This document shows positions 1 through 44,262 of a stretch of DNA of 44,262 nt, piece by piece. The notes under the pieces are model-generated. The model worked only from the letters and a program-made list of their open reading frames with translations, had not been told where the DNA came from and did not search any database. Made by a program: the position numbers and the translations under genes. Every line of letters starts with the position of its first letter. Position 1 is the first letter of the stretch. Where the stretch lies: positions 1-44,262 of the forward strand of contig JAAUPA010000009.1 in the NCBI GenBank assembly GCA_012034615.1. Direction: 5' to 3'. The stretch comes from Leptolyngbyaceae cyanobacterium CSU_1_4. Its GTDB lineage: Bacteria; Cyanobacteriota; Cyanobacteriia; Elainellales; Elainellaceae.

Positions 1-166
1 ATAAGCCTCTGAATTGGATAAACGCCCCAGCACTAACTTTGAACGTTTCAAAACACCTTAGGTCAGTATACAGACTGTAAGGTTGCCTTGAATGCTGAAG
101 AGAGAGTGAGTTCGACCCAAAAATCTTCTAAATTGAGAAGAGTGATATTTTCTCAATGAGTCCATT
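1..166. other. left-edge spacer with two competing hairpins
   Basis: No gene is supported here. The last 50 bases hold two overlapping small stems: TCTTCT/AGAAGA around 123-140, and ATTGAGAA/TTCTCAAT starting near 132. They cannot form together. They lie just ahead of the phytol-kinase-like gene, so they could be leader structure or chance. No convincing -35/-10 pair was seen. Confidence 0.3.
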
Positions 167-178
167 TTGTTGAACTCT

Positions 179-856
179 ATGTCCCTAACTGAGCCCAGTC
201 TAAGCTTACAGGTTGCCGTGGTTGCAGTCTGGCTAATGGTTGTGGTGGCGATCGCCGAAGTGCTTCGCCGCTTTGCCCATGCCCAGCCTGAAATGGTTCG
301 CAAAGTGGTTCATATTGGCACAGGCAACGTTATTTTGATTGCCTGGTGGCTGCAAATTCCTGCCTGGATGGGAATTTTAGCGTCGGTGCTGTTCAGCTTA
401 GTGACTCTCTTATCTTACCGGCTATCAATTTTGCCCGATATCAATAATATTGGACGAAAAAGTCTAGGCACTTTTTTCTATGCCGTCAGTATTGGTTTGT
501 TGATTAGCATTTTTTGGCAAACTCATGTTTACTATGCGGTCATGGGCGTGTTGATTATGACTTGGGGCGATGGACTGGCAGCGCTGATTGGAAAACAGTG
601 GGGGCAGCACCCTTACAAGCTTTGGGGAATGCAAAAGAGCTGGGAGGGGTCGCTGGCGATGGCAGTGGTTAGCTATGGTGTCAGTAGCTCTATTTTTTTA
701 TATGTGCAGGGGAATATTTGGCAAACTTGGCTGGTGTCCGCCGCGATCGCGCTCATCGCCACTGGGTTAGAAGCTTTTTCTAAATGGGGTATAGATAATT
801 TGACGGTGCCCTTAGGCAGCGCGATCGCGGCTTTTCTGTTAAACGGCTTTTTTTAA
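179..856 (+). CDS. phytol kinase / polyprenol kinase family membrane protein
   Basis: This is an integral membrane protein of about 225 residues, in the family of plant VTE5 phytol kinase and its cyanobacterial homologues. Those enzymes use CTP to phosphorylate phytol or related prenols and feed tocopherol and chlorophyll-phytol salvage. Visible family features are the MVRKVVHIGTGN segment near residue 42, the TWGDGLAALIGKQWG segment near 135, and a KSWEGS segment near 158. Six or so hydrophobic helices alternate with these motifs. The open frame reaches back to TTG codons at 167 and 170. I chose the ATG at 179, although no good ribosome binding site decides it. Family membership is clear. 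The exact substrate (phytol, geranylgeraniol or another polyprenol) is inferred. Confidence 0.85.
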   Translation: MSLTEPSLSLQVAVVAVWLMVVVAIAEVLRRFAHAQPEMVRKVVHIGTGNVILIAWWLQIPAWMGILASVLFSLVTLLSYRLSILPDINNIGRKSLGTFFYAVSIGLLISIFWQTHVYYAVMGVLIMTWGDGLAALIGKQWGQHPYKLWGMQKSWEGSLAMAVVSYGVSSSIFLYVQGNIWQTWLVSAAIALIATGLEAFSKWGIDNLTVPLGSAIAAFLLNGFF

Positions 857-916
857 TGGAACTACACTAGACCTCCAACGTCTGCCTATGATGAAGAAGG
901 GTTGGCTAGAGGAACA

Positions 917-1471
917 ATGTCTTACAAAAAACTTTTGAAACGGGGAATAGGGGCGGCATGGGTCACCCCGATCGTGCTTGTTCTATGGAGCTCAGGGGCG
1001 ATCGCGGCTGAGCAGGTGATCCTCAAATACAACATTTTTGAACGTTCAGTTTCGGTTGCAGAACTCACCACTTTTGCCGAAACAGGCAAACTTTCGCGTG
1101 ACCTCAAAGCCTATATACGCGCCTCTAAACAAGACCCAGAGCAAATTCGTCGAACCCTCACCGACAAAGTTGAGGTGAATGTCGTCACGCTCGATCGCGT
1201 TTTGAATAGCATCGTTGGCAACGTCGCCCTAGAGCAACTGAGTCAATATATCTACACGTCTTCTCGCAAAGCAGACCCAGAAGCGATGAGAGCTGCCCTC
1301 GTGCTATCTGCCGCCGAAGACAACACCATCAGCATTCTTGAAATTGCTCAAAACTACCCCACGGAAGAGATTTACATTGATGGCGATCGCCTTGCCGAAA
1401 CCTACGCACAGATTTTACTGCTTAGAGGCGGTCTAGATAACTTGCTAGAGCGGATTAGAGAAGTCCTTTGA
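917..1471 (+). CDS. exported DUF1400-domain protein
   Basis: This is a protein of about 184 residues starting at the ATG after AGAGGAACA, a reasonable Shine-Dalgarno, rather than at the TTG five codons upstream. The N-terminus (MSYKKLLKRG, then a hydrophobic stretch ending SSGAIAAEQV) looks like a signal peptide with cleavage after AIA. The rest resembles the DUF1400 domain: VILKYNIFERSVSVAEL, then TFAETGKLSRDLKAYI, and repeated helical segments. That domain is usually found at the N-terminus of cyanobacterial alpha/beta hydrolases. Here it stands alone, with no hydrolase domain behind it. Function is unknown and a periplasmic location is inferred from the signal peptide. Confidence 0.75.
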   Translation: MSYKKLLKRGIGAAWVTPIVLVLWSSGAIAAEQVILKYNIFERSVSVAELTTFAETGKLSRDLKAYIRASKQDPEQIRRTLTDKVEVNVVTLDRVLNSIVGNVALEQLSQYIYTSSRKADPEAMRAALVLSAAEDNTISILEIAQNYPTEEIYIDGDRLAETYAQILLLRGGLDNLLERIREVL

Positions 1472-1515
1472 GAAAGTTCGCCACAAGCCCGCCCGCCACA
1501 AGCCACCTACAGGGA

Positions 1516-1716
1516 CTAATAAGCCAAAGTTTCTAGGGTTTCACGCAAGTAACAACTGACCAGTTGTTCTTGGTTAAGGCTCTGAATTTGTGGGCTAGTC
1601 GTCGCTTGCTCAAGGTGCCAACGCTTGAACCCAGAGCTTGTGGCGATCGCCCGTTTCAGGCTGTTCCAGGTCGTATCTTCCGAAAACTGGCTTGGGGGAG
1701 TAGATGGAGAAGCCAT
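1516..1716 (-). CDS. small conserved cyanobacterial protein
   Basis: This 66-residue reverse-strand ORF lies between two forward genes. It has an ATG start preceded by CTGAGGTTTCT, a good binding site at suitable spacing. The sequence begins MASPSTPPSQFSEDTTWNSL, is followed by a basic helix (KRAIATSSGFKRW), and ends YLRETLETLAY. I recognise this style from short conserved cyanobacterial hypothetical proteins, but I know of no function. It has no membrane segment, no cysteine pairs and no catalytic motif. A forward ORF over the same bases has no family-like sequence, so I prefer this strand. Confidence 0.6.
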   Translation of the reverse strand: MASPSTPPSQFSEDTTWNSLKRAIATSSGFKRWHLEQATTSPQIQSLNQEQLVSCYLRETLETLAY

Positions 1717-1830
1717 AGAAACCTCAGAGAATCACACACGACAAAATTTCGTTCGTCAACCTTTCATCATGCATCAACAGCATAACGCACCTGCTCTCAT
1801 CAGAAGTGTGTTGCTTTACACTGTGCTGTA

Positions 1831-1859
1831 TTAAGCCAGATTGAAAGTTAAGCCAGATT
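1831..1859. repeat. 12-bp direct repeat ahead of deoC
   Basis: TTAAGCCAGATT occurs twice, at 1831-1842 and 1848-1859, a 17-base period. The pair sits 23 bases upstream of the deoC GTG. It could be a regulator binding pair or a small slippage duplication. Confidence 0.5.
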
Positions 1860-1881
1860 AAAAACAAGCGAGGTTAGAAGG

Positions 1882-2568
1882 GTGGCAGGATTTACGACTG
1901 AAATTAACTTAGCAGAATTTATTGATCACTCTCTCCTGAATCTGGCGGCAACGCCAGAGCAGATTTTAAAGTGCTGCGAAGAGGCAGATCGATTTGGTTT
2001 TCCCACCGTCTGCATTTTCCCGAGTGCCGTGCGTCAGGCAGTAGAATTCTTGCATCACAAACGTCCTCAAGTCTGCACAGTGATTGGTTTTCCAACGGGC
2101 GCAACCACCTCGGCGGTGAAGTTGTTCGAGGCACAGGAAGCCACGGAAAATGGGGCTAATGAGTTAGATGTGGTGATTAACTTGGGCTGGCTAAAATCTG
2201 GCAACACTGAGGCGTTACATCGAGAACTTGCTGCCCTCGTTGAGGAGACAGGGCTACCGATTAAAGCCATCTTGGAAACCGCCATTTTGACGGATGAGGA
2301 GAAGGTGCTGGCTGCCGAAATCTGCATGGATGCGGGGGTCTCATTTCTAAAGACTAGCACTGGCTGGCTCGGGGGCGCAACGGTTGCTGATGTTCAACTT
2401 TTGCACCAAGTGGCCAAAGACCAGGTTGCGATCAAGGCTTCGGGTGGAATTCGGACGGCAGAACAGGCGATCGCGCTAATTCTGGCGGGTGCGACTCGGT
2501 TAGGAACTTCCTACGGTCCCGCTTTAGTTCAGCAACACGGTACGCTTGAGAAAGGATCAGCCTCTTAA
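1882..2568 (+). CDS. deoC: deoxyribose-phosphate aldolase
   Basis: The 228-residue class I aldolase reversibly cleaves 2-deoxyribose 5-phosphate to glyceraldehyde 3-phosphate and acetaldehyde, in deoxynucleoside salvage in the cytoplasm. The TIM-barrel hallmarks are present: IDHSLL near the N-terminus, [10 protein letters not shown] in the middle, and FLKTSTGW with the likely Schiff-base Lys157. [11 protein letters not shown] carries the second essential lysine, Lys185, and phosphate-binding [10 protein letters not shown] is at the C-terminus. Length is normal for the family. The start is GTG, preceded by AGGTTAGAAGG. It is followed after about 15 bases by recO, so the two probably share a transcript. 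Confidence 0.95.
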
Positions 2569-2583
2569 TGTCTCTTAGTGATT

Positions 2584-3516
2584 ATGAGTGGAACTTACAA
2601 GGCAATTGGAATCAACCTCAAGACCACGCCATCGGGTGAGTCCGATCGCTTATTAACCATTCTCACCGAAGAATTTGGCTTAATTCGGGCGATCGCCCCA
2701 GGTGCTCGTAAACATAAATCTAGCCTGGGCGGTCGGAGCGGCTTGTTCGTCGTCAATCAACTATTAATTGTCCAAGGGCGCAGTCTTGACAAAGTCATTC
2801 AAGCCGAAAGCCTAGAGTCCTATCCGGGGCTGAGTCAAAGCCTGAGTAAACTCACCGCAGGTCAGTATTTGGCAGAGCTTGCCCTCTGTCAAGCTTTAAG
2901 CGATCAACCGCAGGTCGAGTTGCTTTGCCTAATGAGAGAACACCTGAGCCGCGTAGAAAAATCCCCTGCGACGCTTGCCTGCCTTACCCATGCCTCCTTT
3001 CACCTCCTTGCTTTAGCAGGAATTACCCCTCAAGTTCAGGAATGCTGCGTTACCCAGGATGTGATTATCCCAGACCTAAGCGACCCGAACTGGAGAATTG
3101 GCTTCAGCGTTGTCTCCGGAGGCACCGTCCAACTCGCCGAACTCAACGCTTTATCTCCTGCCTCAGCTCGTCCTCAAAAAAAAATATCGCCCTCCTCTTC
3201 AACGATCGCCCAAACCACCGCCAAAACCACCGCCAAAGGGTCTAAACCTGTCTCAGCCCCACCGTCTTTTGCCTGGGTGACTCAACTGAATGCCCTAGAG
3301 CTATGGCTGCTTCAAGGATTAGCTCAACCTAATTTTGTTCAAGATCTGCTGCAAGCCGATGAGGCAATTTTGCAGCCAGATTATGATCAGGCGTGGCTTT
3401 CTATTGAACGAGTATTGCGCCATTATGCTCAATATCACCTCGATCGCCCTATTCGCTCTGCGGCACTCATTGATGCCTGTTTTGTTCCTGCTAACGCCCC
3501 TTCTCCCTGTCCGTAA
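2584..3516 (+). CDS. recO: DNA repair protein RecO
   Basis: RecO is a single-strand DNA annealing and RecF-pathway mediator that helps load RecA at gaps. The N-terminal OB fold is recognisable (YKAIGINLKTTPSGESDRLL, then LTEEFGLIRAIAPGARKHKSSLGG), followed by the helical domain typical of RecO. Around residues 195-228 there is a low-complexity Lys/Thr/Ser/Pro insertion (TIAQTTAKTTAKGSKPVS), which looks like an unstructured loop with small repeats. The frame also has a GTG at 2578, two codons upstream. I chose the ATG, giving MSGTYKAIGI. Spacing to deoC is short, and the next gene begins three bases after the stop, so this is an operon-like run. Confidence 0.92.
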   Translation: MSGTYKAIGINLKTTPSGESDRLLTILTEEFGLIRAIAPGARKHKSSLGGRSGLFVVNQLLIVQGRSLDKVIQAESLESYPGLSQSLSKLTAGQYLAELALCQALSDQPQVELLCLMREHLSRVEKSPATLACLTHASFHLLALAGITPQVQECCVTQDVIIPDLSDPNWRIGFSVVSGGTVQLAELNALSPASARPQKKISPSSSTIAQTTAKTTAKGSKPVSAPPSFAWVTQLNALELWLLQGLAQPNFVQDLLQADEAILQPDYDQAWLSIERVLRHYAQYHLDRPIRSAALIDACFVPANAPSPCP

Positions 3517-3519
3517 ACC

Positions 3520-5078
3520 ATGATGATGCGACCGTCTGATTTTGAAACCCCTAAAACATCAACAGCATCAGACCCCCTGATGCTCCCGCGTTATCTTGAG
3601 GCAACTGAGCAGCACCCGTCTGGTGAGAGCAGCACCCGCATTGTCCCGGACGATTTTGGCATTAAACCCTGGGCTAAAGAGGAAGAATTGCCTCAGGGAA
3701 AAGCCAATGGAAATGGAAACGGCGCGATCGCCACCTCCCCGCCACCCAGCGTTCCTCCAGAGCCCGATCCCGAACATGGATTTCTCCCAGTCCTTAGAAA
3801 CCGCAATTTTCTGGCGCTCTGGAGTGGTCAGGTCTTTTCTCAATTAGCCGATAAAGTTTATTTAGTCCTCATGATTGCCCTGATCGCGAACCGGTTTCAG
3901 TCGGCTGACCAAACCATTAGCGGCTGGGTGTCTTCGTTAATGATCGCCTCCACTATTCCTGCTATTCTGTTCGGCTCAGTTGCCGGAGTATTTGTCGATC
4001 ATTGGCGCAAACGGGCAGTGCTCGTCGTCACTAATCTCCTACGGGGTGGGCTGGTTCTAAGTCTCCCGTTCCTACTATGGAGTACTCAGGGCTGGCATTC
4101 GTTTTACGGTTTACCCATTGGTTTTTGTGTTTTGCTGGGCATCACCTTTTTAGTTTCGACTCTCACTCAGTTTTTTGCGCCAGCCGAGCAAGCCGTTATT
4201 CCCCTAGTCGTAGAACGTCGCCATTTGCTCTCTGCAAACTCCCTCTACACCATGACGATGATGGCATCGGTCATTGTTGGCTTTGCCCTGGGTGAACCTT
4301 TACTGGCTCTGGCAGATCAACTGGTTGCGCCGATCGCCACCGCCCTCAACGCCACCCCCGATATTGGCAAAGAACTGTTGGTGGGCGGCAGCTATGCGAT
4401 CGCGGGGTTCCTGCTGATGCTGCTCAAAACCAAAGAAAAACCTGCGACTTCCGACGAAACCCTTCCTGCCGTCTGGGACAATATTCGTGACGGTCTCCGC
4501 TATCTCAAGCATCAACGCCAAGTTCGGAACGCGCTCATTCACCTGGTTATCCTGTTCTCTATTTTCGCAGCCCTGGCAGTTCTAGCAGTGCGAATGGCAG
4601 AGGTTATGCCCGATATTAAGTCTTCCCAGTTTGGGTTCTTGTTGGCAGCCGGTGGGGTAGGAATGGCGATCGGGGCAGTCCTAGTGGGGCAATTTGGGCA
4701 GCGCTTCTCTCGCACTCAGCTCGGCTTCTATGGCTCAGTCGGAATGGCAGTTTCCCTAGTAGCAGTGTCTTGCTTTGCCCATCGGTTTTTCCCTTGCCTG
4801 CCTCTTTTAGTTTGCCTCGGGGCTTGCTGTGCGATCGCGGAGTGCCCATGCAAACCGCCATTCAAGAAGAAACCCCCGAACATATGCGCGGCAAAGTATT
4901 CGGCTTACAAAATAATGCCATCAACATCGCGCTGAGCCTGCCCCTTGTCTTAGCAGGCTTAGCAGAAACCTGGTTTGGGCTGCAAGCCGTCTTCTTAGCC
5001 CTAGCCGTTTTAGCAATGGCAGGCGGCATTTTAACTCGGACAATTTCTCCCACCCAAGCTGATGAAGCAACGCCATAA
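3520..5078 (+). pseudogene. MFS transporter, interrupted by one frameshift
   Basis: This is a major facilitator superfamily exporter whose substrate cannot be told from sequence. About 85 polar, probably disordered residues precede the membrane domain. That domain starts near FLPVLRNRNFLALWSGQVFSQLADKVYLVL, a typical opening of cyanobacterial MFS permeases. The first frame runs to 4935 but turns to nonsense after CCAIAE. The proper continuation, GVPMQTAIQEETPEHMRGKV, lies one frame away from 4839 to 5078. One extra G in the GG at 4839-4840 would restore an unbroken protein of about 519 residues with the usual twelve helices. Both halves are otherwise intact. Either the base was lost in sequencing, or the gene was very recently inactivated. 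Confidence 0.85.
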
Positions 5079-5140
5079 CCGTCTAAAATTCTTAATATTA
5101 GATTCTTATTTCTCAAAAGATTACTTAGCGATTAACTTGA

Positions 5141-6289
5141 ATGCATATTGCTTGGCTTGGAAAGAAGTCCCCATTTTGTGGCAATGTTACCTACGGTCGA
5201 GAAGTCACGAATTCGCTATTAGATCGAGGTCATCAGGTTAGCTTTGTCCACTTTGCCCCCGAAGATACCCCTCTTGAGCCTCGTTCAGAATGGCAGGAAG
5301 TCCCTATTCCCTTTCTCTACAAGTCTCAGATCTACACCATTCCCTCGTTCAAATCGAGTAAAGTCCTTACCCAAGCGCTCAGGCAGCTCAGACCCGACGT
5401 GGTTCATGCCTCCCTCACCCTCTCTCCGCTCGATTTTTTACTCCCAGAAATTTGCGCAGAACTTGGCTTGCCCCTAGTAGCCACCTTCCATCCTCCCTTT
5501 GATCATAAACGCCGCAACTTTACATCCGGCACTCAACATTTGATGTATCAGCTCTACGCCCCCTTTCTAGCCAGCTACAACCGCGTCATCGTATTTTCTA
5601 AGATCCAGCGAGACTTATTAGTTCGCTTAGGGGTTCCAGAACCCAGAGTAGCAGTCATTCCCAATGGGGTTGATGTCAACAAGTATTCGCCGGGTCTATC
5701 AAAGCTCAAAACCCAAATCAACGCTCAGCGAGTTTTTGTCTATCAAGGACGGATTGCTGCCGAGAAAAATGTCGAGTCGCTCCTGCGAGCCTGGAAACAA
5801 GCAGACATGAGCAAAGGCAGCAAGCTAGTGATTGTGGGCAACGGCTCTAATGCCCTTTCTCTCATGAGTGCCTATGGCACCGATCAAGGGGTGATTTGGA
5901 TGGGGTTTGTGGCTGATGAGCAGCAGCGTATTCAAGTTCTCCGAGGATCAGATGTCTTTATTTTGCCGTCTTTGGTCGAAGGGCTGTCGCTTTCTTTATT
6001 AGAGGCGATGTCCTGTGGAGTGGCTTGTGTGGCAACCGATGCTGGCGCTGATGGGGAAGTTCTTGAAGAAGGAGCGGGCATTGTGATTAACACTCAACGG
6101 GTATCGACGCAACTGCAAACCCTACTTCCCATGTTTCAAGATCACCCCGAACTCACTACTCTCTTAGGACGCAAAGCTCGTCAACGGGTTCTAGATCGCT
6201 ACACTCTTGCCCAAAACATTACCCAGCTCGAAGATCTATATCGCCAAGTGTTGAAGCAACAGCACATCTATTCCAGCAGCTTAGTTTAA
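5141..6289 (+). CDS. GT4 glycosyltransferase, possible digalactosyldiacylglycerol synthase (DgdA-like)
   Basis: This is a 382-residue retaining GT-B glycosyltransferase. It opens with MHIAWLGKKSPFCGNVTYGREV, the nucleotide-fold strand plus acceptor-side glycine motif. It continues with the interdomain VAVIPNGVDVNKYSPG segment near residue 170. It carries the GT4 EX7E motif in EGLSLSLLEAMSCG, with Glu280 and Glu288. I associate this N-terminus with the cyanobacterial DgdA family (Synechocystis slr1508), which adds the second galactose to galactolipid for thylakoid membranes. That link is from memory and not proven here. The gene starts about 60 bases after the MFS gene, in an AT-rich gap with no clear terminator. 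A GT2 glucolipid synthase of the same lipid pathway lies at 41.9 kb. Confidence 0.85.
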   Translation: MHIAWLGKKSPFCGNVTYGREVTNSLLDRGHQVSFVHFAPEDTPLEPRSEWQEVPIPFLYKSQIYTIPSFKSSKVLTQALRQLRPDVVHASLTLSPLDFLLPEICAELGLPLVATFHPPFDHKRRNFTSGTQHLMYQLYAPFLASYNRVIVFSKIQRDLLVRLGVPEPRVAVIPNGVDVNKYSPGLSKLKTQINAQRVFVYQGRIAAEKNVESLLRAWKQADMSKGSKLVIVGNGSNALSLMSAYGTDQGVIWMGFVADEQQRIQVLRGSDVFILPSLVEGLSLSLLEAMSCGVACVATDAGADGEVLEEGAGIVINTQRVSTQLQTLLPMFQDHPELTTLLGRKARQRVLDRYTLAQNITQLEDLYRQVLKQQHIYSSSLV

Positions 6290-6359
6290 GGGCGATATAC
6301 AGCAGAATCCGCCCACATTCTGGCGATCGAGCCAGCGATCGAACTAGCTCTCAGGCTCG

Positions 6360-6374
6360 TTAGTTGTAAACTAA
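6360..6374. promoter_or_regulatory. perfect 6-bp palindrome upstream of RHH gene
   Basis: TTAGTT-GTA-AACTAA is a perfect inverted repeat with a 3-base centre, about 100 bases ahead of the ribbon-helix-helix protein. Its size suits a dimeric DNA-binding protein. That it is an operator is inference. Confidence 0.35.
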
Positions 6375-6386
6375 TGTAACAATAAT

Positions 6387-6416
6387 GCTGTCAAAGCGTT
6401 TTGCCTCCTTGACAGC
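6387..6416. promoter_or_regulatory. 8-bp inverted repeat, hairpin or operator
   Basis: GCTGTCAA (6387-6394) and TTGACAGC (6409-6416) are perfect complements around a 14-base loop that ends in GCCTCC. There is no U-tract, so it is not a standard terminator. It sits 59 bases before the likely RHH start. It could be an autoregulatory operator or a leader hairpin. Confidence 0.4.
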
Positions 6417-6475
6417 TTCCAATGAGCAAGACTATTCTGATCTTCATACCCGGGTATCAACTACATAGTCGTTTT

Positions 6476-6826
6476 ATGCAAGACAAGCACAAGGTCACTT
6501 TATATCTCCCCCCAGAACTTCATCGACAGCTAAAAATCAAGGCTGCTGTTGACTTTGAACCCATGTCTACGATCGCCGAGCGGGCAATTGTCTTCTACTT
6601 GACGCATTCGGATGTGGTAGACGAAGTGGAACTGTCCCACGGGCAGACCCACAAAATCTATGACTGTCCTCATTGCTCTAGTCCTCTCATTATGAAAGAC
6701 GGAGAGGTCGCTACAGTCGGTGAGCGGTATAGCATTTTGTCGGAAGAAAATGTTCCTAATTCTGCTCTGTCGGAAGCTCAGGTTAGTTCTGATCAACGAG
6801 ATGAAGGTGAATTAGTCATTTGTTAG
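6476..6826 (+). CDS. ribbon-helix-helix-like protein with a Cys pair
   Basis: About 116 residues from the ATG at 6476. The longer frame from 6422 adds 18 hydrophobic, non-conserved-looking residues. The start MQDKHKVTLYLPPELHRQLKIKAA followed by STIAERAIVFYL is a textbook ribbon-helix-helix (CopG/Arc-like) pattern: one beta strand and two helices. After it comes YDCPHCSSPLIMKDGE, one CxxC pair that might join in zinc binding, then an acidic Ser/Glu-rich tail. Such proteins bind DNA as dimers through the strand. It lies directly upstream of ycf46, on the same strand and within about 90 bases, so it may regulate or co-function with that gene. Its targets are unknown. Confidence 0.75.
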   Translation: MQDKHKVTLYLPPELHRQLKIKAAVDFEPMSTIAERAIVFYLTHSDVVDEVELSHGQTHKIYDCPHCSSPLIMKDGEVATVGERYSILSEENVPNSALSEAQVSSDQRDEGELVIC

Positions 6827-6912
6827 CATGGCGTGCTTAAGCGAGTGTGTTGCTTAAGGTTAGGTCTAGGTTTGGTAATGTCTGCGCTGTTTATAGGTTA
6901 GGCTTTATGGTC

Positions 6913-8421
6913 ATGAAAGAAGAGCTTAGTATCTTAGTTCAGGCTCAATATCCTCTGATCTATCTCGTCACTTCTGAGGAAGAACGAGCTGAGCAGACGA
7001 TTGACGCTCTTGCACAAATGAAGCCCACTCGAAAGGTTTTCATTTGGACTGTTACTCATGGAATTGTTGAATACGGTCAGCCTCGCAATGTGACTCAGCA
7101 CAATACAGTTTCGCCAGAGGCGGCTGTGGAGTGGGTGATTCGTCAACGCGATCCTGGCATCTTTGTGTTCAAAGACTTGCATCCTTTCATTGATTCTCCA
7201 GCGGTAACCCGTTGGCTGCGAGATGCGATCGCCAGCTTCAAAGACACTCAAAGAACCATTATCTTGATGTCTCCGGTGCAGACAGTCCCCATTGAGTTAG
7301 AAAAAGAGGTGATTGTCCTCGACTATCCCCTGCCAGACATGGCTGAACTCAATCAAGTCCTATCTCAACAACTCGAACTTAGCCGCACCCGCCGAGTGAC
7401 CACCGAAGCTCGGGAGAAACTACTCAAAGCTGCTCTAGGGTTAACCCGCGACGAAGCCGAAAAAGTCTATCGGAAGGCACAGGTCACTTCGGGGCGTTTA
7501 ACCGAAGCTGAAGTAGATATCGTTCTCTCTGAGAAAAAGCAGCTAATTCGGCGTAATGGCATTCTAGAGTATATCGAAGAAGATGAAACTCTAGATTCGG
7601 TGGGTGGCTTAGAAGAACTTAAGCACTGGCTCAGGCAACGCTCTAATGCCTTTACCGAACGTGCCCGCGAGTATGGCTTACCCCAACCTAAAGGCATGAT
7701 GATTTTGGGCGTGCCGGGTTGTGGGAAGTCGCTCATTGCAAAAACCACTTCTCGTCTTTGGGGCTTGCCCTTGCTAAGGCTAGATATGGGTCGAGTTTAT
7801 GACGGCTCAATGGTGGGTCGGTCTGAGGCAAATTTGCGGAATGCGTTAAGAACGGCTGAGTCTATTTCGCCTGCTATTTTATTTATCGACGAAATCGATA
7901 AAGCATTTGCAGGGAGCACAGGTTCTGCTGACTCTGATGGAGGTACTTCTAGCCGAATTTTTGGTTCCTTCCTGACTTGGATGCAAGAAAAGACTTCTCC
8001 AGTCTTTGTCATGGCAACTGCCAACCGCGTTGAACGTCTGCCTGGTGAATTTTTAAGGAAGGGGCGTTTCGACGAAATTTTCTTTGTCGATCTGCCTAGC
8101 TCAGATGAACGCAAAGAAATCTTTGGCATCCATCTAGCAAAGCGGCGCGAAGATATTAGTCGGTTTGACTTAGACCAGCTTGTCATGGTCTGCGATGGTT
8201 TTTCAGGGGCAGAAATTGAACAGGCGCTAGTTGCTGCCATGTACGAAGCGTTCGCGCAAGACCGAGAGTTCACCCAGCTCGATATTATCGCTTCAATTCG
8301 AGCTACCTTACCGCTTTCCAAAACGATGCATGAGCAGGTTACTGCCCTACGGGATTGGGCAAGACAGCGCGCACGCCCTGCTGCATCCTCTGTTGCTGAG
8401 TACCAGCGACTAGAGTTCTAA
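6913..8421 (+). CDS. ycf46: AAA ATPase Ycf46
   Basis: Ycf46 is an AAA ATPase conserved in cyanobacteria and some red-lineage plastids, with reported links to photosynthetic carbon uptake but no settled mechanism. The N-terminal region of about 240 residues (MKEELSILVQAQYPLIYLVTSEEERAEQ) is characteristic. The ATPase follows: Walker A GVPGCGKS near residue 267, Walker B ILFIDEIDKA near 322, a sensor segment VMATANRVERLPGEF, and arginine finger FLRKGRFDE. A C-terminal lid contains FSGAEIEQALVAAMYEA. The frame is open back to 6847. The ATGs at 6907 and 6913 follow TTAGG, and I chose 6913 because MKEEL matches the family start. It is followed by a DUF1257 gene. Confidence 0.93.
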   Translation: MKEELSILVQAQYPLIYLVTSEEERAEQTIDALAQMKPTRKVFIWTVTHGIVEYGQPRNVTQHNTVSPEAAVEWVIRQRDPGIFVFKDLHPFIDSPAVTRWLRDAIASFKDTQRTIILMSPVQTVPIELEKEVIVLDYPLPDMAELNQVLSQQLELSRTRRVTTEAREKLLKAALGLTRDEAEKVYRKAQVTSGRLTEAEVDIVLSEKKQLIRRNGILEYIEEDETLDSVGGLEELKHWLRQRSNAFTERAREYGLPQPKGMMILGVPGCGKSLIAKTTSRLWGLPLLRLDMGRVYDGSMVGRSEANLRNALRTAESISPAILFIDEIDKAFAGSTGSADSDGGTSSRIFGSFLTWMQEKTSPVFVMATANRVERLPGEFLRKGRFDEIFFVDLPSSDERKEIFGIHLAKRREDISRFDLDQLVMVCDGFSGAEIEQALVAAMYEAFAQDREFTQLDIIASIRATLPLSKTMHEQVTALRDWARQRARPAASSVAEYQRLEF

Positions 8422-8592
8422 AAGGCTTTCTCTCCTGCTCCCACAGGAGGAAGGGCTAGTCCACTATGACTAGCAGTTTGATGGAAACAACTGAACCGCA
8501 TCTGCCAGCGTTCCACCCGTTGAGTACTGCGGCGTTATTCACAACTTGAACTGTGTCGTTTCTCTCAATTTCTCTACTGGAGGAAATCTAAA
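8422..8592. other. ycf46-ycf35 spacer with two small hairpins
   Basis: This spacer of 171 bases contains CTCCTG/CAGGAG near 8432-8449 and CTAGTC/GACTAG at 8455-8472. It ends with a strong binding site, GGAGGAAATCTAAA, before the DUF1257 start. A 27-codon ORF at 8466-8549 is possible but unsupported. The stems lack U-tracts, so read-through from ycf46 is possible. Confidence 0.35.
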
Positions 8593-8940
8593 ATGTCTCA
8601 CTTTAGCACTCTGCGCACCAAAATCACTGATGCTGAAATCCTCAAGAATTCTCTTCGGGATCTTGGAATCTCTGTAAAGACCGAGGCTGATGTTCGTGGC
8701 TACAACGGTCAGCGCGTTCGCTCTGATATTGTTGCAACCCTGGAAGGCGAATATGATTTGGGTTGGTCTCGCAATGCAGACGGGTCTTTTGACCTCATTG
8801 CTGACCTCTGGGGCGTTGCTAAAAAGCACAACCAAACTGAACTGATCAATTCGATCAACCAGAAGTACGCTGTCAACAAGACCTTGGCTGAAGTTAAGCG
8901 CCCTGGGCTACAAAACGCTAACGTTAGATTGGTTATGTAG
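8593..8940 (+). CDS. ycf35: DUF1257 / Ycf35 protein
   Basis: This 115-residue soluble protein begins MSHFSTLRTKITDAEILKNSL and contains the DUF1257 features VRGYNGQ, DLGWSRNADGSFDLIADLWG and the helical INSINQKYAVNK. DUF1257 corresponds to plastid Ycf35, whose biochemical role is not known to me. The start is fixed by GGAGGAAAT at good spacing. The gene lies just after ycf46, an arrangement I associate with cyanobacteria, which supports a shared process. It is closed by a strong terminator about 30 bases downstream. The C-terminal tail (KRPGLQNANVRLVM) carries no extra domain. Confidence 0.88.
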   Translation: MSHFSTLRTKITDAEILKNSLRDLGISVKTEADVRGYNGQRVRSDIVATLEGEYDLGWSRNADGSFDLIADLWGVAKKHNQTELINSINQKYAVNKTLAEVKRPGLQNANVRLVM

Positions 8941-8968
8941 AGCTTAGTCTCTCTCAGCGTTCCTAAAT

Positions 8969-9003
8969 AAATGGGTTAGCTTTAAAGAGCTAACCCATTT
9001 TTT
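8969..9003 (+). terminator. rho-independent terminator after ycf35
   Basis: A 13-bp perfect stem, AAATGGGTTAGCT (8969-8981) with AGCTAACCCATTT (8988-9000), has a 6-base loop and runs into TTT, giving a T6 tract. It probably also serves the convergent hmpF gene, whose end lies 32 bases further on, since the left arm gives an A-rich start. Confidence 0.9.
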
Positions 9004-9034
9004 AGTGCTTTTCTCAAGGTAGGAGAGGAGACTC

Positions 9035-10768
9035 TTATACGACACACTCAGGAACTCTACCGGTTAATCGTTCAACGGTTGTTTGCATTTCTGCGATCGC
9101 CTGCAATTGATAATTACCTGCTTCCTCAAACTGCGTCATAACACTGGCGATCGCTTCTGCCTTTTGTTTCATCTCATGAATGCCTTCCTGCATCGGTTGC
9201 AACATTTCCTGATAAGTATTGACCTTACCCCACAGCTCAGCCACTGCTGTCAATTGGGTGCGACACCGCTGCTCCATTTCTGCAATGTCATGACGCTTTG
9301 CATCTAGATCAATTACCTTCTCATGAGCAGAAGCTTCAAGTTGTTGGACTGTTTCTTGCAACTGCTGAATTTGCGCTTCTAACGCCTGCCTCTCCTGAAT
9401 TTGTTGTTCCTTAAACTCCCCAACTTGAGCCAAAAGGGGAGTTAAATCAATAGAAACTGGCTCCTTTTCTAGCGGCAGCCCCTGGCGCTTTGCCAACACC
9501 ACCTGATGCTGCTTCAAAACACCTTGACGTTCTAATAAATTGCGACGCTGACCTACTAAAGTTTGATTCAACATTTGGTAGCAATCTTGCTCTTCCATTC
9601 GTTCCGACTCTAATCGGAGGCGATCGTATTCACTCGCTTGTTGACTCTGCGTCTTAAGGTCATCAATGGTTTTTTGTTGAAGTGCCAGCTCTTCCTCTTG
9701 GCTATGGACAAACTTAGACATTTTTTCTAAATCCTTTTCCAAGTCCTTAACCACATTCTGCAATTCTTCTAGAGGCATATCCCTTAAAGCCTCGTTTCCG
9801 GGTTCAGAAACACCCATCAGTTGGGCAATCTGTTGATGCAAAGTTTCATACTGCGCTAATTTAAGAGCCAAAATTTGAGCGCTCTCTTGCTTCCAGGTCA
9901 GCGATTCTTGCTTAGTTTGCAGTTCTATCCGAATTGCCTCCACAGCCGCCTGAGCATGATGCCATGCTTGCCATGCTTCTTGAACCGCTTGCAGTTGCTG
10001 CTCCCCTTCAAGCTGCAACTGCTGAGCAGAAGATCGATGCTGTTCTAAATTCTGCCAACGACTGTCTAAAACAGTTTGCTGTTGAGCAATGACTTCAAAG
10101 GTAAGGTTCAATTGCTGTTGAATAGACTCAACCGGAATGACTGCTCCCGAAAGACGGCACAAAAGATCTTGAAGGTAATGAGTTTGCTCTTCATCTAGTC
10201 CTGGAGACTGCTGAAGTTCAGACTGGCGCTCCTCTAAACGATTGGTCTCGCCTTGAAGTTGTGCCCAAGCGCCTTCCAGCTCTTGAGACTTCCGCTCAAA
10301 TTCTCCGCGTAACTGAGCAATTTCTGCTTGCGCAGCGGCAATTTCCTGTCCCTTTTGTTCAAGTAGCGCAAATTCTTCTTCCATCTGCTGAAGTTCTTCT
10401 TGTCGGGTTTCCATTTCCATTTCCCGACGGTTCAACTCTTGGCTTTGGTAAGTTAAAGATTGCTTCCACTGCTCAATTTCTTCTTCCTGAGTTTTTGCCT
10501 TATCCTGCAACCGAGAGAAATTTTGCAGAATGCTCACCAATTGCCGACCGGCTTCATTGTGTCGCTGTATCTGCTTACTCGAAGTTAGTTCTATCATCAC
10601 CAATACCCCAGCGGCATAGGTGACATCATCAGGTGCAGAAACAACTTCCTCGTTAGGGACAGCAATCCATTGATGATCAGATTTCTGGCTAGCCAATAGC
10701 TTGAATTCAGCCTTGCCATTGCCAAGGACGCTTCTATTCTTCCTGAGTACTTCCGCTAAATACAGCAC
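9035..10768 (-). CDS. hmpF: pilus motility taxis protein HmpF
   Basis: This 577-residue protein has an N-terminal globular part (VLYLAEVLRKNRSVLGNGKAEFKLL, then ELTSSKQIQRHNEAGRQLVSIL) followed by about 400 residues of Gln/Glu-rich coiled coil from roughly residue 85. It matches HmpF, a cyanobacterial coiled-coil protein needed for type IV pilus-driven gliding and polar accumulation of pili in Nostoc hormogonia. The start is GTG, preceded by GGAAGAGGATTGTCAGC. It is divergent from hmpA across a 372-base promoter region. That is the same gene order as I recall from Nostoc punctiforme, where hmpF is the reverse-strand neighbour of hmpA-E. There is no membrane segment. Confidence 0.9.
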   Translation of the reverse strand: MLYLAEVLRKNRSVLGNGKAEFKLLASQKSDHQWIAVPNEEVVSAPDDVTYAAGVLVMIELTSSKQIQRHNEAGRQLVSILQNFSRLQDKAKTQEEEIEQWKQSLTYQSQELNRREMEMETRQEELQQMEEEFALLEQKGQEIAAAQAEIAQLRGEFERKSQELEGAWAQLQGETNRLEERQSELQQSPGLDEEQTHYLQDLLCRLSGAVIPVESIQQQLNLTFEVIAQQQTVLDSRWQNLEQHRSSAQQLQLEGEQQLQAVQEAWQAWHHAQAAVEAIRIELQTKQESLTWKQESAQILALKLAQYETLHQQIAQLMGVSEPGNEALRDMPLEELQNVVKDLEKDLEKMSKFVHSQEEELALQQKTIDDLKTQSQQASEYDRLRLESERMEEQDCYQMLNQTLVGQRRNLLERQGVLKQHQVVLAKRQGLPLEKEPVSIDLTPLLAQVGEFKEQQIQERQALEAQIQQLQETVQQLEASAHEKVIDLDAKRHDIAEMEQRCRTQLTAVAELWGKVNTYQEMLQPMQEGIHEMKQKAEAIASVMTQFEEAGNYQLQAIAEMQTTVERLTGRVPECVV

Positions 10769-11140
10769 GCTGACAATCCTCTTCCGTGTCTAAAGCTCGA
10801 TTTATAGTCAAATTTGATTAAAGGATGGTGACTTTGCCATCGCTCTGAATCTAGCGAGTATCTTTCTTGCAAGAGGCAAGTGATTGCTAGAAATTTTAGT
10901 TTTCTGGAAAACATCTTGCTTAATTGAGGGTCGGCTAGTGCCGGAGCTGATGTCTTACTTGCCTAGAGTTCCCTGGAATTTCTGAGGCACAACAGATCAC
11001 AGGTTAGGAATTAGATTCCAAGTTTTGTTCTAGAAATTTTGCTTTAGATCGTTGAGGAGATAGGTTGAGAAGGGCGATCGCTCTTCCTCGGCTTCGGGGC
11101 ACACTGCTAATCACATTCATCAAAAAAGTACTGGGGTTGA
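10769..11140. promoter_or_regulatory. divergent hmpF/hmpA intergenic region
   Basis: These 372 bases hold no gene and must carry promoters for both directions. On the hmpF strand, TATAAAT (complement of 10800-10806) is a plausible -10 about 30 bases before the GTG. No matching -35 is convincing, which could fit an alternative sigma factor. On the hmpA strand I see no clear promoter. One HIP1-like GGCGATCGC lies near 11075. Confidence 0.45.
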
Positions 11141-12418
11141 ATGCAGGGTAAATTAAGTGAGATAGACATTCGCAGTATCTTGCAGCTCATTGAGCTAGGT
11201 CAGCGGACAGGCGGGCTGTTTGTCGAGACCTATGGCGCTAGAAATAATGCCAACCCCTCGCGTCGGCTTGATCGATCAACGGGTCAATCTTGGTTTGTGT
11301 TTTTCCTCAATGGGCAAATTATCTATGCAGGAGATAGTTGCGCTAATTTAACCCGATTGCAGGATTATCTTCGCCGTTACAACGTAGACCCCTCGTTTTC
11401 TTTAACAAACTTATCGGCGATCGCCACGGTTAATGCTCCTGAGTATGGCCATCTCTGGGCACTGCTTGAGAACCGCGTTTTAACAGCCGCCCAAGGACGC
11501 AGCATCGTTCAAAGCATGGTGCATGAAACGTTATTTGACCTATTGAGTCTCCACCAAGGCTCGTTCATTTTTGAGCTGGGTCACGCCCTTTCTCCCCAGT
11601 TAACGACGCTAGAAATTGGTTCTCTGGTGGCAAAAATTATGAAGCAGGTGCAGGAGTGGAAGCAGTTTCATCCTCATATCCAGTCTCCTGACCAGTGTCC
11701 AGCGATCGCCGATGCCGAGCAACTTCGCCAAACCCTCAGCCCCAATGCCCACACCACTCTAGAACGGTGGGTCGATGGAAAGACCTCTCTTCGCCAAATG
11801 GCACGCTATCTAAACCGAGACATATCAGCCGTTGCCCGCGCCATATATCCTTACATTCAACAAGGCATCGTCCATTTATCGGCTCCTCCTGCCGAAGATT
11901 TTACACACTCGAACCGAGAACTTCAGCTTCTAAATGGGCAAAAAGTTCCCCGCATTGTTTGCATTGACGACGGGATTGCTCTTCGCAAAACTGTAGAATG
12001 CATCCTGAGCCAACAGGGCTACGAAGTTACCGCCATTGGTAATCCCCTGAAGGCATTGAGTTTAGTGTTTCAACTCAAACCGACCTATTTGTGCGACATT
12101 ACCATGCCTGAACTGGACGGCTACGAAATCTGTGCCATGTTGAGAAAATCTAGCGCGTTCCGAGAGACTCCGATTATTATGTTGACCGGGAAAGATGGCT
12201 TTATCGATCGCGTTAAAGCCCGCATGGTGGGGGCAACAGACTATTTAACCAAGCCCTTTGGAGAGGCAGAACTGTTGACCTTGGTAGAACAATACGTCGG
12301 GTTGGGGCAACGCGATCGCCCCCCATCCAAAAACTTATTGGCAGAAGATCTTAAAGATGAGTTAGAACTTGATATCACAGGTTCCTTTTCCCCTTTCTCC
12401 TCACCTCATCGCGGATAA
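11141..12418 (+). CDS. hmpA: PatA-type response regulator HmpA (PATAN + REC)
   Basis: This 425-residue regulator has an N-terminal DUF4388/PATAN domain (MQGKLSEIDIRSILQLIELGQRTGGL, then FLNGQIIYAGD). A helical middle segment of about 150 residues follows, then a C-terminal receiver from residue 268. The receiver has the acidic pair in CIDDG, phospho-acceptor Asp319 in YLCDITMPELDGYE, Thr in MLTGKD and Lys in LTKPF. PatA-like proteins are the output of cyanobacterial phototaxis and hormogonium chemosensory systems (PixG/PilG/HmpA), where they act on the pilus motors. A short Ser/Pro-rich tail follows. The start is ATG with only a weak GGGG binding site. It is first of the five forward genes. 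Confidence 0.9.
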   Translation: MQGKLSEIDIRSILQLIELGQRTGGLFVETYGARNNANPSRRLDRSTGQSWFVFFLNGQIIYAGDSCANLTRLQDYLRRYNVDPSFSLTNLSAIATVNAPEYGHLWALLENRVLTAAQGRSIVQSMVHETLFDLLSLHQGSFIFELGHALSPQLTTLEIGSLVAKIMKQVQEWKQFHPHIQSPDQCPAIADAEQLRQTLSPNAHTTLERWVDGKTSLRQMARYLNRDISAVARAIYPYIQQGIVHLSAPPAEDFTHSNRELQLLNGQKVPRIVCIDDGIALRKTVECILSQQGYEVTAIGNPLKALSLVFQLKPTYLCDITMPELDGYEICAMLRKSSAFRETPIIMLTGKDGFIDRVKARMVGATDYLTKPFGEAELLTLVEQYVGLGQRDRPPSKNLLAEDLKDELELDITGSFSPFSSPHRG

Positions 12419-12487
12419 AAAGCGCAAAGTGAAGGCGATCGGGGAGAGGAGAACATAATAGTACAAGTTGTTTTGGTGAGGAGAATC

Positions 12488-12541
12488 ATGAAGCGAAGCA
12501 GGTTTTTCCCGTCAACCTTGAGGGTAGGTCAAACGTTATGA
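12488..12541 (+). CDS. possible 17-codon leader peptide coupled to hmpB
   Basis: ATG at 12488 follows GGTGAGGAGAATC, a better binding site than most genes here have. It encodes 17 residues (MKRSRFFPSTLRVGQTL). Its TGA stop overlaps the hmpB ATG in the ATGA form (12538-12541), the classical geometry for translational coupling. The peptide is basic with no recognised family. It may be a real leader ORF, or the binding site may be used indirectly. Confidence 0.4.
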   Translation: MKRSRFFPSTLRVGQTL

Positions 12542-12903
12542 CTACAGTTTTAGTGGTCGAAGACAGTGTTACACAGCGGGAAATGATTACCGATCTGCTG
12601 AGGGGAAGCGGTTTAACTGTTACCATCGCCGGAGATGGGGAAGAGGCACTAGAAAAAATCCTGGGCAACCGCCCAGACTTAGTTGTTTTAGATATTGTCA
12701 TGCCCAAAATGAACGGTTATGAAGTGTGTCGGCGATTGAAAGCCGATCCCAAAACCCAAAGCGTTCCGGTGGTGATGTGCTCCTCTAAGGGCGAAGAGTT
12801 CGATCGGTATTGGGGCATGAAGCAAGGCGCAGATGCTTACATTGCCAAACCTTTCCAACCAACCGAACTGGTAGGCACAGTCAAGCAACTCTTACGCGGG
12901 TAA
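12538..12903 (+). CDS. hmpB: CheY-like response regulator HmpB
   Basis: This 121-residue single-domain receiver has the acidic pocket Glu8-Asp9 (VVEDS), phospho-acceptor Asp52 (VVLDIVMPKMNGYE), Ser82/Ser83 in the conserved Thr/Ser place, and Lys104 in YIAKPF. It is the PilH/PixH-type regulator, which carries phosphate from the CheA HmpE and probably modulates or drains the signal to the pilus. CSSKGEEFDRYWG after strand 4 is typical of the PilH group. The start ATG is preceded by AGGGTAGG and overlaps the stop of a short upstream ORF. Spacing to hmpA is about 120 bases and to hmpC about 195, larger than usual for one operon. Confidence 0.93.
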   Translation: MTTVLVVEDSVTQREMITDLLRGSGLTVTIAGDGEEALEKILGNRPDLVVLDIVMPKMNGYEVCRRLKADPKTQSVPVVMCSSKGEEFDRYWGMKQGADAYIAKPFQPTELVGTVKQLLRG

Positions 12904-12919
12904 ACTCTTACGCAGGTAA
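12888..12919. repeat. 16-bp tandem duplication at hmpB stop
   Basis: ACTCTTACGCGGGTAA (12888-12903) is followed at once by ACTCTTACGCAGGTAA (12904-12919). The duplication copies the last codons and stop of hmpB with one mismatch, giving a second in-register stop remnant. It looks like a slippage event. Confidence 0.7.
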
Positions 12920-13097
12920 ATTGCTATATAAAATCTCTTGTAGAAGTAAATAGACTCGGGGTAAATACAGTCATTCATGATCAAAACTCATGAAGACCGC
13001 ATAGCCCAATCATTAATGATAGGAAATTCCTGGGTGCGGGTAGGTTAAAGGGGAATGATATCTAGATATTTTCCGTGGTGTCAGTAGGGCAAAGTTC

Positions 13098-13625
13098 ATG
13101 ATAGGCAATCCAGACTTTTTGACAGGGATGGGGCAAGATCAAGCTTCTGAGTTTCAGGAACTTGAAAGCCCTGAAGGCGAACTTCATCTGAGATTCTATG
13201 TCACATCAGGCGATGAGTTTGCCTTACCTGCCACTGGAATTCGAGAAGTAATTTCCTCTGCACCCGACCGAATTACCCCCGTTCCTAATGTTTCTCCCCT
13301 GCTTTTGGGTACGCTCAATGTACGAGGACGGGTGATCTGGGTTGCCGATTTAGGTCAATTTTTGGGGGACTCCACGCCTCTAAGCACCGATCGCCCCGAA
13401 ATTTCCGTCATTGCCATTGAAGATCAAGACGCTATGTTGGGTCTTGCCATCGATCGAATTATTGGGATGGACTGGCTAGACATTGACACCGTGCAGATGC
13501 CAACCAACGTACCAGAGTTGATGGCTCCTTTTCTGCGAGGAGAGTGGTCTTTAGAAAATTCCGACCATCTGCTGCGATTGCTTGATCAAGTAGCGATCTT
13601 GCGATCGGCACGATGGGCAGCATAA
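13098..13625 (+). CDS. hmpC: CheW-like adaptor HmpC
   Basis: This 175-residue CheW-domain protein bridges the MCP (HmpD) and the CheA kinase (HmpE) in the chemosensory array. Typical segments are LHLRFYVTSGDEFALPATGIREVI, then ITPVPNVSPLLLGTLNVRGRVIWVADLGQFLG (the conserved beta-strand core), and LGLAIDRIIGM. A short acidic N-terminus precedes the domain. The start ATG follows AGTAGGG at 8 bases. The next gene, hmpD, starts 36 bases after the stop. Confidence 0.93.
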   Translation: MIGNPDFLTGMGQDQASEFQELESPEGELHLRFYVTSGDEFALPATGIREVISSAPDRITPVPNVSPLLLGTLNVRGRVIWVADLGQFLGDSTPLSTDRPEISVIAIEDQDAMLGLAIDRIIGMDWLDIDTVQMPTNVPELMAPFLRGEWSLENSDHLLRLLDQVAILRSARWAA

Positions 13626-13661
13626 GCACAGTTTGAGATTTGCACGGGCAGGAGAAGGTAA

Positions 13662-16412
13662 ATGGCATCAAGTACTGGGTACGCACAGGAATATCAACAG
13701 GCGGAACGAGCCTACATGTTAGGCAGCTATGATGAAGCCGCCTCAATAATTGATCGGCTTGCAGAAAGTTATCCCGGCGATCCAAACGTCTGCCTGCTGC
13801 GAGGTCACATCTACTGCTATGGGCTACAGCAATACGATGTTGCCCGAGAGCAATATCAATCGGTTTTAGGCTTAACGGCAGATGTCGAATACGTTAACTA
13901 TGCCAATAATGGCTTAGCCTACGCTGACCAATACGGAGCAGAGAACCCTCTAGGCACAGCACCCGGGGAGATGGATGATGCGTTCGCAGATATTGATGCC
14001 GATTTCGTCAGTACTACCGACCCCCATAACTCTGATTCCTACCGTGTTAACCGCAGCAACGGAACAAACGCATTGCCTCAAGAATTAGAAGATTTTGATT
14101 TCGCAGACTTAAATGTTGTCCAAGCAGATGGGATGGACTGGAACCCGCAGTCTACCGATCCTCTAGACGCGCCAGATCCTTCCCCTTTTGCCAATCCCTT
14201 TGCCACTTCTGAGCCCTCTCGTGAAGCTGGGTTGCCTCCTCTTGATGAACCTTTCACGCTGAGCCAGTCTGCCGAGGAAGACCCTTTTCCCTTCAATGGT
14301 CAGTCCAATTCGCCCGCTACTTACACTGCTTTCAATAGTGACTCGGCATTAGACGACTTTACCCATGATTCTGTGACATCTGTGGAGGAATTTGGGGCTC
14401 AGTCACCTTTAGATCCTTTAGAGGATGCCACTCTATTTATGGGTCTAGATGATTCTGACCTGGATGGGGCATCGGAACCAGCAGCGAATACTTTTGGAGG
14501 GACTGACGGCATGTCTAACGGCATGTCCCACCCCAATCTTTATAATCAGGACGATCGCACCTTCATCTCCGAAAATTCTGGGTACGGACTAGATGACTTA
14601 GATGACGATTTTCCCTCACGCGGAGAGCCTTCTTTTGCTCAGAGCGCTCCTATTACCGGAGCTAGCACCGCTGACTTTTTAGATGAGTTTGATGAGTTTG
14701 ATGACCTGGGCAGCTTGCCAGAGTTTGATCTCTCAGACAACTCTGTGGATCTGATTAGCCCCACCGACTCCTCAGAATTCGGCACCTCTCAGGGTGCATC
14801 TGGAGCATCCAGTAATTCTGGATTTGGCGGCTCAGGGTTTGGATTTAGTGAAAACGTTGATCATTCCACGATTCAGGAAGACGAAATCTTTCCGCTTTCG
14901 AGTCATTCTGAGCAGATGCCTAATTTTACCCAGGCAAATAGTCGTAGCCTTGAACCAGAAGTCAGTGTAGAGCAAGGCTGGATTGCACCGCTAGAAAATT
15001 CTTCTCTGTCTTCAAAGAAATGGATTGTGGGTCTGGCAACGGGCGTTGTCTCTGCGATCGTGGTAGCAGGGGTGAGCTATGGGTTTTCGAGTGCAATTCC
15101 CAAAGATAAAAAAGAGGTTGTTCAGCCCTACTTAACGATGGCAAGCCTAGGGATGACCGGAGCCGCTCTCGTGGTAGGGGGCGGTGTGGCGGGTGTGCTC
15201 AGCGGCATGACTACCAAGCAAGTGAAGCGAACAGCAGCAGATTTGCAGGCGCAGTTTGAAGCCGTGTCTCAGGGCAATCTGAGTGCCCGAGCAACGGTTT
15301 ACTCAGAAGACGAATTTGGGTTACTTTCGGTCAGATTTAACCAGATGGCGAAAACCATCTTGACCACAACCGGCGAAACCCAACGGAAGGCAGAGGAGCA
15401 AGAGCAAGCGAAGGAAGATCTGCAACGTCAAGTTATTCGGCTGCTGGACGATGTGGAAGGAGCGGCAAGGGGCGATTTGACGGTGCAGGCAGAGGTGACG
15501 GCGGATGTGTTAGGAGCCGTTGCGGATTCGTTCAACCTCACGATTCAAAACCTCCGGGAAATTGTTCAACAGGTGAAGATGGCGGCACGTCAGGTGACCA
15601 AAGGTTCGACAGAAAACGAAATCTTTGCCCGATCGCTCTCTTCCGATGCGCTCCGACAAGCGGAAGAACTGGCAGTGACCTTGAATTCTGTCCAAGTCAT
15701 GACCGACTCAATTCAGCGAGTCGCCGAAAGCGCCCGTGAAGCTGAGGAAGTGGCACGGTCTGCCTCAAGCACTGCATTGAAGGGCGGCGAGGCAGTGGAG
15801 CGAACCGTAGCAGGAATTTTACAAATTCGGGAAACGGTGGCGGAAACCACTCGGAAGGTCAAACGTCTGGCTGAATCGTCTCAAGAGATTTCTAAAATTG
15901 TGGCGTTGATTTCGCAGATTGCGTCCCGAACTAATCTCCTGGCACTGAATGCGAGTATTGAGGCGGCAAGAGCGGGTGAAGCCGGACGCGGGTTTGCCAT
16001 TGTTGCAGACGAGGTGCGTCAGCTTGCCGATCGCGCTGCCAAAGCCTCGAAGGAAATTGAGCAAATTGTGTTGCAAATTCAGGGTGAAACTGGGTCGGTG
16101 ATGACGGCGATGGAAGAGGGAACGCAGCAGGTGATTGAGGGCACCCGGCTGGCAGAACAAGCCAAGCGATCGCTTGAAGACATTATCCAAGTTTCTAATC
16201 GAATTGATGTGTTGGTGCGATCGATTACCTCCGACACGGTGGAGCAAACCGAAACCTCACGGGCGGTGGCACAGGTCATGCAATCTGTAGAGCTGACAGC
16301 GCAAGAAACCTCGCAAGAGGCACAACGAGTGTCTGGCTCTCTACAAAACCTGGTGGGAGTGGCGCGGGGTCTGCTCTCGTCGGTGGAACGGTTCCGAGTT
16401 GAGAAAGTTTAG
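13662..16412 (+). CDS. hmpD: methyl-accepting chemotaxis protein HmpD
   Basis: This 916-residue chemoreceptor is of the PilJ/PixJ/HmpD group. Residues 1-95 look like a TPR-type helical repeat ([21 protein letters not shown]). Residues 100-450 are a long acidic, Ser/Asp/Phe-rich linker with no domain. Two hydrophobic segments follow near 453-475 ([20 protein letters not shown]) and 490-513. Next come two HAMP-like units near 520-570 and 587-635, then the coiled-coil signalling domain, whose tip is around 755-790 ([20 protein letters not shown]). The sensory part is cytoplasmic or disordered rather than a periplasmic domain, and no GAF/bilin motif is seen. The start follows AGGAGAAGGTAA. The ligand is unknown. 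Confidence 0.92.
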
Positions 16413-16489
16413 GTCGAGCCTTCGAGCCTTTGTTTTAAATTTATTGCCGTCATCGGGCGATCGCCAAGAGTATTCAGAGGAACACTGCT

Positions 16490-19400
16490 ATGCTGTCGGA
16501 ACAACAACAGCGGATTATGGGCTACTTCATTGAGGAGGCAAAAGACCACCTCAATACCATTGAGCAGGGATTACTGAATCTGCAAGGGACGATTGAAGAC
16601 CCCGAAATGGTGAATGAGGTTTTTCGAGCCGCCCACTCAGTTAAAGGCGGAGCCGCAATGCTCGGTCTGACTAGTATTCAGCAAGCCGCTCACCGTTTGG
16701 AGGATTACTTCAAGATTCTCAAAGAATGTCCTATAGAAATTGACCAAGCCTTAGAAACCCTTTTTCTCAAAATTTTTGATGCGCTGCAAGCTTTGCTAGA
16801 ACAGTTGCAGGGTCCCTTCGGGCTAACCAACGACAAATCGGCAGAAGTCATGGCAGGGGTAGAGCCTGTTTTTCAAGAATTGAATCGCCGTTTCAGTGGC
16901 TTAATGGGTCAGGTGAACAGTGCGCTTCTTGAAGATGTAGATTTAAGCATCCTTTCGGCAGTACAGCCTGACCCGGCTCCCGTCGGCGTACCCGCAGCAG
17001 AAGAAAGTGCGCTCCAGCTCATTTTTCAAAGCGAAGTCCCGGTTCGGCTCCGAGAAATGCTTCAGTTGTTCAAACAAAAAGAAACAGCCGACAGCCGTCA
17101 ACAGCTTCAAGCCCTTTGTTCGGTGTTGGGGCAATATGGGGATCCACTCGATTTATTGGCTTGGTGCAGGTTGCTGGATGATGTGCGGAGAGCGATCGCC
17201 AACCCCGAAAACAGCTACCGTGCCCTGGCTCCCATCATCATTAAGGAAGTCAAGCAAGCTCAGGAATTAGTATTATCTAGACGCTCTAACGACATTTTGG
17301 CGAGCACCAGTTTAATGGCGCTTCTGCCGCTACAAGATGAATCCAATATTTATAATCTACCTACCGATTTAGCCACCGATTTAGCCACCGAGCTAGCCAG
17401 TGATCTGGGTTCTGACTTTACAGATCTGTTAGGCTCGATGGAATTGAGCAGCAGTGGTTTTGGTGAACGTGAAGATGATTTGTCTCTGGGTGAACTGGAT
17501 AGCTTTGTCGTTCCAGTCAATGAGTCTTTAAGAATGGACGGGGCGATCGCTCCTTCCGACCTCGTCGCAAATGACAACTGGTTTAATGATGCCCTGATTG
17601 AAGAATCAGAAATGGAGGCGATCGCACCAGACGACTCCCTATTTGAGTCGGAATTTAGCTTGAATTTCAATGAAGCCAACTTTGAAATTTCTGCCCCTCT
17701 CGAGTTGTCCTTCGACGAACAGCCCTCTTCTACAATCAATTCCTCAATAGCCAATTCTTCAAATTCTTCAATAGACAGCCGAACCGGACCCGAAGTAGGA
17801 ATTGCAGAACTCAACAGTTTAGCTGACCTATTTGAAGGGGAAATGCCGAACCTAGACTTAAGCTGGCAATCGGAAGAACCTCTCAATGACAACCATGAGA
17901 CGACAGGCTTCATTGAGTCAAGGAGCCAGAATCCTAACCATGAGTTTTCTGATTTATTACTCGATGGGCTGGACGACCTCGACCCGTCCCATGATTTTGT
18001 TTTAGACGATCTGGTAGAAGAAGACTTGTCAGAATTGCTCGACAGCACTTCTCGCCCCCAACAGTCAGGCTCTTTCACCGCCTCCGTTAATCTTCCATCG
18101 CCAAAGAACCTAACAGTCTCAGAAGATCTCTCAGGCTCAGAAGATCTCTCAGAAGACTTCTTGGAATCGACACTGTCACCCGATGACGCATTTGGTGTGG
18201 ACTGGCTCAACAGCAGCTCCCTATCTCCTGAGATATTATCTGAAACGTCGTCTGAACTATCCTCCAATGAACCGAGGTCCGACAGAGGTTTCATTGATGC
18301 GGTTGACCCAGAAACGGCTGATGAACCCTTTGACCTAAATTTAAGCTTCGATTTGAATTCGAGGAATGATGGGGCGATCGCAACATCTGATGATCATCCG
18401 TTTGATTTAGCTGAAGTTGATCCATCTAACAGAGCCGAGCAACCGGCGTGGCTCACCTCTGCCGACCCGTTTGCATTGAGTATTGCTGATCAAGCTGCCG
18501 AGTCGAGCGAGCCTAATGTTCTAGGTTCTAATGATCTAGATCTAGGTTCTAATGATAATGATTCACCTTTCAGCTTTTTTGAAGCAGACTGTTTTGAACA
18601 GTCTATTGAAGTTGAACCTCTAGAGACCTCAGCATTTAGTCTGGTGGCTGAAGAAGTTGATACAACGTTCAATCTTTTGACCCCCAAAGAAATTTCAAAT
18701 CTTGCTAATCCTTCTGAGGATATCTCCGAGCTGTTGGGAGAGCAATCAAGTACTACAGATGGCTCTGAACTGTTTTTTGAGATGGAATCGTCTGGGGAAG
18801 AGCTAGAGGTTGTGAGCGCATCATTCTTTGAGGAAAACTTAGAAGAAATGAGCTTATTGGAGACTGCTGCTAAAGCCGATCAAGCCACCGAGGAGTTATT
18901 GCCAGAACTCAAACTAGAACCCAATCTAGAACTCAATTTGCCAGCCGAATTGCCAGCAGAGGGAAGTGGCTTGACGTTCTTTTCAGCAGACCAGCCAGCC
19001 ACACAAGCTGAGGATGAGAGAGCAACTTTTGAATTCAATCATCTTTGGAATCATCATCCCGAACCTGAGCTAGCCGTATCAAAGTTGGATGGAATTGAAG
19101 AGGAGAACGTTCTAGAAAACTCACCTAATTTGTTGAACTTTGAATTACAACCTCAAACCAACGAAGTTGATGTCTCAAACTTGACCGACAACAGCGTAGA
19201 ATGCTCTTCTGAACTCCACTTCCCCAGTCCTGAGAAGAACACTGAACCAAACTTTCCTCACTTAACTCATCATCTTGAATCGAACTTAGAGCTAATGGCT
19301 CAAGATACAGAACTCGCTCATTTGTGGGCAGAAGATTCGGCTGAAGGAGAAACCACAGAACTGGCTCATTTGTGGGTAGAAGATTTGGCTGAAGGAGAGA

Positions 19401-22276
19401 CAGACCTTGAAATTCTATCTGACCCTCCTCTTCCATCTCTAGAGGGTGATGGGAATGAATGGTTTATAACTGAATCTAATTTACTTCAGGGTGGAGAATC
19501 GGCCGATGTCGCGGATCTTGACCTCTTTGCAGGCGATCGCGCCCCTGAAGTTTCAGGTTCTCTGGAACCATTCGAGCCTTCTGAAGCAGAGGAATTTATC
19601 GCTCTAAGCCCTATTTATGCAGCAGATCTAACCAAGGCTGAAGAAATTGAGGGATTCCCCGATAGCATTTCGGGCTTTATGCAGGCTCAAGATTTAGAAG
19701 GCTCGGAGACAGAGGACTTTACAGGATTTGCGTTTGAACTAGGCAGTGCTGAAGGCTTTGGGGAAGGAGCGATCGCCCCTCCCATTCCTCTGAAGCCCGA
19801 GGCTTCAGCCCACGATGACTTTTCTGCCCTAGATTTATTGATGGAAACCGGAACAGAGTCAGTCTCAGGATCCTACCTTTCCCTCGACTTTGGAGAAAGC
19901 TTCGCTCTGGAGCCGACAGAGACTATGGAAGCCATGGAGAGCCTCTCTTCATCGGGTGTCTCTCTTAATTCACCCAATCCGTCCCCTTCCCCCGATCAAC
20001 TGGATGACTTCTCCGGCTTAGAAGCCCTGATCGGGGAACCGACTCAAACTTCGGCTGAAGCCACTCAGACCTTGTTTGAGCCAGAACAGGATAACTTTGA
20101 TGACTTAGAACTGTTACTGGTTGATCCTGCCCTCCCCCCTAGCCCTTCTGTTGCTGAGATAACTCTAAACAGTTCGTTCAAGAAGGATGAATTTAGTGAC
20201 CTTGAAGATTTGCTGAAAGACGCAGATCAGACCTTGGGTGGAGGCTCAGCCAGCCGTAAAGCCGCCAGTGTTCCTAACCGTCGATCGAATCGCCGGGGCG
20301 TTCTAAGCGATCAGACCATGCGAGTTTCGGTTAAGCATTTAGACAATCTCAACAACCTGGTTGGCGAGATGGTGGTCAACCGGAATAGTTTAGAACAAGC
20401 GCAGGAGCGGTTACGCCAGTTTCTCGACAATTTGCTTTATCAAGTGCAGCAATTGAGCGATGTGGGGCAGAGAATGCGGGACTTGTATGAGCGATCGCTC
20501 CTCGAAAGTTCCTTGCTCTCCACTCGTCGCAGCTATCACCTTAAGCCTCAAAAAGACAGCGGATTTGGCGCAGGACAAAGCAATTCCTCAAGCCACGCCA
20601 CTGGAGAAAGCTTTGATGCATTAGAAATGGATCGCTTTACTGGGTTCCATACCCTTTCTCAAGAAATGATTGAGCTAATTGTTCGAGTGCGAGAATCTGC
20701 TTCTGACATTGACTTTGTGGTGGAAGAAAGTGATCAAGTCACTCGAAACTTCCGGCAAATTACAACTCAGCTTCAAGAAGGTTTGACCCGCGCCCGCATG
20801 GTTCCTTTTGCTCAAACGGCTGACCGTTTGCCCAGAGGCGTGAGAGACAATGCTTTGAAGTATGGCAAGCAAGCAGAACTGCTGGTTGAAGGTCGGGATA
20901 CTCTAATTGACAAGATGATTATTGAGCATCTCTACGACCCCATGACGCACTTGGTTAACAATGCGGTGGCACACGGGATAGAAACGGCAGCAGAAAGGAT
21001 TGCGGCGGGGAAACCGCCCATAGGCAAGATTGTGCTGCGGACTTTCCACCAAGGAAACCAGACTATTATCTCGGTCAGTGATGACGGCGCGGGCATTGAC
21101 CAAGAGCGGGTGAAATCAAAGGCGATCGCCAAAGGGCTGATTACTGCGGCAGAAGCCAAACAGATGTCCCGCATGGACACCTACGATTTACTGTTTCACC
21201 ACGGATTCAGTACTGCCGACCAAATTGACGATCTTAAAGGTCGGGGTGTGGGTCTAGATGTGGTTCGCAGCAACCTCAACGAAATTCGGGGAGTCATTAG
21301 CATCGACTCGACTGTGGGCAAAGGTACAACCTTTACAATCCGGCTACCTCTCACCTTAAGCATCTCTAAAGCCCTCTGCTGCATCAGCAATCGTGCCCGC
21401 ATTGCCTTCCCCATGGATGGCGTAGAAGATATGCTTGATATTCCTAAAGAAAGGGTGCAGATCGATGCCCAAGGTCGCCCCTGCATTTATTGGCGCGATG
21501 CTTTGCTGCCCTTCCAGCCCTTAACGGATTTATTGAAGCATGGGCGGATATTGGGTCGAGGCAGTGTCTATGGAGGCAACCAGGAGGACGACATTATTTC
21601 AGTCGTTGTCTTGCGCAGCACGGGAACTAATTTGGCGCTTCAGGTCGATCAAGTGCTAGGCGAACAAGAGATTGTGATTAAGCAACTAGAAGGCCCTGTA
21701 CCTAAGCCGATTGGCATTGCAGGGGCAACGGTGATGGGAGATGGGCGGATTATGCCGATCGCTGATGTTTTAGAGTTGATTGATCTGGCAGAAGGGCGAG
21801 TTCGTCGAGATGCAGGCAGCTCGCTTTGGGAAATGGAAGAACAGCTTCCGCCAGAAGCCTTTACCGCAAAAACCGAACCCACAGTGCTCATTGTGGATGA
21901 CTCTATTACGGTTCGAGAACTACTATCGATGACTTTCAACAAAGTTGGTTATCGGGTGGAGCAAGCCCGCGACGGGCAAGAGGCTTGGGAAAAGCTTCGC
22001 TCTGGGTTACCGTGTGACTTAGTATTCTGTGACATTGAGATGCCACGAATGGACGGATTAGAACTGCTTTCCCGTCTTCAAAAAGACCCCAGTCTCAGCC
22101 ACTTACCGATCGCCATGCTGACTTCTAGAGGAGCCGATCGCCATCGTCAAATGGCAGTGCAACTGGGCGCGAAGGGATATTTTACTAAGCCCTACTTAGA
22201 AGAAGCGTTGCTAGATGCCGCTCAGCGGATGTTAAAAGGAGAAGTTTTGGTCACAAAAAGCGCCAATCGCCCTTGA
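16490..22276 (+). CDS. hmpE: giant hybrid CheA histidine kinase HmpE
   Basis: This 1928-residue CheA/response-regulator hybrid is the kinase of the Hmp array. An HPt domain at the N-terminus carries phospho-His49 in FRAAHSVKGGAAM. A second helical domain spans about 165-270. Then comes an acidic Ser/Asp/Glu/Leu-rich linker from about 280 to 1260 with short tandem repeats. The dimerisation domain begins near 1275 (MRVSVKHLDNLNNLVGEM) and the ATPase near 1480 (HLVNNAVAHGIE, SDDGAGID). A CheW-like regulatory domain lies at about 1640-1770, and the C-terminal receiver has Asp1848 (VFCDIEMPRMDG). The start follows CAGAGGAACACTGCT. The linker accounts for half the protein. It makes the protein far longer than a standard CheA of 650-1000 residues. 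Confidence 0.93.
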   Translation: MLSEQQQRIMGYFIEEAKDHLNTIEQGLLNLQGTIEDPEMVNEVFRAAHSVKGGAAMLGLTSIQQAAHRLEDYFKILKECPIEIDQALETLFLKIFDALQALLEQLQGPFGLTNDKSAEVMAGVEPVFQELNRRFSGLMGQVNSALLEDVDLSILSAVQPDPAPVGVPAAEESALQLIFQSEVPVRLREMLQLFKQKETADSRQQLQALCSVLGQYGDPLDLLAWCRLLDDVRRAIANPENSYRALAPIIIKEVKQAQELVLSRRSNDILASTSLMALLPLQDESNIYNLPTDLATDLATELASDLGSDFTDLLGSMELSSSGFGEREDDLSLGELDSFVVPVNESLRMDGAIAPSDLVANDNWFNDALIEESEMEAIAPDDSLFESEFSLNFNEANFEISAPLELSFDEQPSSTINSSIANSSNSSIDSRTGPEVGIAELNSLADLFEGEMPNLDLSWQSEEPLNDNHETTGFIESRSQNPNHEFSDLLLDGLDDLDPSHDFVLDDLVEEDLSELLDSTSRPQQSGSFTASVNLPSPKNLTVSEDLSGSEDLSEDFLESTLSPDDAFGVDWLNSSSLSPEILSETSSELSSNEPRSDRGFIDAVDPETADEPFDLNLSFDLNSRNDGAIATSDDHPFDLAEVDPSNRAEQPAWLTSADPFALSIADQAAESSEPNVLGSNDLDLGSNDNDSPFSFFEADCFEQSIEVEPLETSAFSLVAEEVDTTFNLLTPKEISNLANPSEDISELLGEQSSTTDGSELFFEMESSGEELEVVSASFFEENLEEMSLLETAAKADQATEELLPELKLEPNLELNLPAELPAEGSGLTFFSADQPATQAEDERATFEFNHLWNHHPEPELAVSKLDGIEEENVLENSPNLLNFELQPQTNEVDVSNLTDNSVECSSELHFPSPEKNTEPNFPHLTHHLESNLELMAQDTELAHLWAEDSAEGETTELAHLWVEDLAEGETDLEILSDPPLPSLEGDGNEWFITESNLLQGGESADVADLDLFAGDRAPEVSGSLEPFEPSEAEEFIALSPIYAADLTKAEEIEGFPDSISGFMQAQDLEGSETEDFTGFAFELGSAEGFGEGAIAPPIPLKPEASAHDDFSALDLLMETGTESVSGSYLSLDFGESFALEPTETMEAMESLSSSGVSLNSPNPSPSPDQLDDFSGLEALIGEPTQTSAEATQTLFEPEQDNFDDLELLLVDPALPPSPSVAEITLNSSFKKDEFSDLEDLLKDADQTLGGGSASRKAASVPNRRSNRRGVLSDQTMRVSVKHLDNLNNLVGEMVVNRNSLEQAQERLRQFLDNLLYQVQQLSDVGQRMRDLYERSLLESSLLSTRRSYHLKPQKDSGFGAGQSNSSSHATGESFDALEMDRFTGFHTLSQEMIELIVRVRESASDIDFVVEESDQVTRNFRQITTQLQEGLTRARMVPFAQTADRLPRGVRDNALKYGKQAELLVEGRDTLIDKMIIEHLYDPMTHLVNNAVAHGIETAAERIAAGKPPIGKIVLRTFHQGNQTIISVSDDGAGIDQERVKSKAIAKGLITAAEAKQMSRMDTYDLLFHHGFSTADQIDDLKGRGVGLDVVRSNLNEIRGVISIDSTVGKGTTFTIRLPLTLSISKALCCISNRARIAFPMDGVEDMLDIPKERVQIDAQGRPCIYWRDALLPFQPLTDLLKHGRILGRGSVYGGNQEDDIISVVVLRSTGTNLALQVDQVLGEQEIVIKQLEGPVPKPIGIAGATVMGDGRIMPIADVLELIDLAEGRVRRDAGSSLWEMEEQLPPEAFTAKTEPTVLIVDDSITVRELLSMTFNKVGYRVEQARDGQEAWEKLRSGLPCDLVFCDIEMPRMDGLELLSRLQKDPSLSHLPIAMLTSRGADRHRQMAVQLGAKGYFTKPYLEEALLDAAQRMLKGEVLVTKSANRP
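19307..19402. repeat. 48-bp tandem repeat inside the hmpE linker
   Basis: Two in-frame 48-base units (19307-19354 and 19355-19402) encode TELAHLWAEDSAEGET and TELAHLWVEDLAEGET. Smaller in-frame repeats occur near 17360-17400 (LATDLATELASDLG) and near 18530-18560 (GSNDLDLGSNDND). The linker seems to grow by slippage in multiples of three. Confidence 0.85.
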
Positions 22277-22371
22277 GCCTTTGAATGCTACAAGACTACT
22301 GCCACCCCTCTACCCGTTCTCTCTTCCGCAATCTATCTGTAGTGCTATTTCTTGTAATTGGTCTTAGAAGG

Positions 22372-23484
22372 CTACTGCAAACTTTTATAAAAGGGTCGCT
22401 TGACGACGATCGCCGGATAAGTTTTACCTCTAATTTCTACCTCTACGGACTGGTTGAGTTTTGAAAGGTCGCTACGCACGTAGCCCAGGGCGATCGGGTA
22501 GCCTAACGTGGGAGAGAGGGTGCCACTGGTCACGGTTCCCACAGGCTCTCCGTCATAAAAAATTGGGTAGCCATGGCGGGCAATGTTGCGTCCCTCCAGC
22601 CTTAGCCCCACTAACCGTCGAGAAACGCCGGACTGCTTTTGCGCCTCTAACCGCGATCGCCCGATGAAATCACCTTTGCGGTCAAGATGCACCACCCAAG
22701 CCAGCCCTGCTTCTAGAGGCGTTGTCTGCTCATCAATGTCTTGCCCATAAAGCGCCATTGCTGCCTCAAGCCGCAACGTATCCCGCGCCCCCAGCCCACA
22801 GGGAAGAACATTTTGAGCCAAGAGCGATCGCCATAGCTCTACCCCAACCTCCGGGGGAACCATCACCTCAAACCCATCTTCTCCGGTATACCCCGTCCGA
22901 GCCAAGAAGCCAGATTGACCCAAAACAGTTGCCTCAAGATGACCAAAGCGTTTAATCATCGATAAATCTTCCTGGACAAACTTCTGAAGCATTTGCACAG
23001 CCTCAGGTCCCTGAACCGCAATGAGCGTTTGCGTCAGAGAAAGATCCTGAAAATTGATTTGTGATAAATCCAAATGAGCCTGCAACCAATCCCGATCCTT
23101 TGCGGCAGTCGAGGCATTGACAATAGTGACGATGCACTGCGCTCCTGCATCATTAATACCCTGGTAGTAAATAATCAAGTCGTCAATAATCCCTGCATTG
23201 GGGTTTAGCAAAACCGTGTATTGCGCTTCCCCAGGCTTTAAGCCGCTCAAATCAGAGGGAACCAGATATTGAAGCTGCTCAATTAGGTGATGACCGCTCA
23301 ACACAAACTTGCCCATATGGGAAATATCAAACAGACCTGCGTGCTGTCGGACTGCCTGATGCTCTTTGCCAATCCCGCCATATTGAACTGGCATTTCCCA
23401 ACCCGAGAAAGGCACCATCCTGGCATTGAGTTCAAGATGAAGCAGATGGAGCGGAGTATAGAAAGGGAGGTTGGGATGAGACAT
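22372..23484 (-). CDS. gcvT: glycine cleavage system aminomethyltransferase (T protein)
   Basis: The T protein takes the aminomethyl group from lipoylated H protein and transfers the one-carbon unit to tetrahydrofolate, releasing ammonia. In cyanobacteria this serves glycine breakdown in photorespiration. About 370 residues: PFSGWEMPVQYGGIGKEHQAVR near the N-terminus, FDISHMGKFVLSG, and TGYTGEDGFEVMVP in the middle, with the C-terminal barrel GTVTSGTLSPTLGYPIALGYV. I chose the ATG at 23484 (MSHPNLPFYTPL), although a GTG at 23502 overlaps the stop of the upstream gene. It is convergent with hmpE. The H and P proteins are not in the window. Confidence 0.94.
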   Translation of the reverse strand: MSHPNLPFYTPLHLLHLELNARMVPFSGWEMPVQYGGIGKEHQAVRQHAGLFDISHMGKFVLSGHHLIEQLQYLVPSDLSGLKPGEAQYTVLLNPNAGIIDDLIIYYQGINDAGAQCIVTIVNASTAAKDRDWLQAHLDLSQINFQDLSLTQTLIAVQGPEAVQMLQKFVQEDLSMIKRFGHLEATVLGQSGFLARTGYTGEDGFEVMVPPEVGVELWRSLLAQNVLPCGLGARDTLRLEAAMALYGQDIDEQTTPLEAGLAWVVHLDRKGDFIGRSRLEAQKQSGVSRRLVGLRLEGRNIARHGYPIFYDGEPVGTVTSGTLSPTLGYPIALGYVRSDLSKLNQSVEVEIRGKTYPAIVVKRPFYKSLQ

Positions 23485-23501
23485 GGGCAAGGTGAAGAAC
23501 A

Positions 23502-24608
23502 CTAAGGATTTGAGAAGGTATTAATCTGTCCGCCACCGATAGAACGACCCGGAACCGCGCGAGGGACAGAAAAAGGGGAGGGCATGGGAGCAGACGGGGC
23601 AAAAGAGGGCTGAACCTCAGGGTAAGCGGCTTGCCCAGTGGGATAAGACGGTTGCCCACCATCATAGAGCTGTCTAGGCACCACAGGATTAGTTTGGGGG
23701 ACGATTTGTCCTGGAATAGGCTGAAGATTGCTGGGAAAAGACGGTCTGACAGTAGGCGGCGCAGTTTGTAAGCTAGGGGGCAAGGTGTATCCAGTCGTGC
23801 CTGGAGAAGGGGAGAGCTGAGGCACAAACTGGGGGTTGGGCAATCCCAGGGGCGATGATTCTGGGGATCCTAAGGCATTTTTCTCTAGGGAGCCTGCCAT
23901 AAATCTTGAGGCTTCACTCGGTGCTGCCCAAGGTTGAGCCAGGGAACGGATAGAAGGAAGAGAGGATGGAGTTTCGGTAGAGGAATATCGATTGAGAGCG
24001 GACTGAAGGGGATTGAGAGCAGCGGTGTCATTAGGAGAGGCAAGGCGACTGCGGACGACATCGCTAGAAGGGGAGCCAGAAAGTCCTATCAGGGGGGAAC
24101 CTGGGGAATAGAGATTAGGAACTTGGCTTTCTGGAGGACGATCGCGCTGTTTCTCAGAAGCAGAGGGAGTTGTGAGAAAGGAAGAGGGCGATCGCCCAGC
24201 TTTATCTTTTTGGGCAGGGGTAGAAGATCGACCCAGCAGAAATTCTTGAAGGAGGGGAGCTCTGGAACTATCACTTCTAGAAGATTGGGAAGTTGAACGA
24301 GTCTGGAGGGTAGCCCTAGACTGAAGGGGAGCCGTAGAAATGTCGGGAAGGGTCTCAAAAAGCTCACTATTGCTAGCGGGCATGTTTTGGGTCGGCAGAT
24401 TGCCTAAAGGGTTTTGGTTCGGCGGATAGGCGGCGGCATCGGGGTCGTTGCTGCCTGTATATTGCTGGGGGTTTGCCAAATACTCTCTGACCCAAAAGAT
24501 TGATAAAATCAACCCAGAAGCGGTAACCCAGACCAGAGGACGCTTCAAGATCTTCAGTCGGGCTTTAAGATAACGAATGGAAGCGGGGGTCTGCTTGAAA
24601 GTCGGCAT
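23502..24608 (-). CDS. membrane-anchored Pro/Ser-rich protein of unknown function
   Basis: This 368-residue protein has a basic N-terminus (YLKARLKILKRP), one transmembrane helix near residues 27-43 (VWVTASGLILSIFWV), and then over 300 residues of Pro, Ser, Gln and Asn-rich sequence with no recognisable domain. It looks extended or disordered on the outer side of the membrane. An in-frame Met start (MPTFKQTP) and a single uninterrupted frame support a real gene. Its stop overlaps a possible gcvT GTG, and it starts about 70 bases after the LptF/G gene, so it may share the lpt transcript. I do not recognise a family. A cell-envelope role is only a guess from position and topology. Confidence 0.65.
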   Translation of the reverse strand: MPTFKQTPASIRYLKARLKILKRPLVWVTASGLILSIFWVREYLANPQQYTGSNDPDAAAYPPNQNPLGNLPTQNMPASNSELFETLPDISTAPLQSRATLQTRSTSQSSRSDSSRAPLLQEFLLGRSSTPAQKDKAGRSPSSFLTTPSASEKQRDRPPESQVPNLYSPGSPLIGLSGSPSSDVVRSRLASPNDTAALNPLQSALNRYSSTETPSSLPSIRSLAQPWAAPSEASRFMAGSLEKNALGSPESSPLGLPNPQFVPQLSPSPGTTGYTLPPSLQTAPPTVRPSFPSNLQPIPGQIVPQTNPVVPRQLYDGGQPSYPTGQAAYPEVQPSFAPSAPMPSPFSVPRAVPGRSIGGGQINTFSNP

Positions 24609-24677
24609 CTTTGATCCCTCCGGTTCTGCGGGTGTTTACACAAGTTTAACGAACGAACATCATTAGATCCGATCGGG

Positions 24678-25874
24678 CTATCGAGACGAACGAACCAAAA
24701 GCAACCCAGCGGTGATGAGACCGAATAGATTAGGGAGCCACCCGCCTAAAACGGGAGAAATGTAGCCAAGCTGGGCGATCGACCCAAAAACAATTGTCAA
24801 CAAATAGTACCCAAAGATAATCCCTAAGCTAATGGCAAACCCTGTGGCGCGCCCTGCCCGTTCTAGGTGAGAACCCAAAGCAGCGCCTACCAACCCAAAG
24901 GCAATACAAACGAACGGGAGGGCGTACTTTTGTTGGATTCGCACTTGCAGCTTGCGAATTTGGTCATCGCTGCCACCTTGTTTAAGAAGATCTAAGTACC
25001 CTGAGGCTTCCGCAATGTTCATCTCATCATAGTTTCGTTTGCGGGTGGCAAGGTCGAGAGGAGCGCGGGGTAGCTTGAGCTGTTGGTTTTCAAAAGTGAC
25101 GATATTGCGGAAAGCGCCGTCTGTTGAAACGATATAAATTGTGCCATCAGAGAAATCCCAAAGGCTCTGCTGGCTATTCCACTGAGCAGATTTGGCGCTG
25201 ACAATTTGCTCTAAGCCTTCTTGAGAAAAATCGAGAATGGTGAGTCCTTGCATTCGTTCGCCATCAAACTTCTTGGCATAGAACAGTCGAGACAGAGCTT
25301 GTTCACTCTCACCATCTGGAAGCATAATTTTTTTATATTCTTCGTAGCGAATATTGCGTTCGCTGAAGGGTGGGTTGTCTTCTTGCAGCGCCTCCGCCAG
25401 GGTGATGGCAGATTGATAGTTGGCTGCTGGGACGATGAGTTCGTTGAAGGCGAAGGTGAGCCCGGTGATGAGACAGCAAATGCCTAAGGCGGGCAGAACC
25501 ATGCGATAAACGCTAACGCCGCAAGCTTTGAGGGCGGTGAGTTCGCTATCACTGGAGAGGCGGCTGTAGGTCATGAGGGTTGCCAGCAGGGTTGCCATGG
25601 GGAAGGAGTAGGCAACGAACTGGGGAAACCGCAGGAAGAAAATTTTGGCGGCGATCGCAAAGGACAGCCCCGACTCAGTAATTTTACGAATCAAATCAAA
25701 CAACGCATCAACCGAAACGCCTAGCGACGAAAACACGCCAACCCCAAATAAAAATGGCAGAATAAGCTCGATCGCCAAATACCGATCCATCACTGAAAAC
25801 TTTAAAGAATTTCTCAAGGATTGAAACGGGGAGGGATGGCGGGGAGAATTGCGTTTGAAAGAGCTGATAGCCAT
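24678..25874 (-). CDS. LptF/LptG family lipopolysaccharide export permease
   Basis: This 398-residue inner-membrane permease is of the YjgP/YjgQ (LptF/LptG) family, which extracts lipopolysaccharide from the inner membrane using LptB ATPase. After 28 polar residues come MDRYLAIELILPFLFGVGVFSS and two further N-terminal helices. A periplasmic beta-jellyroll of about 170 residues follows, then three C-terminal helices (YALPFVCIAFGLVGAALGSHLERAGRATGFAISL). Cyanobacteria usually have one such permease rather than a distinct F and G pair, so I leave the symbol blank. The gene starts 25 bases after the lptB stop, in the order lptA-lptB-permease, which supports one operon. Confidence 0.9.
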   Translation of the reverse strand: MAISSFKRNSPRHPSPFQSLRNSLKFSVMDRYLAIELILPFLFGVGVFSSLGVSVDALFDLIRKITESGLSFAIAAKIFFLRFPQFVAYSFPMATLLATLMTYSRLSSDSELTALKACGVSVYRMVLPALGICCLITGLTFAFNELIVPAANYQSAITLAEALQEDNPPFSERNIRYEEYKKIMLPDGESEQALSRLFYAKKFDGERMQGLTILDFSQEGLEQIVSAKSAQWNSQQSLWDFSDGTIYIVSTDGAFRNIVTFENQQLKLPRAPLDLATRKRNYDEMNIAEASGYLDLLKQGGSDDQIRKLQVRIQQKYALPFVCIAFGLVGAALGSHLERAGRATGFAISLGIIFGYYLLTIVFGSIAQLGYISPVLGGWLPNLFGLITAGLLLVRSSR

Positions 25875-25899
25875 ATCGAGGAATCAAAATGAAACGTCG

Positions 25900-26640
25900 C
25901 TAGAGTTGAAAGCCATCGCCTAAATAGTATTGGCGCACCAGGGGATTGGCATAAAGCTCCTCACTGCTTCCGGATGCCAGGATTTGTCCATCGCGCATGA
26001 TGTAGCCGCGATCGGTAATTTCCAGGGTTTCGCGAACGTTGTGGTCTGTAATCAGAATACCCATTTGGCGATCGCGCAACCGTCCAATGATGTCCTGAAT
26101 TTCGGTAACGGCGATCGGGTCAATTCCAGCAAAGGGTTCATCTAAAAACAAGAACTTAGGACCGTCTACTCCAGCAGCCAGGGCTCTCGCAATCTCAGTT
26201 CGCCGCCGTTCCCCGCCCGATACGCGAATTCCTAGGGTAGAAGCCACTCTTTCTAGCCGAAACTCTTTAAGGAGATAGTGCAACCGATCTTGACACTCAT
26301 CAGCAGGCACTTGGGTTTGTTGAAGAACCAGCAGAATATTGTCTTTAACGGTTAAATGTCTAAAAATGCTCGGTTCTTGAGCAAGATAGCCAATTCCCAG
26401 CCGTGCTCGCTCAAAAATGGGCATTGCTGTGATATCGCGATCGTTCAGCCAAACCTTTCCTTGATCCGGCTTTTCTAAGCCGGTAGCAATGTAAAACGTA
26501 GAAGTTTTACCGGCTCCGTTGGGTCCTAGCAACCCAACGACCTCTCCCATTGCCACAGAAAGATGAACGCGATTGACAACGACGCGCTTGCCATAGGATT
26601 TGTGGATGTTCTCCAGTACAATTTTCAAGGAATTGCTCAA
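25900..26640 (-). CDS. lptB: LPS export ABC transporter ATP-binding protein LptB
   Basis: This is the cytoplasmic ATPase of the Lpt machine. Motifs are Walker [12 protein letters not shown]-loop [12 protein letters not shown], signature [18 protein letters not shown], Walker [13 protein letters not shown] and the switch His in ITDHNVRE. The open frame extends to 26832, but its first 64 codons overlap lptA and look non-coding (basic, Ser/Pro-rich). LptB proteins begin at [15 protein letters not shown] therefore place the start at one of two TTG codons, 26640 ([10 protein letters not shown], with AGGA about 11 bases upstream) or 26628. A TTG start may limit its expression. The stop is 25 bases before the permease start. 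Confidence 0.9.
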
Positions 26641-26704
26641 GGGTACGTGAGTCCTAGCATAGGCTGGTATCGATTTTACCAGAGGGTAGCGTGATCTATG
26701 GGGT

Positions 26705-27239
26705 TTAAGGGTTTGGCGGACTAAAGGGAGTTTTAAATTCTGGCTTGGGGTTGAAGGTAGGCTGCCCCGTCGGAGCGGTTCCTGTTGGAGCCGGGTCTTG
26801 AATGATGTAGATCGATTGAACTTGCTGACCATCAGCGGGCAAGGCTACGAAACGTCCCTCGTTCACAAGATAGGTAATGGTTTCACCTCGCAGGCTGTTA
26901 CCCGCTTGTAAAACGTAAACGTTGCCACTCAGAACAATGCGTCCTTCGCGGCTGTAATACTGTGCCTGAACAGAGGTGGCTTGAATTTGGCGAGCCGGAT
27001 AGTTAATTTGAACATTGCCCCGAGCGGTAATGACCCCAGTAATGGAGTTGGCTTCTGTCGTATCGGCATCTAGGCGGAGCCGCTGAGCATCGGTGGGGGC
27101 AGGGGGCGGCGGCAGGTGCCTGGGCAAGAGCGGAGGGAGTTGGGGAACTTGGGATTGCCCCAACCAGCGCCAGGAGCAAGCCGATCGCCAGTCCAAGCTG
27201 ACGCAGTGGGGGGTTGGGGGGAAGGTGAGCAGGCAGCAT
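26705..27239 (-). pseudogene. lptA: LptA/OstA-like LPS transport protein, interrupted by one frameshift
   Basis: This is the periplasmic bridge protein of lipopolysaccharide export. The first frame, from the ATG at 27239, gives a signal peptide (LGLAIGLLLALVGAI, then SALAQAP). The second frame carries the OstA-fold body: DAQRLRLDADTTEANSITGVITARGNVQINYPARQIQATS, then GNVYVLQAGNSLRGETITY. Joining them needs removal of one base from one of the two G5 runs (plus strand) at 27095-27099 or 27102-27106. That yields one protein of about 178 residues with a normal Pro-rich link (APAAAPAPTDAQ). Both parts are well preserved, so a homopolymer error or very recent mutation is likely. lptB follows on the same strand. 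Confidence 0.85.
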
Positions 27240-27505
27240 AATCAGGGCTTGGGTAAGGAAGGGGTCTAGAATTTGGTAGATGAACTTGGTGAAGGCAAAA
27301 TTTTATACCAGATTAGGCGATCGGCAACTCTTCAACGAGGGAGGGATGATGCGATCGTGTACGAGGTGGACATCGTTCAGCCCCGCCCCTCTTGCCTATA
27401 TAAGACGGTGCTAGACAGAAATGAGTTGCTGATTTCATTAACTTTACTCGAACTTTATGGTTCTATCGTGGCATGGCAGCTAGATTCGTGTCCACTGAGG
27501 GGAAC

Positions 27506-27563
27506 GCCCTTAGGGCGGAGGAGCGATCGCCAGAGTAATGGTCGGCAGAGTTATGGTCGGCAG
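27506..27563. repeat. 15-bp tandem repeat at the DUF309 C-terminus
   Basis: AGTAATGGTCGGCAG (27534-27548) and AGTTATGGTCGGCAG (27549-27563) are adjacent and in frame. On the reverse strand they encode the repeated LPTIT of the C-terminal tail. A CGCCC-TTA-GGGCG stem (27505-27517) sits over the stop codon and may act in 3-prime processing. Confidence 0.6.
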
Positions 27564-27935
27564 ATGAGTGGCTAGAAAATCGGGGGCGATCGGTGCTCCT
27601 CCAACCTGTTGCGCCTGCTGAAGCTGGGTCAACAGCTCTGCGCTTTGAATCACTAAAGCCGTAACATCAATTTCCGCATAAATCGGCTGATAGCGCCGCA
27701 ATCGATTCAAACCTTCTCCTAGCAAAATAGTAGCTCCTCGCAAATTAGCATTGCCCAAGTGATAAAGCGCTACCGCGATTTGGAGAATGCCCTGATAGAA
27801 GGTTCGCTGGGGTTCCCGTGCCTCCATCCAAATTGCCTCTAAGGTATCGTGACATGCATAAAACTCTTGCTGATTGAACTGCTCTATGCCGTCCCAGAAG
27901 GCAGGTTCTAGTGATTCGCTAGCTTCTTCGCTCAT
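27510..27935 (-). CDS. DUF309 domain protein
   Basis: This 141-residue protein carries the DUF309 helical domain: EPAFWDGIEQFNQQEFYACHDTLEAIWMEA near residues 10-40, then RTFYQGILQIAVALYHLGNANLRGATILLGEGL. The His-Asp pair in CHDTLE and the YQGILQ segment are the family signature. Biochemical function is unknown to me. Some members lie near housekeeping genes in cyanobacteria and firmicutes. The tail after residue 112 is not conserved-looking and ends in a short LPTIT repeat. It is divergent from the DUF6825 gene across about 160 bases, so the two probably have separate promoters there. Confidence 0.85.
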   Translation of the reverse strand: MSEEASESLEPAFWDGIEQFNQQEFYACHDTLEAIWMEAREPQRTFYQGILQIAVALYHLGNANLRGATILLGEGLNRLRRYQPIYAEIDVTALVIQSAELLTQLQQAQQVGGAPIAPDFLATHLPTITLPTITLAIAPPP

Positions 27936-28097
27936 AGGATTGCCTCAGGAATCTTTTTCAATCCTGACATTTTGCCTAACATTTTCCGATATTTCCTCTA
28001 TCAAAAAACCATTGAGTCTTCTCGATTCGCACTAGGATTCCGGCATCATGAAGGCAACCAGGTTATAATTCTTGCGGAGCGTACATTAATTTTTCAT

Positions 28098-28418
28098 ATG
28101 AGTAATCCGTTAGTTCATGCATTTTTCATAGGTCGGGCGATCGCTGAAGCCGTCAGCGAACAGGTTGAAAGTAATGTGACTAACGCCTTGAGTGAACTGG
28201 GCAAGTTTGATGCCGAGCAGCGAGAGCGGCTACGATTATTCACCGAAGAAGTCATGGCACGAGCGCAACGAGCCGAAGAAATGTCCACGCAAGGGCGGAC
28301 AGGCGGCAGTTCAGCAGGAACGCAAGGCAGTCGTGATTTACAAGCTACAATAGATGACTTGCGAGCTGAAACTGCCCAGCTTCGCGCCGAGCTGCAGCGA
28401 TATCGCAGTAGTCTCTAG
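28098..28418 (+). CDS. DUF6825 family small protein
   Basis: About 106 residues from the ATG at 28098. The frame is open to 27972, but the earlier part is not protein-like for the family. The sequence MSNPLVHAFFIGRAIAEAVSEQVESNVTNALSELGKFDAEQRERLRLF matches what I know as the DUF6825 group, small helical proteins of cyanobacteria and chloroplasts. The C-terminus is a predicted coiled coil (DLQATIDDLRAETAQLRAELQRY) after a Gly/Ser-rich hinge. There is no signal peptide and no catalytic motif. Function is unknown, and a thylakoid-related role is inferred only from its phylogenetic range. The ABC1 kinase gene starts about 80 bases downstream. Confidence 0.75.
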   Translation: MSNPLVHAFFIGRAIAEAVSEQVESNVTNALSELGKFDAEQRERLRLFTEEVMARAQRAEEMSTQGRTGGSSAGTQGSRDLQATIDDLRAETAQLRAELQRYRSSL

Positions 28419-28499
28419 AGCCTTTACCGATTGATATTGTTAGCGTTGCATCGTTAACTCCTCGACTTTAATTAAGCTGTTTTTAAAGTTTCTAGAAAA

Positions 28500-30332
28500 G
28501 TGCCTGTTCTTCCCGATGACCTTACTTCTCCATCTGAGTCCGGCGCAGATCTTCTGTCGATCGCAGAGCAGCCGCCTGTCTTCTCTAGGTTAGACGACTC
28601 GCAGGATAGCCCCTCTGATCTGCCGAAGCGCTTGCGTCCCCAAGCTTACAACCCAAAGGCTTATCGTTGGAACCGAGAGCGATACTCTCAAAAACGACGG
28701 TTTGTAGACATTTGGTCGTTTGTGTTCAAGCTCTTGGCGGCGCAATGGTCGTACAACAAGTCTTGGGCTTACCCGGCAGGCAAAACTCCCGAAAATCAGG
28801 CGAAACGACGACGGGCGATCGCCATCTGGATTCGAGAAACATTCTTAGACCTAGGTCCAACTTTCATTAAGGTTGGACAGCTATTCTCCACGCGCGCCGA
28901 TCTGTTTCCAGCCGAATATGTCGAGGAGCTATCGAAGTTACAAGACAAAGTGCCTGCCTTCAGCTACGAGCAGGTTGAAGCCATAATTTTTCATGATTTT
29001 GGTCGAACCATTCCTGAGCTTTACCAAAGTTTTGACCCCATTCCCCTAGCCGCTGCCAGTCTGGGTCAAGTCCATCGGGCTCAGCTTCCCTCTGGGGAAG
29101 AAGTTGTCGTCAAAGTGCAGCGCCCTGGTCTAAAAAAACTCTTTACGATTGACCTGTCCATTCTCAAAGGCATCACCCAATATTTTCACAAACATCCTAA
29201 ATGGGGACGAGGGCGCGATTGGCTAGGAATTTATGCCGAGTGCTGCAAAATCCTTTGGGAAGAAATTGAGTACCTTCAAGAAGGACGCAACGCCGATACG
29301 TTTCGGCGCAACTTTCGGCAAGAGACTTGGGTCAAGGTGCCTCGGGTTTACTGGCGCTATAGTTCTCCTAGGGTGTTGACGTTAGAATATTTGCCCGGAA
29401 TTAAGATTAGCCATTATGAGGCGCTTGAAGCAGCCGGGCTAGATCGAAAGATTTTGGCACAGTTGGGGGCTAAGGCTTATCTCCATCAGCTTCTCAACGA
29501 TGGGTTTTTCCATGCTGATCCGCACCCTGGAAACTTGGCAGTCAGCCCTGAGGGAACGCTAATTTTTTACGACTTTGGCATGATGGGTCGCATTCAGCTA
29601 GTGACCCGTGAGAAATTATTAAAAACCTTCTTCGGGATTGCTCAGAAAGATGCGACTCAGGTGGTGAATTCTTTAATCGACTTAGGGGCGCTGACCCCAA
29701 CCGACGATATGGGAGCGGTGAGGCGATCGATTCAATACATGCTGGATCATTTTATGGATCAGCCGTTTGAAAACCAGTCGGTGAGCGCCATTAGTGATGA
29801 CCTGTATGAAATTGCTTATGATCAACCCTTTCGGTTTCCAGCAACGTTTACCTTTGTGATGCGCGCCTTCTCAACCCTAGAGGGAGTGGGGAAGGGTCTT
29901 GACCCAGATTTTAACTTTATGGAGGTTGCAAAGCCTTTTGCAATGCAAGTTATGTCTAATGGAACAGGTGGAAGCCCCAATGGGTTATCGGATGGAATTT
30001 TGGGTGAGTTGGGTCGGCAAGCGGCTCAGGTCAGCACTACGGCGCTAGGGTTGCCCCGCCGGATTGAGGATACGCTAGAAAAGTTAGAGCAGGGCGATAT
30101 TCGGGTGCGAGTGCGGTCTACTGAAACCGATCGCGTTTTGCGCCGTCTGAGTAACGTTAATCTGGGGACAAATTACACGTTGTTGATGGGGACATTCACC
30201 TTATCGGCTACGATTTTATTAGTGCATCAGTATATCTGGCTGGCTATACTGGCTGCTGTAGCGGCAGCAATATCGCTAATCGCCCTCGTTCGCTTGTTGA
30301 TACGTCTCGATCGAGCTGAGCGGATGTCATGA
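28500..30332 (+). CDS. ABC1/UbiB family atypical kinase
   Basis: This 610-residue member of the AarF/UbiB/ABC1K family regulates or protects quinone and prenyl-lipid metabolism in bacteria, mitochondria and plastids. Motifs in order: FIKVGQLFSTRADLFP (KxGQ) near 124, AAASLGQVHRAQL (Ala-rich nucleotide loop) near 184, VVVKVQRPG with the catalytic lysine near 202, HADPHPGN near 338 and DFGMMG near 357. Two hydrophobic helices end the protein, as in many cyanobacterial members. The start is GTG with no strong binding site, and the first 60 residues are polar. It is followed 33 bases later by a PP2C phosphatase gene, an interesting pairing of kinase fold and phosphatase. Confidence 0.92.
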   Translation: MPVLPDDLTSPSESGADLLSIAEQPPVFSRLDDSQDSPSDLPKRLRPQAYNPKAYRWNRERYSQKRRFVDIWSFVFKLLAAQWSYNKSWAYPAGKTPENQAKRRRAIAIWIRETFLDLGPTFIKVGQLFSTRADLFPAEYVEELSKLQDKVPAFSYEQVEAIIFHDFGRTIPELYQSFDPIPLAAASLGQVHRAQLPSGEEVVVKVQRPGLKKLFTIDLSILKGITQYFHKHPKWGRGRDWLGIYAECCKILWEEIEYLQEGRNADTFRRNFRQETWVKVPRVYWRYSSPRVLTLEYLPGIKISHYEALEAAGLDRKILAQLGAKAYLHQLLNDGFFHADPHPGNLAVSPEGTLIFYDFGMMGRIQLVTREKLLKTFFGIAQKDATQVVNSLIDLGALTPTDDMGAVRRSIQYMLDHFMDQPFENQSVSAISDDLYEIAYDQPFRFPATFTFVMRAFSTLEGVGKGLDPDFNFMEVAKPFAMQVMSNGTGGSPNGLSDGILGELGRQAAQVSTTALGLPRRIEDTLEKLEQGDIRVRVRSTETDRVLRRLSNVNLGTNYTLLMGTFTLSATILLVHQYIWLAILAAVAAAISLIALVRLLIRLDRAERMS

Positions 30333-30365
30333 TTCATCCAGCTTATAGATACTAGCAGTCATATC

Positions 30366-31126
30366 ATGAAAAGCCTTTTCACAGGTTTGAGCGATCCAGG
30401 ACTTGTCCGCACCGTTAACCAAGATGATTATCATCTAGACGACCCTGGGGGACGCTTCTTTATTGTCGCTGATGGCATGGGGGGACATGCGGGGGGGCAG
30501 GAAGCCAGCCGCATTGCGACCCAAGAAATTCAGAACTACTTGAACTGTCATTGGCAGTCTTCTGAGTCTTCTGAGTCTTTGCTAGAAAACGCTTTTTTAA
30601 AAGCAAATCAAGCGATTTTGCAGGATCAGGCCAATCATCCTGAGCGAGCGGATATGGGCACTACAGCGGTGGCGGTCATTTTGAGGGACAAACAGCCCTT
30701 TTGTGCTCATATGGGGATTCTCGGCTGTATCGGCTACGCGGGGCAAAGCTGAACCAAATTACTGAAGACCACACTTGGGTGGCACGGGCGATGAAACTGG
30801 GAGATATCAATTCTGACCAGGCGCGGGTTCACCCTTGGCGACATGTCTTGTCGAAGTGTCTGGGGCGAGAAGATTTACGTCAAATTGATGTCCAACCTTT
30901 TGATTTGCAATCTAGCGATCGCCTGCTGCTCTGTAGCGATGGTTTAACGGAAGAGTTGCCCGACCACCTAATTGCTAGCCATCTTAAGACGATTCGGGCA
31001 GGCGATCGGGCGGCGGCGGCTCTGGTTGAGGCTGCCAAAGAAAACGGCGGGAGAGACAACATTACAGTCGTGATTGTGGCATTTGAGGATGAAGCCAACG
31101 ACACCCCGGGAAACTTAGGGCAATAG
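30366..31126 (+). pseudogene. PP2C-type Ser/Thr phosphatase, interrupted by one frameshift
   Basis: This is a metal-dependent PPM phosphatase of about 253 residues if repaired. The first frame carries RTVNQDDYHLD, VADGMGGHAGGQEASRIA and [12 protein letters not shown]. The second frame carries [34 protein letters not shown] and [13 protein letters not shown]. These are the conserved metal-binding and structural motifs of the family, in the correct order. The break is at the G4 run 30713-30716. One more G would give [10 protein letters not shown], the expected motif. Nothing else is damaged, which suggests a homopolymer sequencing error or a fresh mutation. It follows the ABC1 kinase closely and probably shares its transcript. 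Confidence 0.88.
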
Positions 31127-31145
31127 CTAAAATTTAAGGGTTCTC

Positions 31146-31174
31146 GCTTACCTCTTCTCAGCGATGAGGTAAGC
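31146..31174. other. perfect 9-bp hairpin between PP2C and YdcF genes
   Basis: GCTTACCTC (31146-31154) pairs exactly with GAGGTAAGC (31166-31174) around an 11-base loop. No U-tract follows, so it is not a canonical terminator. It may be a 3-prime protecting stem for the phosphatase mRNA or an operator for the next gene. Confidence 0.5.
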
Positions 31175-31208
31175 TAGTGCTGAAGCGCGTCTGTCTAACC
31201 GTTTGAAT

Positions 31209-31820
31209 ATGCGATCGCCATCCTCAATTCCCCTTCTCAGACGTTCTCGACCTCATTCTAGAATTCGCCCTGTGCGTTTCTTGCTCAAGTGGACGTTAGT
31301 GCTAGTTCTGCTGGGCGTTGCCTACCAGTGGTTGGCGGGTGCTTTTCTACAGCCTCAAGCCGTTTTAGTCTTGGGTGGGGCTTTAGAACGAGAAGTTTTT
31401 GCCGCAGAGTTTGCCAAAGAACATCCGACCTTGCCAATTTGGGTTTCTTCAGGCAGCAACCCCGAATACTCTGAATGGGTGTTTTCTGAGGCAGGCATTG
31501 CTGCCGATCGCCTCCATTTGGACTATCGAGCCGTCGATACGGTCACCAATTTCACGACTTTAGTTAAAGAATTTAAGGCTCAAGGCATCACTAGCATTTA
31601 TCTCATTACCTCCGACTACCACATGCGGCGCGCGTCGGTCATTGGCGAAATTGTCTTAGGGAGTCAAGGCATTGATTTTAAGCCTGTGGCAGTCGGATCA
31701 AAGCGATCGCCCGAATCTCTCAATAAAGCCATTCGAGACGGTGCTAGGGCAGTCCTTTGGGTGGCAACTGGGCAAACAGGAGATAGCTTGGCTCATTTGC
31801 TAAACAGAGAGCCAAACTAA
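31209..31820 (+). CDS. YdcF/DUF218 family membrane-anchored protein
   Basis: About 203 residues from the ATG at 31209; a TTG lies two codons earlier. A basic N-terminus leads into one transmembrane helix near residues 25-42 (WTLVLVLLGVAYQWLAG). The DUF218 domain follows: VLVLGGALEREVFAAEFAKEH, WVSSGSNPEYSEWVFSEAGI, DYRAVDTVTNFTTLVKEF and YLITSDYHMRRA. This family includes E. coli YdcF, SanA and ElyC, linked to envelope integrity, and the domain probably faces the periplasm. It is shorter than ElyC and has no second domain. The specific reaction is unknown. Confidence 0.88.
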   Translation: MRSPSSIPLLRRSRPHSRIRPVRFLLKWTLVLVLLGVAYQWLAGAFLQPQAVLVLGGALEREVFAAEFAKEHPTLPIWVSSGSNPEYSEWVFSEAGIAADRLHLDYRAVDTVTNFTTLVKEFKAQGITSIYLITSDYHMRRASVIGEIVLGSQGIDFKPVAVGSKRSPESLNKAIRDGARAVLWVATGQTGDSLAHLLNREPN

Positions 31821-31880
31821 AGGCTACAGGCTAGATTGGAGACTTAAGATTCAACGTGCCAAACCAGTCTTGTCTAACCT

Positions 31881-32564
31881 GTGGAAGCGTCTTCTCATCC
31901 CGAATTTGTTACTGCTGCCACCCAGGATGATCTGCTGGATGAGATGAGTTTGCAAACGGTGCTAGACATGTTGGCGGTTATGGTTACAGCCGAAGAGTTA
32001 TCTCAACTAGAAAGCCTGACTCCTGAACAGAAGCGGCAAGTCTGGTTCTCTACACCCGAAGACGTAAAGCTGAGATTAAAGCGGATTAAAGCTTTAGCCC
32101 AAGCTGAATCTCCTCCTCCAGAACGGTCTATAGAAGAGCTAGCAGAATTAAAGGAATCAGAAAAATCAGAAGAGCCAGACAAGCTAGGGGAATTAGAGAA
32201 ATTAGCAGACTTAGCAGACTCAGAAGACTCAGAAGACTCAGAGGAACTGGACGAGCTGAATGAAATGGGAGCGATCGCTGATGCGGACTCTGAAAGCATC
32301 AACCTTACTAATCTGCCGCTCTTTCAAAGTTCCTACGGTTCAGATCTATCTTTAGTTTCCCAAACTATTGCCCAAACCGTTCAAGTTGGAGATTCTGTAG
32401 TTCTTAAAGCTGAACCTCGATTGACGGCTGCTGAACTGGTTGCCGTCTGGAGGATCGTTGCGATTCAGGGAGAACAAGCCCGAGTTGAAGCGAAAGGTTT
32501 AGGAAACCGACAATATCCGATGAGTTGGATGGTTAGTTATCCCTTAGATGAACCGGAATTTTAG
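31881..32564 (+). CDS. acidic repeat protein of unknown function
   Basis: 227 residues, GTG start. The N-terminal 75 residues are a helical region (MSLQTVLDMLAVMVTAEELSQL, then LTPEQKRQVWFSTPEDVKLRLKRIK). A strongly acidic low-complexity stretch follows, with repeats such as EELAELKESEKSEE and DSEDSEDSEELDEL. The C-terminal 70 residues form a small beta-rich part (VQVGDSVVLKAEPRLTAAELVAVWRIVAI). The two ordered ends around a variable acidic linker resemble other cyanobacterial hypothetical proteins, but I cannot name the family. It is convergent with the helicase-like gene, and the two stops overlap by four bases at 32561-32564. Confidence 0.7.
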   Translation: MEASSHPEFVTAATQDDLLDEMSLQTVLDMLAVMVTAEELSQLESLTPEQKRQVWFSTPEDVKLRLKRIKALAQAESPPPERSIEELAELKESEKSEEPDKLGELEKLADLADSEDSEDSEELDELNEMGAIADADSESINLTNLPLFQSSYGSDLSLVSQTIAQTVQVGDSVVLKAEPRLTAAELVAVWRIVAIQGEQARVEAKGLGNRQYPMSWMVSYPLDEPEF

Positions 32565-34634
32565 GCTTCGGTTAGAAAAAGGTGCGGAACGGCGGCGTTA
32601 ACCAGAGGAAGCAGGGAACCCGCTTGTTCCTGTCCGTTCATTGCTAGGTCGCTATGGCAAAGATAAACTCGTTCTCCTGCCCGAGAGAGCAAATCAAGGA
32701 CTTGTCGCTGGAGGCGTTTTTGGTTGGCTTCTAGTGTATCTGCTGCTGTCCAAGGGCGATCGGCTCGATCGCGGAGGAAGAGCGGTGCGCCAAATAGTCC
32801 ACTGCCTCCTGTGAGCCATAGCGCCGACCCGGCATCGAGCCAGAATTGCCGACGGTGGAAGCAGCGATCGCTGCGATACTGATAAATCGTTGCCAATGTG
32901 ACTGCCTGGCTCGCTTTTCCTAAAGGACGAACAGGATAGGGATCAGCGGTGATCGTCCCGTTCTTCAAAAGTTGAATAAAGCTTTGCACCGTATCCGAGA
33001 TAGGAACCTCCAAAGCCCCTGATTGCCGTAACCGACTGGCAATTTCCCAATAATGTTGAGCCGTTTCCATAAGCTCTCGGAGAGCGGCAATTTGGTCGTA
33101 GGGCAAGTGGCTGCCCCCATAAAGGAAACGCTGAATGGCGCGATCGAGCAAGACAACCGGGCTAGGAATCAACCGCTGTTGCTGTTGCTCTTTCTGGGTT
33201 TCGACCCATTGTAAAATCTCGCTGTAGGCATGAGCTGCCTGGTAACCTAGCCGATCCCACCGATCGAAGGTGGTGGCAGGACGGAGGTGAGGATTTTCTA
33301 AGTCAGGGACAAAACAGTAGTCGGTCAGAAGTCCGGCACGAACCAAATCTATCTGTTTAGCTGCGCCTTCTGAGCCGGGTAGCTGACTGAGAAGCACGAG
33401 CATTTCGGCGATCGTATCTCGGTTTAGCAATCGCCCCAAGCCTGGATAAATCAGTGCGAGTAGGGTCAACAGCGATCGAATCAGCGCTGAACTTGCCAGC
33501 GGATGTTGGTCATGAAGAGAGTTAGCCGGAATGCCTTTACTGTTTAAAATTTCGCGGAGCGTGTAACGAGCGATCGCATCTAAGCCGGGTCCAATGACGG
33601 CTACCTCTTGGGGCTGAACTTCCCCAGAATAAATATCACGAGCGATCGTCTCTGCAACTTGCCGCAGAAGTTGGGCTCTGGAGGTGGCTTGAATCGACTC
33701 AATCGCATCGGGCAGTTCGGGTAGCCATAAGGGTTCACGCATCCAAGCAACGATCGACTCTCCCCAAGTTGTCCCCAGGCTATCGGCAGGATCTGGGCTC
33801 AGGTTTTCGGTTTGTTGACAGCGCTGGGCTAAGCCTAGAAGAAAATGGGGATCTGCTCCTAAGCCGAGGCGAATTGCTCCCTGGGGATTGTAGGTAAACG
33901 CGATCGGGATACCGCGATCGAGAAAAAAACTCGAACAGGGAGCGGGCGATCGCCGGGTACTCATCCACATCATCCACCAATACTGCCCAATATCGTTGCT
34001 GAAGCTGCTGTTGATAAACAGGATGGGGCAACAAATAGCGCCAATATAGCTCGGTGATTACGCCATAGGTTAGCAAGCCCCGCTCTAAAAGCCAAGTTCG
34101 CCACTGTTCTAGCCCTGCGCCGATCGCTTCCCACAGTTCGGGAGCGCCCTCTTGCTCGGAAAAACCTGCCTTGAGTACAGCCGCAATTTCTTCGGGCGGA
34201 GTACCGCTAGCAGCAGCAAGTTGCAACAGATCTAACGTGCGACGAACCAGATAATAGTCACTCACCCCGGCTTGTTGCAGGTTGCCTTCGGAGAAAAGCG
34301 ATCGCCACAGCCCAGTGGCCAATTCCTGCTCTGTTTCAGGACGCAAGCGCAGCGGAAACTGATCTTTGAGACCCAACTGCTGCACCATCAAAGGAAAGAA
34401 AAGAGTGACTTCATCTTGAAAAAAGCCAATCGGAGTTGCCGTGTCAAAGCGAAATTGTCCGGCGGCTGTGGTTATTCGGTCTGCCAAATCGAGGCGATTA
34501 TCACCCGTTGCGGCAAAAAACAGAGCCTCTGCGGCTGGCGTTGTGTTCTTAGCCCAAGTAGAGAAGTGTTGAATAAGGCGCTGAGTCTTGCCGCTTCGAG
34601 CGGAACCTGTAATCCAAATAGAGTCTTGTAACAC
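32561..34634 (-). pseudogene. P-loop / UvrD-RecB-like protein, interrupted by one frameshift
   Basis: Repaired, this is a protein of about 690 residues. It begins with an NTP-binding loop, IWITGSARSGKTQRLIQ. A Walker B-like VDDVDEYPAIARSLFEFF follows near residue 220. The C-terminal part has helicase domain 2B/AddB-like character (VYLCHSDLAMNGQEQAGSLLPL). Several classical UvrD motifs are weak, so it may be a degenerate helicase or a recombination accessory factor. The break is at the A7 run (plus strand) 33923-33929. One fewer base gives FEFFLDRGIPIAFTYNPQ in a single frame. Both halves look intact. It is divergent from pcxA across about 255 bases. Confidence 0.75.
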
Positions 34635-34889
34635 CGGGCTTCTTCAATGAATTTGTTATGATGCTACGTGGATTAGGAAAATTTTTGCTTGAAAAATTAA
34701 TGTCTGTAACGATAATTTACGCTAGTCTTGTTACAAATTTATCATTAGCGGGTGAGGCGATCGTTTAATTTTATACTGAGTCATTACGCAGTTTGAATTT
34801 TGCTCTCCAACTTCAAACTATGGTCTTAGAAATAGACAAACTTTTAGCAATCCAGCTTCAGCAACTTCCGCTACCCTTCCGCTTCAGCC
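34635..34889. promoter_or_regulatory. AT-rich promoter region upstream of pcxA
   Basis: This spacer of 255 bases lies between divergent genes and is clearly more AT-rich than its surroundings. A TATACT within TTTTATACTGAG (about 34770-34780) is a good -10 candidate for pcxA. No strong -35 lies 17 bases upstream. A GTA-N9-TAC pattern near 34703 does not match the strict NtcA spacing. Confidence 0.45.
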
Positions 34890-36224
34890 ATGAGAAATTC
34901 TTTTTGGGGTTCCATTCAAAATTACTTCAGCGATGCAAATCAATGGCTTCTTAAAACACCGAGAAGATCGTTAGATGAAGCCTATGAAGCTGCTCAAAAG
35001 ATTAGAGAAATCGAAAATGCTAACTTTGGTGGAAATAGAATTTCTACTGACTATGGTAACTATGGCGCTAGTGCTCAAAACTATTTTCAAGGAGAGCTGA
35101 GGAAGTACCTGGATATTATCAAGATTCGGTTAGCAGAGTTCAAGCTGAGCAGCTCGGTGGTGAGACTTTCTAATCAGAAAATTACAGAGATTGAAGTGGA
35201 TGAAAATTCTAGTAGCCTCAGTAATATTAATATTATTGATCAGCCCGCTTTGATTCTCAAAAAACTCAAGTTCATTGATGAAACGCTAGATCAATATCAA
35301 AACAGGGAGTCTAGCAAGCCGTCGATCGTGATTTTACCCGGCTCTCCTCATACTCGGCTCAACACCTCAGGTAAACGGATTAAAGGAATGGCTGACGACT
35401 TTGAGAAAACATCGTCTGAAGCAAAGTCAATGTCTGGTAAAAGCGGTGTTCTACCTCGGTCAATTTTGAATACTGTGGACAGGATTAAGCAAGAGTTAAA
35501 CCCCGATTCGGAAGAAGAAGTGGTGCGAGATTTCCGGCGATCGAAAGCTCGAACTTTTACAGCCGTGCGATTTATTTTAATCTTAGTCATTGTGCCGTTG
35601 CTAATGCAACAGATGTCTAAGAATTTTGTGATTGGACCTATTGTCGATCGCTACCGAATTGGCAATGAGAAGGTTGATATTTTTATTAATTCAGAGTTAG
35701 AAGAAGAGGCGCTAAGCGAACTTCAGAGATTTGAACAACGCCTGCGGTTTGAAATGTTAATTGGTAGAAGCGAACCCAAAAATGCTGAAGAGATTGCAGA
35801 GCAGATCGAAGAAAAAGCAGTAGAAATTGAAGAAGAGTTTCAGCAGGCTAGTTCTGATGCTGTCAAGAATGTTTTTGCCGATCTGACTGCCTTAATTGCT
35901 TTTGCAATTGTCATTATGACCAGCAGGCGAGAGATTGAAGTGGTTAAAAGCTTTATCGATCAGCTAGTTTATGGATTAAGTGATAGTGCTAAGGCATTTT
36001 TCATCATTCTATTAACTGATATGTTTGTGGGGTTTCACTCGCCTCACGGTTGGGAGGTAATTTTAGAAAGTTTGTCTAAGCACTTTGGTTTGCCTGCCGA
36101 TCGCAATTTTATCTTCTTATTTATTGCCACCTTTCCAGTTATTTTAGACACAATTTTCAAGTACTGGATTTTCGATATCTCAATCGAGCGTCGCCTTCCT
36201 CTGTGGCAACTTATAGAAACATGA
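34890..36224 (+). CDS. pcxA: proton extrusion protein PcxA (CemA/Ycf10 family)
   Basis: This 444-residue membrane protein promotes light-dependent proton extrusion and supports inorganic carbon uptake in cyanobacteria; plastid CemA is the homologue. The N-terminal 200 residues are soluble (SLDEAYEAAQKIREIENANFGG, then NYFQGELRKYLDIIKIRLAEFKLS). The CemA core follows: KARTFTAVRFILILVIVPLLMQQM as first helix, FVIGPIVDRY, a long charged helical loop with many Glu, and three further helices including VFADLTALIAFAIVI and LLTDMFVGFHSPHGWEV. Length is normal for PcxA. The AT-rich upstream region holds the likely promoter. No binding site decides between this ATG and others, but the MRNSFWGSIQNYFSDANQW start looks right. 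Confidence 0.94.
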   Translation: MRNSFWGSIQNYFSDANQWLLKTPRRSLDEAYEAAQKIREIENANFGGNRISTDYGNYGASAQNYFQGELRKYLDIIKIRLAEFKLSSSVVRLSNQKITEIEVDENSSSLSNINIIDQPALILKKLKFIDETLDQYQNRESSKPSIVILPGSPHTRLNTSGKRIKGMADDFEKTSSEAKSMSGKSGVLPRSILNTVDRIKQELNPDSEEEVVRDFRRSKARTFTAVRFILILVIVPLLMQQMSKNFVIGPIVDRYRIGNEKVDIFINSELEEEALSELQRFEQRLRFEMLIGRSEPKNAEEIAEQIEEKAVEIEEEFQQASSDAVKNVFADLTALIAFAIVIMTSRREIEVVKSFIDQLVYGLSDSAKAFFIILLTDMFVGFHSPHGWEVILESLSKHFGLPADRNFIFLFIATFPVILDTIFKYWIFDISIERRLPLWQLIET

Positions 36225-36296
36225 ATGAGTAGAAATGTTCCTCTGAACAGTTTGGGCTAGGGAAGGGTAAAATTCTTCTACCTTCATGATCCTTCC

Positions 36297-37253
36297 ATGC
36301 AACTGTTCTTCAATTTTCCTCGAAGCTCTTGGCAGTCTCAATGTCTGCGTCCTTTACTCATTGGCGTAGCGGCGCTTTTCATGCTGTCGAGTTGCTCAGT
36401 GCTTCCAAAAGACCCTAGGATCAGCCAAAGCGCCGATAATCCTAACGCTTTGCTGGGTCTGCCGAGCAGCGCGACGAGCTTTAATGCCAACGATTATCTG
36501 ATTAGCCGACCTCAATATGTCCTGTCTTACAACCGCAGTAAGGCAATTCCCAATTGGGCGAGTTGGCAACTCAATCAAACTTGGTTAGGGAGCCGTCCCC
36601 GAATTCCATTTGAGCCTGATCAGACGTTGCCGAGTAGCTGGGAAAAGGTGTCTCCTAACGACTATACGGGCAGTGGATTTGACCGAGGGCATGTGGTTCC
36701 GGCTGCCGATCGCAACAAAACGGCGGATGACAGCAGAGCCGTGTTTTTAATGACGAATATTTTTCCTCAAGCCCCCGACAATAACCAAGGACCGTGGGCA
36801 CAGCTAGAAAGCTATTGCCGGGATTTGGTGGCTCAGGGCAAGGAGCTTTATATTGTGGCAGGGGGCGCCGGAGAGGGGGGAACAGGGGAAAAAGGAACAA
36901 AGGGGACGATCGCCCAAGGTCAGGTTTCAGTGCCTGCCTTTACGTGGAAAGTTGTCGTCGTGTCCGATCGCCCGGGTTCTGGGCAGGCTGGGATTACCAA
37001 GCAAACCCGAGTCATTGCGGTCATTCTGCCGAACAAACAGGGTATTAACTCTGTCAACTGGCGCGAATACCGAACCTCGGTAAACCAGGTTGAAGAACTA
37101 ACAGGGTATGATTTGTTGTCGAATATTCCAGAGCTGATTCAAGAGGCGATCGAAGCTAAAACTGACGCGATGCCCGTTCAGCCGCCCCTTAAGATTCCTA
37201 CTAAAGCGCCCATCAAAACCCCTGTTAAGCAACCGGTTGGCAAACCGAACTAA
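36297..37253 (+). CDS. lipoprotein DNA/RNA non-specific endonuclease (NUC1 type)
   Basis: This is a 318-residue secreted nuclease of the beta-beta-alpha-metal family. A signal sequence ends in a lipobox, LFMLSSCSVLP, with Cys33 as the probable lipidation site, so it is likely anchored in a membrane. The catalytic DRGH is at residues 129-132 (GFDRGHVVPAADR), and the metal-ligand region NIFPQAPDNNQGPWAQLE follows. A Gly/Glu-rich low-complexity insertion of about 20 residues (GAGEGGTGEKGTKGT) interrupts the fold around residue 190. The C-terminus is a Lys/Pro-rich tail with repeats (KIPTKAPIKTPVKQPV). Roles in nucleic acid scavenging or DNA uptake are possible. Confidence 0.9.
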   Translation: MQLFFNFPRSSWQSQCLRPLLIGVAALFMLSSCSVLPKDPRISQSADNPNALLGLPSSATSFNANDYLISRPQYVLSYNRSKAIPNWASWQLNQTWLGSRPRIPFEPDQTLPSSWEKVSPNDYTGSGFDRGHVVPAADRNKTADDSRAVFLMTNIFPQAPDNNQGPWAQLESYCRDLVAQGKELYIVAGGAGEGGTGEKGTKGTIAQGQVSVPAFTWKVVVVSDRPGSGQAGITKQTRVIAVILPNKQGINSVNWREYRTSVNQVEELTGYDLLSNIPELIQEAIEAKTDAMPVQPPLKIPTKAPIKTPVKQPVGKPN

Positions 37254-37272
37254 AAGGGGCATCCCAGTTTTG

Positions 37273-37349
37273 CGCCCTCACCCTTGCCTCGACAGAGTTG
37301 TGCGCTCCCTATTGACAGAATCCCATGGCAGGGATGGAGGGTGAGGGCG
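37273..37349. repeat. inverted repeat between convergent nuclease and rodA genes
   Basis: CGCCCTCACCCT (37273-37284) and AGGGTGAGGGCG (37338-37349) are perfect 12-bp complements. The 53-base interval contains a further TCCCT/AGGGA stem. It fills the whole gap between two convergent genes and may act as a bidirectional terminator, or be a remnant of a dispersed GC-rich repeat. Confidence 0.6.
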
Positions 37350-37382
37350 GCTCGGAGATCTGCAAAAGTAGGATGAACTCCA

Positions 37383-38639
37383 CTAAAATCTCAAGCGATG
37401 ACGATAATTCGCCACCGATTCTACAATGCCAAGGGCAATAAAATTAGTTAGCAACGACGATCGCCCATAGCTGAGCCAGGGTAACGGAATCCCCGTCACG
37501 GGAGCCAACCCAATCGTCATGCCAATGTTAATCAAGACTTGAAAAACGATCATCGACAACACGCCGATCGCCAGCAACGAGCCAAAATTATCCTTAGCAT
37601 TCTGAGCAATAATCACCAACCTCAGACTAATCAGCCAAAAGCAAATTAGAACGGCTACACAGCCAACAAACCCTAATTCTTCGCCAATTGCTGAAAAAAT
37701 AAAATCGGTTTGTTGCTCAGGAATAAAGTTGAGTTGGGTTTGGGTGCCCTGGTTGAGCCCGCGTCCAAAAAATTGCCCTGCGCCGATGGCAATGCGCGAT
37801 TGAATGAGGTGATATCCGCCCCCTAAGGGATCTTTATCAGGATCTAGAAACAGAGAAAGGCGATCGCGCTGGTATGCCTTCAAAACATGAGACCACACGA
37901 AGTTTCCTAACCCACCCGCCACCAAGTTAACGCCAGCAAACCCGAATGCCCCATAGCGTTGCCAGGGCAAAGTAAACCAAGCAATCAGCACGACTACGGC
38001 AATCCAGATAAACCAGCCGGGCAGAAAAACACCAAACAGAATAGCAGACACAATGGGCGAGACCAACAGCAGCAACCAGCCCGGATTAGCATTAGCCCAA
38101 TACAGCATTCCTAACGTAATGGCGATAAAAACCAGGGAAGTTCCCAGGTCGGGCTGAAGCATAATAATCACCCAAGAGAAACCCGTAATGACCAAAGTTT
38201 TGATCACCATGGGAATTCTAGAAGCTCCGCGTTCCTGTAAGGCTGCGGCTAGGGTGATAATCAGCGCAATTTTGGCAAATTCTGACGGCTGAAACCCAAA
38301 ATTACCCAGATACAGCCAACTTTTCGCCCCGTTTACCTCTGTTCCTAAAAATGGAACGACCAACAGGACAAGGTTCATCACGCCATAGGTAATCCAATGC
38401 CATTGCAGCAGATTTTCGTAGCGCCACCGCGCCAACACCAAAGTCAGCATAAGGCCGATGCCGCCCCCCAAGAGCTGTTGCCACCACTCGCCCATCTCCT
38501 TGTGTAGCTCGGTGCTGCGAATGGCAATGCCGCCCAGAATAGTGAGGGCGATCGCCACGCCTAGAAGCATCCAGTCGATTTCTAGCCAAGGTTGAGTCAC
38601 AGCTTTCCAATTAAGCCGAGGGAGCGATTTACGCAGCAT
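37383..38639 (-). CDS. rodA: rod-shape peptidoglycan polymerase RodA
   Basis: This 418-residue SEDS-family glycosyltransferase polymerises lipid II into peptidoglycan during cell elongation with its class B PBP partner. About ten transmembrane helices are seen. Family segments are KSWLYLGNFGFQPSEFAKIALI, MLQPDLGTSLVFI, GRGLNQGTQTQLNFIPEQQTDFIFSAIGEELGFVG, and GLAPVTGIPLPWLSYGRSSLLTNFIALGI near the C-terminus. The spacing and the QPSEFAKI and IPLPWLSYG forms fit RodA better than FtsW. No mreBCD or PBP2 genes are nearby. It lies about 100 bases downstream of the Mrp ATPase gene on the same strand and could be read from it. Confidence 0.93.
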   Translation of the reverse strand: MLRKSLPRLNWKAVTQPWLEIDWMLLGVAIALTILGGIAIRSTELHKEMGEWWQQLLGGGIGLMLTLVLARWRYENLLQWHWITYGVMNLVLLVVPFLGTEVNGAKSWLYLGNFGFQPSEFAKIALIITLAAALQERGASRIPMVIKTLVITGFSWVIIMLQPDLGTSLVFIAITLGMLYWANANPGWLLLLVSPIVSAILFGVFLPGWFIWIAVVVLIAWFTLPWQRYGAFGFAGVNLVAGGLGNFVWSHVLKAYQRDRLSLFLDPDKDPLGGGYHLIQSRIAIGAGQFFGRGLNQGTQTQLNFIPEQQTDFIFSAIGEELGFVGCVAVLICFWLISLRLVIIAQNAKDNFGSLLAIGVLSMIVFQVLINIGMTIGLAPVTGIPLPWLSYGRSSLLTNFIALGIVESVANYRHRLRF

Positions 38640-38739
38640 AAGAGAAGATTAAAAAGGGCAAAATGACGGAAACGGAAGGAGTCGTCTAAATATTTAATCA
38701 ATTAAGATTTAGCCAATGAAGAATTAACCCCTCAAGAAT

Positions 38740-39810
38740 CTAGGAAAGAGCCGCGATCGAGACCTTTGCCGCAATTTGCTCAGCGATCGCCACTAAAGCT
38801 TTAGCCGAAGCTGAATGAGGAGCATCCACCACAATGGGAATGCCGCGATCGCCGCCTTGCCGCAGTGCCATTTCTAAAGGAATGCAGCCTAATAAAGGCA
38901 ACCCTAGCTCCTGAGAGGTTTTCTCGCCCCCCCCCGAACCAAAAATATCGTACTGGCGATCGGGCAGGTCAGGCGGGATGAAATAGCTCATGTTTTCAAC
39001 AATTCCTAAAATAGGCACCTGTAACTGTTGAAACATTCGCAGACCTCGACGAGCATCCATCAGAGCCACCGTTTGAGGTGTAGTGACAATCACCGCTCCC
39101 GCCATCGGAACTGCCTGCGCCAAAGTCAACTGGGCATCGCCCGTCCCCGGAGGCATGTCTACAATTAAATAGTCCAAATCGCCCCACTGCACCTGATAGA
39201 GAAATTGGCGAATAATGCCATTGAGCATCGGTCCGCGCCACATGACAGGCTGGTCAGGGTCAATTAAAAAGCCCATCGACACCAGCTTAACTCCATGATT
39301 AAACGCAGGCTCCAAAACATCACCCTGTCCGCCAGATTGAACGATGACTTTAGCACTAGTTAAGCCCATCATGGTGGGCGCATTAGGTCCATAAATATCG
39401 GCATCAATCAGCCCCACCTTTGCACCCGCTTGAGCCAAAGCAACGGCAACATTAACCGCAACCGTACTTTTGCCCACGCCCCCTTTGCCACTGGTAATAG
39501 CCAGAATATTTCTAACCCCATCAATGCCAGTGCGATCGGGCAAAGCCTTCTGCTGCGGCGTTTCAGAAGTTACCTCCACCTCAATTTTTTCTACCCCCGG
39601 AAGCGTCCTAACAGCGCGTTCGCAATCTTCCACAATAAACTGACGCAACGGACAAGCAGGAGTCGTCAAAACCAGAGTAAAACTAACGTTTCCCCCCTCA
39701 ACTTTGACATTGCGAATCATGTTCAGTTCTACTAAACTCTTGCGAAGCTCAGGATCTTCTACAGGACGCAAAACTTCTAAAATGGCACTAGGGCTGAGCA
39801 TTTCAATCAT
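38740..39810 (-). CDS. Mrp/ApbC family iron-sulfur carrier ATPase
   Basis: This is a 356-residue P-loop ATPase that carries or transfers Fe-S clusters to apoproteins. The N-terminal MIP18/DUF59 domain (ILEVLRPVEDPELRKSLVELNMIRNV) covers about 80 residues. The deviant Walker A ITSGKGGVGKSTVAVNVA is near residue 105, DADIYGPNAPTMMG follows, and YLIVDMPPGTGDAQLTL is the Walker B region. The typical C-terminal CxxC of Mrp is not obvious (VENMSYFIPPDLPDRQYDIFG lacks it), as in many cyanobacterial homologues. A GTG at 39834 opens the frame, but GGGAGGAGAGAACT immediately precedes the ATG at 39810, which I therefore chose. Confidence 0.92.
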   Translation of the reverse strand: MIEMLSPSAILEVLRPVEDPELRKSLVELNMIRNVKVEGGNVSFTLVLTTPACPLRQFIVEDCERAVRTLPGVEKIEVEVTSETPQQKALPDRTGIDGVRNILAITSGKGGVGKSTVAVNVAVALAQAGAKVGLIDADIYGPNAPTMMGLTSAKVIVQSGGQGDVLEPAFNHGVKLVSMGFLIDPDQPVMWRGPMLNGIIRQFLYQVQWGDLDYLIVDMPPGTGDAQLTLAQAVPMAGAVIVTTPQTVALMDARRGLRMFQQLQVPILGIVENMSYFIPPDLPDRQYDIFGSGGGEKTSQELGLPLLGCIPLEMALRQGGDRGIPIVVDAPHSASAKALVAIAEQIAAKVSIAALS

Positions 39811-39875
39811 AGTTCTCTCCTCCCTGGCAGACACAAACAGGGCAAGCTCGTAGTTTTTAACACTTCATTCTACCG

Positions 39876-40469
39876 CTACGCTAGAGCATTGCTGGCTAAT
39901 AAATGTCCAAAGCTCAGCATTAAAACAAACCCTAGCAAGTCCGGACTAGCAGGGCGAATAAATTTAGAGCGATGCCCTGGGGGCAACACTCTTTCCTGCT
40001 CTACTGCATGAGCCAAGTCCTGCGCCACCCTAGCAGCATAAGGACGAATGACCGACCAGACCAGGGGTGATAGCCAGCCCTTCAGAGTCACTGAGTAGGA
40101 GACCTGGGTGCCACAAAGCGTCGATTCTATTCGGTAGGTGACTCGCTCCTCCAGCCCGGGAATCGCTAAAATCCTGACGCTCAGGAGCTCTCCAGGTTGT
40201 ACCCGCTCCACAAAAATATGCATAGAGATGGGAAACAATCGTCCGACCGCCTGATAAATTAGCCCTGGCTTAGGAATTAACCCATAGGGCACGTTGGTCT
40301 TAGTGAGCAGGGGATGCCAGGATACATCCGCCAAATCTACGACTTTCCGCCACAGGTCTTCCACAGAAGCAGAACTTAAAACTTCGTAAGTTTCTACCAA
40401 AGGATGAAACCGACTTGTCTTCCGACGAATCATATCTCGATGAACGAATCTAGACCAAAAGTCCAGCAT
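39876..40469 (-). CDS. SRPBCC superfamily protein
   Basis: About 197 residues from the ATG at 40469, which has GGAG about 9 bases upstream; a TTG lies six codons earlier. The pattern SRFHPLVETYEVLSSASVEDLWRKVVDLADVSWHPLLTKT is that of a START/polyketide-cyclase-like helix-grip fold. VRILAIPGLEERVTYRIEST and a SYSVTLKGWLSPLV strand pair follow. Such proteins bind hydrophobic ligands. A C-terminal helix (DLLGFVLMLSFGHLLASNAL) could be membrane-associated. The ligand is unknown. It lies about 65 bases upstream of the Mrp gene, same strand, so co-transcription is likely. Confidence 0.8.
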   Translation of the reverse strand: MLDFWSRFVHRDMIRRKTSRFHPLVETYEVLSSASVEDLWRKVVDLADVSWHPLLTKTNVPYGLIPKPGLIYQAVGRLFPISMHIFVERVQPGELLSVRILAIPGLEERVTYRIESTLCGTQVSYSVTLKGWLSPLVWSVIRPYAARVAQDLAHAVEQERVLPPGHRSKFIRPASPDLLGFVLMLSFGHLLASNALA

Positions 40470-40944
40470 CGCAATTTTCTCCAGCAAGTATCACAACAGG
40501 CAAACTCGTAGATAAACATCAGCAGCCGACTTCTTGGTGCAGCTTTTTTAGATGGCAGTTCTATCTCACCCCTTCTCGGATCTTACATCGTTGTCAGAAT
40601 AGATGACTAAGCCGAACAGTCCAAAGCCTCTGATACCGCTGAAGCCTCTGATGCCGCTGAAGACAACTTGAGGGAGCCACTCTCAGCAATTTTCTAGAGC
40701 CTCTCAGCTTTTCTAAATGCTCTTTTTTTTCTTAAGTCAGGCGACGCTGATACACTAATATTTATTCTGCTTTTTGGTTCTTCCCTTTGCCCTATCTTTT
40801 CAACTCCGTTGATATGAACTCTTGATACGAACTAACGAGAAGGCTCACCAGTTTAAGGCGATCGATTGAAAGCAATAATTTTTCAGCCTGGACGCACCAT
40901 ACATAGACCTGGCTTTTACCCTTTCTAGAGAACACTCTTCAGTT
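40470..40944. other. long spacer before the radical SAM gene
   Basis: This region of 475 bases separates divergent genes. It holds an 18-bp tandem repeat (40626-40661) inside a possible 22-codon ORF (40603-40671) without a binding site. A T8 tract lies near 40725-40732, after an AGAGC/GCTCT arm pair that could be a weak terminator. A degenerate HIP1 site is near 40858. No promoter is convincing. Confidence 0.4.
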
Positions 40945-41958
40945 ATGCCCCCACTTGTTGCTAACTATTACCTAACTTACCGATGCAATGCTCGTTGTCA
41001 TTTCTGTGATATCTGGGCGCTTGATCCTAAAAAAGAGGCTAGCTTTGAAACTATTGTGCATAACATGCATGACTTAAAGCGCTTGGGCGTGAAGTATATT
41101 GACTTCACGGGGGGTGAGCCGCTACTGCGGGCAGATGCCGATAGAATCTACGCAAAAGCGAAGGAAATGGGCTTCTACACCAGTATGACGACCAACACGA
41201 TTCTGTATCCGAAGCGGGCAAAAGAATTTCAGGGATTAATTGATTTCCTGAACTTCTCTTTAGACGGAGCAGATGCGGAAACCCATGACCAGTCCCGTGG
41301 CACTAAAATTTTCGAGACCCTAGTTGAGTCTGTAAAGTTGGCGCTCTCGCTAGGCGAATATCCGGTTCTGAATCATACGGTGACGGCTCAGAACTATGAA
41401 CGATTGGGTGAAATTGCCAAGTTTGCCAATGATTTGGGGGTGCGGGTGTGGCTAAATCCAGCGTTTACGGCATATAGCAATTACAACAATAAAAAGAACC
41501 CGACCCCTGAAATTGCGGCGGCGATCGAGACGGCAGCGAAGAGATATCGTAATCTTGGCTACAATAAGGCGGCGCTAGCGTTTATTGAGGCGGGGGGCAA
41601 CGATACGCAAAATCCTCGCTGCAAGGCGGTGGATGCGGTGATTGCGATTTCGCCTAACGATGAGTTGCTGTTGCCTTGCTACCACTTTGCTCAGACCGGT
41701 CTTGCTATTGAGGGAAATCTGTATGAGATGTACCGCAAGTCGGAAGTTGTAGAAGAATATCGCCGATCGCAAGGCACATTGGCGGTGTGTGAAGGCTGTA
41801 CGGTTTGGTGTTACCTTATCCCCAGTTTCTTCAAGGGTTTGGATAAATACTGGTTCCTTAATCAAATGACTTATGCCGGAGAATTCTTGGCGCGAAAACG
41901 ATTCTTACAACGAGCCAGCGCCCCTCGAGCCAGCGCTGATCAACTCACTCCTGTCTGA
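40945..41958 (+). CDS. radical SAM protein with C-terminal SPASM/twitch-like cysteines
   Basis: This 337-residue radical S-adenosylmethionine enzyme has the 4Fe-4S motif Cys14-x3-Cys18-x2-Cys21 in YLTYRCNARCHFCDIW. The SAM-binding GGEP is in DFTGGEPLLR near residue 56. FLNFSLDGADAETHDQSRG follows. The C-terminal part has Cys in NPRCKAVDAV and LLPCYHF, plus CEGCTVWC, which suits an auxiliary Fe-S cluster as in SPASM or twitch proteins. Substrate is unknown, and no precursor peptide gene was recognised beside it. Its 3-prime end overlaps the glucolipid synthase by 86 bases in another frame, implying co-transcription. The last 15 or so residues (RASAPRASADQLTPV) look unconserved and lie within that overlap. 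Confidence 0.9.
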   Translation: MPPLVANYYLTYRCNARCHFCDIWALDPKKEASFETIVHNMHDLKRLGVKYIDFTGGEPLLRADADRIYAKAKEMGFYTSMTTNTILYPKRAKEFQGLIDFLNFSLDGADAETHDQSRGTKIFETLVESVKLALSLGEYPVLNHTVTAQNYERLGEIAKFANDLGVRVWLNPAFTAYSNYNNKKNPTPEIAAAIETAAKRYRNLGYNKAALAFIEAGGNDTQNPRCKAVDAVIAISPNDELLLPCYHFAQTGLAIEGNLYEMYRKSEVVEEYRRSQGTLAVCEGCTVWCYLIPSFFKGLDKYWFLNQMTYAGEFLARKRFLQRASAPRASADQLTPV

Positions 41959-43321
41959 TTTAGTTTCTGATTTGGTAGAAGAAAACCCTTTTGAACGAGG
42001 TTTGGAGGGGCGCAGACGGAAAGCGGCGATCGCCCTCACTGCCATCTGGAGCAGCACCATTGCCCTCCATTTGTTGTCTTGGGGCTCTTGGCTGGTCTTA
42101 GGGCTAACTGCGGTGATGGGTGTTCATGCAGTGCGGGTCTTATTTGCCCGCCCCATTCCTGTGCCCGAACCCATGGTGCGCCAACATCCCGAAGATTATC
42201 CCTATGTTTCGATATTGGTGGCGGCAAAGAATGAGGAAGCCGTCATTGGTTCCTTGGTGGAAGACCTGTGTAACTTAGACTATCCCTCCGAACGCTACGA
42301 TCTTTGGGTCGTGGATGACAACAGCAGCGATCGCACTCCTTTGGTGCTAGAGCGCCTTGCCGCAGAACATCCTCAGCTCAACATCATTCGCCGTTCTATC
42401 AATGCCATGGGCGGCAAATCTGGGGCGTTGAATCAGGTTTGGTCAGTGGCAAAGGGCGATATTATTGCCGTTTTTGATGCCGATGCTCAGGTTCCCAAGG
42501 ATTTGCTGCGGCGGGTATTGCCCTTATTTGAGCGAGAGCAAGTGGGCGCGGTGCAGGTCCGCAAGGCGATCGCCAACGCACCCACGAATCTCTGGACGCG
42601 CGGGCAAGAAACAGAAATGGCGATCGACAGCTACTTTCAACAGCAGCGAATTGCCTTAGGCGGCATTGGGGAACTGCGGGGCAACGGCCAATTTGTCCGC
42701 CGCTCGGCATTAGCAGGCTTTGGCGGCTGGAACGAGCAAACTATTACCGATGATCTAGATCTCACCCTGCGGCTACATTTAGATCAATGGGATATTGATT
42801 TCTTGTTGCTACCAGCAGTGGGCGAAGAAGGCGTTACCCGCGCAGTTGGGCTATGGCACCAGCGCAGCCGATGGGCAGAGGGCGGCTATCAACGCTACTT
42901 AGACTATTGGCAATTAATTGCCCGAAATCGCATGGGTCGGCGCAAAACCGTCGATTTGTGCATGTTTTTGATGAGCCAGTACATGTTGCCAACCGCAGCC
43001 GTGCCAGACTTGATGATGGCGATCGCGCGCAGCAGTTCGCCCGTGCTGCTTCCGGTCACCAGTCTCATGATCATGCTGTCATTTATTGGCATGTTCACGG
43101 GGCTGCGGCGAATTGAAGCGGGGATGCAAGACACCCTGCCTAGACGAAGTGCTAGGGCGATCGCGGCAACGCTTTGGCAAACCCTAATGGGGCAAATTTA
43201 TATGCTCCATTGGATTCCCATTATGGCAAGTACCACTGCCCGGATGGCAATTCGTCCCAAAACATTAAAGTGGGTGAAGACAGTTCATCACGGTGTAGAA
43301 GAAGAACTTGGGTTTGAATAA
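41873..43321 (+). CDS. beta-monoglucosyldiacylglycerol synthase (GT2)
   Basis: This 482-residue membrane glycosyltransferase closely resembles the cyanobacterial enzyme (Synechocystis sll1377, about 479 residues). That enzyme transfers glucose from UDP-glucose to diacylglycerol, the first step of galactolipid synthesis in cyanobacteria. GT2 motifs are Asp148-Asp149 (WVVDDNSSDR), Asp202-x-Asp204 (VFDADAQVP), catalytic Asp293-Asp294 (TDDLDLTLRL) and QxxRW at 330-334. Two N-terminal and about three C-terminal helices flank the domain. The N-terminus MPENSWRENDSYNEPAPLEPALINSLLSDL looks family-like, so I keep the start at 41873 despite the overlap with the radical SAM gene. The epimerase that converts glucose to galactose is not in the window. 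Confidence 0.85.
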   Translation: MPENSWRENDSYNEPAPLEPALINSLLSDLVSDLVEENPFERGLEGRRRKAAIALTAIWSSTIALHLLSWGSWLVLGLTAVMGVHAVRVLFARPIPVPEPMVRQHPEDYPYVSILVAAKNEEAVIGSLVEDLCNLDYPSERYDLWVVDDNSSDRTPLVLERLAAEHPQLNIIRRSINAMGGKSGALNQVWSVAKGDIIAVFDADAQVPKDLLRRVLPLFEREQVGAVQVRKAIANAPTNLWTRGQETEMAIDSYFQQQRIALGGIGELRGNGQFVRRSALAGFGGWNEQTITDDLDLTLRLHLDQWDIDFLLLPAVGEEGVTRAVGLWHQRSRWAEGGYQRYLDYWQLIARNRMGRRKTVDLCMFLMSQYMLPTAAVPDLMMAIARSSSPVLLPVTSLMIMLSFIGMFTGLRRIEAGMQDTLPRRSARAIAATLWQTLMGQIYMLHWIPIMASTTARMAIRPKTLKWVKTVHHGVEEELGFE

Positions 43322-43450
43322 GACCAACCCTACTTGATGGGCATCAAAATCACCCGCCTAGAATCCTGATATCTACGGTTAACTCTTGAGCAAACGTTGA
43401 ACTAAGCTGGCTGGAATGCCATCTTCAACCCCCTTAGGAGCCCCTTTGTG

Positions 43451-43753
43451 ATGACCACCAGCTTGCCGCCATTACGGACTAATGATCAAGGGCTAATCCC
43501 CATTGTGATGCAGAAAGTGACCGATCGCTGTCATGTGATCTTGCCCGGATCTGCCAAGCCCACGAGTGCCATTACCTTTGACGATAATTTTTACATCTTC
43601 GTCAAGTTTTTCTCCTCCGATGCCATCGCTCGCCAAAAAGCAGACCTGATGGTCAGTCGGGGCAATCAAGTCGTTCTGACCAGAGTGCCTAAAGGGCTGG
43701 TTTTGTGGGCGCTCGAAGCCGACGCTGAACTTGTCAAGCGCGAAAGGATTTGA
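43451..43753 (+). CDS. small conserved hypothetical protein
   Basis: 100 residues. GTG at 43448 and ATG at 43451 both follow AGGAG; I use the ATG. The sequence contains GLIPIVMQKVTDRCHVILPGSAKPTSAITFDDNFYIFVKFF, then a helix (SSDAIARQKADLMVSRGNQVVLTRV) and PKGLVLWALEADAELVKRE. It looks like a compact alpha/beta protein with no membrane segment. I recognise the style from cyanobacterial hypotheticals but cannot name a family. The next gene follows within about 35 bases or overlaps, so they are probably co-transcribed. Confidence 0.7.
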   Translation: MTTSLPPLRTNDQGLIPIVMQKVTDRCHVILPGSAKPTSAITFDDNFYIFVKFFSSDAIARQKADLMVSRGNQVVLTRVPKGLVLWALEADAELVKRERI

Positions 43754-43788
43754 TAAACCTTAAAGGAATCCACTCAGCTAAAGACACT

Positions 43789-44049
43789 GTGAGCAAACGC
43801 CTACCCGAAACTATTGCCTATATTCGGATTACGCGCCAGTCTTGGCAACAAGGCAAAATTGAGGGCGATGTGCAGGTCAGTGATTATGAATGGGAGTTTA
43901 AGTGGGAGTTTCGCAAAGGAGAACTATTGGTGGAACCTTCGCGCGGGCGGGCGCTCATTAAAGAACCCTTGAGCCGTTTTTTAGAGCGATGCGATTACCA
44001 GCTTGAACCCGGCGGCGATTATTGCTTTACGATTCGAGCCGAAATTTAG
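43789..44049 (+). CDS. DUF3146 family protein
   Basis: 86 residues from the GTG at 43789. The frame is open from a TTG at 43750 that overlaps the preceding stop. The core RLPETIAYIRITRQSWQQGKIEGDVQVSDYEWEFKWEFRKGELLVEPSRGRALIKEPLSRFL is what I recall as the cyanobacterial DUF3146 domain, a small beta-rich protein of about this length. No function is known to me. Neither start has a well-spaced binding site: AAAGGA lies too close to 43750, and another is over 20 bases from 43789. The gene may be translated by coupling to its neighbour. Confidence 0.7.
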   Translation: MSKRLPETIAYIRITRQSWQQGKIEGDVQVSDYEWEFKWEFRKGELLVEPSRGRALIKEPLSRFLERCDYQLEPGGDYCFTIRAEI

Positions 44050-44093
44050 CGAGCCCTAGATTAAAACCCAAAATTTAGGCGGTAAAAGTTGGC

Positions 44094-44232
44094 GTTGCTG
44101 AATCACGGATGAATTTGCCCCCTAAATCCCCCATTCTGGGGGACTTCCAAACCTCAAAGTCCCCAGAATGGGGAACTTAGGGGGGCGATCAGAGCAACAG
44201 CATCTCAAGAATTCATACTTCCATTCAGCAAC
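44094..44232. mobile_element. MITE-like palindromic element
   Basis: Terminal inverted repeats GTTGCTGAAT (44094-44103) and ATTCAGCAAC (44223-44232) are exact complements. Inside is a second inverted repeat, 44117-44146 against 44157-44186, rich in CCCCCTAAAT and CCCCATTCTGGGG, with few mismatches and a 10-base loop. The element is about 139 bases with no ORF. The GC-rich core is a motif I associate with repeats scattered in cyanobacterial genomes. No clear target-site duplication is seen. Confidence 0.7.
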
Positions 44233-44262
44233 TGACTAATTTAGGCTGTAAGCCGTTCTAAG

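Follow-up and report, generated by a model that had tools for sequence, protein, structure and literature searches.

A long acidic tether with conserved motifs in the cyanobacterial chemosensory kinase HmpE: a candidate docking strip for a response regulator

Introduction

Why should half of a chemosensory kinase consist of acidic, low-complexity sequence? The question is raised by a 44,262-nucleotide stretch of DNA from Leptolyngbyaceae cyanobacterium CSU_1_4 (contig JAAUPA010000009.1; the whole stretch is hereafter called the window), in which the kinase HmpE carries a very long linker between its phosphotransfer domain and its kinase core. The Hmp (PilG-L) system controls type IV pili and the position of HmpF in Nostoc, and HmpF is the output of Hmp at the cell pole (PMC12288463, PMC9239167). 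In Synechocystis the corresponding kinase is split into PilL-N and PilL-C (table in PMC7076178). A survey of CheA kinases reports that the P2 domain is missing from more than half of CheA homologues, and also describes bipartite CheAs and very long dimerisation domains in cyanobacterial Tfp kinases (PMC10782961); the word 'disorder' was not found in its main text as available to us.

A first-pass annotation of the window had suggested that the acidic tethers of HmpE and of its partner HmpD share a physical role, for example in reach, phase-separated clustering or polar localisation, and that the covalent link within the kinase is dispensable. Here, we compare the HmpE tether across cyanobacteria, describe the conserved elements that it contains and tentatively propose that those at its kinase end dock a response regulator.

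Results

The Hmp locus and the domains of HmpE

The window holds a cyanobacterial system of the Hmp/PilL (Tfp) type. Its operon encodes a DUF4388 (PATAN) and Response_reg protein, a Response_reg protein, CheW, a HAMP and MCPsignal protein and a CheA with a receiver, and hmpF adjoins it (Table 1). The names hmpA to hmpE follow the first-pass annotation and general usage, while the name HmpF rests on its match to a curated model.

Table 1. Features of the Hmp locus and of the HmpE tether, with positions in the window
Feature	Positions	Strand	Basis
hmpF, coiled-coil pilus taxis protein	9035..10768	-	NCBIfam NF038350 taxis_HmpF, 608 bits (cut-off 200)
hmpB, single-domain CheY-like response regulator (PilH type)	12538..12903	+	Pfam Response_reg
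Acidic, Phe-rich HmpD linker, aa ~101-450, ~350 aa (hmpD 13662-16412)	13962..15011	+	
Conserved HmpD-linker element, 25 aa	14670..14744	+	HMM A7, this genome E 3.4e-13
hmpE (PilL-type CheA), 1928 aa, single intact ORF	16490..22276	+	ORF and Pfam
Hpt (P1) domain, aa 9-107	16514..16810	+	Pfam PF01627
Second folded helical domain (D2), aa 169-262	16994..17275	+	pLDDT mostly >95
Acidic low-complexity tether, aa 291-1262, 972 aa	17360..20275	+	Composition, FoldIndex, pLDDT at modelled ends
Distal conserved element TGPEVGIAELNSLADLFEGEMPNLDLSWQSEE, aa 432-463	17783..17878	+	HMM, this genome E 7.4e-20
48-base tandem duplication inside tether	19307..19401	+	93% matches as called; 91% ungapped
Motif copy 1, DDFSALDLLM (F at aa 1111)	19814..19843	+	Core-regex scan
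Motif copy 2, DDFSGLEALI (F at aa 1174)	20003..20032	+	Core-regex scan
Motif copy 3, DNFDDLELLL (F at aa 1203)	20090..20119	+	Core-regex scan
Motif copy 4, juxta-P3, DEFSDLEDLL (F at aa 1235)	20186..20215	+	Regex; HMM E 3.2e-10
P3 dimerisation, P4 kinase, P5 CheW-like, C-terminal receiver (aa 1275-1911)	20312..22222	+	Pfam; Foldseek to CheA and CheY structures

HmpE is a CheA histidine kinase: the Hpt (residues 9-107), dimerisation (H-kinase_dim, 1275-1331), HATPase_c (1485-1622) and CheW-like (1629-1766) domains all exceed the Pfam cut-offs in one protein, which ends in a receiver (Response_reg, 1799-1911). The structural match of its P1 domain is CheA P1 (1i5n; Z 17.4, rmsd 2.1, 127 residues). 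Between P1 and the tether, the model contains a second, confidently folded domain, D2, predicted to be a four-helix, HPt-like bundle; its best structural matches are HPt proteins at Z ~10, a value within the range common for helical bundles. A Pfam P2 domain was found neither in the whole of HmpE at E 0.01 nor in the linker at E 1. In its N-terminal Hpt domain, the lack of P2, its C-terminal receiver and the control of type IV pili, HmpE is like the Tfp-class CheAs Pseudomonas ChpA and Synechocystis PilL-N/PilL-C. It differs from Synechocystis PilL in being fused rather than split. The Tfp-class CheA of P. aeruginosa has multiple Hpt domains (PMC10782961), whereas HmpE combines one Pfam Hpt domain with a single HPt-like bundle and a long, acidic tether in which motifs lie. 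The first-pass annotation had included neither D2 nor the conserved tether motifs.

A long acidic tether predicted to be disordered

The ORF, the Pfam domains and the composition bear out the earlier description of half of the 1928-residue protein as low-complexity sequence between the phosphotransfer and kinase domains, and the linker, first placed at 17330-20280 with about 980 residues, measures 972. Its composition is D+E 0.23, K+R 0.02, S+T+N+G+P+Q 0.38, L 0.13 and Cys 0.00, its FoldIndex is -0.10, and no Pfam family matched it up to E = 1. HmpE was modelled as two single-chain AlphaFold pieces (aa 1-470 and aa 1095-1928), in which the pLDDT of the tether is mostly <50 outside the motif helices; residues 471-1094 were judged by composition only. 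Intrinsic disorder of the tether is thus well supported as a prediction from composition, FoldIndex and pLDDT, and FoldIndex is below zero in 76 of 78 linkers, the exceptions being L070 (+0.04) and L075 (which rounds to zero). An antisense ORF of 314 aa also lies over the tether (window 17350-18294, minus strand); it is probably a by-product of codon use and no gene.

For comparison, the kinase half was matched in all 40 relatives, strongly in 38; two (G025 and G037) gave weak matches only and were left out of the loci compared. In the phylum sample it was found at a strict threshold in 84 of 244 genomes, six of which were already included, and 40 of the 78 others were hand-picked for diversity and intact frames. 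Length figures exclude 15 partial linkers out of 78. In the other 63 loci D2, the kinase and the linker share a single ORF, with a median linker length of 838 aa (range 187-1744), D+E of 0.18-0.33 (mean 0.27) and K+R of 0.00-0.09 (mean 0.02); for the 58 orthologues with P1 also in that ORF the median is 841.5 aa (range 259-1744). Composition is far steadier than length, the coefficient of variation over the 63 linkers being 0.11 for the D+E fraction and 0.36 for length, and the net charge of the tether is about -0.24 per residue. These comparisons support the view that Hmp/PilL kinases carry a long acidic tether as a conserved feature.

Acidity as such does not set HmpE apart: acidic stretches occur in paralogous CheAs and in some unrelated proteins too. 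Among 20 paralogous CheAs, 19 have P1 and kinase in one ORF (L278, a kinase ORF without P1, was left out), with spacers of 113-735 aa (median 362) and D+E of 0.09-0.24. Similar linkers in unrelated proteins of this genome had been named at the outset as evidence that would count against a special role; this expectation is partly borne out, in a family relative rather than in this genome, where 5 of 251 ORFs in a 400 kb (7%) sample hold a 150-aa stretch with D+E >=0.20 and K+R <=0.04. What appears unique to HmpE against these controls is great length together with conserved motifs. The earlier interpretation is thus partly supported: a long acidic chain is conserved over the 63 linkers measured, but composition by itself is no marker of a shared physical role.

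The in-frame repeats reported at first pass are present. The 48-base duplication encodes TELAHLWAEDSAEGE/TELAHLWVEDLAEGE, and the remaining tandem repeats called within the linker have periods of 12-18 bases. Neither ELAHLW nor LAHL occurs in the congener G001, so the 48-base repeat is not common to the genus. Comparison of two congeners gives a dN/dS of 0.32 over the tether, rising to 0.48 in its middle, and of 0.01 for the kinase core; 92 residues are unaligned. Slippage and tandem duplication might simply have lengthened a dispensable, functionless region, as a duplication unseen in the congener and the unaligned residues would suggest; such neutral expansion is nevertheless very improbable in our judgement, as the acidic composition is maintained across the class and the motifs are conserved. 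A palindrome, GCGATCGC, considered as shaping the linker, was rejected for lack of enrichment (114 sites in 178,629 nt of linker and 721 in 1,026,685 nt of loci).

A motif array at the kinase end

Position-weight EM over entire linkers reached its highest likelihoods on blocks of P/A/S/T-rich composition. Gapped-triplet enrichment without a preset motif was used instead, and in it F..L...L ranked first (76 linkers; 227 seen, 39.6 expected from local shuffles). The consensus of this kinase-side motif, from 388 distinct core-regex instances with flanks, is D-[ED]-F-x-D-L-E-x-L-L, and it usually forms an array of 1-8 copies per linker. In the first set, the core regex finds 192 copies in 78 linkers as against 5.5 after shuffling (maximum 12 in 200 shuffles), the motif being present in 72 linkers and missing from 6; the regex was written after this set had been seen, so these counts are descriptive. 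Among loci fetched after the motif had been defined, 78 of 80 contain a core copy, as do 68 of the 69 second-set linkers that have at least 60 aa and an end not identical to the first set. After deduplication, the motif lies in the last 200 aa of 141 of 147 linkers, compared with 2% of shuffled ones. It is absent from the entire linker in five of the 147, and neither the wider core nor a relaxed form occurs in the last 200 aa of L074 and L075. When the two sets are taken together, 94% of the 429 copies are found in the 200 aa before P3, a region that makes up 24% of the length, and the median spacing of copies is 32 aa.

The copy next to P3 is the best defined. It is modelled as a helix (aa 1236-1249) whose first block has a pLDDT of ~80, with 39-53 by block for the other motif helices, and its dN/dS between the two congeners is 0.07 (20 codons) as against 0.32 for the tether, which marks it as being under purifying selection by codon comparison. 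An HMM of the last copy gave E <0.01 in 8 of 10 genomes, every such match lying in HmpE, and its best match outside HmpE had E 1.07; in the other two, the best match lies in HmpE at E 0.3 (G041) or there is none (G028). The core motif has no copy in 19 paralogous CheA spacers or in 57 HmpD linkers, and a single main motif for HmpD and HmpE is accordingly rejected at the regex level. The presence of conserved motifs in the tether, their position, their repetition and their apparent specificity to HmpE are well supported by these scans.

A purely entropic spacer, selected for length and charge and with the motifs as minor helical blips of acidic Leu-rich sequence, would explain the contrast between variable length and steady acidity, the high dN/dS in mid-tether and the acidic spacers of the paralogues. 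It is already contradicted, though, by the motif statistics: the counts are many-fold above those of composition-preserving shuffles and are concentrated at one end. The purifying selection on the last motif and the conservation of the distal element described below also argue against it, and we consider it improbable.

The distal element and the split kinases

A second element lies ~100 aa C-terminal of D2 and is conserved across ~33 positions, with the consensus GPEVGxAELNSLADLFEGExPDLxxxWQEEE. In the model of aa 1-470 it contains a helix (aa 438-449) with pLDDT of 66-77 by block in surroundings mostly <50. The string LADLF is found in 99 of 126 distal linkers and in none of 19 paralogue spacers. 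The element scores >25 bits in 115 of 158 linkers, many of the others being truncated, split or divergent, and in 9 of 15 genomes its HMM has a match at E 1.2e-9 or better, always at the hmpE locus; the six genomes without a match comprise five split ones and one fused (G028). Scored with the kinase-side motif matrix, the distal element falls at 1.3e-3 of background windows and is not measurably alike.

Fourteen genomes were searched for a P1 half. One of them, G031 (L070), is not counted as split, as it has a probable frameshift, with the distal element in another frame of the same locus; G016 (L052) was also rejected as split, again for a probable frameshift, its HmpD being broken too. In 12 of the 13 split genomes the best P1 match falls within a frame of its own, 290-346 aa in length; in G133 that frame has 644 aa. 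The ten readable PilL-N tails are non-acidic (D+E 0.02-0.12); four of the 14 PilL-N loci (L219, L225, L229 and L231) gave no useful parse. All 12 split-type kinase halves have at least one motif by a relaxed regex, and ten of them have a spacer of 187-394 aa and a distal-element score <0; in L071 and L106 the spacer is longer, at 1257 and 494 aa, and the distal element is present as a variant. From the separate P1 frames and this pattern of spacer and motif it follows that the covalent link is dispensable, as the split PilL had first suggested. Fused kinases tend to be those with the long spacer and the distal element, and the kinase-side motif is retained in fused and split forms alike.

Further observations concern the architecture of these loci. 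D2 matches occur on both PilL-N and the kinase polypeptide in the split lineages G154, G093 and G158. In G032 (L071, L227), PilL-N has its own frame of 341 aa and D2 is fused to the kinase, while a short ORF with P1 only is found near the kinase gene. Stand-alone PilL-N C-termini (L220-L224, L226, L228, L232) have a similar tail, which reads roughly GLEQLA...PQILL..DP..AA..L..VFN..Q.SQLV.LL. In Nostoc carneum NIES-2107, the HmpE locus (L215) is on a record titled plasmid1.

The HmpD linker

HmpD does carry an acidic Phe-rich linker of the ~350 residues first estimated; across 57 HmpD linkers the median length is 395 aa, with extremes of 173 and 784. The HMM of its conserved element is significant in 8 of 12 genomes, in frames of HmpD size, the window match being in HmpD. 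NPF occurs 72 times in the 57 linkers (6.6 after shuffling) and DPF 68 times (19.8); NPF is somewhat enriched in distal HmpE linkers too (32 as against 10.3). The main conserved elements of the two proteins differ, and with the HmpE motif matrix the best window of the HmpD element lies at 2e-5 of background. A remote common theme is possible on this score, and one partner might therefore hold both proteins.

Long, low-complexity acidic stretches in two partners, the NPF enrichment common to them and a polar Hmp output, HmpF (PMC12288463), are what one might expect if the tethers drove phase-separated clustering or polar localisation of the array. The difference between the main conserved elements of HmpD and HmpE runs counter to this, as do the short spacers of ten of the 12 split-type kinase halves. 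Strongly like-charged chains are, moreover, expected to repel copies of themselves; for a chain with such a uniform net charge, self-driven phase separation would not be the obvious interpretation. The phase-separated clustering suggested at first pass is thus unsupported, and we think it distinctly improbable that the acidic tethers cluster or localise the array.

Likeness to FliM and the candidate partner

FliM and FliY bind CheY-P in its alpha4-alpha5 groove through the signature EIDALL (PMC9126983), and the HmpE motif frequently reads DLEALL, close to it. The 147 linkers, 117,130 aa in all, contain the pattern [DE][LIV][DE]ALL 167 times as against 2.7 after shuffling; it occurs once in 7,193 aa of paralogue spacers and not at all in 99,502 aa of open frames from a genome sample of a relative. 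It is found in 96 of the 147 linkers, or in 137 if any residue is allowed at the Ala place. When E. coli FliM 1-20 is scored with the motif matrix, the best of its eight windows exceeds 99.98% of background windows (top 2e-4), and the CheZ peptide is unremarkable (~1e-3 of background windows). This likeness rests on six residues, and the invariant Phe of the motif is without a FliM counterpart; a profile search of solved structures with the motif gave one chance-level match and did not return FliM.

If the motif holds a regulator as FliM holds CheY, the corresponding face of the regulator might be conserved. In HmpB, alpha4-beta5-alpha5 is more conserved than alpha1 and alpha2 (entropy 0.37 versus 1.05; 0 of 10,000 permutations). 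We downgraded this as strong support after a control: a paralogous CheY family (19 sequences, with a CheA that has no motif) follows the same trend more weakly, with an entropy ratio of 0.67 against 0.37 for HmpB, and three HmpB subsamples of 16 sequences gave 0.44, 0.10 and 0.70. By these alignments, the conservation of the HmpB face is partly generic. The HmpA receiver is also more conserved on its alpha4-beta5-alpha5 face (0.76 versus 1.17, p 0.02). Docking on the receiver of HmpE itself is not favoured, as that receiver has no conservation bias to this face.

Because of the FliM-like core, the missing P2 domain and the conservation of the HmpB face, we propose that the motif array at the kinase end of the disordered tether docks a response regulator, replacing P2. 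On these comparisons HmpB would be the most likely partner. The proposal is a tentative one, which we regard as plausible rather than probable.

The motifs might dock another partner instead, such as HmpF, the PATAN regulator HmpA, CheW (HmpC), a pilus motor protein or the core of HmpE; the tether would then anchor the array at the pilus base instead of recruiting a substrate. The gene for HmpF lies next to the Hmp system, and the protein is its published polar output (PMC12288463, PMC9239167); the HmpD element also scores highly with the motif matrix; and the juxta-P3 helix, the best ordered copy in a model of HmpE alone, is consistent with packing in cis on the kinase core. HmpF is a poor match for an acidic peptide, however, since it is net negative in 10 of 11 blocks of 50 residues, and the motif's staying next to the kinase core in split lineages also counts against this reading. 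We therefore think another partner somewhat unlikely.

Discussion

On the proposal that the kinase-side array docks a response regulator, the tether would have three parts: a fast-evolving spacer, a distal helix near the phosphotransfer half and an array of helices on the kinase side. The amphipathic helices of the array, ~30 residues apart, would dock the regulator as the EIDALL helix of FliM/FliY holds CheY, and HmpE would in this way recruit its own substrate without a P2 domain. The fast-evolving acidic spacer may set the reach, may keep chains apart and would leave P1 free to shuttle between the ATP site and the docked regulator.

Two known systems invite comparison. The N-terminal helix of FliM/FliY and the HmpE motif are both short, acidic amphipathic helices with a [DE][LIV][DE]ALL core, and both sit on a flexible part of a chemosensory partner. 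The HmpE motif differs in that it lies inside a kinase tether, usually as an array of 1-8 copies, and has an added invariant Phe; its binding of a regulator is proposed. The P2 (CheY-binding) domain of CheA has the same place, between P1 and P3, and the same proposed job of bringing the response regulator to the kinase, but it is a folded domain, whereas HmpE has no Pfam P2 match and instead an array of short motifs in disordered sequence. No description of such tether motifs was found in the literature searched, which was mainly open-access and of partial coverage; they are therefore likely to be new in print.

The 'long acidic linker' is now resolved into testable parts, namely spacer length, the distal element and the kinase-side array, and the conserved motifs shift the picture from a passive tether to what may be a docking strip as well as a spacer. 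More speculatively, and with rather low confidence, Hmp kinases might have swapped a folded P2 domain for a disordered docking strip, in which a convergent FliM-like array would hold several molecules of the pilus response regulator close to the kinase and a second, conserved helix would lie at the phosphotransfer end, such that one chain could store, phosphorylate and release its own substrate. How CheAs that lack P2 bring a response regulator to the kinase is a natural question, and it is this question that the HmpE motifs may address.
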